From Basidiobolus meristosporus CBS 931.73 (taxonomy: Eukaryota > Basidiobolomycota > Basidiobolomycetes > Basidiobolales > Basidiobolaceae), in contig MCFE01000433.1 of the NCBI GenBank assembly GCA_002104905.1, positions 1 to 64,000 on the forward strand: a DNA stretch of 64,000 nt, read 5' to 3'. The position numbers were made by a program, and so were the translations under genes. The notes beneath the pieces were generated by a model. That model did no database searches. It worked only from the letters and a program-made list of their open reading frames with translations, and was not told the origin of the DNA. Shown piece after piece: positions 1 to 64,000 of the stretch (the first letter of the stretch is position 1; each line of letters opens with the position of its first letter).

Positions 1-3000
1 GCTGGTGCTTCTCAAAACGATTGAGTAGTGGTGGATCTTCCGAATATACTGCGTCTTTATCCATCACAACAATACATCGAAATCTCGGGTGTACGTAGCA
101 CATTGGATTGGAATATTCTCCCAAAGCTACCCTGGTGAAATATCTAAGGTCGTCTTTTTTGCCAATAGCTATATAGTTCTGATTCCATAGATCGTACAAG
201 CTTCCTGGAGACAGTGTAGTGGATGTTATATATGCATTTCAATGTAACAGACGGATGTAGGATAACTCACCGTACACTGCTTTTAGATTTGTTAGGACAA
301 CGGGCTGTCCCTGTTCAACGCACATCAAGACCTTATTCAGAATGCTGTACGCATAGTCACTTGTATTATCTTCAGGATATTGGCTACCCCACAACACTAC
401 TGCCTCCATGTCATAACTCTTAAGGTGATAATTCAAAATATCCACCACTGAATTTTTGTCGCCAATTAACATCAGATGTCGTGAATTGGAATCCTGGAGG
501 TTGGCATCGATGATTTCCAATATGTTGTGATCGCTGGTATCTCGCTTTTGGCCATTTGTATGACACATTGCCAATACATTTTCAAATTCATGATAAACTT
601 CTGAATTTCGACAAGGTGCGCCGCCAAAGTTTCGGAGCAACCCATTCTGCATTGCCTCTCGTGACAGCCCTTGCTTACCGAGCGTCTTTACCAATGAGTA
701 ATAGTCACGTAAGCCGTGAAAATTCTTGTTGCTCTGAGACTTTTGGTAGTGAATGAAGGCGTCGGTTAATCTTACAAAGAGCTCCTTGGGCGGTGGGTCG
801 GCATTCCTGTTTGCGGCTTCCTTCTGATAAATTTTGATGCCCACATCTGCCAATTCGATATGATTCATTGAGGGCCGCTGCACTAGCAACGCTCTGGACA
901 GTTTGCTAGGCAGAATTGATACAAATCAGCTATTACTTTGTCGTTGTCAAGACGTTGCATGGGTGAGTACCTGTTATCCAAACGCCAGTTGCTTATACCT
1001 ACTACAGCGATCTTTGGCTTGTTTCTGGGATAGGCAGGTTCAAGTAGGGAGTGTAGCACCTTCAGTGGATTAAAGGGACTAACCTCAGCCAATCCAACTG
1101 GCAATGGATTTCATTAATTCATGTAAACCTACCCTCAACATCAAAGCTTACCCTCGTCCAATAGCACGACTGATTTGATAGGATGTTGCTTCGAGCTCAT
1201 CTCTTGATACTTCGTTGCCTTTTGAAACACTTTTAGTAGACCCGCAGACGTGGACGTAGTGGAACCTTGATATGGTACTATGTACACCTAAAGATTCTCT
1301 GCCGGTTAGAAAAATACAAAGATTCATTGAACTTTTCATTCACTTACTTGAGGCAGTGTGCGAAATATGGGTCGTTAGAGTCAGCACCTCGCAGATTTTG
1401 ATTGATTAACTTCAAGGCTAAGGACTTGGAACTTCCAGGAGCCCCAACTACAAAGATTGGAATGTTGGTTAAAATGCATGCAATAGTAGCGAGCATATTT
1501 TCCAGCAGTGCTTCACTAGGTGCGACATCATCACCACATATCATTCGGTTGAAATAGTCGATGGCATCATGATGAAATATCTCCAGAATCCCCTGAGTAG
1601 TGATTGGATTCTTGAACTTGGCAAATATATTCCCAAGGTTTTCCCGATATTTCCTTCGATCTTCATGACGATACAACCTACACTGATAAGAGACAACTAG
1701 TGCAAGGACCATAGAGCGCTGCGGGATATCGTCTGCTTGCGGATACGAAGCCCTCTTGGTTTTTAGGGCTGCCCTACTTTCAAGACTCTGGCGAAAGAAT
1801 CTTGCAAGTTCGATGGCTCGTTTAATATCTCGTAAGCTGACACTATGCTCCCCATCGATACTACGTATGTGTTCCTGAGACATGCATAGCATTTCTGCAA
1901 ACATTTGGGATTCAGCAAAATTCGACATAGAATGCGTGACCATATGTTGAGTGTATAGGTTTTCATCCAAAGGACTCAATACGCCGTAATCCCATATATA
2001 GTCTAGCAACGCCTCTGGGACGGGATGGACTTGATAGACCAACTTGCTTTGTTCTTCATAAAAATACTCCTTTGATGCGTAAGCATCGGCTGCGTCTGTT
2101 GGGATCTTACGGAGTCGATACGGATTGCAAGCAGCAAAGAATCTTAGATTGTCACTTAGCGATTGCCCATACAGCGAGCGATCGGTAATAATAGACGTTA
2201 ATAGGCCCATATGATTACAAGTATTAATTTCATCGAAGAACACCCACAGGGGGCCTGTTCTCGCAAGGGAATTTGCATTCTCAACAAAAGCTTTGGATTT
2301 CCCCTTCACTAACACCTGCATGGAGATTGAGGATTTGTAATTTAGCCTCCATCATAGAGGCGAGAAAGCCGATTAAGCTGCTCTAAAGTACCTTAAGATA
2401 AGATATTAATGAACCTGTGTGCTATTCTGGAAAACAATACCTTGCCACACCCAGCCTCGCCCCGGATGATAATGGGTATATTTGCATGAATACGCAAGAG
2501 CATTAGGACCATTTTTAGCACATTGTCTGCACTCAAGACATATGGTCTTTCAGGTCTCCATTCCGATAGGTTTGTCCTAACAAGTGATTGTAGCAACGCC
2601 ATCAGATTTTCTTGACTCATCTCATTGTAGTCGGGGAGATGGAACCGCGATCTTCCAAAGTGCTGACTCTCCAGTAGATTAATTACGCTTCTAGGTACTA
2701 AATCCCTGTTCCTATAGAGTGCGCATATCGATCCAGGGCTCTGGCTTAAGAAACTAATGATCAAGTGATTGGAATCACGATCTCTGAGATTTGATCAGCT
2801 GAAGGCGGCGTATTTTTCGTACTTCGCAAGCATCTCGATGCGAATTCTCTAGCAACACCAACTAGTTCCATCAGGAGCGTGACACGAATATCTTTTCGGA
2901 CCACCATAAATGCCAGGTTCTCTATGCTAAAGAAGGGGCTCTCAGTCAGATGTTGCAACTGTTTGCCAAGCACCGATATGAACATGTCAATGAATCGGAA

Positions 3001-6000
3001 TGTTCCAGTGTCTGTGTTACTCGTGAGCAAGCAGTACTTGTTTATTAGCTGCCTGCAGAGGAATCTTCTAGCCTCATATTTTCCTGAAGATTCCGAGTAT
3101 CGATACGTGTTGTTTTCGTTGGCATTGAGGTACTTGCACACAAGCTGGGTATAACTGTTTCTATCGACATCAAAATTACTGATATCAAATGCAACTTGTA
3201 ACTGATTCAGATAGGTTGCGAATGGCAGCATATCTCCAAAATCTGAAGAAAATTCTATGATATCTCTCCTGAAGGCAAGATAAGCGTTTCCGACTCCGAG
3301 CGTATTACACGAGTGGTACGCATTCGAAAGAACAAATGATCTCTTCGAGTTTGATATGGCGATATTAAGTGCAGAGCCCGTTATGAGTTAGAGAGCATTC
3401 CGGAGGTGCTTGATAAGGCTGGGGTATGTCGAGTCCCCGCTGATCATATTGTATGTTTCCTATTTTCACCGCAAATCTGATTGATTCTGGTGGTTTTCCC
3501 TTGACCCGAGTGAGCAGAAGTAACACACGTAACGTTTCGGAAATCTGAGTAAATTCTTTTCATCGACTTGTCAGCTAAGCCGCTGGAACGGACAACCAAC
3601 GAGGCAAACTGATCCAGGATATGGTGATTCTCGTTTTCGGATTGGCAGCATATCAATGCAAGCATGTAATCGCACAGAGTCCGGTGTTCTTGAATCATCT
3701 TGACCAAATAGTATTGGGTCTCACTAGATAGGATATCGACACCTGCAACGCAGAACAGCTTTGAACTGTGCCCTGCTGTTGATGCAAAAAAGGCTCTCGT
3801 TAGGAAACATCGGATCTCTTCTTCTGTAGTGCTGGAGCGGCAAATCATTATTTGCCATGGCTGTGGATACTGTTTACAGTTCACAAACAGCGATATTACG
3901 ATGTTTGGTATTAGGTATCGGCTGGCGCAGGCAACTACGAACAACTTTCCCGGCTGAACAATATCCAGTGTAGACTGTGGCAGTTGCGGGAATGTTGTAT
4001 GGACGGTTTTCGGAAGGTCGTCAAGGACATCCCTCAAACGACTCCCAATATACGAAAGGATAATTGAGTAATTTTCAGCCACGAGGGGTGCATGATCGAA
4101 AGATGGCGATGGCAATACTGCTTTCGGGTGGTAGAATCGAAGTAGATCGTGGCATTTAGTCGGAATATCAGCATCGCCTGGGTAACAATTTGATTCTGGA
4201 TAGAAGTACTGGTAAAAGATCAGGAAATCGCGTGGATTGTAGAATGTCAGGTAATAGTTTTCTCGCTGCGCATCACCGATGATAAACAACAGATCTTGCA
4301 AATCCTCCTTGAGTTCCGTAGCCAGGGCCACCAACTCGGACTTTCTGACAGCTTTCCGGACGAAATTGATATACTTCAGGTGGCCCAGTCGGATCAGCTT
4401 GGTAGCAATTGGTATCATGCCCTGTATAGTATCCACGATCTGCACAAACTCGTGCATGATGTCCGCCATATGCTCCTCGTCTTTTTCAGCTCCCAGCGAT
4501 AAGGACTTCGCTTCTGACATGGCGGACCTGGCATACAGTCTTGCCCTTCCACAAAGATCTTGAAGCTCAGCAAGTGACGTCTGCTTAGATTCTCCGCGGT
4601 AATTCAGCAAAACATCCACCCTTTCTTGGAAGACAAAGTCGTACGTCCCACGCTTAACAGCATTGGCTATTTTATCCTTCGTAGCTTCTCCACGATTTGC
4701 GATATTGTTGTATAGATTTTGAAGGGCAACATTGTTAGCCGCGCAGAGACTAATTCTTGAATGTAGCACCGGATTGTCCCTGGCAATTTCTTGGAGCATA
4801 TTGAGAAGTGGGGCCTCCCTCCAGGTATGGATTGCTTGAAGAACCGGTTTTAGTGATCTTTGGACTTCGATCATGGAAAAGATTGTTTCCTCCTGGATCA
4901 CACGCGCATCATCATAATCATCTACCCCGTTGATTATATTCCGCAAGTCATTCTCGACTACAGCAGTCAGGAATTGAAGAAAATCCTTCCCGGATACCAT
5001 CTCTTGCAACAGTTTCCAAAACCGGCGATCGTAGGAATTGAGGAGTTGCTGAATTCTTCCGAGTGCTTGCTGGTAGCTTCCCAAGGTATGCTCTGGTGAC
5101 TTCAGGTTGGTCAATATATCCTCGGTTGCAACCGATGAGGTGTAGCATTCTGGAGCACCATAGATTGCTTTGATTTCTTGAACCAGCATTACACGAGAGA
5201 TCCAGAGGGGGCGATCAATGAAGGACTTTACGGCAGACAGCATGTCCTTGAAGTCGTCTCTGCTCTCTTCCCTCAGGAATCGCAACTCCTTCTCCGCATC
5301 CTTTACGGGCACTCGTTCCCATACTTGTTCGATTTCTTTCAGGGAGATTTTTTGCCAATCATCATAGAGCTTGGCATGCTGAGAATATGCTTGAATAGCG
5401 GCAGGAAAAAAGGTGGCTGCTATATCCGCAACCAGTAGCATATCTTTTTTTGAGGACATGGATTTTAGTATATTTGTAAAAGTCCCTGCTTCATAGTATT
5501 TGGTCGCTACGTCAGCACACTTCAAGATATGCTTGTAATCGTCCCAGAAACAAGCACTTGAAATAGATGATAGTTTAGAGGCATCTATCGACTTCTCCAT
5601 GTCTTTTAACTGGCACAGCACCTCGCCAGCATCCATAGCATTAGTCGAAACACACACCCCGAGAAATCTGTTTAAGGTGCGCATCCGAGTTCTTGCGAGC
5701 CTACATTCCCTATAAAAATTTGCGAGCTCCTCTGTTGAGAGAGTGCATACGGGGAGATGAAGGATTTCTTGAGCGGCTTTCATAATCGGGATGATGTCGT
5801 GTTGCGGCAGAGCTTGCAGTTGTTCTATAGCCATTACAGATACTTCCCCCTCGGAGATGAGCTCTGTGCCAGTATGTATGATCTGTGCAACCCGCAATAA
5901 ACGGTGATTACCTCGCAACGTTTCACTGGATTTGGATATGCTGAGCAGAGCACGCCAAAAGGCTCCTTCCCTCAGGACCTCAATAAGACTCTTCTCAATC

Positions 6001-8311
6001 TTAGAACTGTGTGAATCGATTGTAATAGGCAGGTCAACGAGTTGAAGAATATCAACTAGCATAGCCTCTGTCAAACTAAACAAGCAAGCAACCTGGTCAA
6101 TGTCCTGTTGTTAAATTTCGGCAAAATGACAAACCAAACCTGTTTGTGACTAGTGGTGTTCTCCTTTCATACAAGGGACATAGTAGAGTAATCACATCAA
6201 GTAGATGGTTTCTCGGAACCAGCGTTAGTTTACGGTGCAGAACTTGTTGGACAGCCAATGCAACGTCGGTTGGGACACTAATGCTCCCCATTGACTGCAC
6301 TGAGGCGAACACTATATCGTAGCTCGTTCGCTGTACGTATCCGTCGAATATCATCAGAACTTCGTGAGTAATCTCCAATCGATCACATAACAGCCAAATC
6401 TGTGCAAGAGTACTATACATACTCCCCACGACATTTGGGTGCTCGTCTGCCTGCCTCGAAGTGAAAGACTTCTCTATGTGATATTGGCATACACGGTTGT
6501 ACCAGTCCGCACACACAAGAGCCAATTCTTTCTGAAGCCCACTACAGCTGCTTCTGGTGACATATAGCAAGGCCACCTCGGGAAACAGCTTGAATATTGC
6601 TTCAGTCTTAGCAGCAGCGATTTTTGGTATGACTTGGAATAGGTGCTGATTCGCTTTGTAAATAGAGCTATGAAACAAAACTCGAGAGACCGTTTCTGAA
6701 CTGATATCTTGGTACGTAGCTGTGGTGATTAACTTCACGAAACGGACCTGCAAGAAACCCAAAATAGATCCTTCTAAGCCACTTGGTATATTTTCCGAGA
6801 ATAACAGGATCTGATCGAATGATGCCTTGCTCACGTGAACTTGAACCTGGAATAGATATCGTTCTTGGGCTGACTGGCAACAGGTATCCAAAACCAATTC
6901 TTCCCAGATTCGCCTTAGAATACAAGGATTGCTACAGAGCTTTGCTAGTGCCTAAAGGAGGTAATTAGTATACGGCGCACTTTTTTAGTGTATCACCAAC
7001 CTCTATCACATCGCCACCCGTAAGTGCGTGACCCTTTAGATACCGGTCTGCATATGCAATTAACTTGTTGAAGTAGTCTTCGTTGGCCTGGTTTTCCTTG
7101 CAGTACTCCAGGGTAGAAAGAAACGATATACCTGGATCGACATCATCAGCGATCGTAAAGAGAATCATCCAGTCCAATGCTCCAACAACTCTAGAGTTGT
7201 GATAGGCGAGAAATTGGCAAACAGTGGGCAGATGGGCAATCAGATAGCTTGGGAATGCCAACTTGTCCATAGTCGTCAGCGCACGAAGCAATTTTCCCGA
7301 ATCAAATTCGATATGCGGTTGGGAGTGAGCCCACTCCATATTCGGACAGATGACCAGGAGAAGGCCCAGAAGGAAATACAGGCCTTCCTCACAGACTTCT
7401 TCGACCCTGCTCACAACAAATTCCATCCCGTTCTTCTTGCCAAGGTTTTTTGCGCTGGAGTCGAATATCTGGTTACAATTAGATATGGCGACCGTGAGCG
7501 AGAGCTGGCCAGATGTGTACGACTCATAGATTCTCGCTATGTAAGGGAGTATATTCTTTGGACTGCGGAAATGAATCCTACTATTTCCATACCATATATC
7601 ATGGGGGTATGGATTTACGCCAAGTTTACGATTGTCTCGCTCTGAGCAACCCTCATAAATTGTATCCTTTCCTAAAATGAACTCTTTGAATCTGTTGCGC
7701 TCTTTGAATGCCACATACTTGTACTCGATAGTCTGCGAGAGATCAATCTCCACTGGGCTTGACTTCCAAAAGCAGCCATCTTGCTTTTGAAGTGGCACTA
7801 CGGGCCTTTTCCATTGACCGAGCTCCTCGATATTTCCTGTCACAAAGATCTTATACTCCTTGTACTCGCGATTCAAGCAAGGGGGCGTCAGCAGATTGAA
7901 GATAACTCTACAGGTGTGTCGGGGATTTTGGCCATCATGAGACTTTTCTGCAGCAGGCGCCCCTGCCAACTGAGCATTTTTGACATTGCTGCTAGATGAA
8001 AACCCGTTTCCAGGTGTATCCACCTCTTCCACAGTTTTGTATCTCTTATCTTCTGCATTCTGGCCTACCCCTACTCCACCCTTCAATACACCCTGATGTT
8101 GAGAAGTCCCGCCAATCTGGCATGGGGTCGACGAGTTGGGTACCAAATCGAACGCTTGTTCCTGATGCTCAATTGATTCATGCAATACACAAGTGGGGGA
8201 GTTTGCTGGTGGACTTTCACTCCTGTCTGTGTTGCTATTCACATCGTGCGGGTGAGAGTGTTTTTTTAGTTTCCAATCTTTGCGGACGGTCTGTTTTCTA
8301 GTGGGCTTCAT
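1..8311 (-). CDS. RNF213/mysterin-like giant AAA+ protein with N-terminal CBM20, 3' part outside window
   Basis: Homologue of the E3 ligase RNF213 (mysterin), a dynein-like AAA+ ATPase. The ATG at 8311 opens exon 1 (8311-6974). Residues about 130-245 are a CBM20 starch-binding domain (VTGNIEELGQWK; ends HDIWY). Other exons by splice signals: 6951-6140, 6075-2441, 2382-1348, 1287-1152, 1097-971, 905-271 and 204-<1. Exon 3 carries a P-loop-like GQGKT near its end. AAA3: Walker A GEAGCGK, completed to GEAGCGKSS by splicing 2440-2383; Walker B WVFFDEINT; sensor FFAACNPYRLR. AAA4: Walker A GAPGSSKS, Walker B LLDEVGLAE, sensor GISNWRLD, then GLRDYYSLVK and LLNRFEKH as in animal RNF213. The RING/E3 module would lie beyond position 1. 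Frame breaks near 3459, 3390, 2776, 2289 and 1364 suggest a decaying gene or sequence errors. Family identity is firm; functionality is not. Confidence 0.82.
1363..1366 (-). other. Frameshift in T-run after AAA4 Walker A
   Basis: The upstream frame reads ...SNDPYFAHCLK. The family-like continuation FRTLPQ, spliced to VYIVPYQGS, is one base out of phase. Loss of one T from a three-T run would explain it. The intron 1347-1288 then joins TLPQ to VYIVPYQG cleanly. Confidence 0.55.
2286..2289 (-). other. Frameshift in T-run inside AAA3
   Basis: Between Walker A and Walker B the protein reads ...HAGVSEGEIQSF and then must shift one base to VENANSLARTGPLW. The shift falls on a four-base T run (minus strand). 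Both sides fit the RNF213 AAA3 pattern, so this is a one-base gain and not a splice junction. Confidence 0.6.
2770..2815 (-). other. Frame change before AAA3: one-base loss or short intron
   Basis: The frame ending ...PSADQISEIVIPIT must pass to the frame ...DSNHLIISFLSQ. A one-base loss near 2776 would do this. So would a 41-bp intron with donor GTACGA after ...RCLR and acceptor CTCAGAG. Sequence alone does not decide. Confidence 0.45.
3388..3390 (-). other. In-frame TAA in RNF213-like gene
   Basis: A TAA codon separates ...IKHLRNAL from ...SALNIAISNSKRS in one continuous frame. The surrounding 60 bases contain no GT that could start an intron, so splicing cannot remove it. It is a nonsense mutation or a sequence error. 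Confidence 0.5.
3456..3463 (-). other. Frame break 1 in RNF213-like gene
   Basis: The long exon frame ends just after the P-loop-like GQGKT segment (RINQICGENRKHTI then stop). An open frame with RNF213-like spacing (MISGDSTYPSLIKHLRNAL) continues one base out of phase. No GT-AG pair reconciles them. A single-base loss in the GG run near 3459-3460 would explain it. Confidence 0.5.
6952..6973 (-). other. Putative 22-nt intron in the RNF213-like gene
   Basis: On the minus strand this stretch begins GTATAC, contains a TACTAAT branch-point-like site and ends TTTAG. Removing it joins ...LKKCA in phase 0 to ALAKLCSNPC..., keeping one long frame. Reading through gives a stop three codons later (CAVY then stop). 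Every other intron I placed here is 54 bp or longer, apart from one uncertain 41-bp alternative near 2776, so this is an extreme outlier. Confidence 0.55.
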
Positions 8312-8386
8312 ATATTATTGATATGGCTCGCAGGATGCTGAAGCTTGTAGATTCGCTAAATCTAGCGTAAGAGCAGGTAGAAGAGC

Positions 8387-8394
8387 CTTATATA
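8387..8394 (-). promoter_or_regulatory. TATA box of the RNF213-like gene
   Basis: TATATAAG on the minus strand, about 80 bases upstream of the ATG at 8311. It supports that ATG as the true start. The spacing suits a fungal TATA promoter with a short leader. Confidence 0.5.
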
Positions 8395-10069
8395 GGCCAC
8401 GGCATCTCGTATGGAAACAGCAGTCAGATGGAAAGCTGGTTGGATTCTGATTGGCCGTTAGACGGAATACTTCGTTCGTACTACGTCAGTATCCAGGTAG
8501 AGCATGGCATACATGGGATAACTTGATTAGGCCACGCACCGGTTTTGGTGAGTCAAATTCAGATACAACCTGAGATTTGATATATTGGAAACCAGGATGT
8601 AGGTCCTTAAATGGAGACGTTTAAGGTAATCTCCAAGTTTAAAGAACGAAGGTATGAAACGGCGCGGTTCCATTCCGCAGATTACGATTCAGAATTGCGC
8701 TATAGTACTGTCGTTGGTATGGCATGGTGACCGTTGACTGTTTCATCTCTCATTTGGCACAGTTTAATGTTCATTGTGATCATGGAAGTCATTTATCAGA
8801 TCAACCTCCTACTTGATATTATGAGTGGTGCAACACAGCATCTCATAAACGTCAGTATTCCTTGCGTCCAAATTCAGGTAGATTCTTGTTTCTGCACTTC
8901 ATTTCATGTGATAGAGTGGATCTTCCAGTGAGCATGTATCACATGATTGCTCAGATCTGGCTAACCATTTGGGTTTCTATGTTCAGAGAGCACACACTCA
9001 AGCCTTGGACTTGTTGTACACTAATGTAGCATTCCATAGACGTTATAGTTGAGGTTGCGTCCATACCTCTACTGATACTAAAGCCTGACCTTCCGTCATT
9101 CAGTAATTACTGGTTCCATGATTTCCAAATGTCAACTTCATTGCTGGATGTCAAAATCATGTCATGTTTACCTTTGGGCAGATGGTATCGTATCCGTGAA
9201 CTCACTCTAGTGTGAAGAACTAGGCATTTTTAGGATCGCCCAAGTCAGCCCCAACCGAAACTCCTCGTTGTATCATTTCCCTATTTTGCATAGACATGTG
9301 GTAGTTCAATCCCTGGCTGCGACTTTAGCCTTGGAATATTTGTGTGGTTTCTGCGGAGATTCCTACCATGCTCCTATGTTGGCATGATAGTATTCCACCT
9401 CGCCTACTGCCAGAAATACTGGATTTGCCCGGAACTTATGAGAAAGCCAGTGGCCAGGATATTGCGTCTGGAATGGGTAAGATAACAGTTCTCATATAGC
9501 CTTCTAATCGCTTTTCTAATTTACATCACCGCCAGGTCCCAATTCCATTTTTTTCACTGTCAATCAACGAACGCCAAATTTCTCCTCCATAATGCCTGGA
9601 CCATTCCACTCGCACTCGGCCAGCGCCAGAAACGGATCGTGCCATAAATCTCAGGACCTACACCTGCCGCAGGCGCTAAATAATGCCCGATTTACACTGT
9701 TTGCCTAAACTTCGGTGGCGATTTCAATTTGGTGATAAACCCTCTACTCAACCATGGCGCACCCATTCATCTCAATGCCGTATCTCCATCCCCGTTTAAT
9801 CGGCGCTCATCTAGCTAGAGGGTATGATTTGTGTGGCTTTCGAAATGGCCGAAGCTTATCCAATGATGGAGTGGCGTTGAATGTGATTGGAGTGAAATCT
9901 CATTACTTGGTAATAAATGCAGATGATCGAAAACATAATTCCAGCCTAGACCGCCTCCAGATCTTAATAAAGCTATAATTTCAGGTCAATAAAAAGGAGA
10001 CTCGTACCATATCACAGAAAATACGAAGTCTGTTAGCGTTTAGTTGAGTTCACCCATTAGCTCAATAAC
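8395..10069. other. Intergenic region between divergent genes
   Basis: The RNF213-like gene leaves to the left and the PNPOx-like gene to the right. A 74-codon ATG frame at 9754-9978 lacks splice support and recognisable motifs. I see nothing else I can name. It probably holds both promoters. Confidence 0.5.
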
Positions 10070-10950
10070 ATGGTTACCTTCTACAATGAAATCAGCAACA
10101 GCCATCAAAACTGGATAAAGAAACAAAAGATCTATTTCGTCGCCAGTGCTCCATTAGCTTCTGATGGCCACGTGAATGTTTCCCCGAAGGTATAGTGAAA
10201 ACTGAATCGAACTGGACGTTCGTAAACGGCCTTCTGCTTCGTGTGCCATGAGCTAACCGTGGTTCTTGTTAGGGATACGATAGTTTCCGTGTAATTACCC
10301 CGAATAAGGTCTGCTACTTGGAACTTTCAGGTATAGTGACTCATTCTAGCTTTCCTTTTCTTTTTCCCTCGCCTCCGATGCCTGCGTTTTTACTTCGGTT
10401 TTTTGCGCAGACTATCTCACTCGTTAAATGTTTTGTAGGTTCGGGTATCGAGACACAAAGTCACGTCAATGAGAACCAGAGATTGACATTTATGTTTACG
10501 GCCTTTGAGGGTGCACCAAGAGTATTGCGACTCTGGTCGTTGGCCAAGGTGCACCTCATTGGCACACCTGAATTCGAAGCCCTCCTCAAAGCGCACTTTG
10601 CAGATAGTGAACTTGCTGGAAAAAAAGGACTTCGGTCCATTGTGGTTGCTGAAGTATTCAAAGTTGGAACCAGCTGCGGTTTTGGAGTGCCTTTCTTTGA
10701 TTACAAAGAGCCCCGAAACACACTGATCGATTATTGGGGGAAGCGTTCAAATGAAGAGATCAGAAAATACTGGGTGGAGCATAACTCTACGAGCATTGAT
10801 GGATTGCCTGGTATCCAGCTTGACGGTAACTCGTCCGGTAAAAGGCGTCGTCATATCAAATTAGCAAAGGACTACGGTAGCCTTATGGCCGCCTTCAGTG
10901 CTGGTGTGGCAGCGACTTTGATTGCTGTTAAATATTTTGGCAGCCGCTGA
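10070..10950 (+). CDS. Pyridoxamine 5'-phosphate oxidase-like FMN-binding split-barrel protein
   Basis: Three exons: 10070-10189, 10273-10330 and 10439-10950, giving 229 residues. Introns of 83 and 108 bp have GTATAG/GTATAG donors and TTAG/GTAG acceptors, and the phases fit exactly. The N-terminus (MVTFYNEIS, IYFVASAPLASDGHVNVSPK) and the run GSGIETQSHVNENQRLTFMF, TAFEGAPRVLRL, TSCGFGVPFF and SIDGLPG are the signature of the putative PNPOx family of fungal FMN-barrel proteins. The substrate is unknown; relatives bind FMN or related cofactors. The last 25 residues form one hydrophobic segment (LMAAFSAGVAATLIAVKYF), which could be a tail anchor. The gene is complete with no frame damage. Confidence 0.85.
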
Positions 10951-11893
10951 GCATGGTCAAGATAGTGAGCACTAGCTGGCATACATATGAATTATTAAAG
11001 TGTTTCGAGCAATAACTAGCTATATCGCTTTCTAGGCTGATCATTTTCTACCGGTGCCAGTCTGGTTATCAATGGAATAAGCGTACCTTCACTGTCAAAT
11101 CAATGGCATCTCAGTATCGTGCAAATGGTGTATGAATCAACACTCTGGCTCAGCAATTTTGCAGTCCCTAATGCACGTGGGATCATCAGGTATGCACCAT
11201 TTGCTCTTGACGGACGAGGTGGGCAGCCATTTGGCCTTTTTCAAGATAATAGTACAGCGACGTTGACATCTATGCTATCATGATATTTGGAAGTCTCTAC
11301 CATCGACGCCTTGATGCACATTGGATTGGGAACGGAGTTACGAACAGCTTTTCCGCGGATTCGGTGGGAATGGGAGCAAAGGTGCCTTCAGAGATATCCC
11401 CGGTGGCTTGGTGTATACCGTGAACCGAAAGAGGCTTTCAATGAAGATACATCCTGCCTATAGCAATATAGAAAATCACGTTTGCGTCTTTGTACTGCAC
11501 TGTTAGTGGTAGAGAATTATGCGAAAAGTATGCAGTGGTCTGCTGAAATCTTAGTGCTTCATTCTTCACAGCCAAGTTTCAACCAAAGTGCTTGAAATTT
11601 TGTGGCAATCAGAGAGAGCGTCTTTAAGAGATCCGAAACAAACTATGCTGGTTTCCAAATCTGGGATTGAAGGCCACCCTCTAAAGCACATGTATATTGC
11701 ATAAAGCAGCTTCAATCTCTCGATCCAACCATCATCCTCCCAGTGGATCTGCATTTGCTTATATCAGTGTTGACTTGATTGGTGCTAGAAGTGCACTACA
11801 ACAAAATACACGGACACTGTTTCTTCTTCTCTGTCGAACTTGCCTTCGACTTTATGAAGTAACAAGCTCATTAATTGATACGCTGCCGTTAAC
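10951..11893. other. Intergenic region before the Rab gene
   Basis: No gene recognised. Short frames at 11321-11506 and 11697-11897 have no motifs or splice support. The region should contain the PNPOx-like 3' UTR and the Rab promoter. Confidence 0.45.
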
Positions 11894-12873
<980 letters not shown>

Positions 12874-14587
12874 CGCGCCATCCACAACCCCATCTGTTGA
12901 GTGATTAGAGTGATTGCCAGGGCTGTATTCTGTATTGTACGAATCAACGATGCCTCGCCTGTATTCGCCGGAGGCTTCGCTTGAATGCTACTATACTTCA
13001 TTGTGATTAAACCTTTGTTTGGCACCCCCAGTACGTGCAGCCATCTCCGGCCTCCCTTGATGTCCAGGCCATTTCAGTCATATCTTCTACCATTTTTCAT
13101 ATGACAAGTTAGGAACGCATTATCCTGCAAACCCTTCCTCTCTAGTAGTCATTTCCGACCATGTGTTTGTGACTTGAGGGCGACACAAATTCGAGAGTCC
13201 GGCTGGCTGCGAGTGAAAAGTCTAATCGTGCGGAAGGGTGAAGAGATCAATTGGATACTCATTTCTAAATACAGAACAAGTCAACCCGAAGATCCTGATA
13301 GCACCATCGCTTTGCCGAACAATCTACCCACCCCATTGGAGGCTCACCCGGTAGAATAGATGTTACTCAAGCAACGATGGGATCTCCTGTGCAAGAGAAG
13401 CATGTCCATCGACCAACCGCGACTGACAGTTGCACCACAGTCACAAACAAGGCCTCTTTGTGGCATCTACAGGATCAGCAGGATGTATAGATGCAACCCC
13501 ACCAAATTGCATTCCTAAACCGAATTAATGGTAGCTTCAAGCTGGCTGCACTGATGAGACAGAGGTGTGTCATGGATCCCCCGTTCTGGAGGTATAACCG
13601 TAGCAGGTTACGATTAGCGATGCACACGTACTTTCGAGTCTCACATTGGAGTGCAGCACCGCGCATAGCAGGTTCGCTCTCCTAAGACCGGTTGATTAAT
13701 TGATGTAACAAACATGATGCCTCAGCCTCAACAGATCCAAAACCTGAGGAATCCATTGGATACACGATTGTATCCGGGGATCCCAGGAACGCTCACCGTT
13801 ATCTTCAGCCTGCCATAAGCATGAGCAACGATTGGCATAGGGTAGATTGCAGTGAGCCTTCACATGGACGAGAGCCAGGTTGCAGACAATGACAGAGTCC
13901 AGATACTCGTGCATGACCAACGTAAGAGCCGAAACACCGCTGCATGTGCGGTGCAGTGAAGCCTCGCAAGCAATGCATCCCCATACTAATAGTCACATTG
14001 CTCGATCAGATGGGAATCTTCTTGGTTGTGTCATGTGGATCTGAAGACTGCGCGCTAATCTCGATGCATGCAGAACATAGCCATTCATTTGTATCATGAT
14101 ATATTAAGTGCCATGTTACGCACCCAATGTATTCTACCAAAGCCCCTTATCTAATCTGACAAATGCTCATGAGGCCATCAGTATTTACGTAAGCCAGCTG
14201 CATTCCCTACTCAGTCCTGGCCGTGAATGCAACAGTTGGAATATCGGCTCCAACAGCGATCCCCAGTTTGGGCCATCTCTTGCCTAGATCGATTTCTCTC
14301 TGGCTACTCGCCAAGAATCACCATTATCCGATCTGCAGCAGCTATGAAAAGGAAAATCACTGCATCTTACTAAAATGGGCGGTCGGCGACGATCAAGGTA
14401 GAGGCTCAGTGGAGGACTCTGGCCATGGTCGCTCAGGATGGGTGAATATTAAAGCAACTGGCGATGTTTATTCAGCAAAGTGGCCGTGTATTGGCCAGGA
14501 CCTCCGATGAGCATCCAATGATTAGACCACCCAAACGGATACGATATTAGGTGGAAAACAGTGATTAATTCTCGTAGAAAGAGGCTT
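12874..14587. other. Intergenic region
   Basis: No gene recognised. Overlapping short frames on both strands (for example 13174-13359 and 13475-13685) have no motif and no matching splice sites. Base composition resembles the neighbouring genes and not the repeat block. Confidence 0.45.
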
Positions 14588-15223
14588 CTAGTGATTAAGG
14601 ATGGTGTGAATATCCATAAGAGACCTGCTCTTTTGGCATGGGGAGGCAGAACAAAATGAAGGGAGCGACATGTCCACAAATGGTCGAAATATATACGTGG
14701 GCGGCATGTTCAGTGAACTGTATCCGCTGGGCTCCGGGGTGCCTGGCGTGGAGGAATCGCTGTCAGTGGCTGTGCTACCTGTACTTTCAAGCCCAACGGA
14801 AGTTTCACCTGCTACGCTTGGCGATGGGGTATTAATTACAAAAGATGGACTACAGCTAGGGTGTGTGGTAATGCGCGTACGCATTGAGGGGTAAGGGGAG
14901 AGAGGGCTGGTCTTTTCGGCTCTGAAAACCGTGGATTTTCGATTCCGTTTCTTCTCATGAACTTTGGCATGGCGAGATTGCTCGTCAGACCGGGAAAATT
15001 CACGTAGACAGCCAGGAAATGTGCACTTGTATGGCTTCTCCCCTGTATGGGTGCGAACATGCCTTTTCAGGTGTTCCGATCGGTTAAAGCGCTTGTAACA
15101 GACATGGCAGATGTGTTTGCGAGCTAGTACGTGGGTATCTCTTGCGCTGGGAATTTCAGGCGTTTCGAAGGTCTGTGGGTGCACGCGAAAGATAAATTGT
15201 TGGTCTTTACATATGTTCTTCAT
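14588..15223 (-). CDS. Two-finger C2H2 zinc-finger protein, Mig1/CreA/KLF-like
   Basis: Probable DNA-binding regulator of 211 residues, single exon. Finger 1 (about residues 39-60) is [21 protein letters not shown] and finger 2 is CTFPGC...[12 protein letters not shown], joined by the classic TGEKPYK linker. Helix contacts RSEHLKR and RSDEQSR resemble Mig1/CreA and KLF/EGR proteins, which read GC-rich boxes; that binding preference is inference. A basic patch (KKRNRKS) follows finger 2. The tail is rich in Ser, Thr and Pro ([20 protein letters not shown]), as in regulatory domains. The ATG at 15223 lies about 110 bases from a TATA box. The target pathway cannot be told from sequence. Confidence 0.8.
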
Positions 15224-15330
15224 GTTACTACAGCAAAGTTCGTTGCCAGATTGCAGGGATTGGATAGGCTGCGGAAGTACTATAATGGATGTATGCCGGA
15301 ATACAACTCGATGCTGGGAGGCTTCTGCTT

Positions 15331-15338
15331 CTTATATA
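15331..15338 (-). promoter_or_regulatory. TATA box of the zinc-finger gene
   Basis: TATATAAG on the minus strand about 110 bases upstream of the ATG at 15223, the same octamer as upstream of the RNF213-like gene. Confidence 0.5.
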
Positions 15339-18300
15339 ACTCTTAAGGGCGTGTAGTCATGTACCTTAAATAGAAGTAAGCTCTCTCCAATCCGATTTTT
15401 TTGTACTGAAACTAATAGGTTGCCACTGAAATTAACCGGCAGAAGGGTGTTGGAGGATCAAAAGCCAGATCTCAGCAGGTATTAACTCTGCTCGTGGTCA
15501 CTTGACTAACCTCCAATTGCAGTGGCATATTGTCGCGATGGATCTCTGCCACACCAGCTGAATCTTGCGGTTATCAATTTGACACACAAAAGAGATTAAC
15601 CACTGATCGTGTGCACCTATTGTCTCCTGGAGACCCGTTTAGTGCTGATGCGTTTATTGGCTTACTTTGCTCCGACGAATGTTACAAGCAAACTCCAATG
15701 GGGCCATGTATGAGATAAGTGATGGAACAGCAGGGTAACCCTGGTCCACGCCCGAGTCCGAGTCAGCCGCGTCAATCCATCGAGAGCTATTATGCTACCC
15801 ATCAGCCTTGCCACCAATTACACTGTTTGAAGCTGGACATATAGTCGGCCACATTGGCATGAGCACTCGCTTCCGCCGCCAGAAAATGGAAAGCCCAACA
15901 CGAAGGTGACCCTAAAGTTGGCAGATTCAAGTCCGAATCAGAGGCGAATTTCTCCTTGATTCGCCTCCATACTGGTTTATGCGGAATAGCTTGCACTCTT
16001 TAGATGGTTATTATGGGCCTCTATGGAGGATTCCAAACTACAATCCAACTCATCTGTAAGTGATACATCTCTAATTAATTTACCCCACATTATATGCTCG
16101 AATTCGTTGGCTGGCCATCGCCATCGCCATGTCTCGTTTTTGGATTATGTAAGAGAACACAACAGGCCTCGATTGAGATAAACCCCTTGAAAATCAAGGA
16201 GATACCAATAGATGACATAATACCGACATGGGAGGATTCGTCACGGGTAGCTGAGGCATCTTTCGATAAGAATGAGAATGCCTACTGCAATAGATCTGGT
16301 GTACGCTTCTTGCCGCATATCCTCAACAAACGTATCATAGATCTGGCGTACCTGGGAAAAGGAAGCATACTATCTCCTCTACATGGCTAGCATTGCATCT
16401 GTATATCTCTGCCTTGGCTCTGTCAAGTCCGGCAATCGATTATTAAGTACATCCTCGATAGCGGGCTGGTATATCAATTCCGGACTGATGTGGAAATCTG
16501 TGCAAATGTTGTCAATATACGGTCAACGCTGTGGATGATTGAGGAACATTAAATTCAATATACCATCCCCTCGATTGATAGGCTTGGCGGCTGGTACTTG
16601 CTTCCTTACCCAATAAATACCTGAGTGGCTCCCCACAATGGCAATAATTACTCTACAACACTTGTCAGCCTTAATCGCTCATTTGTGTCAAGTATCCACT
16701 GTGTCTCTTCATCATGTGAGCTCAAGTGAGGGTCAAGTAGGTTGGGTTTGAGATTGGAAGCACAAAGAGCTGATATCCAACAAGATGCGATTTGGCTCCA
16801 AGCTGGTTGTGGCTTGCGTGATCTTTCTCGTAGCATATTAAGTAACTGGGATGAAGGCCTCGCCAATAAAGTGCCTTCTTACCAAAATGAAACTTCGTAC
16901 GAGTCATCTACAGGTCAAATCGTAGTGTCACTGTTTGTTTCGACGTCACCTCTACAGGTAACTCTCGAGTGGGAAGTATAGTTAGAGTAGCCATTCGTCC
17001 AGTTCGCACATGGTTGTCGAACCAACCTCAGGTCAGGGGCCGCTCTCAATATTACCCATCCTCCAATTGAAGGCATCACGTATTTGTCGTACACATACAC
17101 ACTACAAGATGCATTGCTTGGACTACCCATTGCTAGCCCAAGATATAGTAAGCATTCACTAGAGGGACAATATTGCGTAATTGCACTCGAATAATCCGAA
17201 ACCGGTACTGCGTGGTATTGTGGGAACTAGCCCTGTGGCCATTACTGATGAGGTGTATTGCAAAGTGCAGACTAATAAACCATAGAGACAAACAAAATAA
17301 GCACTGACTAAAGGGAATTGATCCTGGCGGAAGGCAGCACTCTAGAGGTGGAAGCATATTACCTGCACATGGCTAAATTGATGAACTAAAGATCAAATTG
17401 GAGTTCGTCAAAAGTTACGCGAGACGCACTATCGGTGTGCGCAGACGCCCTGACGAATCATGGTATCGCAGTATCCCGTGTTTCGCCTTCAGAATGTTGG
17501 TGAGCAATAAACTGGTTACGGCTTGCAGTAGGGTGTAGCTCAAGGCTTGTTATTGATTTCACAGATACGAGTAGTAAGAATATCGAAGGTATGGCAGATT
17601 AAGAGGATCTTAGGGGACTGTGTGGGATGGTACTGATGACTTCATAGCTCAATTGGCCGCTAACGCATTATTGGTAATTATTGAGGGCTTCTTCAGATCG
17701 GTATCATATTTTGACGCATCAAACGATTGACCCAACCCTCCATTTGCACCCCTGATTTTGACGATGGTGAATAGGGAGCGCACCTGGGGTTTTACACATT
17801 CGCCTTCACTGAGGTGAGGTCAAATGAGGCTCTCGGATGATAGCAGTGCATTAATATTTGACACTAGTACAGTTTCTAGTCTAACTGTGCTTCCCAGTTA
17901 ATATAGGTTTTACGGAGGTGGACCAAATCATCACCTACTACGAGACTATATAGCCTTCTCATTGGCCAAATCTTTCCTTATAAATTATAATACACCAGCG
18001 TGTTTGCTATGAATTATTTTAGATTCACACAAATCCTGACAGTTGATTTGCCACTTGGTTATAAACCTTATCTAGGATCATATTCTTGATATGGGTGGAG
18101 TTTACCTTACTCCCATCGAGATGTACCGGCAATGGGTAGAAATCAAATAGTGCGTAGAGCTAACGCTTGATTGATCGTAGATCTTTCATTGGCTGACTTC
18201 GATTGATCTTCAATTTGGCCATAAATCTCGTGGGTGTCAATCTAACAATCCATCAGTACTTGAGTGCTAGCGGTATGAAGTATGCATCACTGGAGTCCCA

Positions 18301-18970
18301 GAGGTTCCATACGTACAATAGGACTTCGCGGGAAGGATTATTATGGAGTATTAGAGATCGTTTGAACATCTGCTCCTCACTAGCATGACTTTGTGTGCAG
18401 GCTAATCGTCGATACTCAATCCCTGGTGGTTTTATCTGGGTGGCAGGATCTTGCCCCGAGCTCTAAGCATTGAACCTTTACACTAATGGTGGCATTTATA
18501 TTGGCATTTAGGCTTCATAAAATGGGGAAGCTACTCAAATACTTAAAGGGCATTCATTTATGCTAGTATAGCTGAATGTTTTGGTGTGCAGCCAATAGGA
18601 CAAACACTCACTAGAAACCATGCGCCCGCATTTATTGAAAGAACCTCAATGCTCAAGGCTTCTATAGAAGTGGCCATATCGAAATCATCTACTTCCAGGC
18701 CTTAAAACGGCCATGATTCAGCCGATTGCTATACATTGGTGATGTCGCACTCTGGCGGTTACCTGGTGACGTTCGAAGACACAATCTAGCTTGTGGCTTA
18801 AGAAGCATACCGCGCTTGTATCGATGTTCCCCCATCGAGAAATCCCAGGTTGAGCCTGTCTCTTGAAAACAACAATATTTATTCATAGCTCTGAAATATT
18901 TAACGATTACATAAATCATTTACAGCACATCGATTATACGGCAATCGGTGTATTTGGTGACCTTGCCGGA
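15339..18970. other. Gene-poor 3.6-kb region
   Basis: No gene recognised. Frames such as 16094-16390 (+), 18203-18388 (+) and 18689-18919 (-) lack family motifs, coherent splice sites or paralogues in the window. The region contains ordinary CpG, unlike the repeats to the right. It could hold decayed genes or long regulatory DNA. Confidence 0.4.
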
Positions 18971-19279
18971 CTACTTCCTTGGAATGCTATCCCAGATGTT
19001 AACCTTGCTCTCTGCCAAGTCTGGGTTGAGGTCTTGCTTGCCAAGTAAAGTGACGAATGCTTTGTCCATGTCAGTGAAGTGCTGGACATTGATGACCTCG
19101 GAGGTTGATTCGGGAGAAACGACCTTTCTGATTGGCCGAATCTTGACAACGTTGGAGGTGGAAGCGTCCATTGGTGGCATGCTTGGGATGTCAAAGCTAC
19201 GCAATGCAGAGGTAGAGAAGAGTCGAGGTACCAAGGAGGATCTCTTCAATTGGTATGTTACGGAAGTTAGGCTTTTCAT
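18971..19279 (-). CDS. Small protein with mitochondrial presequence, function unknown
   Basis: Single exon, ATG at 19279, 102 residues. The N-terminus (MKSLTSVTYQLKRSSLVPRL then FSTSALRS) is basic, hydroxylated and free of acidic residues, and contains an R-x-F-S-T-S motif typical of matrix-processing sites. The mature part carries acidic and basic residues with an HFTDMDKAFVTLLGKQDLNP stretch. A TATA box lies about 45 bases upstream. I do not recognise the family; a small subunit or assembly factor of a mitochondrial complex is possible but unproven. Confidence 0.6.
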   Translation of the reverse strand: MKSLTSVTYQLKRSSLVPRLFSTSALRSFDIPSMPPMDASTSNVVKIRPIRKVVSPESTSEVINVQHFTDMDKAFVTLLGKQDLNPDLAESKVNIWDSIPRK

Positions 19280-19320
19280 GACTAATTTAGGTTTGTGGTC
19301 TTCGGCACCCAAAAGCAATC

Positions 19321-19328
19321 TTTATATA
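19321..19328 (-). promoter_or_regulatory. TATA box of the small mitochondrial-protein gene
   Basis: TATATAAA on the minus strand about 45 bases upstream of the ATG at 19279. It is the main non-coding support for that gene and for its ATG. Confidence 0.45.
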
Positions 19329-20214
19329 TTCTCTGGTTGTCACCTGAAGAGCTACTGACATCGCTTCATTCTGAAAGCCCCCACTCCCCAAAAATTCGCA
19401 TTGGATGATGCGCGAGGCACTGGCAGCGGTTTCAGCCAGCTGGTGGTCTTAGAAACAAACATACGTCTAGTCTTTGGTCAGTTGACCATCATCCATGATC
19501 ACTCACCACCAACACCATTACCTCGTCAGCATCGAGATACCCGTGCGTCAGGTTAAATATGGCTTTTCTTTTTGCTTGGGGCAGACTGTAGCTACCTCAC
19601 TGGTCAGCATCCCCCTCCCGTGCTAGATTGAAACCATCAGGTGTCAGTTTTAAGATCATACTTTACCCAGGTTGCCTCAGCAGAAGGATTTGGCATCACA
19701 GGCATAATGGTCCCAATTCCTCGCTGAGGATCGTAATTCGTCCAATCCTGAGGAAGCATTCTGGATGGCTGCATGCCGTGAACGTATCGCTGATCGCAAA
19801 ATGCACCGGAGTGCTACAAAACGATAGTTTACTTGGCCCATGTTGGCGAGGATTTCATGGGAATGCTGAAGAGTGATGCGGGCTCGGGGCGGTTCTAGCC
19901 ATTTGCGTGACAAGTGGTTCGACGAATCTTATTGCGAAGGTCATTTCAAGTGTGCCTCTGGTAATCAAGACGCTCGACAATCCGCTAATTTGATGAGACA
20001 TCTCGAGCCGCTTTCTCGTGTGCTTAGCTCGATAACCCCAAATTGGATCCGAGACTACGATACGCCACTGACCACCCAACTGCTATTGGTATCTTGAATT
20101 GCATGCTTAAGAATTTGCTAGATCAAACGTCACAGAGCATAGATCTCACGAAAATAGTGGCATTGGTAATCACCAGGTCAGACCAGTGTAAATGCCTGCC
20201 GAAGAAAACCCTGA
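19329..20214. other. Intergenic region
   Basis: No gene recognised. Overlapping short frames on both strands between 19628 and 20097 have no motif or splice support. Confidence 0.4.
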
Positions 20215-20961
20215 ATGCCGTATCCTAGCCAGTCCTCCACTCCCCAGCTTCAGAGGAACACAACAGCGATCTCCAGAAATACCCCATTCCACAAAGCCCC
20301 ACATTATTGTACAAAAATCCCTGCCCTTTCCAAAGCTATGCATCTCCCCGAAGCCAAAGTGTTGACACAGTGTGTACCGCATTTTGGACAGGGAAAAGGT
20401 AGGTCTTCAGGTGAATCACAAATCCTAAACAAAGAGCCACCGCGCCCATATTGCTCAGGATCATGAGGCCATCTAGCATCACATTGTTTGGCACTTGATA
20501 TATACTCAACAGTCAAAGAATGTGACCATCCCCACCACCTCCAAGGGGGGTCATTTCCCCGAACACAACCGGCACTCCACAAACTCGCATTCACCCACGG
20601 CCCTAACAGCTGCGTGACCTCCGATTTCTATCGCTTCGGAAGTCTTAGGTATTGTGTTGGTGGGCAAGATGATTGTTCCATTCTTTCGTGGTGGGGTGTG
20701 ACTGAGCTGAGAGACCTCGAGCGTCAGTTAGTCGGTGTCGAGGTGCCTCCTGGACAGAGATGCCTATCAATCTATGGGGCTACCTCCATCGCATATGAAG
20801 CAGATTATCAACCCTACCTCGCTACTTTCGAACCCGCCAATTTCCATATCAAGCCGCACTCCAAATGGGTATCAGTAATAGGCACACATTTGTGGGACGG
20901 GCCATCTCTCACATCTACAACAGGCACCGAAATCCTGTGGTTGCACACCGAACGATGTTAA
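20215..20961 (+). CDS. Hypothetical two-exon protein
   Basis: The frame 20513-20961 has no internal Met, so it should be a downstream exon. An ATG frame at 20215-20398 ends at a GTAGGT donor. Joining it across 20399-20512 (114 bp, acceptor CTCAACAG) keeps the frame and gives 210 residues. The C-terminal part (VEVPPGQRCLSIYG ... HSKWVSVIGTHLWDG) faintly recalls a beta/gamma-crystallin-type repeat, but I would not claim it. There is no signal peptide or membrane span. It could equally be a chance frame. Confidence 0.3.
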
Positions 20962-22161
20962 GGCAAAGGCATGGGAAAATTCTCTAAACTAACTCGAATG
21001 CATGCCGCATCCAACGAAACACACACATACTCACACCTCATATATATATGTATACATTGCGTAAGATAGAGGCTGGCAATGCAGGATTGCCAGTAGAACT
21101 CCACTACTGTGACTAATTTGTTCCACCTCGATTCTCACATGGTTTCTGGACGGGTGATCCTTTTAGTCATCGAACCACCAATAAACATCAAGATATTGGA
21201 TCTTTGATGTTTCAATGCTGCAAGGGTTTGAGCTGAATCAGCGTTAACAACAGGGTCTGTTCCTTCCCAGCAGCTGCTTACTTGTAATATTCAACACTTC
21301 GCCTTGATCAGCCCGCTTCAAATGGGATCTTTTTGTAAGACCAGCCAGTTGGCAACCTGCCGACTCAATTCAGCCTGCCTTTTCTGGGCTAAAACCATCC
21401 TAGGTAGCCGGCATGTCGCTGTGCTTGTATTGTCCCTCACAAAGCAACAATGGTGTGAGGCGGGTAAGCTCAATCACCTAATAGGCGCACAACTTCAATC
21501 TTGTCGACAGATGGTGCGCATCTTGTGCAAGTATCAACAACTAGTTTGGCCTTGTGGCGAATGGGGCCAGTTAGCGGTCGAGATTTATATGCTTGGGCGG
21601 GTCATTGCAGAAATAGAGCATTGCCTGATGACATGGGCCGAGACACCTCTGTGGTGAAGATATCAGAGTTCAAATCACAACAATGGAACCCAATCCGAAT
21701 TAGCATTATTAATGGTGCTGAGGAATTTCATGTGCTATATGTCAGCATCGTGATTTTCGGCCAATCATCAGCTGATTTGCATGTTACACGCCAGCTTTTG
21801 TGAAATAGTGGGTTTTTAATTGTTGAGACGAATTCATATGATCATCTAGGTTTGCTCAAAAGGGAGACTTCAGCAGAGCCAGATGGGAAGAATTTCATGT
21901 AAGTTTGCATTGAATTTGGGCTAGTACGATTGTGATGAGAATCTGAAACCATTCTTGACCAGACGATTTCGGAATTTGATGGAATCATCAGTTAGGTTAT
22001 TCTACATCCGAAGGCTAGGATTCCTCCTGGTGTGCCTTTAAAAAGCGTTTGCTCGTGAAACTGGCCCCTTTACGAAAGACAACCGAGTCCCGATTTTCCA
22101 GTTGTGCTTCGAACTAGAGCTAGACAACCGCGCTTTGTACCCACGTTAAATACAAACCGAT
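20962..22161. other. Intergenic region
   Basis: No gene recognised. Contains an AT repeat (TATATATATG near 21041). The overlapping plus frames at 21304-21657 and 21501-21803 have no motifs. Confidence 0.4.
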
Positions 22162-22911
22162 ATGAAGGTAGTAGGGCTGACTGGTGGTGTTGCTTCAGGT
22201 AACATGCGGCTACTTAGAGCAGCCCTTTGATCTCCACTAAACTTTCTCGACAGGCAAGAAAACGGTGGCGAAACTGATTGCACAGGAAGGGTATCCGGTG
22301 CTAGATATAGATAGCCTGCTCAGCCTAGGCCCCTCAATTTCTTCGAAAAGTGGGTCGCTATATACCCTGCTCCTGAGTCTAATTGGATGGATAAAACCAA
22401 AAGCCCAAGTGCAACAGGACAAAACACCGAGCCCCAGCGAATCGCGTCGCATTCTTTTGAAATGGGTGCTGTGGAAATACATCACGGGCTACCGCATGGT
22501 TTTTGTGAAGTCCCGATTCCTCTACGAGCTGGGCTTGGCACGGTTCGTGAGTGCCGTGATAATGGTGTATTGGTAAGTGGATTTAGCAACGTCCCCGTCG
22601 TATGGTAGGAAAGCTAATCTCTTCGTCATAGCACAAAGCAGGTCATGATTCAGCGGCTCATGGAGCGTGACGGGTGCCACGAGAACCTCGCGGTCCTACG
22701 GGCGGAGCCAAATGGCTGGATGGAGAAAAAGCGCCAAATGGCGGACTACGTGATTCACAACTCCGACTCTTTTCGGAACACGGAAAGCCAGGTGCTGCTC
22801 GTTCTGGACAAGCTGCGGCCTACCTGGAGATCCTCTATCATCTCGTTGCTTTTACCCTCCTTGGTTACCATCTCATGTCTAGGCTTCTGGATAAAGCATC
22901 GTTCACAGTAG
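22162..22911 (+). CDS. Divergent dephospho-CoA kinase-like protein with C-terminal TM
   Basis: Resembles dephospho-CoA kinase (CoaE/Cab5, animal DCAKD), which phosphorylates dephospho-CoA in the last step of CoA synthesis. Exons 22162-22198, 22254-22572 and 22632-22911 give 211 residues. MKVVGLTGGVASG is the family's start. The next exon gives KKTVAKLI, so the P-loop reads GxxxxGKK and not GK[S/T]. LDIDSL matches the DAD motif. A short Ser/Pro-rich stretch (SPSESRR) replaces the usual segment between DAD and the LLxxxxxGY region. YELGL, VYC, RLMERDG, EKKRQMADYVIHNS and a C-terminal hydrophobic span (SIISLLLPSLVTISCLGFWI) follow family order. The frame is intact. The changed P-loop and lost segment make activity doubtful. 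Confidence 0.7.
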
Positions 22912-24622
22912 CGGATTGGCTCCTCGCTTAGTGACAACTTGCGTATGTATGTATCTAGCTGAGGCAAACTTGTTTTTTCTGTATAAAGTTTTTCAACATC
23001 ATATCGTGGATCGAATTTCTTTTTATCAGTGTTGATTGGAAAGAAACCATCAGTTATTTGGTGCACGGTAGGGCTGCGTGCAGTAGGTTACGTCGGTTGA
23101 TTGACGAAACAGAGAGGCATTCTAACACCATGGGCACGGTTTCGCTCATGGCGGCCTAGGGAAGGCAACTGCTTGGATTCAAAGTGGAAATGGAATACTG
23201 GATGGTGTAAAGGAGTTTATTCGTCTCCGTATATTTAGTATAGGATCCCACGGTGAGCAAGGGGAATGCTGCTTATTTACCACTCCATTGGGCTGATGTT
23301 GCCGTGGCTCTAGACCACCAAGACATGGATCGAGGAGATGATCCAGTGCATGCAGTGTCAGTAGAATGGACGGTGTGTATGTGCAAGGCGGACGATACTT
23401 AAATTTCATAACACTGCAACCGAATTTATCCCAACCCTGGATGTGGTCAGAAAGGGACTACAGGCACTGTGTGCAGGAAATTGTGGGAGTCCTGCATCGT
23501 TGCCGTTGCTGCTGCCGTGATTGTGACCAGAGGGAGTGAGCAAGGTGTCTTGGTGAGGGTCACAGTTACGTCGAGTTCTGATTGTAGGTCCAAGCGACTT
23601 GGTCCACTAGAGACTTGATATTACATTTCAAAACCATTGAACCGCCATCATCGCGTATTCTGGGTGCTGATCATTGTGTAGCCCTGATGATCTCAGTTGC
23701 CAGGGAAGCTTGGTGGTGGCGTTGAGTAGATCAGCAAGAATCAAGGAACGTTTCCAATTTTTCTACTCATCGTCAGGGCAATGGTTACCCAGTAGAGGAT
23801 TCATTTACGATCACTTGGGAAACAGTCACACATGTGTTACAAATTTTGCTAAACAAACACTCCGCAGATCTTGTCACGAAGATGCAGCCAAGGAATTTTC
23901 CCCACTTTTCACGAAGTCGAATAGCCCAGCCAGAGGAGCCACACAGTGATGTTGCGCGTAGCAACAATACGAGACAAGATAGGCACCAAGCAAGCAACAG
24001 CCTGGCGCGGTGATATACAATGCACTATGGATCGCGTTGGGTGCTAGTGATTTCATCATGATGGCAAGCTTTGGATGAATGATTGCCAAGCGGATTCAGG
24101 GCCTCCGATGCGATTGGCCTGGCTTGTTGATATAACTATAAATATGTTTTGCCATCGGAAACGGAGCATTACAAAAGCCCAAGAAGGACGCAACAATCAA
24201 CACTTGCTATCCGTAGGTTGGACCAGCTTGTTTAGTCCAGATTCTTGTTGACTAATCGGTAGGGCTGATATCCTGCAGTTCGACGCATCCACTTCGTCTC
24301 CTGTTATTTACTCAAAGGTAATCTTCCCCGCTTATTTTGATTCCTCCCACATAGTGCATATCGTCAGGTTATTTCCTAATCAAATCCCAGTTTAATCCCC
24401 TCGTCGATAGTGGATTTAGGAATTCAGTCGAGCGGATACTTAACTCGCAGCCGGCCCCTCACATCTGTGTTTTTGCTGTTTCCGAGTTTACTTGCCACTT
24501 CTCTGTGGTGATCCCTTTCGTTTGACTCTTCTGACTTTCCCTACTCCATTTCTAGTATTGGACGTCACGCAAGGTGACCTACAGACTCAGACGGTCGGCA
24601 ATTTACAGTAGCGTCCTTAGAA
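22912..24622. other. Intergenic region
   Basis: No gene recognised. Frames at 22755-23066 (-), 23179-23409 (-) and 23674-23949 (+) start with non-ATG codons or overlap the kinase exon in antisense. A TATAAATA at about 24137 has no gene right behind it. Confidence 0.4.
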
Positions 24623-26347
24623 ATGCTTTCCTCTAGCAACGGCGAGAACCCACCCATCTACAAAACCATTGGTCTTATCCTAGCTGTATCTAGCGGTACG
24701 ACACAGTGCTTTGTCTAGCGAGGCCTCTTGTTCTAACCTGCGCCGAATCCTACAGGCTTTTTCATCGGATCGAGCTTTATCATCAAGAAGAAGGGGCTTT
24801 TGCAATCGTACGCCACCGGTATTTGGTCTTGCCAGCTGGTTGCTTTTTGCTCTGTTGTTTACCTGATTTACAGGTGGGATCCCTGGAGAAGGGCATCAGT
24901 ATCTTAAATCCAAGTTATGGTGGCTCGGGATGATCTTGAGTACGTCTATTCACCGCGTGTATATTGCGCGCCTTACTAACCTCCCTACTTCAGTGGTGGC
25001 GGGAGAAATTCTGAACTTCGTCGCATATGCGTTTACCCCCGCGATTCTTGTAACCCCTCTAGGGGCGTTGAGCGTCGTTGTGAGGTATACAGGACGATCT
25101 TCTGCGAAAGAGAACGCTCGACAATGTGATCTAACGTTTATTCACCACCAGTGCTGTTCTGTCCTCTATCTTCCTGAAAGAAAAGTTGACCTTCGTCGGG
25201 AAAATCGGGTGCGGTATCTGCGTCGTAGGGGCAATCATCATTGTTATCCACGCACCGGAGCAGAATGCTCCAGCAACGATTGCCGCGTTCATGAACTACA
25301 CCATATCACCAAGTAAGTGTTTCTTGAAAGATGAGTGGGGAGTGTGTTACTGATCGCAAGTGCCATTCCATAGTATTTCTCACTTACGCGGTAGTATTGA
25401 TATTGATCAGTCTGTTCCTGATTTTCAAGATTGCCCCCAAGCACGGCAAGAACAATATGTTGGTGTATATTAGTGTGTGCTCTCTTATAGGCTCACTGTC
25501 TGTCGTTTGCACCCAGGGGCTCGGGGCCTCGATCATATATTCGGTCACAACGGAGAGCCAATTCAAGCACCCATTTATCTACGCGCTGATTGTTTTTGTG
25601 GTGGTCACACTATTGGTCGAGGTGGACTACCTCAACAAAGCGTTGAACCTATTCAGTACCGCCCTGGTAACGCCCATCTATTATGTGATGTTCACCACAT
25701 GCACCATCGTCTCCACCGCCATCCTATTCCAAGGCTTTCACGCGGAGCCGTTGAGTATAGTCACCGCGGTGTGCGGGTTTCTTGTGATATGTGGCGGGGT
25801 ACTTTTGCTCCATATCTCCAAAGAGTCGGAGGAGATGGTAAGTGGAAAGAGCCACGAGCTGGACGCCGAGATGGGTCAGATCGAAAAATTCCCTTCCGCA
25901 GTGCTGGTGGACTCTGGAAGAATCCGATCAATCCATGGGAGTAGCCAGGAGCCGATGGTCGATCGTTCGAACACCACCATGGACCACCAACTAGACCGAG
26001 CCCTATCCTCCCCTACGGCTCGTAGAAACTCTAGTTCCGGAATAGTTAGGCGCACCGCCACCATTGGCCCTATGAGTGGCTTCGACTCTATTAAACGGAC
26101 GCGAGGTAGAAGGGCGTACACTCTGGAGAGTGGATATCCAGGCAATCTGATGAAGGTCTACGATTTCCAGCTCGCGCTGGTCCCCAGTGCAGCCCCAGGG
26201 CTGCTACCAGGCGTAACAGTCTCCCGAATTCACTCGCTATCCTCAAAATCCAACCGAAGTAGTCGTTCCGAGCGATCCAGGTCCGTGGTGTATCCACAGG
26301 ATGCAGCAGGGGGCGCGAGCCTGCCCGACCCTAATAGCAGCGGATGA
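24623..26347 (+). CDS. NIPA-family magnesium transporter
   Basis: Membrane Mg transporter of the NIPA/DUF803 family. Six exons: 24623-24695, 24756-24818, 24874-24939, 24994-25084, 25152-25312 and 25374-26347. Introns are 54-67 bp and phases all agree, giving 475 residues. Diagnostic stretches: [20 protein letters not shown], then [35 protein letters not shown], then [49 protein letters not shown] and [12 protein letters not shown]. About nine membrane spans fill the first 300 residues. The last 150 residues are cytosolic, Ser/Arg-rich and low in complexity. The gene is intact and convergent with the receptor gene 444 bp away. Ion specificity is inferred from family. Confidence 0.92.
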
Positions 26348-26791
26348 CCTTGAAGCGATGAGCGGTGTGGTGGTCGAGGGAACTAATCTGTAGATAAAAC
26401 CAGCCAATATCCTACGCTCTGTAGTCCTAATAACTCTTACAGTCTAGGCCAACTAATCTTCTAACCCCAGACGATTCCAATGATAATCCCCCGGGAATCA
26501 CACTGCCTGACCTTAGTTCAGCCCAACTGAATAAGCCAAGATTTTGTCAGCTTGGAGAATTCTCTTACCATGCCTTCTTGTAACTAATTTTTGATATAAA
26601 CCCTCCTTCGATCCAATCCATTCCCTTGGCGGGGCTACGTCCGTGGTGGTTGGCGGGATGTCCGGGGATTTGACGTTTGACGGGTTCGTTTGCAATCTGG
26701 TGGATTTATTACATAGAAAAGGATATTGTGTACATATTTCTTGATGGGAGAGTGTGTGAGGCACACAGGGAGCCCATGAGTTGGGAAGGGT
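26348..26791. other. Convergent intergenic spacer
   Basis: Spacer between the 3' ends of the NIPA gene (plus) and the receptor gene (minus). No separate gene is visible; it should carry both 3' UTRs and terminators. Confidence 0.5.
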
Positions 26792-27910
26792 TTACTTGTC
26801 GTGGGGAAGTAGCCACTTCCGTACCGCCCAGCGGATAAGTTGCTGTCGTATTGAGGCCTTCTGGGTGATTGGGGTATCGGAGCAAACGGAAGGGGAGAGC
26901 AAGTGTTGGGTGGGGGTGAAGCCGGGTGAGATCGGGCTGAATGGTGGAGGCCCGGAATATTCACTGTGTTGAGAGAGAGTGCCGTACTCTTTCACCATGC
27001 CCTCGCAGATCTTCAGCCAAGCGTGCTTCAAGCTCGGATCGAATAGAAACACTATGGCCGTAATCGTTCCCGGGCTAGCGGCGGTGATGACACCACCGAC
27101 ATTGACCCAATAAGGAAACTCCCCTTGATGGTAGGTGTAGACGGCGTTGAGCAGTTCGAAGAATCGAGTGAATAAAGAGATGATTGGATACCAAGCTACT
27201 CTATAAGCGGCCTGTTTGATCGCTTCAAAGGCGTTTCTCTGGGCGATGCTGGAGAAGGCAACCTTCTTCCCGCCTTCGAACTCAAGCTCGATCTCCCTTG
27301 TGCGGGTGTAGATTTTTTTCAGTACGATAACGATGGTGAAGGTGGAATAGATCACCGACATCAGCACCCAGATATAATAACTCAGCCATTCCCACACGTA
27401 CCCGTCGAACAGTCCGTCGTTGAGGTACCAGCAGGTGTGTTCCCACTCGAGCCATCCATACATCCCGGCTAGTGCGGGGGCGGTTGCTGGGATAAATGAG
27501 CCGATGATGGCTCCAACAATGTACCATGCTTCGTAACGCTTGGTATCCTTAATCTGGTGCACAAATATCAGTTGCAAGCTGAAGGCTATCAGCCCCTTTA
27601 GATACACTGAGAGCAGAGAGAAATTCACGTAGCCCCACACCGAAAAAGAGCACCAGAAGCCGGGCTGCTCGATGACATAGCTGAATACTTGGAAGACCGA
27701 GTAGACCAGGTCCGCGATGCTGACGTAGAAGGTCAACCTCAAGGAGACCCGGTCGGCCAGCTTGGCGTCGTACATGTGTATCAGGGTGATCACCGCAATG
27801 ATACCCAATGAGCACGCTATGGAGGGGATGCTGAAGACGATATCCAGTTTCTTGAAGAAGTTGGTGTCATCCAGGCTCAATGGCATAAAGAAAACCTCGT
27901 CGTGAGACAT
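26792..27910 (-). CDS. Seven-TM G-protein-coupled receptor, cAMP-receptor/Git3-like
   Basis: Single exon, ATG at 27910, 372 residues. Seven hydrophobic spans near residues 24-46, 56-80, 91-118, 127-150, 172-198, 232-258 and 268-291. Short loops, FWCSF before TM3 and HTCWYLND before TM5 (a likely Cys pair, C87-C160), and RVSLRLTFYVSIADLVY in TM2 fit the Dictyostelium cAMP-receptor-like and fungal Git3-like GPCRs and not the pheromone receptors. The third intracellular loop (about 200-231) is basic and acidic, suited to G-protein contact. The tail is Ser/Pro-rich. The ligand is unknown. A TATTTAAA lies about 60 bases upstream. The gene is intact. Confidence 0.85.
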   Translation of the reverse strand: MSHDEVFFMPLSLDDTNFFKKLDIVFSIPSIACSLGIIAVITLIHMYDAKLADRVSLRLTFYVSIADLVYSVFQVFSYVIEQPGFWCSFSVWGYVNFSLLSVYLKGLIAFSLQLIFVHQIKDTKRYEAWYIVGAIIGSFIPATAPALAGMYGWLEWEHTCWYLNDGLFDGYVWEWLSYYIWVLMSVIYSTFTIVIVLKKIYTRTREIELEFEGGKKVAFSSIAQRNAFEAIKQAAYRVAWYPIISLFTRFFELLNAVYTYHQGEFPYWVNVGGVITAASPGTITAIVFLFDPSLKHAWLKICEGMVKEYGTLSQHSEYSGPPPFSPISPGFTPTQHLLSPSVCSDTPITQKASIRQQLIRWAVRKWLLPHDK

Positions 27911-27963
27911 CCTTAGGATCGCTTGAGTAAGAAGCTGGCCCAGGCGGAGGCAATGGAGAGGAA

Positions 27964-27971
27964 TTTAAATA
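27964..27971 (-). promoter_or_regulatory. TATA-like box of the receptor gene
   Basis: TATTTAAA on the minus strand, about 55-60 bases upstream of the ATG at 27910. A weaker match than the other TATA boxes in the window. Confidence 0.35.
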
Positions 27972-28547
27972 ACCACCCCGTGGTTTCAAATGGCCTTCAC
28001 TGATCGATGATCCTCTGGTAATGGGCATGCTGCTCCATAACTGGTCACCCGGACCCACGAGAATTCCGGCTGGGCGGTCGGTGGGGTGCCGCCCAGCGGC
28101 CATTTAGAGCCCACGTCTCTCTGGATCCTGGGTGTTTGAGCAGGTGCTGTATGTGACACGGTCTCCACCCTCTCTGTGACAACAATGACCTCAGCTTGCC
28201 TGCGGTGTGCAGCGAATCTACCGAATTGTCCTATCTGTTGCATCGCTGTACACACGAGGGGTCGAGTCCTCCTGACGCGAAGCTCGGGTGAATCTGAAAC
28301 CAATCAGGCGGCTCTACTTTCACGTTGTCCTAACCAACGAGGCGCGCACACACCAACCAACCATCCAACCATTTCAGAAATCACAACTCAGACATCAAAC
28401 GCGGAAACCAATGGTACCGTGATCTATATGGCACCAACAAAGCTCTGGCTGGGCAACGATAGTGGTCAACCTGGGCTTGCCCTGCCTCGCAGTCTTCTCG
28501 CTCGCAAACAGGCTCTGCAGCAGTTGAATCGATTTTAATCCATACGA
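27972..28547. other. Spacer between receptor and RING genes
   Basis: Holds the receptor promoter and the RING-gene 3' side. A plus-strand ATG frame at 28185-28538 (about 118 codons) has no motif or splice support, so I do not call it a gene. Confidence 0.4.
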
Positions 28548-30049
28548 TTAGTCTAAAGTTACATCCCGTTCCAATGTGGGGTTTAGGGTGCTGGGGGCCA
28601 CTTCGGGAGTGGGTGTGGGAGGGGGTGAGGCTGAGGTGGAGGTGGAGGTGGAGGGAAAGACATCGGTCCTACCCGAAGCTACGGGTGGCTCGGTAATATC
28701 CCGTTTACACAGCGGGCACGTTCTATTTAGCTTCAGCCACTCATCAACACAATCTATGTGGAAATGGTGGTGACAGTACAGCTGCCTCAATTTCTGGCCA
28801 TCTTCGTACTCAGATAGACAAATGCAACATATCGCATCCTCCTCCCGGATCCTGATCAGCGTCCCGGTGGTGTCCTCCATACACTCCGACTCTCTCCGGA
28901 CGGGAGGGACCCCCGATTTTCGGCAGAGCTTCTTTTTGACTCGGTCGAGGAAACGTTGCGGTGGGTTCGCGTGGCTGGGCCAGGGCTGATCAGACACCAG
29001 TTGGTGGGTGGCGGGAACGTTCTGTCCCATGTTGATAACATGCGGATGTTCCGGGCTGGCCTGTGGGGTTCGTCGGTAGGTCAGAACAGGGATTTTGGAA
29101 ATCACATCCTCCGTAGCACCAGCTCCGGTCACCTCACCGATGCCCAAGGTGCGCATGATCATCAGCACGCAAGGAAGACAAAAGATCACCGCCCCGCAGA
29201 GGAAAACCGGGATTGTGATCACGAAATACCCCAGGATCACCAGGGCCATGGACAAGCCAAACAGGCCGGGGGAGGTTTTCTGGCAGGTCGTCGTGGTGAA
29301 CAATAAATAGTTTCCCACCAGGAAGATGAACGTTCCTACAAGATCCAGCAGGGATTTCCCTCTGCAAAAGAAAGCTGGTCAGTATTCTGGCTTGTTGTGT
29401 GGGACGCCGCTAGCTCCCAAGGAGGCGTGTGTTTACCTGTCAATCCAGTTCAGCAGTATGCTCGACTGGTCATTGGAGCTGTGTCTCTCGGGATGGATGT
29501 GGTAGGCAGCCAACACTGGAGTGGCCAGGAAGATTCTCACGACGTAACAGATAAGATACAGTCGCAGTGGCTTGTCACATTCCTCATGCCGGGTCACTAG
29601 CAGAATCGCTATGATGGTCGCTGACTAATGGAAAAACTTAGCTTCTCTCACAAAAGGGGATTTGCCGCTTGCTTTACCTGGACGACGAAAGACATGAGCG
29701 ATAGGAGTAGCAGCAGTCTGGAGGTACGGGAGGCATTCCGATAGTACTCTAGTAGGTAACTTAGCCAATTCCGCCTAGCCAGGGTCACGGTACGGATGGA
29801 AGTGGTCCTGATTGAGCCAGAACGTGCGGTAGAGAGGTATATGGGTTGAGGGGTATGGGTATTTTCATGCTGGATATTCATCGAGATTGAGGAACTGGAG
29901 GGGTTGGAGCTTCGCGTGGAAAGTGCAGCGTTCAAGTGCCCTTCGGTTGTCGGCTCATCAGGTGTATTGCTAGAAACGGAAAGGGCTTCTATGGCCGTCT
30001 GGGGCGGGCCCTTCTCCGTACACGTGTGGACTGTGCCCGGCGAACTCAT
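28548..30049 (-). CDS. Multi-span membrane RING-H2 E3 ubiquitin ligase
   Basis: Three exons: 30049-29678, 29624-29437 and 29361-28548, giving 457 residues. Donors GTAAAG and GTAAAC, acceptors TTAG and GCAG, with agreeing phases. The N-terminus is Ser/Thr-rich. It is followed by [11 protein letters not shown], two spans ([20 protein letters not shown]...), [20 protein letters not shown], a third span, and [20 protein letters not shown] and [14 protein letters not shown] spans. After EDAI comes a C3H2C3 [15 protein letters not shown], a His-rich [12 protein letters not shown], then CPLCKRD. This order matches the plant and fungal At1g12760-type membrane RING ligases. It should transfer ubiquitin to membrane substrates; which membrane is unknown. 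The ATG at 30049 is the first in frame. Confidence 0.88.
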
Positions 30050-31159
30050 CAGAGCAGTTATTCCACTTTCTGAAAGGATGAAGTGATATCGTCTCAGTCG
30101 ACCGATAGCGAACTCAAATTGTGGGAAGAATTGGGTTGTAGGGGCGGCCACCAACCAAGTAGTCAAATAGGGAAAATTCGGACAAAAAGGAGACTCAGAA
30201 CGTTGGCTCGCTTCAACAGCGAGCTACATATGTAGGGGATGATTCTCAAGGTCAGCGTTTTATGAGGTGTTCGGGTTTGTTATTTGTCGGAGGATTATGC
30301 GAAATAACCGCATTCTACAAATCGTGTTTGCTCACCAACAATATATAAACTGGCTCCTAGGCGCTAGATCTACTGGTGGAGTGTTGTCGCATAGTTTGTA
30401 GATCTTGTGGATCGCCCTTGATATCCTCAACGATCTGCAACTGTTGGTTGAAAAGCAGCAAGAATGGCCCAAATCTAAACCCTGGTCCCCCCCATCGGCA
30501 AGCGTATGACAAGTGGCTGTGAGTTGGGCCCGAAGCGGTGGTTGCTTTTGATGCTTGTGGTCAGAAACTGCCTGTGTTTGTTGGTGATGATAGGCCTACA
30601 AGGTTGAGACTGGGTGATGAAATGCTAGACTATCTAATCTTATTGAAGATCCTGTATTCATGGAAAACGGAGCACCTGAGGCATGGTTTTAGACCTTCCT
30701 GCATGATATTCTATAAAAGGCCAATATCGTTTGCAACCAGACAAAACCCTGTGCATGCCCATTCCGATTAATACAGGTGGCCTGGGCTCTGGTAAACGAT
30801 TCCATCCCAACAGTAATTTCATGCACGCCATTCCTGAGATGAATTAGGGCAAACAATACATGGTTCCATTGGTTCTGCTGTTGCATTAACCCGCTAGTCA
30901 TTGGCCCACTTGGACTTTCACTCAATTGGAAATGCTGAGGATGGCCATCGCTGTATTGACCTTTTTATGTGTCAAGCTCCTCAAGCAAATAACTCGTATA
31001 GCCTGGCATATGCTTGAGTTTCTGAAACTACTACAAGTGGTTGTGTGGTGATTCCTCATCCCCAGAGCTTTATATATTACGGCTTAAAAACTGCCCATAA
31101 GCTCGAACACCTTATCAAAATCAACAGACCCTGTCTGTCAAGTAGTGTGCACCATCAAA
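30050..31159. other. Transition from gene-rich to repeat-rich DNA
   Basis: No gene recognised. A plus-strand TATATAAA near 30343 has no clear gene downstream. CpG, common to the left, thins out here and is nearly absent beyond about 31 kb. The RING promoter lies at the left edge. Confidence 0.45.
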
Positions 31160-32282
31160 TGTAGAGGTTCCATAAGCAATTGACAAACTCATCCTGATTG
31201 TTAAAAAAGTTTGTTACGTGAAAACCAAAGGGTCGCGTTTCAAATGTGCACAAATGCGTCCGTATGAATTGTTTGTTTGAAGTAGTTTGGTCTTCTCCAC
31301 TAACCAGAATATACTCAATAAGCCAACTAGCATTTGCTCTAACCTGCAACTACCACAATTTCAGCTTCCGCCTTTTGAGCACTACTACTGTTGCAGGCAT
31401 ACAGGATTTCCTGACAGTGGCTATGTGCTCATTCCTTGCAACTACCACTGCAGAGCTTTGCCCAATTCAAACTACAGCAAGACCCTTTATTGGTAGGCTT
31501 CCATGTGATTTTTCCACATAGAAGTAGGAAGTAAATTAGGCTGTACCCCCTGCTGGTTCTTATTAAGTACATCTTGAATGAATGAAAATGCAGGAGGTTC
31601 TGGTACCAACAGATATTTGAGTGCATATTATTAGAATCAGACAATCTAGCCTTCTAGCACCAGCATAATTAGTGGATTGAGAGTGCAACAACATTGTAAC
31701 AGCCAGTCAATAGAATGAAATATAGGATCATGTTAAAGAAGTAACTTTTGTGCTCTGGGTATCTAATATATTGGTAAGAATATTACAGGTTTACCCCTAC
31801 AAGGAATTTTGGTAGATATCACCAAGATTTGAAGAAGGGTGAATCCTTGGGTGGATCTTCTATGTTCTAAATTTCATCCCCAATCTCCATCACAGTATCC
31901 CAAAAGCTTCTGTTCTTACATTTAAGCTTTATGCAGATACCAGCAGTTCCTTTTAAGTATCTAAATGTCTGCATTACTGTCATTATATGATCAGACTCAT
32001 AGTTCTCACAATGCTGGCTAGCAAATACCACTCAGTACAGAAAATCTGCTTGGATTCCTAGCATCATATGCATTGGACTGCCAACCGCTCACTAACAAAG
32101 GAACTGTACACTCCTATATATTTTTAAGCTCTCCTAATTTGGTTGATTTTTGACCAAGCTAAGGTTAATCTGCATAGGGATACCAGGAGGATACTGACTG
32201 AATAACATATGATATCCAGGTTTCAGATTTCTTATTGAAATACTACCTGGCCTTTAGTTTCTGTTTATCCCATGGTATTCTT
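31160..32282 (-). mobile_element. Ty1/copia remnant: RT end and RNase H
   Basis: Reading the minus strand gives, with many breaks, AVGSPMHMMLGIQADFLY, a YESDHIMTVMQTFRYLKGTA stretch and further down GKITWKPTNKGS. These follow the order of copia RVT_2 end (GSLMY..TRPD..H...RYLKGT) and RNase H (..ISWKS..). Several stops and shifts make it non-functional. It joins directly to an LTR at 32283, so much of the internal element is deleted. Confidence 0.65.
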
Positions 32283-32625
32283 GTAGTGAGAGTCTTGGAT
32301 ATATTGGAAGTGACTGGGAGAGCAAGTAGACTATGTGGTTTTCACTTAATGATTTATTGAATGCAAAAACAGTATTTATACTCAGCATATTCAAGGCATA
32401 ACAAGAATTACATATCAATCACATGTAGATATATTGATCATAAGTATGGTATTTATACTTTTGATAAAGTAAACAAATATGTATAGTCTAATAAGGAAGG
32501 TCCCAAGAATGTGTGCAATGTTTGGGTTCTTTTGGACAACTTTGAGAGAAATCATAATCTGGGTACCTGACGTTTTGGTGAAAATATTACAAGTAAATCT
32601 CAGCCAGAAGTTTGGTCAGGATAGA
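32283..32625 (-). repeat. Copia-type LTR, minus orientation
   Basis: Reverse complement of a sequence closely matching 32970-33234, including the shared stretch around a GGTACCTGA site and a TATAAATACC block. It is followed on its 3' side by copia pol instead of a primer-binding site, so the element behind it is internally deleted. Boundaries are approximate. Confidence 0.6.
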
Positions 32626-32699
32626 ATGCTTATCAAAAGAATAAGATCTTTATGATTAAGTTAGCATGAATATTTAGGTGACAACTTAATAATTACAAC

Positions 32700-32905
32700 A
32701 TACAATTAGGTAGAAATCAAATTTTTGTGCTAGAACTAAGCACACAGATATTAGACATCATTTCATACACAATGCCATAAAGAATAGCTTAGTTTAGTTT
32801 GCTGTCCCACATATGAAGTGATTGCAGACATATTTACCAGACCATTAACTAGAAACAAACTTGAATATCTTAGGTCAAAATTAGGACTAGTCAGTATAAA
32901 CATTT
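32700..32905 (+). mobile_element. 3' end of a plus-strand copia pol
   Basis: Translation gives KHTDIRHHFIHNAIKN ... ADIFTRPLTR-like ... KLEYLRSKLGL-like with breaks. That is the conserved end of copia RNase H (SKHIDIRYHFIRE ... DIFTKPL ... LGL). It runs straight into the LTR at 32911, as a genuine pol end should. Confidence 0.6.
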
Positions 32906-32910
32906 AGTTG

Positions 32911-33234
32911 TGTCAGAGTGTTGTAGAAATTTCAAGTCACTTAGATTAGTACCTACAAATCTTAGAGAATACAGACCAAATTTCTGGTTGGGATTTACTT
33001 GGAATATTTTCACCAAAACATCAGGTACCCAGATTATGATTTCTCTCAAAGTTGTCCAAAAGACCCCAAGCTTTGCACACATATTCTTGGGACCTTCCTT
33101 ATCAGACTATACACATTTGTTTATTTTATCAAAAGTATAAATACCATACTTTTGATCAATAAATCTACAAGTGAATGACATGCAATTCTCTAGTTCTCCA
33201 CATCACCTCCAATACTCCTCAGAATATTGCAATA
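32911..33234 (+). repeat. Copia LTR, plus orientation
   Basis: About 324 bp, beginning TGTCAGAG after the pol end and finishing ..GCAATA before a primer-binding site; the paralogue at 57809 ends ..ACAACA. It contains TATAAATACC and shares long stretches with 32283-32625 (inverted) and 57586-57809 (direct). Confidence 0.6.
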
Positions 33235-33252
33235 GGTTATGAGCCCCAAGCT
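33235..33252 (+). promoter_or_regulatory. Copia primer-binding site for initiator tRNA half
   Basis: GGTTATGAGCCCCAAGCT. Its complement contains GGGCTCATAACC, which matches the anticodon stem-loop of fungal initiator tRNA-Met as I recall it. Copia elements prime from an internal cut of this tRNA. The same site follows the LTR fragment at 57809. Confidence 0.55.
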
Positions 33253-36200
33253 CACTGTCCTCTTGGTGTCCACTTTGCCTTGGATCCTTTTCTGTTATTG
33301 TGGAGAGAGACTTTTTGCACTATTGCTCTGCTACAGTTAAAAATGGCTACCACTGCTCAAAGGACTATGTTCATGAGGATATTGCTCTGGAAAAGAAGGC
33401 CTTGCCTTTGGAAATCTCATTGAGTAACTACTCAAGCCAATTATAAAGGAAAGTCTATCAAGCTGGCATGTAAATATGTCCAGAAATATAGTACATTGGT
33501 GCTCAACCACTACTGAAGAAAATTGTGTAATTCCAACAATTGAGGGTACAGATCTACAATGCAATATATTGCTATATGTATTCATATGACTCCAATTTAC
33601 TTTTAGACAAGCTTTTGGGTAGGATATTACCCCAAATTGCAAGAAAAAAAAATAGATTATTATTGAATGATTGCCATAGGAAGATTTTACCACATCTGTT
33701 GCTGCACAAAATATAGGTGAGAATACAAATACAGGAGCTTTTAACCGCCATTTTGGACTACCTATTGAAGGAAGAAGATCTCAGAAACATGCTCCTGCAA
33801 CTGTTAGGATCCTATTGGTTTATAATATATACAATTTCACCTGTAGTATGGATATGTGCTACAAAGTTCATTGGAACAATGCTATAATTGTATCATGTAG
33901 TTTGATACCTGAACCAAGTTACCAGGAACTAAAAGTAGTGCTGTTAGATGTGCTTTCACTCTGTTTAAGTCTCAAAACAGCTGGAGAAAGTGCTTTACAA
34001 ACTTAGCAAAATCAACTCAATGAAATTCTGCTACCAGCCAAAAAGAGTGAAGCAGATGATTGCAAGCCGGATTGGAGTATTCTACCAAGCATCAGTTGGC
34101 CAGTATACAGCTAAGAGCCTCTCAGAAAATAGCATAGTACTTTATACTTGCAATATATATCACTTATGACAGTGAGAGAAAACACTTGGTGACATTTGAT
34201 TATCTGGATAAGATCAGTAGAATTTAATTGATGAAGTCACTACCAAGCTCTACATCCCAGAAATCTGATATGTTGGAGTCCAGCACCAAAGCACTGGTGA
34301 AGCTAGCTTGCAGATGCAGGTTATTTAATCAAATTTGGCCAACTCTATCAAAGGTTATGATTGATCTAAGTGGATGCCAATTTTGATTATATCACTCTCA
34401 AATAGTGATATATCTGGACCAATGATGTTGTGATTACTTCTATACTCCAACACACTGCGGCTCCACCTGTAAGGAAGTCCAGAACCATCCCATAAAAGGA
34501 ATATCCCCTGGGTCATCAGCAAAAAAAGAAAAAGAAGAAAAATGGTAAAGTACTACTACTGCAAATAGGTATTTCCCAAATGGAGACAAAAGCCTATGTA
34601 GGCTTCATTTGGACTATCTGGCAATGCAGACATGCTCAATGGAGCCACTTGTACAAAGGTCTGAAGCCCAAAACCCCAGAAGAGCCTTGAAACTTCAACA
34701 GGATTTGTAAGATATTGTAGTATATATTGGAGCAGATTATTCAATGCAGAAGTCTTGATGTCTGCTGCCTATGGAGCTGAAAGAAAAAGGTGCAAGGATC
34801 AACCATATGGTCTTTGTGGATTCTGAAGACACTGAAAGAATCATTTGGCCTTGCACACCAAGCTCAAGCTTGGAAACAACTATCAGGAGCACAAATATAA
34901 TCAAAGCTCTTGTTAAGAAGAATCTCACTTCTGGAAAGGTGCCAATCTCTACTCTACAAGTATATTCTGATAAGACAAAAGCAGATGCATCAATCCAAAT
35001 CAGTAGAAGTACTTGAAGAATAGCTACCAAACAACCTATGGTATTGTCTGATACCAAACTGGGTAAATCATGAAGCAAATGAACTTTGAATCAACCATAG
35101 ATGAAGTAATTAGTCCAAAGAATGTTACTCCTATGTAAGGAAGACAAAGATGACCACTCTAGATTGCTTTTTTGTGGATATGAGGTCAATAAACAGACAT
35201 GGCTCAAGCAGCGGCAGGCCATCCCAGCTCAGAGCTGAGCAAAAACCTTTTTTTTGGCCATGCTGTATGTGCTTTAGTGCCAGTAAATGAGGATAATCTG
35301 GATCAAGTGTAAATGACAAAGCTTTAACTTGGCCCAACAGAGGTTGTTTTTTCTCCTCATTTAGAGTCAATTTGATAGAAGTAGCTGTCTCTGAGCCCAA
35401 TATGGGCAAAAAGTGAGGTTGTCTAAATGAACTAGATTTTTGGCCAGAAATAAGGAAACTCATGATATGCCATAAATAAAAAAACCCTAACTTGACCAAA
35501 AGTGGGTCAATTCAGCTCAAATAATAAGCATTAGATAGCCCAGGGACTATATAACTTAGCTCATTCTGAGGTCATTGAGAAATCTATCAATCTCTGGTAC
35601 CTTCTGGAACACCATGATTAGTGATCACTTAGCCAGTGAGAAAAGTATATCAGGGAGGCAATCCCACAACAATACATCATCATCCCTTTCACCATTATAC
35701 CAACTTGATGTTTGGTGTAATCACTGCTACCTGCTGCTTCCTTGACTTCCAATCCCAGACCACAGAACACTCCCAGGAAACCACACTGACAGCCAACTGA
35801 CCTTGGAGGCACTACTTGTGAGGAATACTCAGAGTAGGTATTGTTTATTTTGTTCCATTCTTTCCCATGTTGATTCTTGTACAGGCAAAGATACTTTTCT
35901 GTCTTTGTAACTATTGACTACAGCTGCATTCTTATTAAGTCCCTGCTGATGGAGTTTACAGTTGTTGTGACTTTGGAAGCTTTAGTACATTGCCATCCCA
36001 AAGGACACTGAACCCAGCACATTCTGTTGCCAGGATGCTAACTAAGTTGGGGATTGTAGCTCAATGGTTTACCCTTGACAAGCTTGTGGCTTTATTCCCC
36101 TTCACATTAGAGTGGACACAGAACCCAAGTATTCATAGCAAAGCTACTGCTAGAAGTGCTCATTTAGCAGCTTGAAGACATGGATAAGCCACTCCCAAAG

Positions 36201-36842
36201 TCTCTAGCTATAACTGAGTTTACCATGACACCCTACCTTACTCAAGGACTTCCCTAGGGCTTGGCAAAGAGAGTTGACTTACATGCAGCCAAGGATGACA
36301 AGTCTGGAATTCTATGCTTTGCAGAGATGAAATGTGTTCTCCTAGAGACACAACAAACTTCCACCTTTATGAGCCTCTTGAAGTCAAATCTACCCAGCCA
36401 GTAAGCCAAGGAGCCAAGGAGTGCTGCTACTGAGAAGGAAACTTACACTACCAGCAGAATTGATCAACTTGCTGAACAGCTGCAAAAAGCTAGCCCTAAA
36501 GATATATGGCTCAGCTAAAGTGGCTACTGAGAGCCAGAGACCTTTGTCCAGACACTCTATCTATTGTGATTCTACTCAACATGCCAGAGGAGAATGCTAA
36601 GAGCTTAGTCAGCTATTTGGAGATGGAACTGTACAGTTTGCTGGAATGCTTGCTGACAAGGAAGCAAGGGGGATCTCCACCAATTTCCAAAGAGGAGGGA
36701 TCAGAGCCTTATTACAAGATTCCAACACAGCAGCCAGGAAGCTTACTGTTGATCCCCCTAATGGGACACATGCAGAGAGCACAAGTGTCAGGATCACATG
36801 ACATCCCTGGTCACCAATATTCAAGCTAAATCAAGTTGGTGA
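33253..36842. mobile_element. Degenerate retroelement-derived sequence, not assigned
   Basis: Behind the primer-binding site a copia gag-like start is expected, but only broken frames remain. The stretch is CpG-poor and full of stops. Frames at 34771-35016 (+), 35131-35499 (-) and 36506-36829 (+) have no motif I can name. A TTSRIDQLAEQLQK stretch near 36455 could be gypsy gag. No host gene seen. Confidence 0.4.
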
Positions 36843-36856
36843 AAAATCTCAGTTCC

Positions 36857-36919
36857 TTCTGGAAAGTTCTGCCACATTCTAGCAACTTCTGGAAAGCTCC
36901 AAATCAACATTACACAATA
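36857..36919 (+). repeat. Inverted repeat arm (partner 38081-38145)
   Basis: About 63 bp that matches the reverse complement of 38081-38145 with few changes (shared AACATTACACAATRGAA and TCTAGCAACTTCT blocks). The pair brackets the gypsy RT piece at about 1.2 kb spacing. It could be terminal repeats of an unknown element or two inverted LTR pieces. Confidence 0.5.
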
Positions 36920-37440
36920 GAAAGCCTTAGTGACTACTCCATTAACTCAATATATAATCTGTACTGTGGATATGACCAGATCCCCCGGATGAGATATCAA
37001 GATATATGTTTGCACTCCAGACACTATTTGGGCTGTCAAGGAAGACAAGACTCAGCCAAGGGGGTACAAACTCTGTGGCTCAGTTTCAGAGATGTATGGT
37101 GAGTGTGCTGTACCAGTTCATACCTGAGGAACTTGCTGTCATTGTTGATGATGCAGGCATCAAAAGACCAAAGCTCCTGGACACCACTGAGGTTATGCCT
37201 GGTGTAAGAAGGTTTGTCTGTAACCATATTCTGGACAATGATGCTATGTTAAGAGCTATTGAAGAAGCCAGACTCACCATCAGTGGTGAGAAGAGCATTT
37301 TTGTGTATCAGAGATATCTGTTGTTGGACAAAGATGCAACACTTATGGTTGTTTGCCTGGAGACTCCAAGACACAAAAGATAGGCAACTGGCCCACTTGC
37401 ACAAGCCTGACCCAAGCATGTGGCTTCTTTAGAATCTGAA
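36920..37440 (+). mobile_element. Ty3/gypsy reverse-transcriptase fragment
   Basis: Frames give LYCGYDQIP, then FALQTLFGLSRKTRL and GGTNSVAQFQRCMVSVL, PEELAVIVDDAGIKRPK, PGVRRFVCNHILDND and ARLTISGEKSIF. This is the order of gypsy RT (GYDQI .. GL..T.L.QG.TNS ... FIDDIGIKGP ... GIRRFVWEH ... TVSGKK). The catalytic YxDD-equivalent reads VDD. Only about 170 residues remain and both ends are broken. Confidence 0.7.
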
Positions 37441-38080
37441 AAACAAGATTTTCTGAAATTGCAGAACCAATTTATCAGTTACAAAGAAAGAATGCCCTCA
37501 TTTATCTGGGGAGAAGAATAAGAAGATGCAATGCTACTACTAGAAGTGGCCCTAGTATCCCTACCAGTTCTAAGACCTCTGCAATTGCAGAACACTGAAT
37601 GCCCACCTATAATGATGGTTGATACAAGCCCAATAGGAGCTAGAGCACTACTGGGCCAAGACAACCTAGTGTAATGAACAGACACAAGGCAGGAGAGTAG
37701 AACTAGGCAAGGCAGGACCCAGAAAGGACTTGGGTGTGGATCAACAAGGCAAGACGTGTTTTCAAGGCAAGGCTGATTTCCAAAGCAAGGCTATTTATTC
37801 AAGACCTGAGTTTATCAAACTGAGGAATACACCAGGGGGGGATAGGACTATGTATACTTTTTGGCAATATGGATGCCAAGAGATATTGGCTAATATTGAT
37901 GGGGTTCTGGGGTGAAGCACAGTAAGTGTGCCAAGATAGAATATACTAAAGAACAGACTGGAATATCACATTGAGATATGTCAGGGGTCAGTTGATTATG
38001 TGACTAGGTCATGTTGCATGTAGTTACCATATATGGCATGGGACTACATAAATTTTAATGGGAAGCTTCCATAAAATGTT
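37441..38080. other. Repeat-derived spacer
   Basis: No gene recognised. Contains several GCAAGGC-type short repeats between 37690 and 37800. CpG-poor like its surroundings. Confidence 0.35.
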
Positions 38081-38145
38081 CCATTGTGTAATGTTAACTT
38101 GGAGCTTTCAAGAAGTTGCTAGAGTGTAGTAGAACTTTCTAGATG
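38081..38145 (-). repeat. Inverted repeat arm (partner 36857-36919)
   Basis: Second arm of the inverted pair around the gypsy RT piece. On the minus strand it reads like 36857-36919. Confidence 0.5.
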
Positions 38146-38179
38146 GAATTGGGACTTCTTCAATGACTTAGCAGGAGCC

Positions 38180-40049
38180 CAACAGCTTTATGTCTCTGCT
38201 CATTCACTGGTTCCCATATGTCCAGGTCTTTGCCAAGCACCGCAAGGGCTAGCCCCTCATCTGCCAGTCTTTACATAGATTGTTGCAATATTCAAGTGTG
38301 TGTTCTTGAGCACTACTCCAAAAGTAGTGTTGTAATCTCTTTGTGTGCCTATTAATATTCCAAAATTTCACTGAGGATATTACAATAACCTTTTGAGTTC
38401 AAGACATTGTTACTTTGCTTGTGAGTTGGATCACCACTTTGTTAACAATGGTGGATGTGGAGACTGTGGTAGAAAAATTGCCTTTCTCTGCAAACTCATG
38501 TACCTCACTGAAGGGTAGCTCAACAGGCTGCACTTTCAACTCTTGCAAAAACAGCTATTTTCTTGTTGGTAATTCTTCTTGGCTTTGATGGGATTCAGTC
38601 TGTTCCAAGCTTACACTGTTAATTGGCAATAGCTGTAGCCTTTTTCTCATGCTTCCCTGTCTCTGACTTGGGTAGACTTTCTCCCTTTACCTTTTCCTTT
38701 GTCACTGCAAGGTCTTTCACTGCTACTTGTGTGAGTTCTTCTTGTATTCAACTACATTTTCTCCTTGAAGAATGCGACTATGATGCATCTGTTATGTCCA
38801 GCTTGTCCCTTGCTTGCACTCTGTTGGCAACCTGATGCTTCATTTATAATTGATTTAAGCTCTCAGTCTATGCTGTGATGAGATCCTGAGGTAGCTGCTT
38901 GTTTATATCACTGCCAGGTCCTTAACTGTTATGTTGATTGAGTGCTTTCCAAGTAGAACTACACATTTTCCTTGGTAAATTTTGTGCTGGTGCATCTGTA
39001 TCTGCCTGCTTTTACCTTATCAGCACTCTTTCAGCTACCTGATGTCTCTTTGAGGCTTACTTGGAGCTTTTGGCCCTGCTTTTAACAGGCTATTGAGGAC
39101 ACTGCTGGCTTATGGTCATTGCACCCTGGTTGTTCTGCCATTCTTGAGATACTTACTTAGCAAAGCAATAATGGCCCAGAATGTGTTTGCTTGCTTGGAT
39201 CCCAGATAATGCTCAAGGAGTAAGTCAAGCACATTTTGCTTGGCCTTAAGTTCCTGATGGTCCCATTGTATGCAGACCTTAAGGTGTTGGCTTGCTAGAA
39301 TTCTAATGGTCTCCTTAATATTAGCCCACTTCTGATCATTGCACTCATTAGCTTCACAGATCTTCAATGTCTTTTGATACTTAGGCTTTGGTGTTGAACA
39401 CTACATTTTTGCCCTCCCATACTACAATAGGTTTTCTGTGGGCTTTATCTTTGGGCACTGTTGTTATGTATCAATGACTGTACAGTGTTCCTCTGCTGTT
39501 AAATCAGGAAATGGCTCAACTCTTGGCTGTGACATTGAGATACTCAAGGTCCCTTTTTGCGGCAAAGAAACTGCTTTCTCTACCTGGGATATTGATTGCT
39601 CTACACCTTTTGTCTGCTCATCCTGTTTCCGTACTATTTCTTGATTTCTCTGGGCCATTGCATCTATCCTATCAGCCACTGCACCTAATTGCCTCATCAA
39701 TACTTAGGTATGAGCAGACAAAATACTGAGTAATATGGATGGTGATGATGTTAAGATGGCCTCTTGCTGGTCTTGAACCAAAGGTACTGCTTTTGCTACA
39801 TTCTCAACTACCTCAGCATTATGATCAGCTTGCAGCTCCACAGATATTCCCAATTGCCTACTTGACTGAGATCTTGAGGAGTCCATATTATTACCTCTGT
39901 GGGAACACTATCCACTGGGCCATTTTTAGTTGTAACCCTGCTTGTTGCACTAAATGTCAAAGCAAGCTGTTGTCCCACCTTTCTTCTGCTGCTGTCAACG
40001 GTGGGGTTTGGCCAGGAACCAGACAACTTTGCTTTTTTTTTGGCGGAAT
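38180..40049 (-). pseudogene. Plavaka-like element A: accessory ORF, broken
   Basis: Paralogue of the accessory ORF at 45099-46452. The aligned start codon at 40049-40047 has become ATT (ATTCCGCCA against ATGCCGCCA), an A-run follows out of frame, and stops are frequent. Recognisable parts include QLGAVADRIDAMAQRNQEIV and SMSQPRVEPFPD. A stretch near 39116-39430 is missing from the other copy and may be a later insertion (possibly copia gag-like). Function unknown. Confidence 0.55.
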
Positions 40050-40260
40050 ATATATGGCAGTAAGTCAAACTAAAGGGGAAATGGGGTTACATATACCTGT
40101 GTATGTGGTGCCACAGCTTTATTTATAATGCTTACTATGGCAGGTCATTATTGAATCTTACATTCATGTAGGTGCAATGTCTCAGATCAAAGATTGTACT
40201 AAGTTCACTTAAGTATTGACAAAAAAGTGATATAATAGCATGATGTTATTGAGTGTCAAG

Positions 40261-41640
40261 CTGTTTGCCCCCTGGACAAGACTACTTTGAATCTATGCAG
40301 TAAGAGAAGAGAAAAAAGACTATGTGGCTATTGTAGCAAGCCTCTCAGCCATGAAGCATACAGACAGCATAGGAAGTATTACAAGGATCATGACCAGTGT
40401 ATTGCCACCCAAGTCATATTAACCATTCACCTGTCACTACTATACCAACAATATCTTGCCAGCCATTTGATATATCTATTATGGCACCTAACCATACTTG
40501 TCACTTTGCACAAACAGAGTCAGGTGAGCTTGGGATGCTTTTAAGCTCACCTCAGCCTTCTTTATATGGCATGCAGAGTGATAGTTATGGAGAAGCAGGC
40601 TTGCTGGTAATTTGTGAGCCTACCTTCCCTAACAACTGTACTCTGCATGAGCCTGGCAAAATCCTATTATGCAATGAGACAACACCCATGGAAAAAAATG
40701 CCAAGGGTACTTTCTGGAGTTGGGTGTGCCTAGTAGTCCATTTACTGGTGAATGATGTAGTGTTGTGGGTAGAGATGTGGCATGTGTCCACCAATATCAG
40801 TATTGGGAGCTTGGAGGATTTACAACTACCTCTTGCCAAAGTCATCCCAGGATGCAACTTACAATGTACATGGTATAAGTGGACAACCATCATGCAGCTG
40901 GCAACATACAACCCAGAGACCATCTTGATACCAGCATGTGTTAACAGTTGCAGGGCATTCACATCAGATAGTGCCATCATTGCAAGGTGTCCAACTTGTC
41001 AGGAATCCACCAGCTTTGGGGGAAAAGATTAGTTACACTCTGTATATATTCCAGTGATGCCCTGTCCAAAGAAGCTCATGCAGTACAGCAAATATTGTAA
41101 AGCTATAAAGTACAACACTCAGTATCAATCAAGCACAAACATACCCAAAATTGATGGATTCTCATTGAACAAGTACACTACTGGCAAACCACTACCATAT
41201 CCCAGTCTCATCAGGAATATTACCTTTAAGTCCATTATGGATGTGATGAATTGGCATCTGGAGGACACCCAGGAAGAGTTGGAAAATACTGAGGACAAAA
41301 AAGCACATGGAGACACTTATGCCTATGGCATTAAGAAGCTAAGCAGCCATAATGTGTGGGTAATCAGGCAAGTAATGCAAAGTTGTGTTGGGTGCAACAA
41401 GCAACTAATTTTTATTAGGAGAACTCTACCAGGCTATGCCAGATTTCTCTTGTCAAAAGCCAATCTCTATACCATTCAATATGGAATTGAAACTAACAAG
41501 AGCCAGAATGCACCTATAAGGGGGACTGGAATCCAGCAGGGAGAAGGAATATATTGGCTAAATACCAACAAGCTCTTTGCAGATATTTTGGAGGTATTCA
41601 TGGCAGAAGTGGTGTCAACCAAGCATATGCTTTGAAGATG
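40261..41640 (+). pseudogene. Plavaka (CACTA-like) element A: transposase remnant, internally deleted
   Basis: Begins with a Cys/His motif CGYCSKPLSHEAYRQHRKYY, as in copy B, but the ATG is now CTG. A second Cys cluster, ACVNSCRAFTSDSAI...CPTC, fits the N-terminal region of Plavaka transposases. The part from 41054 matches copy B's C-terminal part (MNWHLEDTQEELENTED). The central catalytic region is missing and several frame breaks are present, so it is dead. Confidence 0.6.
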
Positions 41641-42063
41641 TATATGCTACCAGCACTACAGGGCATATAATAGCTTTGTAAATATGTCATTGGTGGCAGT
41701 TGTGCATATTTTCAGAGGTTAGTGAGCAGGAAGCTAAAGTATTTCTTGATTCAAACTATATGTGGAATACCCAAGGTTGTAGTGAGCAAGCAAACAAAGA
41801 GGGGCAATTCTACAGTGAACATATGAATTGCATAAGGGGAGATAGAGAAAGGAAATACCATTTGGTCAATTGGTATGGTAGCATTCTACAGAACTAGCTG
41901 TAAAATTAGCCAAACACTGTTGTGATCCCATTATAAGATTGTGTGGATAGCCATTAGTACTAAGCTGCTAGCACTATGGTGGTCTCTTTACAAGATCTTG
42001 ATGGCTAATCTGGATGAGATTCACCTGTGGGACCAAATTATTTTCATAGGGATGGTAGTTTTG
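41641..42063. mobile_element. Right flank of Plavaka-like element A
   Basis: Matches 49430-49610 at the end of element B (shared TTAGCCAAACAC, CCCATTATAAGATTG and GATGAGAT blocks). Similarity stops near 42063, where a copia fragment begins, so the element end is about here. Confidence 0.5.
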
Positions 42064-43910
42064 GCTATTTCTGGTCTAATTAGATCATGTGGCATTTGAT
42101 ACTGGGATGATCACATCTGTGACATTCTTGGGCACTGAATTAGGCTCAATCACTGCTTTAGGGTCCGCTGGACTCAAAAAGTTTTCATGAGTTTGCTGCA
42201 ACTTGATCCTGACAATTGGTGGACCTGTGAATAGTGTCTTGTTATCATGCAATGTCATTTTTTGTGATATTTTTAAATTTCATCAAACAACAACTCTCTG
42301 GACTTGCTCAGCTTTTTTGCTTTGGCATAGTTCAGTCTGTATGACTTCCTTTCATTGGAGCAGCCCAAAAGTATGCTTTTTACACTTTTTGGCTGAGATT
42401 TTGATGGAATTCCAGGCTGTTTCACGGCATACACTGTACACCCAAGTACTCTTTGATGTTCTTCACTTTGTCTATATCCATATCATGCCTCAAGTGGGGT
42501 AGATCCACTAGAGATTCCACTATAACTCCTATTTTTATAGTTTACAGCTGTGGTAACTAATTCTGCCCAAAAATCATAGAATAAATTTTGATCATGGACT
42601 ATAGATCTCACCATATCAATTATTGATCTGTTTGCACAGTCTGCTACTACACTTTGCTGTGGGGAGTATGGTACCACAGTCTGTTGCTTTATCCCATGAA
42701 TCTTGCAGAAGTGGATGAAGAGTTTTGAAGTATACTCTCTACCATTGTCAGCACATATTTTTGTGACTTTTTAACCAGTTTCACTTTCCACTATGGCTTT
42801 AAACTCCCTAAACTTAGACATAGCCTTTTCCTTTCTCTCCATGAAGTAGACCTATGTGTAACTTGTATCATTATCAATAAATGGGATTAAATACTTCATC
42901 CAACCAATGAATAAATTTTGCATAGGTCAACATAGATCTGAGTGAATTAGACGTGTTTTTTCTTAGCTTTGGCTAACTCAGAGCTCTTGAAATGTTGTAT
43001 GGCTTATTTCCCATATATACAGGCTTCATGGTGCTCTAAACTTGCTAGGCAATCAGTTTTTCATTTCAGCTACGTATATTGGCTTCCAGATATGACAGAA
43101 TATAAGTCAACTTTGATAGAATCTGATCCCTAATACCTTAAGTAAAATGAACACCATTTTGATCAGTGATCCTGCATCTAGAATTGTAAAATATGAAGCT
43201 GAGTCCTTCTGCAGTGGCTTTACTTACTGATGATAGGTTTTTGGCCATTGCTGGTACAAAGGGTACTTCCTTGAAGGTAGGAGTAACGCTTCCTTTAACA
43301 TTACTAAGGATTACTTTGATAATTCCTTCTCCTACCACAAACTGTTTCAATGTAACCCATGAATACATTCATAATTGAAATTTATTGATATTGGGCAAAA
43401 AGTCCTGTTTGATGTGTTAAATGTAGAGATGTGCCAGAGTAGTACACCACGTAGGAGAATCCTTTTTGTGGTCATAGTAAGTGCTGATATTAATAGTTAA
43501 TCCTTTGTTGTGCAACATTTCCATATTCAGGCTTCTTTTGCTGATTATCTCACTGTTTATAGCACTGGTCGGATGTGTGTCCTTTCTTTTGGCAGTGATT
43601 GCAAAACAGGTTGCTGTTGCCTTTGAAGGGTCTCAAGCACCTTCTTTAGTGATTATTGTTGCTTATTAAAGCATCTTGTACTTCCCTTTTATTGGCACTT
43701 GATTTTTTTAATTCCTCATCCAGAAGCCCTTCATATATGTAATTTAAGGTCAAATAAACAATGCTGAAATCTTATGCTGATACATGTCCCTGAAACATAA
43801 CTGCCAGGCAATTCAGGATGGAAACTATCACATCCTCTTGAGGAGCTAGTATGATCACAGATTCAATTGCATCCACCATCATGGTACTACTCTGTAATAA
43901 ATTATTGAGA
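42064..43910 (-). mobile_element. Ty1/copia remnant: gag knuckle to integrase
   Basis: Minus strand, in correct order. A Gag zinc knuckle CNHCQKKGHTSDQC lies at about 43555-43597. A protease-to-integrase linker (AMAKNLSSVSKATAEGLSF) lies at 43138-43368, and an integrase core (YSPQQSVVADCANRSIID...FWAEL) at 42483-42677. Stops and frameshifts separate them. The 42063 end abuts the Plavaka-like end. Confidence 0.75.
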
Positions 43911-45680
43911 TGATCCCGTCAAAAGGCCATCACAAGTCAAAGTCCCATGACTAAGAGGTACTATTCCCATCAGGACACTGTCCAGATACTGTTGAAAAAT
44001 AATTGCACTCCAGATTTCTCAAAAAACTTAGTCAAAATCTTTCATCACTACAATGTATAAGTGGCATCTGATTGGTTCCCTGCCAATTTGCTCACTTTCT
44101 GATCCCAGACACTTTATTGCCTTCTACATTTGTGTGACTTCATTGGCTATTGCTTCTTTTTCACACTTCTTACTTCCTGACTCAACCATTTCTCTTACTC
44201 TTCACACATATAATTTAATTTATTTCCATTGAAACTTCAGTTGTACCTCAATTCCAACTCTTGTGCAAACAGCAGTTTTCTAGTTGCTAATTTTTCTTGG
44301 CTCTGATGGGATTCAGTCTGTTCCTGGCTTGTGGAATCAATTGGCAAGAACTGGGGTTTTTTTTTCATGCCTCCCGGTCTCAGGCTTGGGTAGACATCTT
44401 TCCCTTTCCCTTTTTCTTTATCACTACCAGGTCTTTCACTGCTAATTTGTCTGAGTGCTTCTTGTAAAGAACTACGTTTTCTCCCGGATAGATTCTGCTC
44501 TGACACATCTGTTTTGGCCTGCTTGTTGCTTGCTGGCACTCTTCTGGCAATCTGGCGCCCATGAAATATTATTAAGATGATCCTGTCAAAAGGCCATCAC
44601 AAAGTCAAAGTCCTATGACTAAGTGGTACTGATCTTGTCAGGACACCATCCAGAGACCATTGAGAAAAGTTGCACCGCAGATTTCACACAAAACTTAGTC
44701 AAAATTTTTCATCACAACAATGTATAAGTGGCTTTTGATTGGTTCCCTGTCAATTTGCTCACTTTCTAATCCTGGACACTCTGTTGCCTCCTATGTTGGT
44801 GTGACATTATTGGCTATTGCCTCTTTTTAACACTCCTTACTTCCTAACTCAACCATTTCTCTTACTTTCATGCATACAAATTGATTTATTTCTGTTGAAA
44901 CTTCAGGTGTACCTCAATTGCCAACTGTACTGACCTATACAAGTCTCTATACCCTACACTAATATTAAGCCCAACCCCAAACTCAACAAGTAACTCCATT
45001 AAAATCCACCTCTCAATAAGTATTTCTGCAGTAACGCTCTGGTTCCACAACTTTGGCGGGAACTCACCAGCTTTATGCCACTGTTCATTCAATGGCTCTC
45101 ACACATCCTGGCATTCAGTCAGCACTGCAAGGTCTAGATCTTCATCTGCCAGTCTTTGCAATAAATCCTTGCAATATTCCAGTGAAATTTCTTGAGCACT
45201 GCTCTTGAAGAAGTGCTGCAACCTCTTGGTGTGCCTATTAATGTACCAAAACTCCACTGAAGGCATTGTGATAGTCTCTTGAGCTCTTGATATTGTAGCC
45301 TTTTCTGTCAGTAGGATCTCCATCCTGTCAATAATGGAGCCTGTGGAGGCTGTGGTAGACAAATTGCCTTTTTCAGCAAACTCATCTACCTTGCTGGAGT
45401 GTAGCTCAACTGGCTGCGCTTCCAACTCTTGTGAAAGCAGCTGTTTTCTTGTTGGTAATTCTTCTTGGCTATGATGGGATTCAGTCTATTGCTGGCTTGT
45501 GGCATTAACTGGGTAGACATTTTTCCCTTTACCTTTTCCTTTATCACTGCCAGGTCTTTCACTGCTACTTTGTCTGAGTACTTCTTGTAAAGAACCATGT
45601 TCTCTCCCGGATAAATTCTGCTCTGACGCTGCTATTTTGTCCTGCTTGCACTTGCTGGCACTGGTCTGGCAACCTGCTAT
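43911..45680. repeat. Tandem partial duplication of the accessory-ORF 3' region
   Basis: The sequence at 43911-44250 recurs at 44578-44920 (667-bp offset, starting TGATCC[CT]GTCAAAAGG). Then 44251-44560 matches about 45420-45680. The first unit is therefore a deletion derivative lacking about 490 bp that the second unit keeps. Confidence 0.65.
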
Positions 45681-46452
45681 TTTTTTCAGCTTGTTTTGAG
45701 CTCTCAACTGTAGTTGTGACAGGCTCCTGTAATAGTAGCTGGTTTTTATCACTGCCAGGTCCTTTGCTGCTACTTTGACTGGGTGCTTTGTGAGTGGTAC
45801 TACACTTTTTCCTTGATAAGTGTTGTGCTGGTGCATCCATGTCTGCCTGCTTGTCCCTAATTGGCACTCTTCCAGCTGCCTGATGGTGTTCCCCTGCTGT
45901 TACATTGGGAAATGGCTCAATTCTTGGCTGTGACATTGAGCTACTTGAGATCCTTCTTTGCAGCAAAGATTATGCTGTTTCTACCTGGGATATTGATTGC
46001 TCTACATGTAATATCTGCTCATCCTGTTTCTGCACTATTACCTGATTTCTCCGGGCCATTGCATCTATCCTATCAGCCACTGCACCTAATTGCTTCATTA
46101 ATGCTCTGGTACAAGCGGACAACATACTTGCTAATATGGGTGGCAGTGATGTTATTATGGCCACTTGCTGATCTTCAACTGAGGGTACTGCGTTTGCTAC
46201 AATCTCATCTGCCTGAGCATAGTGGTCTGCTTGTGGCTCTGCATAGGTTCTCAATTGCCAACTTGACTGAGAGCCTGAGGAGTCTGCATTATTACCTTCA
46301 ATGGGCACACTTTCCACAGGGCCTTTTTTGGATGTAGCCCCACTTGTTGCACTAGATATTGAAGCAAGCTGTTGTCCAACCATTCTTCTGTTGCCATCAG
46401 TGGTGGGGTTCAGTTGAGAACCAGACAACTTTGCTTTATTTTTTGGCGGCAT
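45099..46452 (-). pseudogene. Plavaka-like element B: accessory ORF, frameshifted
   Basis: ATG at 46452 (MPPKNKAKLSGSQ). The first 160 residues are Ser/Thr/Gln-rich with a predicted helical, coiled-coil-like stretch (KQLGAVADRIDAMARRNQ). The frame then breaks at about 45970 and continues through overlapping frames to 45099, ending FWYINRHTKRLQHFF ... CKDLLQRLADEDLDLAV. It sits head-to-head with the transposase, ATG to ATG 222 bp. I do not recognise the protein; as the divergent partner it may be an accessory DNA-binding or regulatory factor. It is paralogous to 38180-40049. Confidence 0.55.
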
Positions 46453-46674
46453 ATATATGGGAGTGAGTCAAACCAAAGGGGAAATAGTGTTACATACACA
46501 TGTCTATGTGGTGCCATAACTTTATTCATAATGCCTACTATGGCAGGTTATCATTGAATCTTACATTCATGTAGGTGCAATGTCTCAAATACAAGACTGT
46601 CTTAAGCTCACATGAGTATTGACCAAAACTTGACATAATAGCGTTATGTTGTTGAAGTTCAAACCGTTTGCCTC
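46453..46674. promoter_or_regulatory. Bidirectional promoter region of Plavaka-like element B
   Basis: The 222 bp between divergent start codons at 46452 (-) and 46675 (+). Conserved in element A (about 40050-40270), including a CTTACATTCATGTAGGTGCA block. Confidence 0.4.
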
Positions 46675-46974
46675 ATGGACAAGACTGCCTCAATTCTATG
46701 CAGTAAGAGAAGAGAAAAAAGACCATGTGGCTATTGTGGCAAGCCTCTCAGCCATGAAGCACACAGACATCATAGGAAATATTACAAGAACCATGGCCAG
46801 TGTTTTGCTGCCAAAGTCATATTTGACCATTCATTGGTCACTATTGTACCAATATTACCTTGCTGGCCAGTTGATACTTCTATACTGACACCTGCCCATC
46901 TTTGTCACCTTGCGCAAATTGAGTCAGGTGAGTCTGTGACGCCGTTAGGCTTACCTCAAACTTCTGAACTAGAT

Positions 46975-47580
46975 GCAAGTCTTCAGTCCCTCTGTGCTCT
47001 TATACATCCTGCATAACATTGATCCACAGAAAAAGGTCATAAAATGGATTTTCTCCTGCATAATAAGTGAACCACAGGGGCTGCTTTGCATGAAGATGCA
47101 GAGCTATGTTTCACACTCTGTGGCCAAGTATAGGCTCACCTGGCCTCCCTGGCACACTGTGGCATCATTTGGCAATCATGGCTCAATGTGGTGTTATGAT
47201 CTGCTGCTTGAATGTTTAAGTTAGATCAGTTTTTAGTCAAATCAGTTTGTATATGTTTATGTTATCAGTAAATCAGTATTATCTATCAGATCAGTAGCAT
47301 TAGTCAGCAAATGAATCAGCAGATCCTTATCAGACAGAATTTGATATATTAAGTGGGATCTTATTGGGTGATGATGATGCAATCAAATGAGTCATCAGCC
47401 ACAACCTACATAGGAAATACAATTAGTCAGTATTTGATCTGGCAAATTCATATAAGGAGCTGCTGGAAACTCAATAAAGATCAGTTCAGGTCTTAGTGAA
47501 TACAATACTAGCCAAACTCCCTATTCCTCTACAACTCTTATACCAAGACTTGTAACAGTGGCACTATCCAATTGAGCAAG
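46975..47580 (+). mobile_element. Single arm of a Harbinger-related fold-back element
   Basis: Matches the right arm of the fold-back at 58376-59099 from about 46975 (FSPSVLLYILHN, QGLLCMKMQSY, GNHGSMW). After the solo LTR it resumes at GCACTATCCAATTGAGCAAGTCT, the fold-back's own end. The other arm is missing. Confidence 0.6.
47192..47557 (+). repeat. Solo LTR, 366 bp
   Basis: Begins TGTTATGATC and ends CTTGTAACA, giving TGTTA/TAACA inverted ends. It is flanked by GTGG on both sides (47188-47191 and 47558-47561), splitting a fold-back arm whose intact version reads ATGTGGCACTATCC. It has no primer-binding site or pol nearby, so it is a solo LTR. Strand is arbitrary. Confidence 0.75.
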
Positions 47581-48960
47581 TCTAATAATATGCGCATTTA
47601 CATGACAGCCATTTATCCAAAGGAACAAGTCTTTTATCTGCATTGGAGAAACCCCAGCCATTAGCAAGAAAGCAGGTTTTTCTGGGCACAATGGATGGTT
47701 TTACTGTTGAATGTGTGAGATCCAGGGGATTTAGTCCATAACTCATATGCATTATCATTACCCAAACACTAGCACTAAGTGCATTATCTTCCCACTAAGA
47801 GAATGTACAGAAGTAAGCATGCAATTGCAGCATAGTTGGCAAGCTATAAGCCATCAGCCAGAATATGGAATCAATTGGAAACCGGAGATACTTGAGATAG
47901 AGGGTGTATGTTGGAGCAAAAGCTTTCCACTGGGAGCAATGCATTTGCTTTTCAACAATATCCCTATACTGCTGACCAAGTTGTATATAGGGCATTTCAA
48001 ACTAAATGTGCCCTTCAAGATACTGGAGAAATTTGAAAGAATTGGCAAGATACTACAGAATATCTGCTACACCAAGTACTTCTCATGGGCTCCAATTAAT
48101 ATTCATACACATATGCCATAATACATATGCAATGACTGGATGAGCTGGATATCTATTTATTTAGGTGGTGTTCTGAGACCATTCCTACCAAGAATACATT
48201 GGAAGCATTGGGAGTCATATGTGGCCATTGTAGGAATATTTATCCAGATGCAGATCACCAATGCCAACTTTGCACATCTTCAGCTGTTGTATGAGGAGTT
48301 TGTGACAGGATTTGAGCGGCTATACTACAAGCATAAAGCTGAACGCGTAGATCTCTGCTGCTACTGTATCCATTCTCTACCCCACCTTGAACAGCATGTG
48401 GAGAATATTGGGCTTTGCTTCACCTTTTGGAAGTTTCCTATGGAGTGGATGCGTGGGGAGATAGGAAGACAAGTCAAGTTGCAGGTATTACCATATCCCA
48501 ATCTCATCAAGATTATTACCTACAACTCCCTCATGGATCTGATGAGATGGCACATGGAGGACAGCCAGAAAGAGTTGGAGAATACTCAGGACAAATGTGC
48601 AAATGAGACACCTATGCCTATGACATTAAGAAGCTAAGCAGCGCCAATGCATGGGTAATCAGTTAAGTAATGCAAAGTTCAGTTTAGTGCAACAACCAAC
48701 TAATTTTTATCAGGAAAACTCTACAAAGATATGCCAAAATTTTCACGGTCAGAAATCCACTTCTACACCATTCAATATGGACTCACACAAACAAAAGCCA
48801 GGATGCACCTATAATGGGGACTAGAATCCAGAAGGGAGAGTGAACATATTGGCTAAATACCAACAAGCTCTTTGCAGATATTTTGGAGGTATTCATGGCA
48901 GAAGTGGCAACAACCAAGCATATGTTTGTAAGATGTATATGTTACCAGCAGTACGTGGTA

Positions 48961-49630
48961 TACAGAAACTTTGCAAGTATCACACTAAAAAGCCATAGAG
49001 CTGAGGTGATAGAAGTATGACAATTGTGGCAGGTGTGTGTGTTTATAGAGGTTAGTAAGCAGGAGGCCATAGTTTTTTTGATTCAGACTATATGTGGAAA
49101 ACCCAAGGTATTAGTGATTAAGCAAATAAAGAGGGGTGATTCTACAGTGGAATAAATGAATTGCACAAGGGGAGGTAGATAAAGGAAATACCATTTAGTA
49201 AATTGGTACAATAGCATTATACAAAACCAGTGGTAGGCTGTCATACTGCCAATATAATGCCATCAGAGTCTTGCTGTGAGGCCATCAAAATACCCTCAAG
49301 TGTCTTATGTTATAAGGCAATTGGGTGTGCTGGCCAGCTGGATCCACTTAAAGTAGTTATAGAGCCCTAAAAGACTGCAACAATACCATGCAAATATTGT
49401 TACCGCACCAACAAAGTATTATCAAGTTTTATCCGTTTATTTGGTTGTAAATTAGCAAAACACCATTGTAATCCCATCATAAGATTGTTAGGAGGGTCAC
49501 TAATTCCAGGTTGCTAGTATTATGATTGTCTCTAAATGGGATCCTGATGGCTGATCCTGATGAGATCCACCATGGGACCAAGTTATATCTCATAGGGCTA
49601 CTGCTAATTAGGTTCCTCATTTCTTCTCCT
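48961..49630. mobile_element. Right flank of Plavaka-like element B
   Basis: CpG-poor, no gene. The end near 49430-49610 matches the right flank of element A (41880-42063). Confidence 0.45.
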
Positions 49631-51977
49631 GGCGCAATCTTTATAGTAAAGAATCTTATCTAAGATACACTTTCTTAGCAGCTGAACATGACTGGTATAT
49701 GTCTTCTAATGCCTTCTAGGCATTTCTTGCAGTTTTTGCTCCAAGGCACTCAATTAGCAATTTGTATTTGGCAATAAGGCAAATGCATTTAAAGGCACTC
49801 TGTTCTTTCTTCTGGTACTTTAAAGCTTCCTCTCACATATTTTTTAGGAGGGCATTCTGCTCCCATAATAGTATTCCAAAGCCCTTTTAATTTTAGCAGC
49901 ATCTGCATCTTCACCTTCAACACTTGGTAGTTGAATCTATCCAACTTTTCAGCAGAGGGAGAAATTACTGTGATAGCAGTGCTACTACTAGTTGATAAGC
50001 AAAGTCAGGGCTTTCCAATGGCACCAAGCTCCCTTACTATGGTAGGGTTTTGACAAAGTTAATGTTTGTATCCATTGTGGTAATAATCAATTTACAGTCT
50101 TCCATTTTGTACTTCTTTAGTATATCTTGAGTATACTTGGGTTGACTTAGGACATTAATCTGTGTACCTCTGTCTATGGACAACATCATCCCTAAGTAGT
50201 AACTGAGTTCTCTTAGATCAGACATTGCAAGCTTTTCAGATGGGCTGGATTTAGTCTCTCCCAATGTTTCAGGGTTATTGGTGGCACTAATAAGTTCATC
50301 CACATATAGATCTAATGCAACTGGATTGGCCATATCTGGCTTATAGTACAAACAATAGTCAGCATTACTTCTTTGGAAACTCAAAGATTCCAAAAAAATC
50401 TATGTTGCAATTGCATGCCCTTGATCATTATGCGGGACCATACAGAGATTTTTTAAGCATGCAGGCCAAATAAGGACCTTCCTGGTCAGGAAACCTGTCA
50501 GGCTGGTTCATATACACATTGTCATTAAGCTCTTTATTCAACAAAGCTGTTTTGCATTCATTTGATATATCAAGAACTTAATATTGGCTGCAATAGCAAA
50601 TAGTAATCTGATGGAAATAAGCATGGCTACTGGTGCAAAGGGCCCAGTATAGCAGGTTCTTTTGATTGGGAGTATCCTTTGGCCGCAAGTCCAGCCTTGT
50701 GCCTTTCAATTGTATGAATATCCTTGTATCTTGCCATTTAAGACCTATCTGTACTTGGCTGATTTTTGGTTGACTTGTAATTTGACTAACTATCAAGTTT
50801 GATTTTCCATCAAGGCCTGACACTGCTCAGTGATTGCAGTTTGCCAAGATTTTGTCTGAGGGCTATATAGGGCCTCTCTAGCAGTCTGGAGCCTATTAAT
50901 ATGGACCAAATAGGCATAGGCTAATTTGAAACCTCATTGATGTAGTAATTTGGGCTATTTCTGGTCCACTTGGAGCTCCTTGCTTGTAATACTGGAGTGA
51001 TCACTTCCGGGATATTCCAGGTACTGATTTGGGCTGTACCTTTGTGGTAAGGTGTTCCAGGGTGACAAAATATATATTGTTTTGCTATAATGCAATCCTG
51101 CCTATTGGTGGATTTGAGAACAGATTCTTGTCATTGACTGATGTCTTCTTTTGTGAATATCTTGAATTTTCATCAACCATCACATCCCTGGACTGGATTA
51201 GCTTCTTTGCTTTGGTATTTTAGGGTTTGTATATTTTACTCTCATCTGAATAACACATTCCTGGCTGTGATCTTGTTCTTTACATTGTTATAGCAAAGTC
51301 TTTATGCTTTGCAATTATTGCAGTTGCCCCAAAATATGCATTTCACACTTTTGGCTCAAATTCTTACTGATGTCTGAGGAGTTTCTTGGCTTATGCTATA
51401 CACCCGGATATTCTTATACACTCCGCACTTGATCTATATTCATACCGTGCATCAAATGGAGCACAATCACAAAGTACTCTGTTATAATTCCTATTTTTAA
51501 GGTACAGAGTGGTGGCAAATGATTCTGTTCATAAATCACAAGATAATATTGGTCCATAGAGATGTGAGTCAATCAGATTTAATTCTTTGTTAGTTCTGAT
51601 TAGCCCAGAGTTCATGAATGGCTGCCTGGCTTGTTTCTCATTTATATAGACTTTACAGTGCTCTACACTAGCAGGGGGATCCGCTTTTTCTCTGAATATA
51701 AGCTGATCTTTGACAATTTTGCACATATAATCAGATTTGATGTGTAGAAATCTCCTGTGCCAAAACCTTAGTATTTCTTTTTTAAGTTGACTTAATTGGC
51801 TTCCAAATGTGAAGGAATATAAGTCAACTTGTACAAATACTGACTTCTGCAACACAAAGAAATATGTGCATTATTTGTATTGGTAATCCTGCATCCAGAT
51901 TTGTCAAGCCTAAAACTAAGTCCTTCTGCTGTGACCATGCCTACAGATAGTAGGTACTTAGCTAGTTATGGAACATA
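49631..51977 (-). mobile_element. Ty1/copia remnant: pre-integrase to reverse transcriptase
   Basis: Minus strand, in order. A GAG-pre-integrase block FWHRRFLHIKS and CKVYINEKQARQPF lies at 51529-51855. An integrase-to-RT linker around KCIFWGNCNN lies at 51000-51400. An RT_2 block SNADYCLYYKPDMANP ... LYVDELISATNN and LSYYLGMMLSID lies at 50037-50393. The YVDD core reads YVDE. It is cut at 51977 by Harbinger copy 1. Confidence 0.75.
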
Positions 51978-52373
51978 AGACTTGTTCTATTGGATAGTGC
52001 CACATAGTACCAGCCTGTTTATAGTGCCAGACCAATCTGGCACCCTATGGCACCATCTGGCACTATAATTTCTACCATGATGCCAGTGGTATGATACAGT
52101 TACTGATAATTTTACTCAATCTTACTTATGTTGCTCAGAATAGTGCATTGCTTGCTTTATTTTCTCCTCATAATGCTCCAGATACATTTCTCTCAGTGGA
52201 TGTATTCTTGTATGAAAATACTATGCGTTAATAAGTATCTTAACTATTTTACCTATTCTGCTATGTTCTCTTATATATGACTTTCCTCTGTATTTACCTG
52301 CAAATATGCTGAATATCTGCAGATATCCAAATGTGTGCTCTACCCTTACTCTGGAATAATTAAATATCTCATT

Positions 52374-53046
52374 TTAGAGCTGGTGCTTCCTGCTAAGCAC
52401 ACCAGTCCTTGGCTTCCTATATGCTGTAATACTCCCTAATTGCTGACAATTCTCTCCTATATAAGCTAAGTCTGCCATACATTTCTCCCCTCTACTGAAT
52501 TCTGGATGATTCTCTACCCAGAGTGCTTTGTCATGCCTACTTCCAGCAAATGGCCCACTAAACCAGATGATGTTACCCTTGATGTCAGACAGTGCTTGAA
52601 ACTTCTCACAGAGTACCTTGTACTTGCCAGAATAAAAGTGCCTCTGCCCTCTAGATGGTCTGTTAATCTTGACTAGGAAGGTATCCAAAATACTCCTAAA
52701 ATGGCACCTACTGCTGAGCACTCTAGGAAATGGAAGTCTACTGGAGCTTCTCAACCTAGTATTCCAAGCTTGCTCTAAGTCATTAATACCCTCTGCAAGG
52801 TGGTTTGCCATTGCTGTTAGCTGGGAATGGAAGCTTCTAGGACTTTTGTTGCCATGGATGGTGTGATGAAACCTTGTAGGGCTATACTTCTTTTAATAGC
52901 AGAGAAGCTTAACATGGGATCTCCTTGAGTAGATTGGGGCAGATGGTCCACAGTACTTGGAATAGATCTCCTCTAGTGTGTCAAAAGGAAATCATGTGGT
53001 AGTGATGGGATTGATGAGGGAAGGCCATTCAGATGAGTAAGTCATA
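52374..53046 (-). pseudogene. Harbinger copy 1 transposase, truncated
   Basis: Matches the copy 2 transposase. The open part (52811-52374) keeps ILDTFLVKINRPS and CMADLAYIGE, the first two catalytic Asp, but stops after GVLSRKHQL, before the catalytic Glu. The N-terminal part upstream to about 53046 is also frame-broken. Confidence 0.7.
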
Positions 53047-53205
53047 TTAAAATTGGTAAAGGATTGAGTCAAAGTGATTTGAGTTGATTTGGCACAATCC
53101 GCATTGTTTATCTGATTTTCCATGCATTATGATTAAATCTCCATCAATTGCCATGTATCTTGCCATTGTTCTACAAAAGTCATCCTTTGAGCTCAGCTAA
53201 GGGCT

Positions 53206-53560
53206 ATGCTAATGCATCAATTTGCACCTGCATGTGCCAATTTGCCTAACCATCAGCAATTTTCTTCTGGTGAACTGACTGATGATGACCCACATGAAGT
53301 GCCTCAACCACCAGAGCCCTTGGCAAGTAGAAGCACACATCAGCACATGGCACTTCAGGCCGGTTCAGTAGGCTCAATTGGAGCAACTCAGCATGGCCAG
53401 CTGCAGCATTGCACTCATCAACTAGGAGGCAAAATACTGACAACAAATACACAAGTAGCCAAGTTGACAGTCAACAAGAAAGTAGTATAGGAGTGCAAAG
53501 TGAGTCACTACCAAATGCTGCAGTAGTATTCCCTGTGAGAAGAAAACCCAGGAGATGATG
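53206..53560 (+). pseudogene. Harbinger copy 1 second ORF, truncated
   Basis: Matches only the C-terminal part of the copy 2 ORF2 (SSGELTDDDPHEVPQPPEPL, then QAGSVGSIGA). The N-terminal two-thirds present in copies 2 and 3 is deleted. Confidence 0.65.
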
Positions 53561-54008
53561 ATGCAATTGCTTTGAATTGCTATCATTTGTAATGATCCCA
53601 ACAACACATTTTTTTTGCAATCCCAATTGAGCCATTGCTAATCAGCGATCAGCAAATTCTTGATATAATTGATTTCAAGGTTGTTTCATATTTGAGACAG
53701 AACCTCTTTAAATAAACACCCTGTATAAAAACACATAATCTGTAATACCAATGAGGCTATTGGATCTGTTTGGCACCTACCCAATCACTAGCATGCTAGC
53801 TATGACACCTTGTCCAATCACTAGGATCAAGGATTTACTTGCCCAATAGGCAAAATGAGATATTTGAGGGCAAACCAGGTAGCTTGTTTAATAGTCAATG
53901 AGCCAATTGGGGGCTGCCAGCGTCAGGATACTTTTGGACCAATTAACCTGACATACCGTCTAGTTGAAGTGATGGTAACCGAAACAATAAGTATCAGTGT
54001 AGTTTATA

Positions 54009-54077
54009 AGACTTGTTCCGTTGGATAGTGCCACATAGTGCCAGCCAGTTTATAGTGCCAGATCGATCTGGCACTCT
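54009..54077 (+). repeat. Left terminal and subterminal repeats of Harbinger copy 2
   Basis: Terminal AGACTTGTTCC followed by three TAGTGCCA units and a perfect palindrome (AGTGCCAGATC/GATCTGGCACT). This layout suits transposase binding. The palindrome is mutated in copies 1 and 3. Confidence 0.6.
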
Positions 54078-54191
54078 ACGGCACTATCTGGCACTATAAT
54101 TTCTACCATGATGCCAGTGGTATGATACAGTTACTGGTAATTTTACTCAATCTTACTTATGTTGCTCAGAATAGTGCTTTCCTTGCTTTAT

Positions 54192-55076
54192 TTACTCTTC
54201 ATAATGCTCCAGACACATTTCTCTCAGTGGATGTCTTCTTGTATGAACATACTGTGTATTGATAAGTATCTTAACTATTTTACCTATTCTGCTGTTTTCT
54301 CCTATATATGACTTTCCTCTGTATTTACCTGCCAATATGCTGAATCTCTTCAGATATCCAAATGCGTGCTCTACCCTTACTCTGAAATGATTAAATATCT
54401 CATTGTAGAGCTTCTGCTTCCTGCTAAGCACACCATTCCTTGGCTTCCTATAAGCTGTAATACATCCTAATCTCTGACAATCCTCTCCTATATAGGCCAA
54501 GTCTGCCATACATTTCTCCCCTCTACTGAATTCAGGATGATTCTCTACCCAGAGTGCTTTGTCATGCCTACTTCCAGCAAATGGCCCACTAAACCAGATG
54601 ATGTTACCCTCAATGTCAGACAGTGCTTGAAACTTCACACAGTGTGCCTTGTACTTGCCAGAATAAAAGTGCCTCTGCCCTCTAGAAGGTCTGTTAATCC
54701 TCACTGGGAAGGTATCCAAAATACTCCTGATATGGAACCTGTTGCTGAACACTCTGGGATATGGAAGTCTAATGGAGCTTCTGAACCTAGTATTCCAAGC
54801 TTGCTCTAAGTCATTCATACCCTCTGCAAGGTGGTTCTCCATTGCTGTCAGCTGGGAATGAAAGCTTCTAGGACTTTTGTTGCCATGGATGGTGGGATGA
54901 AACCTTGTAGGGCAATAGTTCTTGTAATAGCAGAGAAGCTTAACAAGGGATCTCCTTGAGTAGATTGGGGTTGATGGTCCACAGTACTTGGAATAGATCT
55001 CCTCCAGTGTGTCAAAAGGAAATCCAGTGGTAGTGATGGGATTGATGAGAAAAGACCATTCAGATGAGTAAGTCAT
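54192..55076 (-). CDS. PIF/Harbinger DDE transposase (copy 2)
   Basis: 294 residues, single open frame, ATG at 55076. It cuts and rejoins the element ends. The DDE triad is visible: D121 in ILDTFPVRINRP (DGTxxxI-type block), D192 in MADLAYIGE, and E236 in RVRVEHAFGYLK. GKYKAHCVKFQALSDIEGN and AGSRHDKALW are also family blocks. It is shorter than many Harbinger transposases, and I see no clear N-terminal helix-turn-helix, which may sit in ORF2's product. Divergent partner ATG lies 359 bp away. Copies 1 and 3 hold broken versions. Confidence 0.85.
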   Translation of the reverse strand: MTYSSEWSFLINPITTTGFPFDTLEEIYSKYCGPSTPIYSRRSLVKLLCYYKNYCPTRFHPTIHGNKSPRSFHSQLTAMENHLAEGMNDLEQAWNTRFRSSIRLPYPRVFSNRFHIRSILDTFPVRINRPSRGQRHFYSGKYKAHCVKFQALSDIEGNIIWFSGPFAGSRHDKALWVENHPEFSRGEKCMADLAYIGEDCQRLGCITAYRKPRNGVLSRKQKLYNEIFNHFRVRVEHAFGYLKRFSILAGKYRGKSYIGENSRIGKIVKILINTQYVHTRRHPLREMCLEHYEE

Positions 55077-55435
55077 ATTAAAATTGATGGATGATTGTAT
55101 GGAGGCGGTTTGAATCGATTCGGCGCAATCTGCGTTATTTATCTGATTTTTAACACATTATGGTTAAATCTCCATCAATTGCCATGTATCCCATCATTAT
55201 GTTGCAAAAATCATCCGCAAACAATGCCTTGGTACTTTTATTGATGCTTTATTCATAGGTCTATAATCAAATAGGAAATCTGCGATTGATGTGATCTGAT
55301 CCGTGTCAACGCGATCCGAGATGCATCATGCCTAATATATGGAAAATTCAACAATCACTTTAGTTTTCATATATATTTCATATAAGACCAGGTTGATGCC
55401 AATATACTGCTGTATAAGTATCCAAATCCGTTGCT
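55077..55435. promoter_or_regulatory. Bidirectional promoter region of Harbinger copy 2
   Basis: 359 bp between the two divergent ATGs. Contains AT-rich TATA-like stretches (CATATATATTTC near 55371, TAATATATGG near 55334). Conserved with point changes in copy 3. Confidence 0.45.
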
Positions 55436-56707
55436 ATGGTCCCCATACCAAGCCTCAACTCATCTTTAGTACAACCCAGACAAAACCCATCCCCCAGCTC
55501 TCTAGCGCGGTCCGGACTGCAAAAGTTGATGTTGGATCCGTTCGAGTTCTTGCCAAATGATTTTAGTATGGCCCAAGTGTCTATGATGAGCCTTCATACA
55601 GATATTTGGGCACTACTGATTAATCTAGCAGAACTAGATACCTCAGAGAGTCGACAAAGATGGAAGAATTTGAGTAGAAAGCTGTGGCATGAGTTCTACA
55701 TCAAGATGCCAGCCGATGTATGTAAAAAGATATATAACAAGACAAGTATTGAAATCAAGAATGAGCTGAGAGTGAGGGGATTTGACGAGGAAGCCGCGCG
55801 GGAACAATTTTGCGCGCAATTTGCACAGTACGGGCCGGATGCGTCCGTTCGTGCCTCAACTTTGGGAACCAAAGAGATTTTGAATGAGTTTTTGCCTCAA
55901 ATGACTAATGTACTACGTGATATATTAGTAGAGCTAAGTGGCTTCCGAGAGCAATATACACAGGACTCATCCAGGCAACAGCTCCAAAGTATCAGACAGA
56001 GGGTAAGTGAATACCTTGAGGAATCAGATGGTGAGCTTCAGGAGGAAGAATACAGACCGCGAGCAACATCGTCCAGATCGCGCCAGCACGCCTTGCTGGA
56101 TTCCCTACCATCTCTTGCAACCACAGCGCGCCGGCGCACGTCAGTCCAGACCACGCCAACATCCTTTACCAGAACGCCCCGCGTCGAGTCAACGCGCATT
56201 GAGTCAACGCGCATCGGGTCAACGCGCGCGCTTCAGAGCAAAACTACCATAACTCGCCAAACTGCTCATTTAGACACAAGTCTATTGGAGCGGACCGAGT
56301 CGCGTCAACATGCGGCATCACATCAAACTCAGCCAAGGGCCATCTCAACGCGTCAAGGTGCGCCTGCGCGTGCCGTTTTGCCTGACCATCAGCGAGTTAC
56401 TTCTGGTGAACTGACTGATGATGACCAACATGAAGTGACTCAACCACCGGAGCCCTTGGCAAGTAAAAGAACGCGTCAGCGCGTGGCACTACAGGCCGGT
56501 TCAGTTGGTTCAGTTGGTTCAGTCGGAGCAATTCAGCGCGGCCAAGCTGCAGCATCGCACTCATCAACTAGGAGGCAAAATACTGACTACGAATACACAA
56601 GTAGCCAAGATGATCGTCAGCCAGGAAGTAGTATAGGTGTGCAAAGTGAGTCACTACCAAATGCTTCAGTAGTAATCCCTGTGAGAAAAAAACCCAGGAG
56701 AAGATGA
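55436..56707 (+). CDS. Harbinger accessory protein ORF2 (copy 2)
   Basis: 423 residues, intact, ATG at 55436. The N-terminal half is helical and charged (HTDIWALLINLAELDTSESR, then WKNLSRKLWHEFYIKMPADV and CKKIYNKTSIEIKNEL). The second half is low in complexity: STRIESTRIGSTR repeats, GSVGSVGSVG and Ser/Gln/Arg-rich stretches. It ends with a basic nuclear-signal-like RKKPRRR. Harbinger elements usually carry a second Myb/SANT-like protein that brings the transposase to the ends; here I see no clear Myb motif, so that role is inferred from position only. Confidence 0.75.
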   Translation: MVPIPSLNSSLVQPRQNPSPSSLARSGLQKLMLDPFEFLPNDFSMAQVSMMSLHTDIWALLINLAELDTSESRQRWKNLSRKLWHEFYIKMPADVCKKIYNKTSIEIKNELRVRGFDEEAAREQFCAQFAQYGPDASVRASTLGTKEILNEFLPQMTNVLRDILVELSGFREQYTQDSSRQQLQSIRQRVSEYLEESDGELQEEEYRPRATSSRSRQHALLDSLPSLATTARRRTSVQTTPTSFTRTPRVESTRIESTRIGSTRALQSKTTITRQTAHLDTSLLERTESRQHAASHQTQPRAISTRQGAPARAVLPDHQRVTSGELTDDDQHEVTQPPEPLASKRTRQRVALQAGSVGSVGSVGAIQRGQAAASHSSTRRQNTDYEYTSSQDDRQPGSSIGVQSESLPNASVVIPVRKKPRRR

Positions 56708-57450
56708 TGCGATCGCTTTGAATTGCTGACATTTGTAATGATCCGGACAACTCTTTTTTTTTGCGATCCGAAACAAGCCATCGCAAATCAGTGATCATCA
56801 AATTTTTGATATAAGTAATATCAAGGTCGTCTCACATTTGAGACAGAACCCCTATAAATAAACACCCTGCATATATATACGTCATCTGTAATACCAGTGC
56901 AGCTATTGGATCTGTTTTGCACCTACACAATTGCTTGCGTGCTAGCTATGACACCTTGCCCAATCACTAGGATCAGGGATTTACTTGCTCAATGGGCAAA
57001 ATGGGATATTTGATGGCAAATCAGGTAGCTTTTTCAGTAGTCAATGAGCCAATTGGGGGCTGCCAGCTTCAGGATACTTTTGGACCAATTAACCACTGAG
57101 ATACCGTACAATTGGAGTGAGGGTAACCAAAATGGTAAGTATCAGTGTAGTTTATAGTGTGATACACATTTATTTCCATTTACATTAAAGAAACATATCC
57201 AAATAGCGGATTTTACCTGCCATTATAGCGGTATCCGATCACGCACGTGATGCAAGCATTACGACTTGGCGCAATCATCCGCGCCAACCTCATTGTGTCA
57301 GATTGTGCCATAGTGTGCGAGATTGTCCTGCATAGTGCAAAATCGTCCAAGAACAATCCTGCCTTCTGGTAGCTATAATATCGCGCCCAATCGTTCTTTG
57401 CAACCGCGGATTGTGCCGCGCGCCCTGGCACGGTACAATGGAACAAGTCT

Positions 57451-57585
57451 ATAGTGTGATACACATTTATTTCCATTTAAATTGAAGAAACATATCCAAG
57501 TGCCATATTTTACTTGCCATATTAGCAGTATGCAATTGCGCACATGATGTAGACAATAGGGGTTGGCACAGTCACCCATGCCATA
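57451..57585. mobile_element. Harbinger copy 1, right part
   Basis: Continues the copy 1 sequence interrupted at 54008 (GTGTGATACACATTTATTTC). It follows copy 2 interior positions 57157 onward with CpG decay, then ends abruptly at a copia LTR fragment near 57585. Confidence 0.65.
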
Positions 57586-57809
57586 ATATCAGGTACCCTG
57601 GACATGAAAATTCTCAGAGTTGTTCAAACAGCCCTAAACTTTGCACACATGTACTTGGGACCATCTTAAATCTATTCTGTTTGTTTTTTATGCCAAGACC
57701 ATGCAAAAGTATAATTACTACTTTTACATTAAATAAGTCATCAAGTGAAAACCCCATAATCTACTAGTCCTCCCATATCATTTCAGATATCTCCAAGACT
57801 TTTACAACA
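57586..57809 (+). repeat. Copia LTR fragment
   Basis: About 224 bp matching the 3' part of the LTR at 32911-33234 (from ATATCAGGTACC on), ending TTTACAACA. The 5' part is missing. Confidence 0.6.
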
Positions 57810-57827
57810 GGTCATGAGCCCCAAGCT
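57810..57827 (+). promoter_or_regulatory. Copia primer-binding site
   Basis: GGTCATGAGCCCCAAGCT, one change from the site at 33235. It directly follows the LTR end, confirming the LTR border. Confidence 0.55.
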
Positions 57828-58375
57828 GTCACCCTCTGCAATGTCTACTACTGCTATGACTGAAAATCTCCCTCTGCTAGAAAGTTGGATGGATCTAACT
57901 AACTAGTGTGGAAGGTGAAGATGAAGATACTGATAAAAGAAAGAGTCCATTGGGATATTGTCCAAAAGAAATGTGGGATAGAAATCCTCAAAGTGCTAGA
58001 TGTAAGAACAAAGTGCATTTAACTGCATTTGCCTTAATGTCAAAGACAAATTGCTAATTCAATGCTTAAGAGCAAAAATGGCAGAGAATACCTGGAAGGT
58101 ATTTGAAAAACCTACCAGTCATGTTCAGCTGCCAAGAAATGCATCTTGGATGAAAATTCTTTACTACAAAGATGCCAACTGGAGACAAAATGAAAAATAT
58201 AATTAACAGAATTACCCTGCTGGTGGATGAGATGGAATCTATGGGTGTAACAACTACTGATGAGGATGTGATAGCAATCACCCTGAAGAGCCTGAAAGAC
58301 AGGTTCCAGGGCCTTGTAGCAGCCCTAGAGTCCAGAACCAAAGATTTGGCCTTAAACTACATATTAGACTTGTTC
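57828..58375 (+). mobile_element. Copia gag remnant
   Basis: Plus strand with stops. MKNIINRITLLVDEMESMGV, TTTDEDVIAITLKSLKDRFQ and LVAALESRTKDLALNYI fit the UBN2-type Gag of copia elements. It is cut at 58375 by the fold-back element. Confidence 0.65.
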
Positions 58376-59099
58376 CGTTGGATAGTGCCACATTGAGCCA
58401 TGAGTACCAAATAGTGCCATAGTGTGCCTGAGAGTCAGAGCAGACCTAAACTTGGCCATAGAGTGTGACATATAGTTCTGCATGTTCATGCAAAGCAGCC
58501 CCTGTGTTTCACCTATGGTGCAGGAGAAAATCAGTTTTTTAACCTTTTTTTTGGGATCAAAATTGTGCATGACATACAAGAGCACAGACAGACTGAAGAT
58601 ATGCATCTGGTACACAATACCCATGGCACTCTAAATCTAGCCCCACAGGCTTGTAGCATGTCACAAAAATGCATGGCACTATCTTGGTCCACTGGTACTA
58701 TCTGGCACTATATTTAAATATTAGCCCTAAAGTAGAACCTATACAAAGCACTTATAGTGCCAGATAGTACTAGTGGACCAAGATAGTGCCATGCATTTTT
58801 GTGACATGCTACAGGCCTGTGGGGCTAGATTTAGAGTGCCATGGGTATTGTGTACCAGATGCATATCTTCAGTCTGCCTGTGCTCTTTTATGTCATGCGC
58901 AATTTTGATCCCAAAAAAAAGATTAAAAAACTGATTTTCTCCTGCACCATGGGTGAAACACAGGGGCTGCTTTGCATGAATATGCAGAACTATATGTCAC
59001 ACTCTGTGGCCAAGTTTAGGTTTGCTCTGACTCTCAGGCACACTATGGCACTATTTGGCACTCATGGCTCAATGTGGCACTATCCAACGGAACAAGTCT
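58376..59099. mobile_element. Fold-back element with Harbinger ends
   Basis: 724 bp with arms 58376-58712 and 58753-59099 that are near-perfect inverted repeats around a 40-bp loop. Ends are AGACTTGTTCCGTTGG and the inverse, as in the Harbinger copies, with target duplication ATT (58373-58375, 59100-59102). Subterminal TAGTGCCA units recur. Each arm carries an open frame (MGIVYQMHIFSL ... GSMWHYPTEQV). It lacks a transposase and is probably moved by copy 2-type enzyme. Confidence 0.8.
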
Positions 59100-59102
59100 A
59101 TT

Positions 59103-59218
59103 ATCTATCACTTAAGCCCCTCTTGGTGAGATCTATGTATTGATCCAACTGAGACAAGTTGGGGGGGCAAATATTTTGAGGTAATAAACATAAGCCTTTA
59201 TTACCTTGCTACCTTCTA
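59103..59218. mobile_element. Junction of copia and gypsy remnants
   Basis: Short CpG-poor stretch. Its first bases continue the copia gag interrupted by the fold-back; the rest leads into gypsy gag. Contains a seven-G run at about 59161. Confidence 0.35.
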
Positions 59219-59571
59219 TTGGAAGCTATTCTTAGCCATGTGGTACTAACTGGACCTAGAAGCTCTCCCAGCTACCAAGTACAGTCAGTAATTACCCACA
59301 GATTTGGTTTCATCTCTGAGGAAATAAGCACAAGTGAGGTAATGTCTACTACAATGAAGCTGAGAGCATACAGAGGAAAGAGAGAGAAAGCCCTTGAGTG
59401 GTTTGATAAGCTTGAGAGAGTTGTGGTTGAAGCAGGATGGGACAACAATAAGAAAGTAAGGGGGTTTGCAAGACATGCAGAGTGGTCAGCATAGCAATGG
59501 TGTTATGGGTTGGAAGCCACTGCAGTGGGGTCACAGTGACACCCACTGACAGTTGTGCTCATTCTCATATT
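59219..59571 (+). mobile_element. Ty3/gypsy gag fragment
   Basis: An open frame to 59494 ends KLRAYRGKREKALEWFDKLE, then GWDNNKKVRGFARHAEWSA. This fits the retrotransposon Gag core (F.G....A..W...e......W....K...f...L...A..W). It is cut at 59571 by Harbinger copy 3 and continues after 62988. Confidence 0.55.
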
Positions 59572-59756
59572 AGACTTGTTCCATTGAATAGTGCCACATA
59601 GTTCCAGCCTATTTATAGTGCTGGATCAATCTGGCACCCTACAGCACTATCTGGCAATATAATTTCTACCATGATGCCAGTGGTATGATACAGTTACTGG
59701 TAATTTTACTCAATCTTACTTATATTACTCAGAATAGTGCTTTCCTTGCTTTATTT

Positions 59757-60639
59757 ACTTCTCATAATGCTCCAGACACATTTCTCTCAGTGGATGTGTT
59801 CTTGTATGAACATACTGTGCATTAATAAGTATCTTAACTATTTTACCTATTCCGCTGTGTTCTCTTATATATGACTTTACTCTTTATTTACCTGTTAATA
59901 TGCTGAATCTCTTCAGATATTGAAATGTGTGCTCTACCCTCACTCTGAAATGATTAAATATCTCATTGTAGAGCTTCTGCTTCCTGCTAAGCACACCATT
60001 CCTTGGCTTCCTATAAGCTGTAATACATCCTAATCTGTGACAATCCTCTTCTATATAGGCCAAGTCTGCCATACATTTCTCCCCTCTACTGAATTCAGGA
60101 AGATTCTCTACTCAGAGTACTTTGTCATGCCTACTTCCAGAAAATGGCCCACTAAACCAGATGATGTTACCCTCAATGTCAGACAGTGCTTGAAACCTCA
60201 CACAGTGTGCCTTGTACTTGCCAAAATAAAAGTGCCTCTGCCCTCTAGAAGGTCAGTTAATCCTCACTGGGAAGGTATCCAAAATACTCCTGATATGGAA
60301 CCTGTTGCTGAACACTCTGGGATATGGAAGTCTATTGGAGCTTCTGAACCTAGTATTCCAAGCTTGCTCTAAGTCATTCATACCCTCTGCAAGGTGGTTC
60401 TCCATTGCTGTTAGCTGGGAATAGAAGCTTCTAGGACTTTTGTTGCCATGGATGGTGGGATGAAACCTTGTAGGGCAATAGTTCTTGTAATAGCAGAGAA
60501 GCTTAACAAGGGATCTCCTTGAGTAGAATGGGGTAGATGGTCCACAGTACTTGGAATACATCTCCTCTAGTGCGTCAAAATGAAATCCAGTGGTAGTGAT
60601 GGGATTGATGAGAAAAGACCATTCAGATGAGTAAGTCAT
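59757..60639 (-). pseudogene. Harbinger copy 3 transposase, broken
   Basis: Collinear with the copy 2 transposase. A nonsense TGA at 60255-60253 replaces an Arg codon just after PVRIN. Further breaks leave CMADLAYIEED and HFRVRVEHTFQYLK as separate pieces. The three acidic positions can still be traced, but no full protein is possible. Confidence 0.75.
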
Positions 60640-60998
60640 ATTAAAATTGGTGGATGATTGTATGGAGTTGGCATGAGTTGATTCAGCACAATCTGCATTA
60701 TTTATCTGATTTTTAATGCATTATGATTAAACCTCCATCAATTGCCATGTATCCCATCATTATGTTGCAAAAATCATCCGCAAACAATGCCTTAGTACTT
60801 TTAGTGACGCTTTACTCATAGGTCTATAATCAAATAGGAAGTCTGCAATTGATGTGACCTAATCCGTGTCAATGCAATCCAAGATGCATCATGCATAATA
60901 TATGGAAAATTCAACAGTCACATTAGTTTTCATATATATTTCATATAAGACCAGGTTGATGCCAATATACTGCTGTATAAGTATCCAAATCTGTTGCT

Positions 60999-62245
60999 AT
61001 GGTCCCCATACCAAGTCTGAGCTCATCTTTAGTACAACCCAGACAAAACCCATCCCCCAGCTCACAAGCTTGGTCTGGACCGGAAAGGTTGATGTTGGAT
61101 CTGTTTGAGTTCTTGCCAAATGATTTTAGTATGGCCTGAGTATCAACAATGAGCCTTCATACAGATATTTGGGCACTACTGATTAATCTAGCAGAACTAG
61201 ATACCTCAGAGAGCCAAGAAAGATGGAAGAACTTGAGTAGAAAGCTGTGGCATGAGTTCTACATCAAGATGCCATCCAATGTATGTAAGAAGATATATAA
61301 CAAGACAAGTATTGAAATCAAGAATGAGCTGAGAGTGAGGGGATTTGATGAAGAAGCTGCATGGGAACAATTTTGCGCGCAATATGCACAGTATGGGCTG
61401 GATGTGTCCATTTGTGCCTTAACTTTGGGAACCAAAGATATTTTGAATGAGTTTTTGCCTCAAATGACTAATGTACTATGTGATATATTAGTAGAGCTAA
61501 GTGGCTTCCAAGAGCAATATACACAGGACTCATCCAGGCAACAGTTGCAAAGTAGTAGACAGAGAGTAAGTGAATACCTTGAGGAATCAGATGGTGAGCT
61601 TCAGGAGGAAGAATACAGACTGTGAGTAACATTGTCCAGATTGCGCCAGCATGCCTTGCTGAATTCCTTACCATCTATTGCAACCATAGCGTGCCAGTGC
61701 ACATCAGTCAGACTATGCCAACAACCTTTTAGCAGAACACCCTGCATCAAGTCAATATGCATTGGGTCAACACGCACGCTTCAGAGCAAAGCTACCAGAA
61801 CTTGCCAAACTGCTCATTTAGACACAAGTCCATTGGAGCGGACCAAGTCACGTCAACATGCAGCATCACATTGAACTCAGCCAAGGGCCATCTCAACGTG
61901 TCAAGTTGTGCCTGTGCATGCCATTTTGCCTGACCATCAGCAAGTTACTTCTGGTGAACTGACTGATGATGACCAACATGAAGTGCCTCAACCACCAGAG
62001 CCCTTGGCAAGTAAAAGAATGCATCAGCATGTGGCACTCCAGGCTGGTTCAGTTGGTTCAGTCAAAGCAATTTAGTGTGGCCAAGCTGCAACATTGCAAT
62101 CATCAACTAGGAGGCAAAATACTGACTACAAATACACAAGTAGCCAAGATGATAGTCAGCCAGGAAGTAGTGTAGGTGTGCAAAATGAGTCACTACCAAA
62201 TGCTTCAGTAGTAATCCCTGTGAGAAAAAAACCCAGGAGAAGATG
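60999..62245 (+). pseudogene. Harbinger copy 3 second ORF, broken
   Basis: Collinear with copy 2 ORF2. The region 61149-61625 is open (HTDIWALLINLAELDTSESQ ...), then a stop and several shifts follow. Arg codons of copy 2 (CGx) are Cys, Trp, stop or His here, as expected from CpG decay. Confidence 0.75.
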
Positions 62246-62988
62246 ATGCAATTGCTTTGAATTACTATTATTTGTAATGATCCCAACCCATTTTTTTGCA
62301 ATCCAAATCAAGCCATTGCAATTCAGTGATCATCAAATATTTGATTTAAGTAATATCAAGTTTGTCTCACATTTGAGACAGAACCCCTATAACTAAACAC
62401 CCTGCATATATATACATCATATGTAATACCAGTGCAGCTACTGGATCTGTTTGGCACCTACCCAATCACCAGCATGCTAGCTATGACACCTTGTACAATC
62501 ACTAGGATCAGGGATTTACTTGCTCAATGGGCAAAATGAGATATTTGATGGCAAATCAGGTAGCTTGTTTAGTAGGCAATGAGCCAATTGGGGGCTGCCA
62601 GTCTCAAGATACTTTTGGACCAATTAACCACTGAGATATAGTCCAATTGGAGTGATGGTAACTAAAATGGTAGGTATCAGTGTAGCTTATAGTATGATAC
62701 ACATTTATTTCCATTTAGATTAAAGAAACATATTGAAATACCGGATTTTACCTGCCATAATAGCGGTATCCAATTGCGCACGTGATGCAAACATTATAAG
62801 TTGGTGCAATCATCCATGCCAACCCCATTGTGTCAGATTGTGCCATAGTGTCCAAGATTGTCTCACATTGTGCAAAATTGTTCAAGAACAATCCTGCCTA
62901 CTGGTAGCTATAATATTGCCCCCAATTGTTCTTTACAACCGTGGATTGTGCCACATGCCCTGGCACAGTATGATAGAACAAGTCTATT

Positions 62989-64000
62989 TTCCACTTCCCT
63001 ATTTCTCTGCTACACTAGTTTTAGTTTTATCCCACTTGTTGTACTTGATTAATACTATCCCTTATACTGGCTGACTATTGCACATGCTTACCTTATTGCA
63101 TAAATTATCCCTCACTTTATGTAAGGTTACTTGGTGTAAGTGCTTCTATATTAGGCAAGTACCTGTGCCAGTACCTGTGACACATGATCCAACTGTGTCA
63201 GGGAGGCAAAGGAACCTGTAGTAGAGGTTCTGTCAAAGGGAAACAATGCAGAAGTGAGTGAAGAAGTACAGGATGAATCCTGGGCTGAAGTATTGAACAG
63301 AACTAGGAATACTAATATGTCCTCCCACAGTCTATCCCCCATAGTGAAGGTACTAGAGCAAACCAAGGCAACCCTCCCAACACCAATTTACTGGGACTTG
63401 CCCCAGCTGCAGTCAAAGAATTGTTGGAGGGATTGAAGGAGATAACAATCCTTCATGTCAACCAGTTGGTCCTACAAAAGCCAAGTAAGGGTACATATGT
63501 AAAGCTATGTATAGAGAATAAGGAAATTCTTGCCTCTTTGACACAGGATCCTTTACATTAATCATGTCAGAGTCATTAGCAAAATGTCTAAAATTAGACA
63601 TAGTCCCCAATGGCACCATTCAAGTACAGCTAGCAAATTAACAGGTGAAACAACCACAGTCACCAATCTTCACTCAAAAGGTGATAAAAATACCATCTGC
63701 CAGCAAGATGGTGATCTCATTAGATACACCAACAGCATATTTGACAATGGGAGTAATGATAACTGCAACAAAGGTATTCCATCATCTGGAAGGAATCTTT
63801 ATCCCTAAATATGGATTCCATCAAAATTCAAAGCGCAAAATGTGAAATTCTTAGTGGTCAACAACTGACAACATATGGCGGTACTGGCTTTTGGAGTGAT
63901 GTTGTTAAGCAAAGAGGAAGTTGACAGAAACAACCAAGGACAACCTACAATCAAGGAGCCAGAAGAGGGGCTCCCCAAACTGGATGTGGGCCCCAGTCTA
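62989..64000 (+). mobile_element. Ty3/gypsy gag-protease remnant, runs off window
   Basis: Continues the gypsy element split by copy 3. Around 63535-63640 it reads FDTGSFTLIMSESLAKCLKL, the DTG active-site region of a retroviral-type aspartic protease. GIFIPKYGF follows. Stops at several points show decay. The reverse transcriptase would lie past 64000. Confidence 0.5.

Follow-up and report, generated by a model that had tools for sequence, protein, structure and literature searches.

The stretch of DNA analysed here (the window, 64,000 nucleotides) is part of contig C684 (75,870 bases) in the assembly of Basidiobolus meristosporus CBS 931.73, which amounts to 89.0 Mb in 1,311 contigs. The window begins with the 5' half of a fungal RNF213-family gene, of which the assembly proved to contain a second, related copy. 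Read along the minus strand, the gene presents a CBM20, a stalk, the motifs of AAA2 to AAA4 and the block GLRDYYSLVK, in that order; all of the motifs listed in the initial annotation are present, arranged as it had described them. Since the start of the contig cuts the gene, its E3 half is absent from the window. The features are as follows.

1..8311, minus strand: RNF213-family gene, 5' half, leaving contig C684 at the contig's start (motifs, PDB matches, profile alignment)
6967..8311, minus strand: first exon, with its ATG at 8311, carrying the N-terminus, the CBM20 and the start of the stalk (reading frame, motifs, Pfam)
7694..7861, minus strand: CBM20 (Pfam PF00686 and alignment with 12 mycorrhizal homologues)
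3444..6110, minus strand: 888-aa exon, stalk and start of AAA2 (open frame)
about 3506-3492, minus strand: AAA2 P-loop, GQGKT (motif)
1360..3448, minus strand: lesion stretch, with four frame breaks (near 3448, 2780, 2286 and 1360) and an in-frame stop at 3390 (frame-tolerant alignment)
2441..2461, minus strand: AAA3 Walker A, GEAGCGK, with the intron 2440-2383 directly after it (motif)
2220..2240, minus strand: AAA3 Walker B, FFDEINT (motif and PDB alignment)
1422..1445, minus strand: AAA4 Walker A, GAPGSSKS (motif and PDB alignment)
1083..1164, minus strand: AAA4 Walker B, LLDEVGLAE, interrupted by the intron 1151-1098
686..715, minus strand: GLRDYYSLVK, a conserved block behind AAA4 (GLRDYYSLI in mouse RNF213)
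7000-6940, 6139-6076, 2440-2383, 1347-1288, 1151-1098, 970-906 and 270-205, minus strand: introns (frame-tolerant alignment)
205..270, minus strand: final intron found, 66 nt, GT-AG (frame-tolerant alignment)
28551-29378: a RING-H2 protein (found by RING patterns)
54192-55157, minus strand: DDE_Tnp_4 transposase frame, 83.7 bits

A profile built from 12 fungal homologues (A1), aligned by a script that permits introns and frame changes, matches 2,425 codons of the window's DNA from 7843 to the contig end. The seven introns of the gene measure 54-66 nt, the acceptor of the first (7000-6940) being uncertain. The N-terminal CBM20 proposed in the initial annotation is borne out by a score of 31.0 bits against PF00686 (cut-off 23.3), or 34.5 bits in a whole-genome search, and its sequence shares LGxW, [YF]W and YKY blocks with 12 aligned mycorrhizal homologues, in which the last reads YKY or YRY. 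Two more CBM20 loci in the genome, C443:88835-89074 and C561:61455-61715, both score above that of the window; the AAA3/4 exon has no match at either. By motifs and PDB alignment, AAA3 and AAA4 both keep Walker A and B, and AAA2 has a P-loop. The public gene model for this locus, K493DRAFT_410326 (585 aa), covers only 5459-3447 and ends at the first frame break; it places introns within the frame that is open in our analysis and is 84% identical to that frame.

Membership in the RNF213 family, as the initial annotation had it, is confirmed by the structural database: RNF213 accounts for nine of the ten PDB hits that the AAA3/4 exon has at E<=1 (E 2e-29 to 6e-28). The check for best matches outside the family brought up only the tenth, the unrelated ArnA at E 0.79. 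Over AAA3/4 the window gene is 33% identical to human RNF213 and 47-51% identical to four fungal homologues, three of them from arbuscular-mycorrhizal fungi (Entrophospora, Geosiphon and Glomus, 49-51%).

As assembled, the window copy cannot encode the full protein. Four breaks and one stop deprive it of a single open frame, a point on which the initial annotation needs amending. All five lesions fall within 2.1 kb and none was placed in 7843-3448 or 1360-1, a count that varies with the penalties of the script; by eye, 3475-3260 may contain further frame changes, and comparison with the second copy reveals two more single-base length differences in that same interval.

The second copy lies at 3984-13643 of contig C77 (18,197 bases), with a near-identical piece at 1-2900 of contig C284 (12,181 bases); the two contigs may represent two alleles. 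The aligned bases of the C77/C284 copy are about 98-99% identical to the window, with repeats inserted inside. This copy is decaying mainly through short deletions: C77 differs from the window by 20 deletions of at least 4 nt in about 3.9 kb, and their ends carry microhomology averaging 1.6, against 0.67 for random placement, a value reached in none of 2,000 simulations. It has no counterpart of window 1318 to about 20, where AAA4 past Walker A and the GLRDYY block are encoded. On the other side of this gap it runs on past the point where the window gene is cut; this part aligns collinearly with homologue residues 2783-4668, at the cost of nine frame breaks, and takes in the E3 half and an RZ finger (PF20173, 40.5-41.4 bits, cut-off 27) that reads CKCGY and has the equivalent of human C4516. 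The E3 module that the initial annotation had proposed to look for after AAA4 was recovered, with its RZ finger, on the broken sister copy and not on contig C684.

At 18005-18197 C77 carries 32 perfect copies of TTAGGG, which marks a chromosome end and makes the decayed copy subtelomeric, reading toward the telomere; the window gene, which likewise reads toward a contig end, may also lie near the end of a chromosome. A reverse transcriptase frame (PF00078; L010 5374-6648) stands between the C77 gene copy and the telomere, and long element-like frames lie upstream (L009 1-3336), with no Pfam match in the one piece scanned.

Whether the lesions of the window copy belong to the genome or to its assembly is a close call, in which we lean slightly toward real decay over local assembly error. 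According to PMC7466969 the strain was sequenced with PacBio, so local errors in the window copy are possible, and an intact working gene, its breaks and stop created by such errors close to the contig end, is nearly as credible a reading. It is favoured by a frame that is clean for 4.4 kb ahead of the lesion stretch and 1.36 kb behind it, and by undamaged Walker motifs. Codon differences point in the same direction: across four segments totalling 1,300 codons, the window and C77 differ at 49, of which 28 are replacements and 21 silent, fewer replacements than the 77.5% expected (p 0.0016; ratio about 0.39). This silent excess implies that at least one copy has been under constraint since the split, which counts against the idea that the window copy has been decaying for long. 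Against an intact gene stands the packing of all five lesions into 2.1 kb, with none in the remaining 5.8 kb, including the clean 1.36 kb nearest the contig end, where coverage is assumed to be lowest. The sister copy is in frame at two of the four window breaks. For the most part C77 matches C284, with 2 gaps over 3609 aligned bases and none over 2812, although a further 512 bases contain 3 gap openings; this also tells against error, and no E3 half that could belong to the window copy was found elsewhere in the assembly, that of C77 being the only one. The window locus is either what remains of a damaged gene or a gene that was poorly assembled, and its interest resides in the branch to which it belongs.

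That the contig or gene came from an animal host or another fungus by contamination is very improbable: the strain was isolated from gecko dung (PMC7466969) and the matches listed (the best 120 of 796) belong to other fungi, but the introns are of 54-66 nt, identity over AAA3/4 is lower to human than to the fungal homologues, and the assembly has a related second copy on different contigs. In the tree, moreover, the window sequence occupies a long branch of its own, its placement being unsure.

RNF213, a giant ubiquitin enzyme of animal immunity, has been studied as an animal protein, in moyamoya disease and in the ubiquitylation of lipopolysaccharide. Fungal RNF213s are nevertheless not rare. 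The AAA3/4 exon has 796 matches among public proteins at E<=0.001, and the best 120 of these, on which all our homologue counts rest, come nearly all from arbuscular-mycorrhizal fungi by name, together with Geosiphon and one Jimgerdemannia. The initial annotation was right to set such a gene in a fungal genome, where it is far from an isolated oddity. Fifty of the best 120 are at least 4,000 aa long and 69 at least 3,500 aa; Glomus cerebriforme contributes 8 and Rhizophagus clarus 6, by a hand count that may span more than one genome for each. Among the same 120, again by hand count, precomputed annotation places an RZ finger in 56 and a CBM20 in 9. Of the 50 that reach 4,000 aa, 42 have a precomputed RZ finger and one of the other 8 has a CxCG pattern; a CBM20 block is visible in all 12 long proteins picked for alignment, and Pfam reports CBM20 at E<=1 in 8 of 10 picked.

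These mycorrhizal giants share their order of parts with the Basidiobolus gene. Many of them have long open frames, in contrast to the two copies found in the Basidiobolus assembly, of which one is cut and the other decayed, and they go by names such as hypothetical, RZ-type domain-containing or e3 ubiquitin-protein ligase. Three (P0004, P0052 and P0079) also have protein kinase domains in precomputed Pfam annotation, P0004 having an RZ finger as well, and P0002 repeats the AAA3/4 region close to its end; these four are fusions or gene-model artefacts. No paper on a fungal RNF213 was found in the open full-text literature, a body of text that leaves most subscription papers and preprints outside its coverage. 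The mycorrhizal relatives look like an RNF213 branch, apparently undescribed, in which the parts for sugar binding, motor action and ubiquitin transfer are kept and the RING is missing.

Set beside animal RNF213 (mysterin; human 8S24/9JWG, mouse 6TAX/7OIK), the fungal plan is largely the same. Both have a CBM20, a long stalk and an AAA2 P-loop, Walker A and B in AAA3 and AAA4, the GLRDYYSL block, and an E3 half with an RZ finger and the C4516 equivalent. This correspondence is collinear in a long Rhizophagus homologue, P0039, which aligns with mouse RNF213 in three collinear pieces (overall E 3e-140). ZNFX1 also has an RZ finger and is a helicase without a dynein-like AAA core or CBM20. The finger itself was defined by the homology of RNF213 and ZNFX1 (PMC11549300). 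That the gene instead encodes dynein or midasin, AAA giants of the same dynein-like kind, can be virtually dismissed, for although the RNF213 core is itself described as dynein-like (PMC7311170), neither protein is among the PDB matches at E<=1, CBM20 and RZ finger associate with RNF213, and the P0039-mouse alignment and that of the human and fungal RZ fingers speak against it as well.

Two differences set the fungal proteins apart from the animal one, in the RING and in the RZ finger, besides the broken state of the Basidiobolus window copy as assembled. The match to the AAA core and the match to the E3 half are separated by 814 residues in P0039 and 989 in mouse RNF213, where the RING is located between the last two E3-back helices (PMC7311170). 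The RING anticipated in the initial annotation does not show up in the fungal proteins: searched with three patterns, each looser than the one before, none of the 120 homologues listed (best 120 of 796) has a RING signature, including the 50 of at least 4,000 aa, for which alone its absence says much. The same patterns do pick out, at window 28551-29378, the coding sequence of a RING-H2 protein. Pfam, run on 10 chosen homologues, returns as RING-like only zf-RING_4, in 2 of the 10 at E 0.16, and ten homologues have two to four CxxC pairs per protein, one of which lies within the RZ finger.

The RZ finger, by comparison, is kept in altered form. The RZ profile aligns human CPNGHPCSVGECG with fungal CkCGykyligeCG, an alignment in which the Asn at +2 is replaced by Cys and the His mostly by Tyr or Phe. 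CxCG occurs in 52 of the 56 listed homologues with a precomputed RZ finger, in place of the animal form CxxxH; of the four exceptions, three have the first half missing or not found (P0004, P0006 and P0090) and one is diverged (P0121). At the position of His4509, 22 of 28 pattern-matched homologues have Y or F and none has H, and CxxGH is absent from all 120 listed homologues (best 120 of 796). Among the 28 homologues that fit the stricter pattern, 27 retain the counterpart of human C4516. We infer that in the fungal RZ finger zinc is held by CxC in the histidine's stead.

For the human enzyme, PMC11549300 gives the zinc ligands as C4505, H4509, C4525 and C4528, and reports that the mutants H4509A and C4516S do not ubiquitylate either of two bacteria or the Toxoplasma vacuole, that deletion of the RING is without effect on activity (RING independence also appears in PMC7311170), and that RNF213 coats require ATP hydrolysis. 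The fungal proteins keep most of the parts that are needed in human RNF213 and are without the part that is not, and they probably share its mechanism. The exception is the His ligand: the human H4509A mutant is dead (PMC11549300), yet the fungal finger has no histidine there. By analogy, the family protein is probably a giant cytosolic ubiquitin ligase. Its CBM20 and stalk would contact a surface, possibly glycan-bearing; ATP hydrolysis by the dynein-like AAA ring would drive assembly on that surface; and the RZ cysteine equivalent to C4516 would hand ubiquitin on without a RING, from a finger whose zinc site appears to have been rebuilt in the fungal branch, CxC replacing CxxxH. As the window is without an E3 half, the catalytic part of this proposal draws on C77 and on the other fungi.

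What such a ligase might do for a fungus can be envisioned in two ways. Mycorrhizal fungi house endobacteria. Tentatively, RNF213 could be an ancient cell-autonomous surveillance enzyme of animals and early-diverging fungi, whose RING-less fungal form, its zinc site rebuilt, polices bacteria or viruses in hyphae, with expansion into a large family of recognition proteins in mycorrhizal lineages and ongoing loss in Basidiobolus; this is a rather speculative reading. The expansion of RNF213 reported in symbiotic bivalves (PMC9993606) may be a parallel to that in mycorrhizal fungi. A metabolic purpose in place of defence, for instance at lipid droplets or in glycogen handling through the CBM20, is likewise on the doubtful side. 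CBM20 is a starch-binding family, and animal RNF213 has a role at lipid droplets, as noted in the initial annotation; many diverging copies per species are, by contrast, commoner in recognition families, and the bivalve expansion also speaks against metabolism. Were the surveillance reading true, the RING would be an addition in animals or a loss in fungi, and nature would have supplied, in the fungal proteins, a minimal RZ ligase.

A large branch of fungal proteins built to this plan, but with no RING to be seen and an altered zinc site, amounts to a natural experiment on the working parts of RNF213. It agrees with the animal mutants as described in PMC11549300 and PMC7311170, in which the RZ finger is needed and the RING is not, and it predicts that CxC should be able to replace the histidine that the human enzyme cannot do without. 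With so many copies in mycorrhizal fungi, a role in dealing with bacteria or viruses in fungal cells is directly testable.
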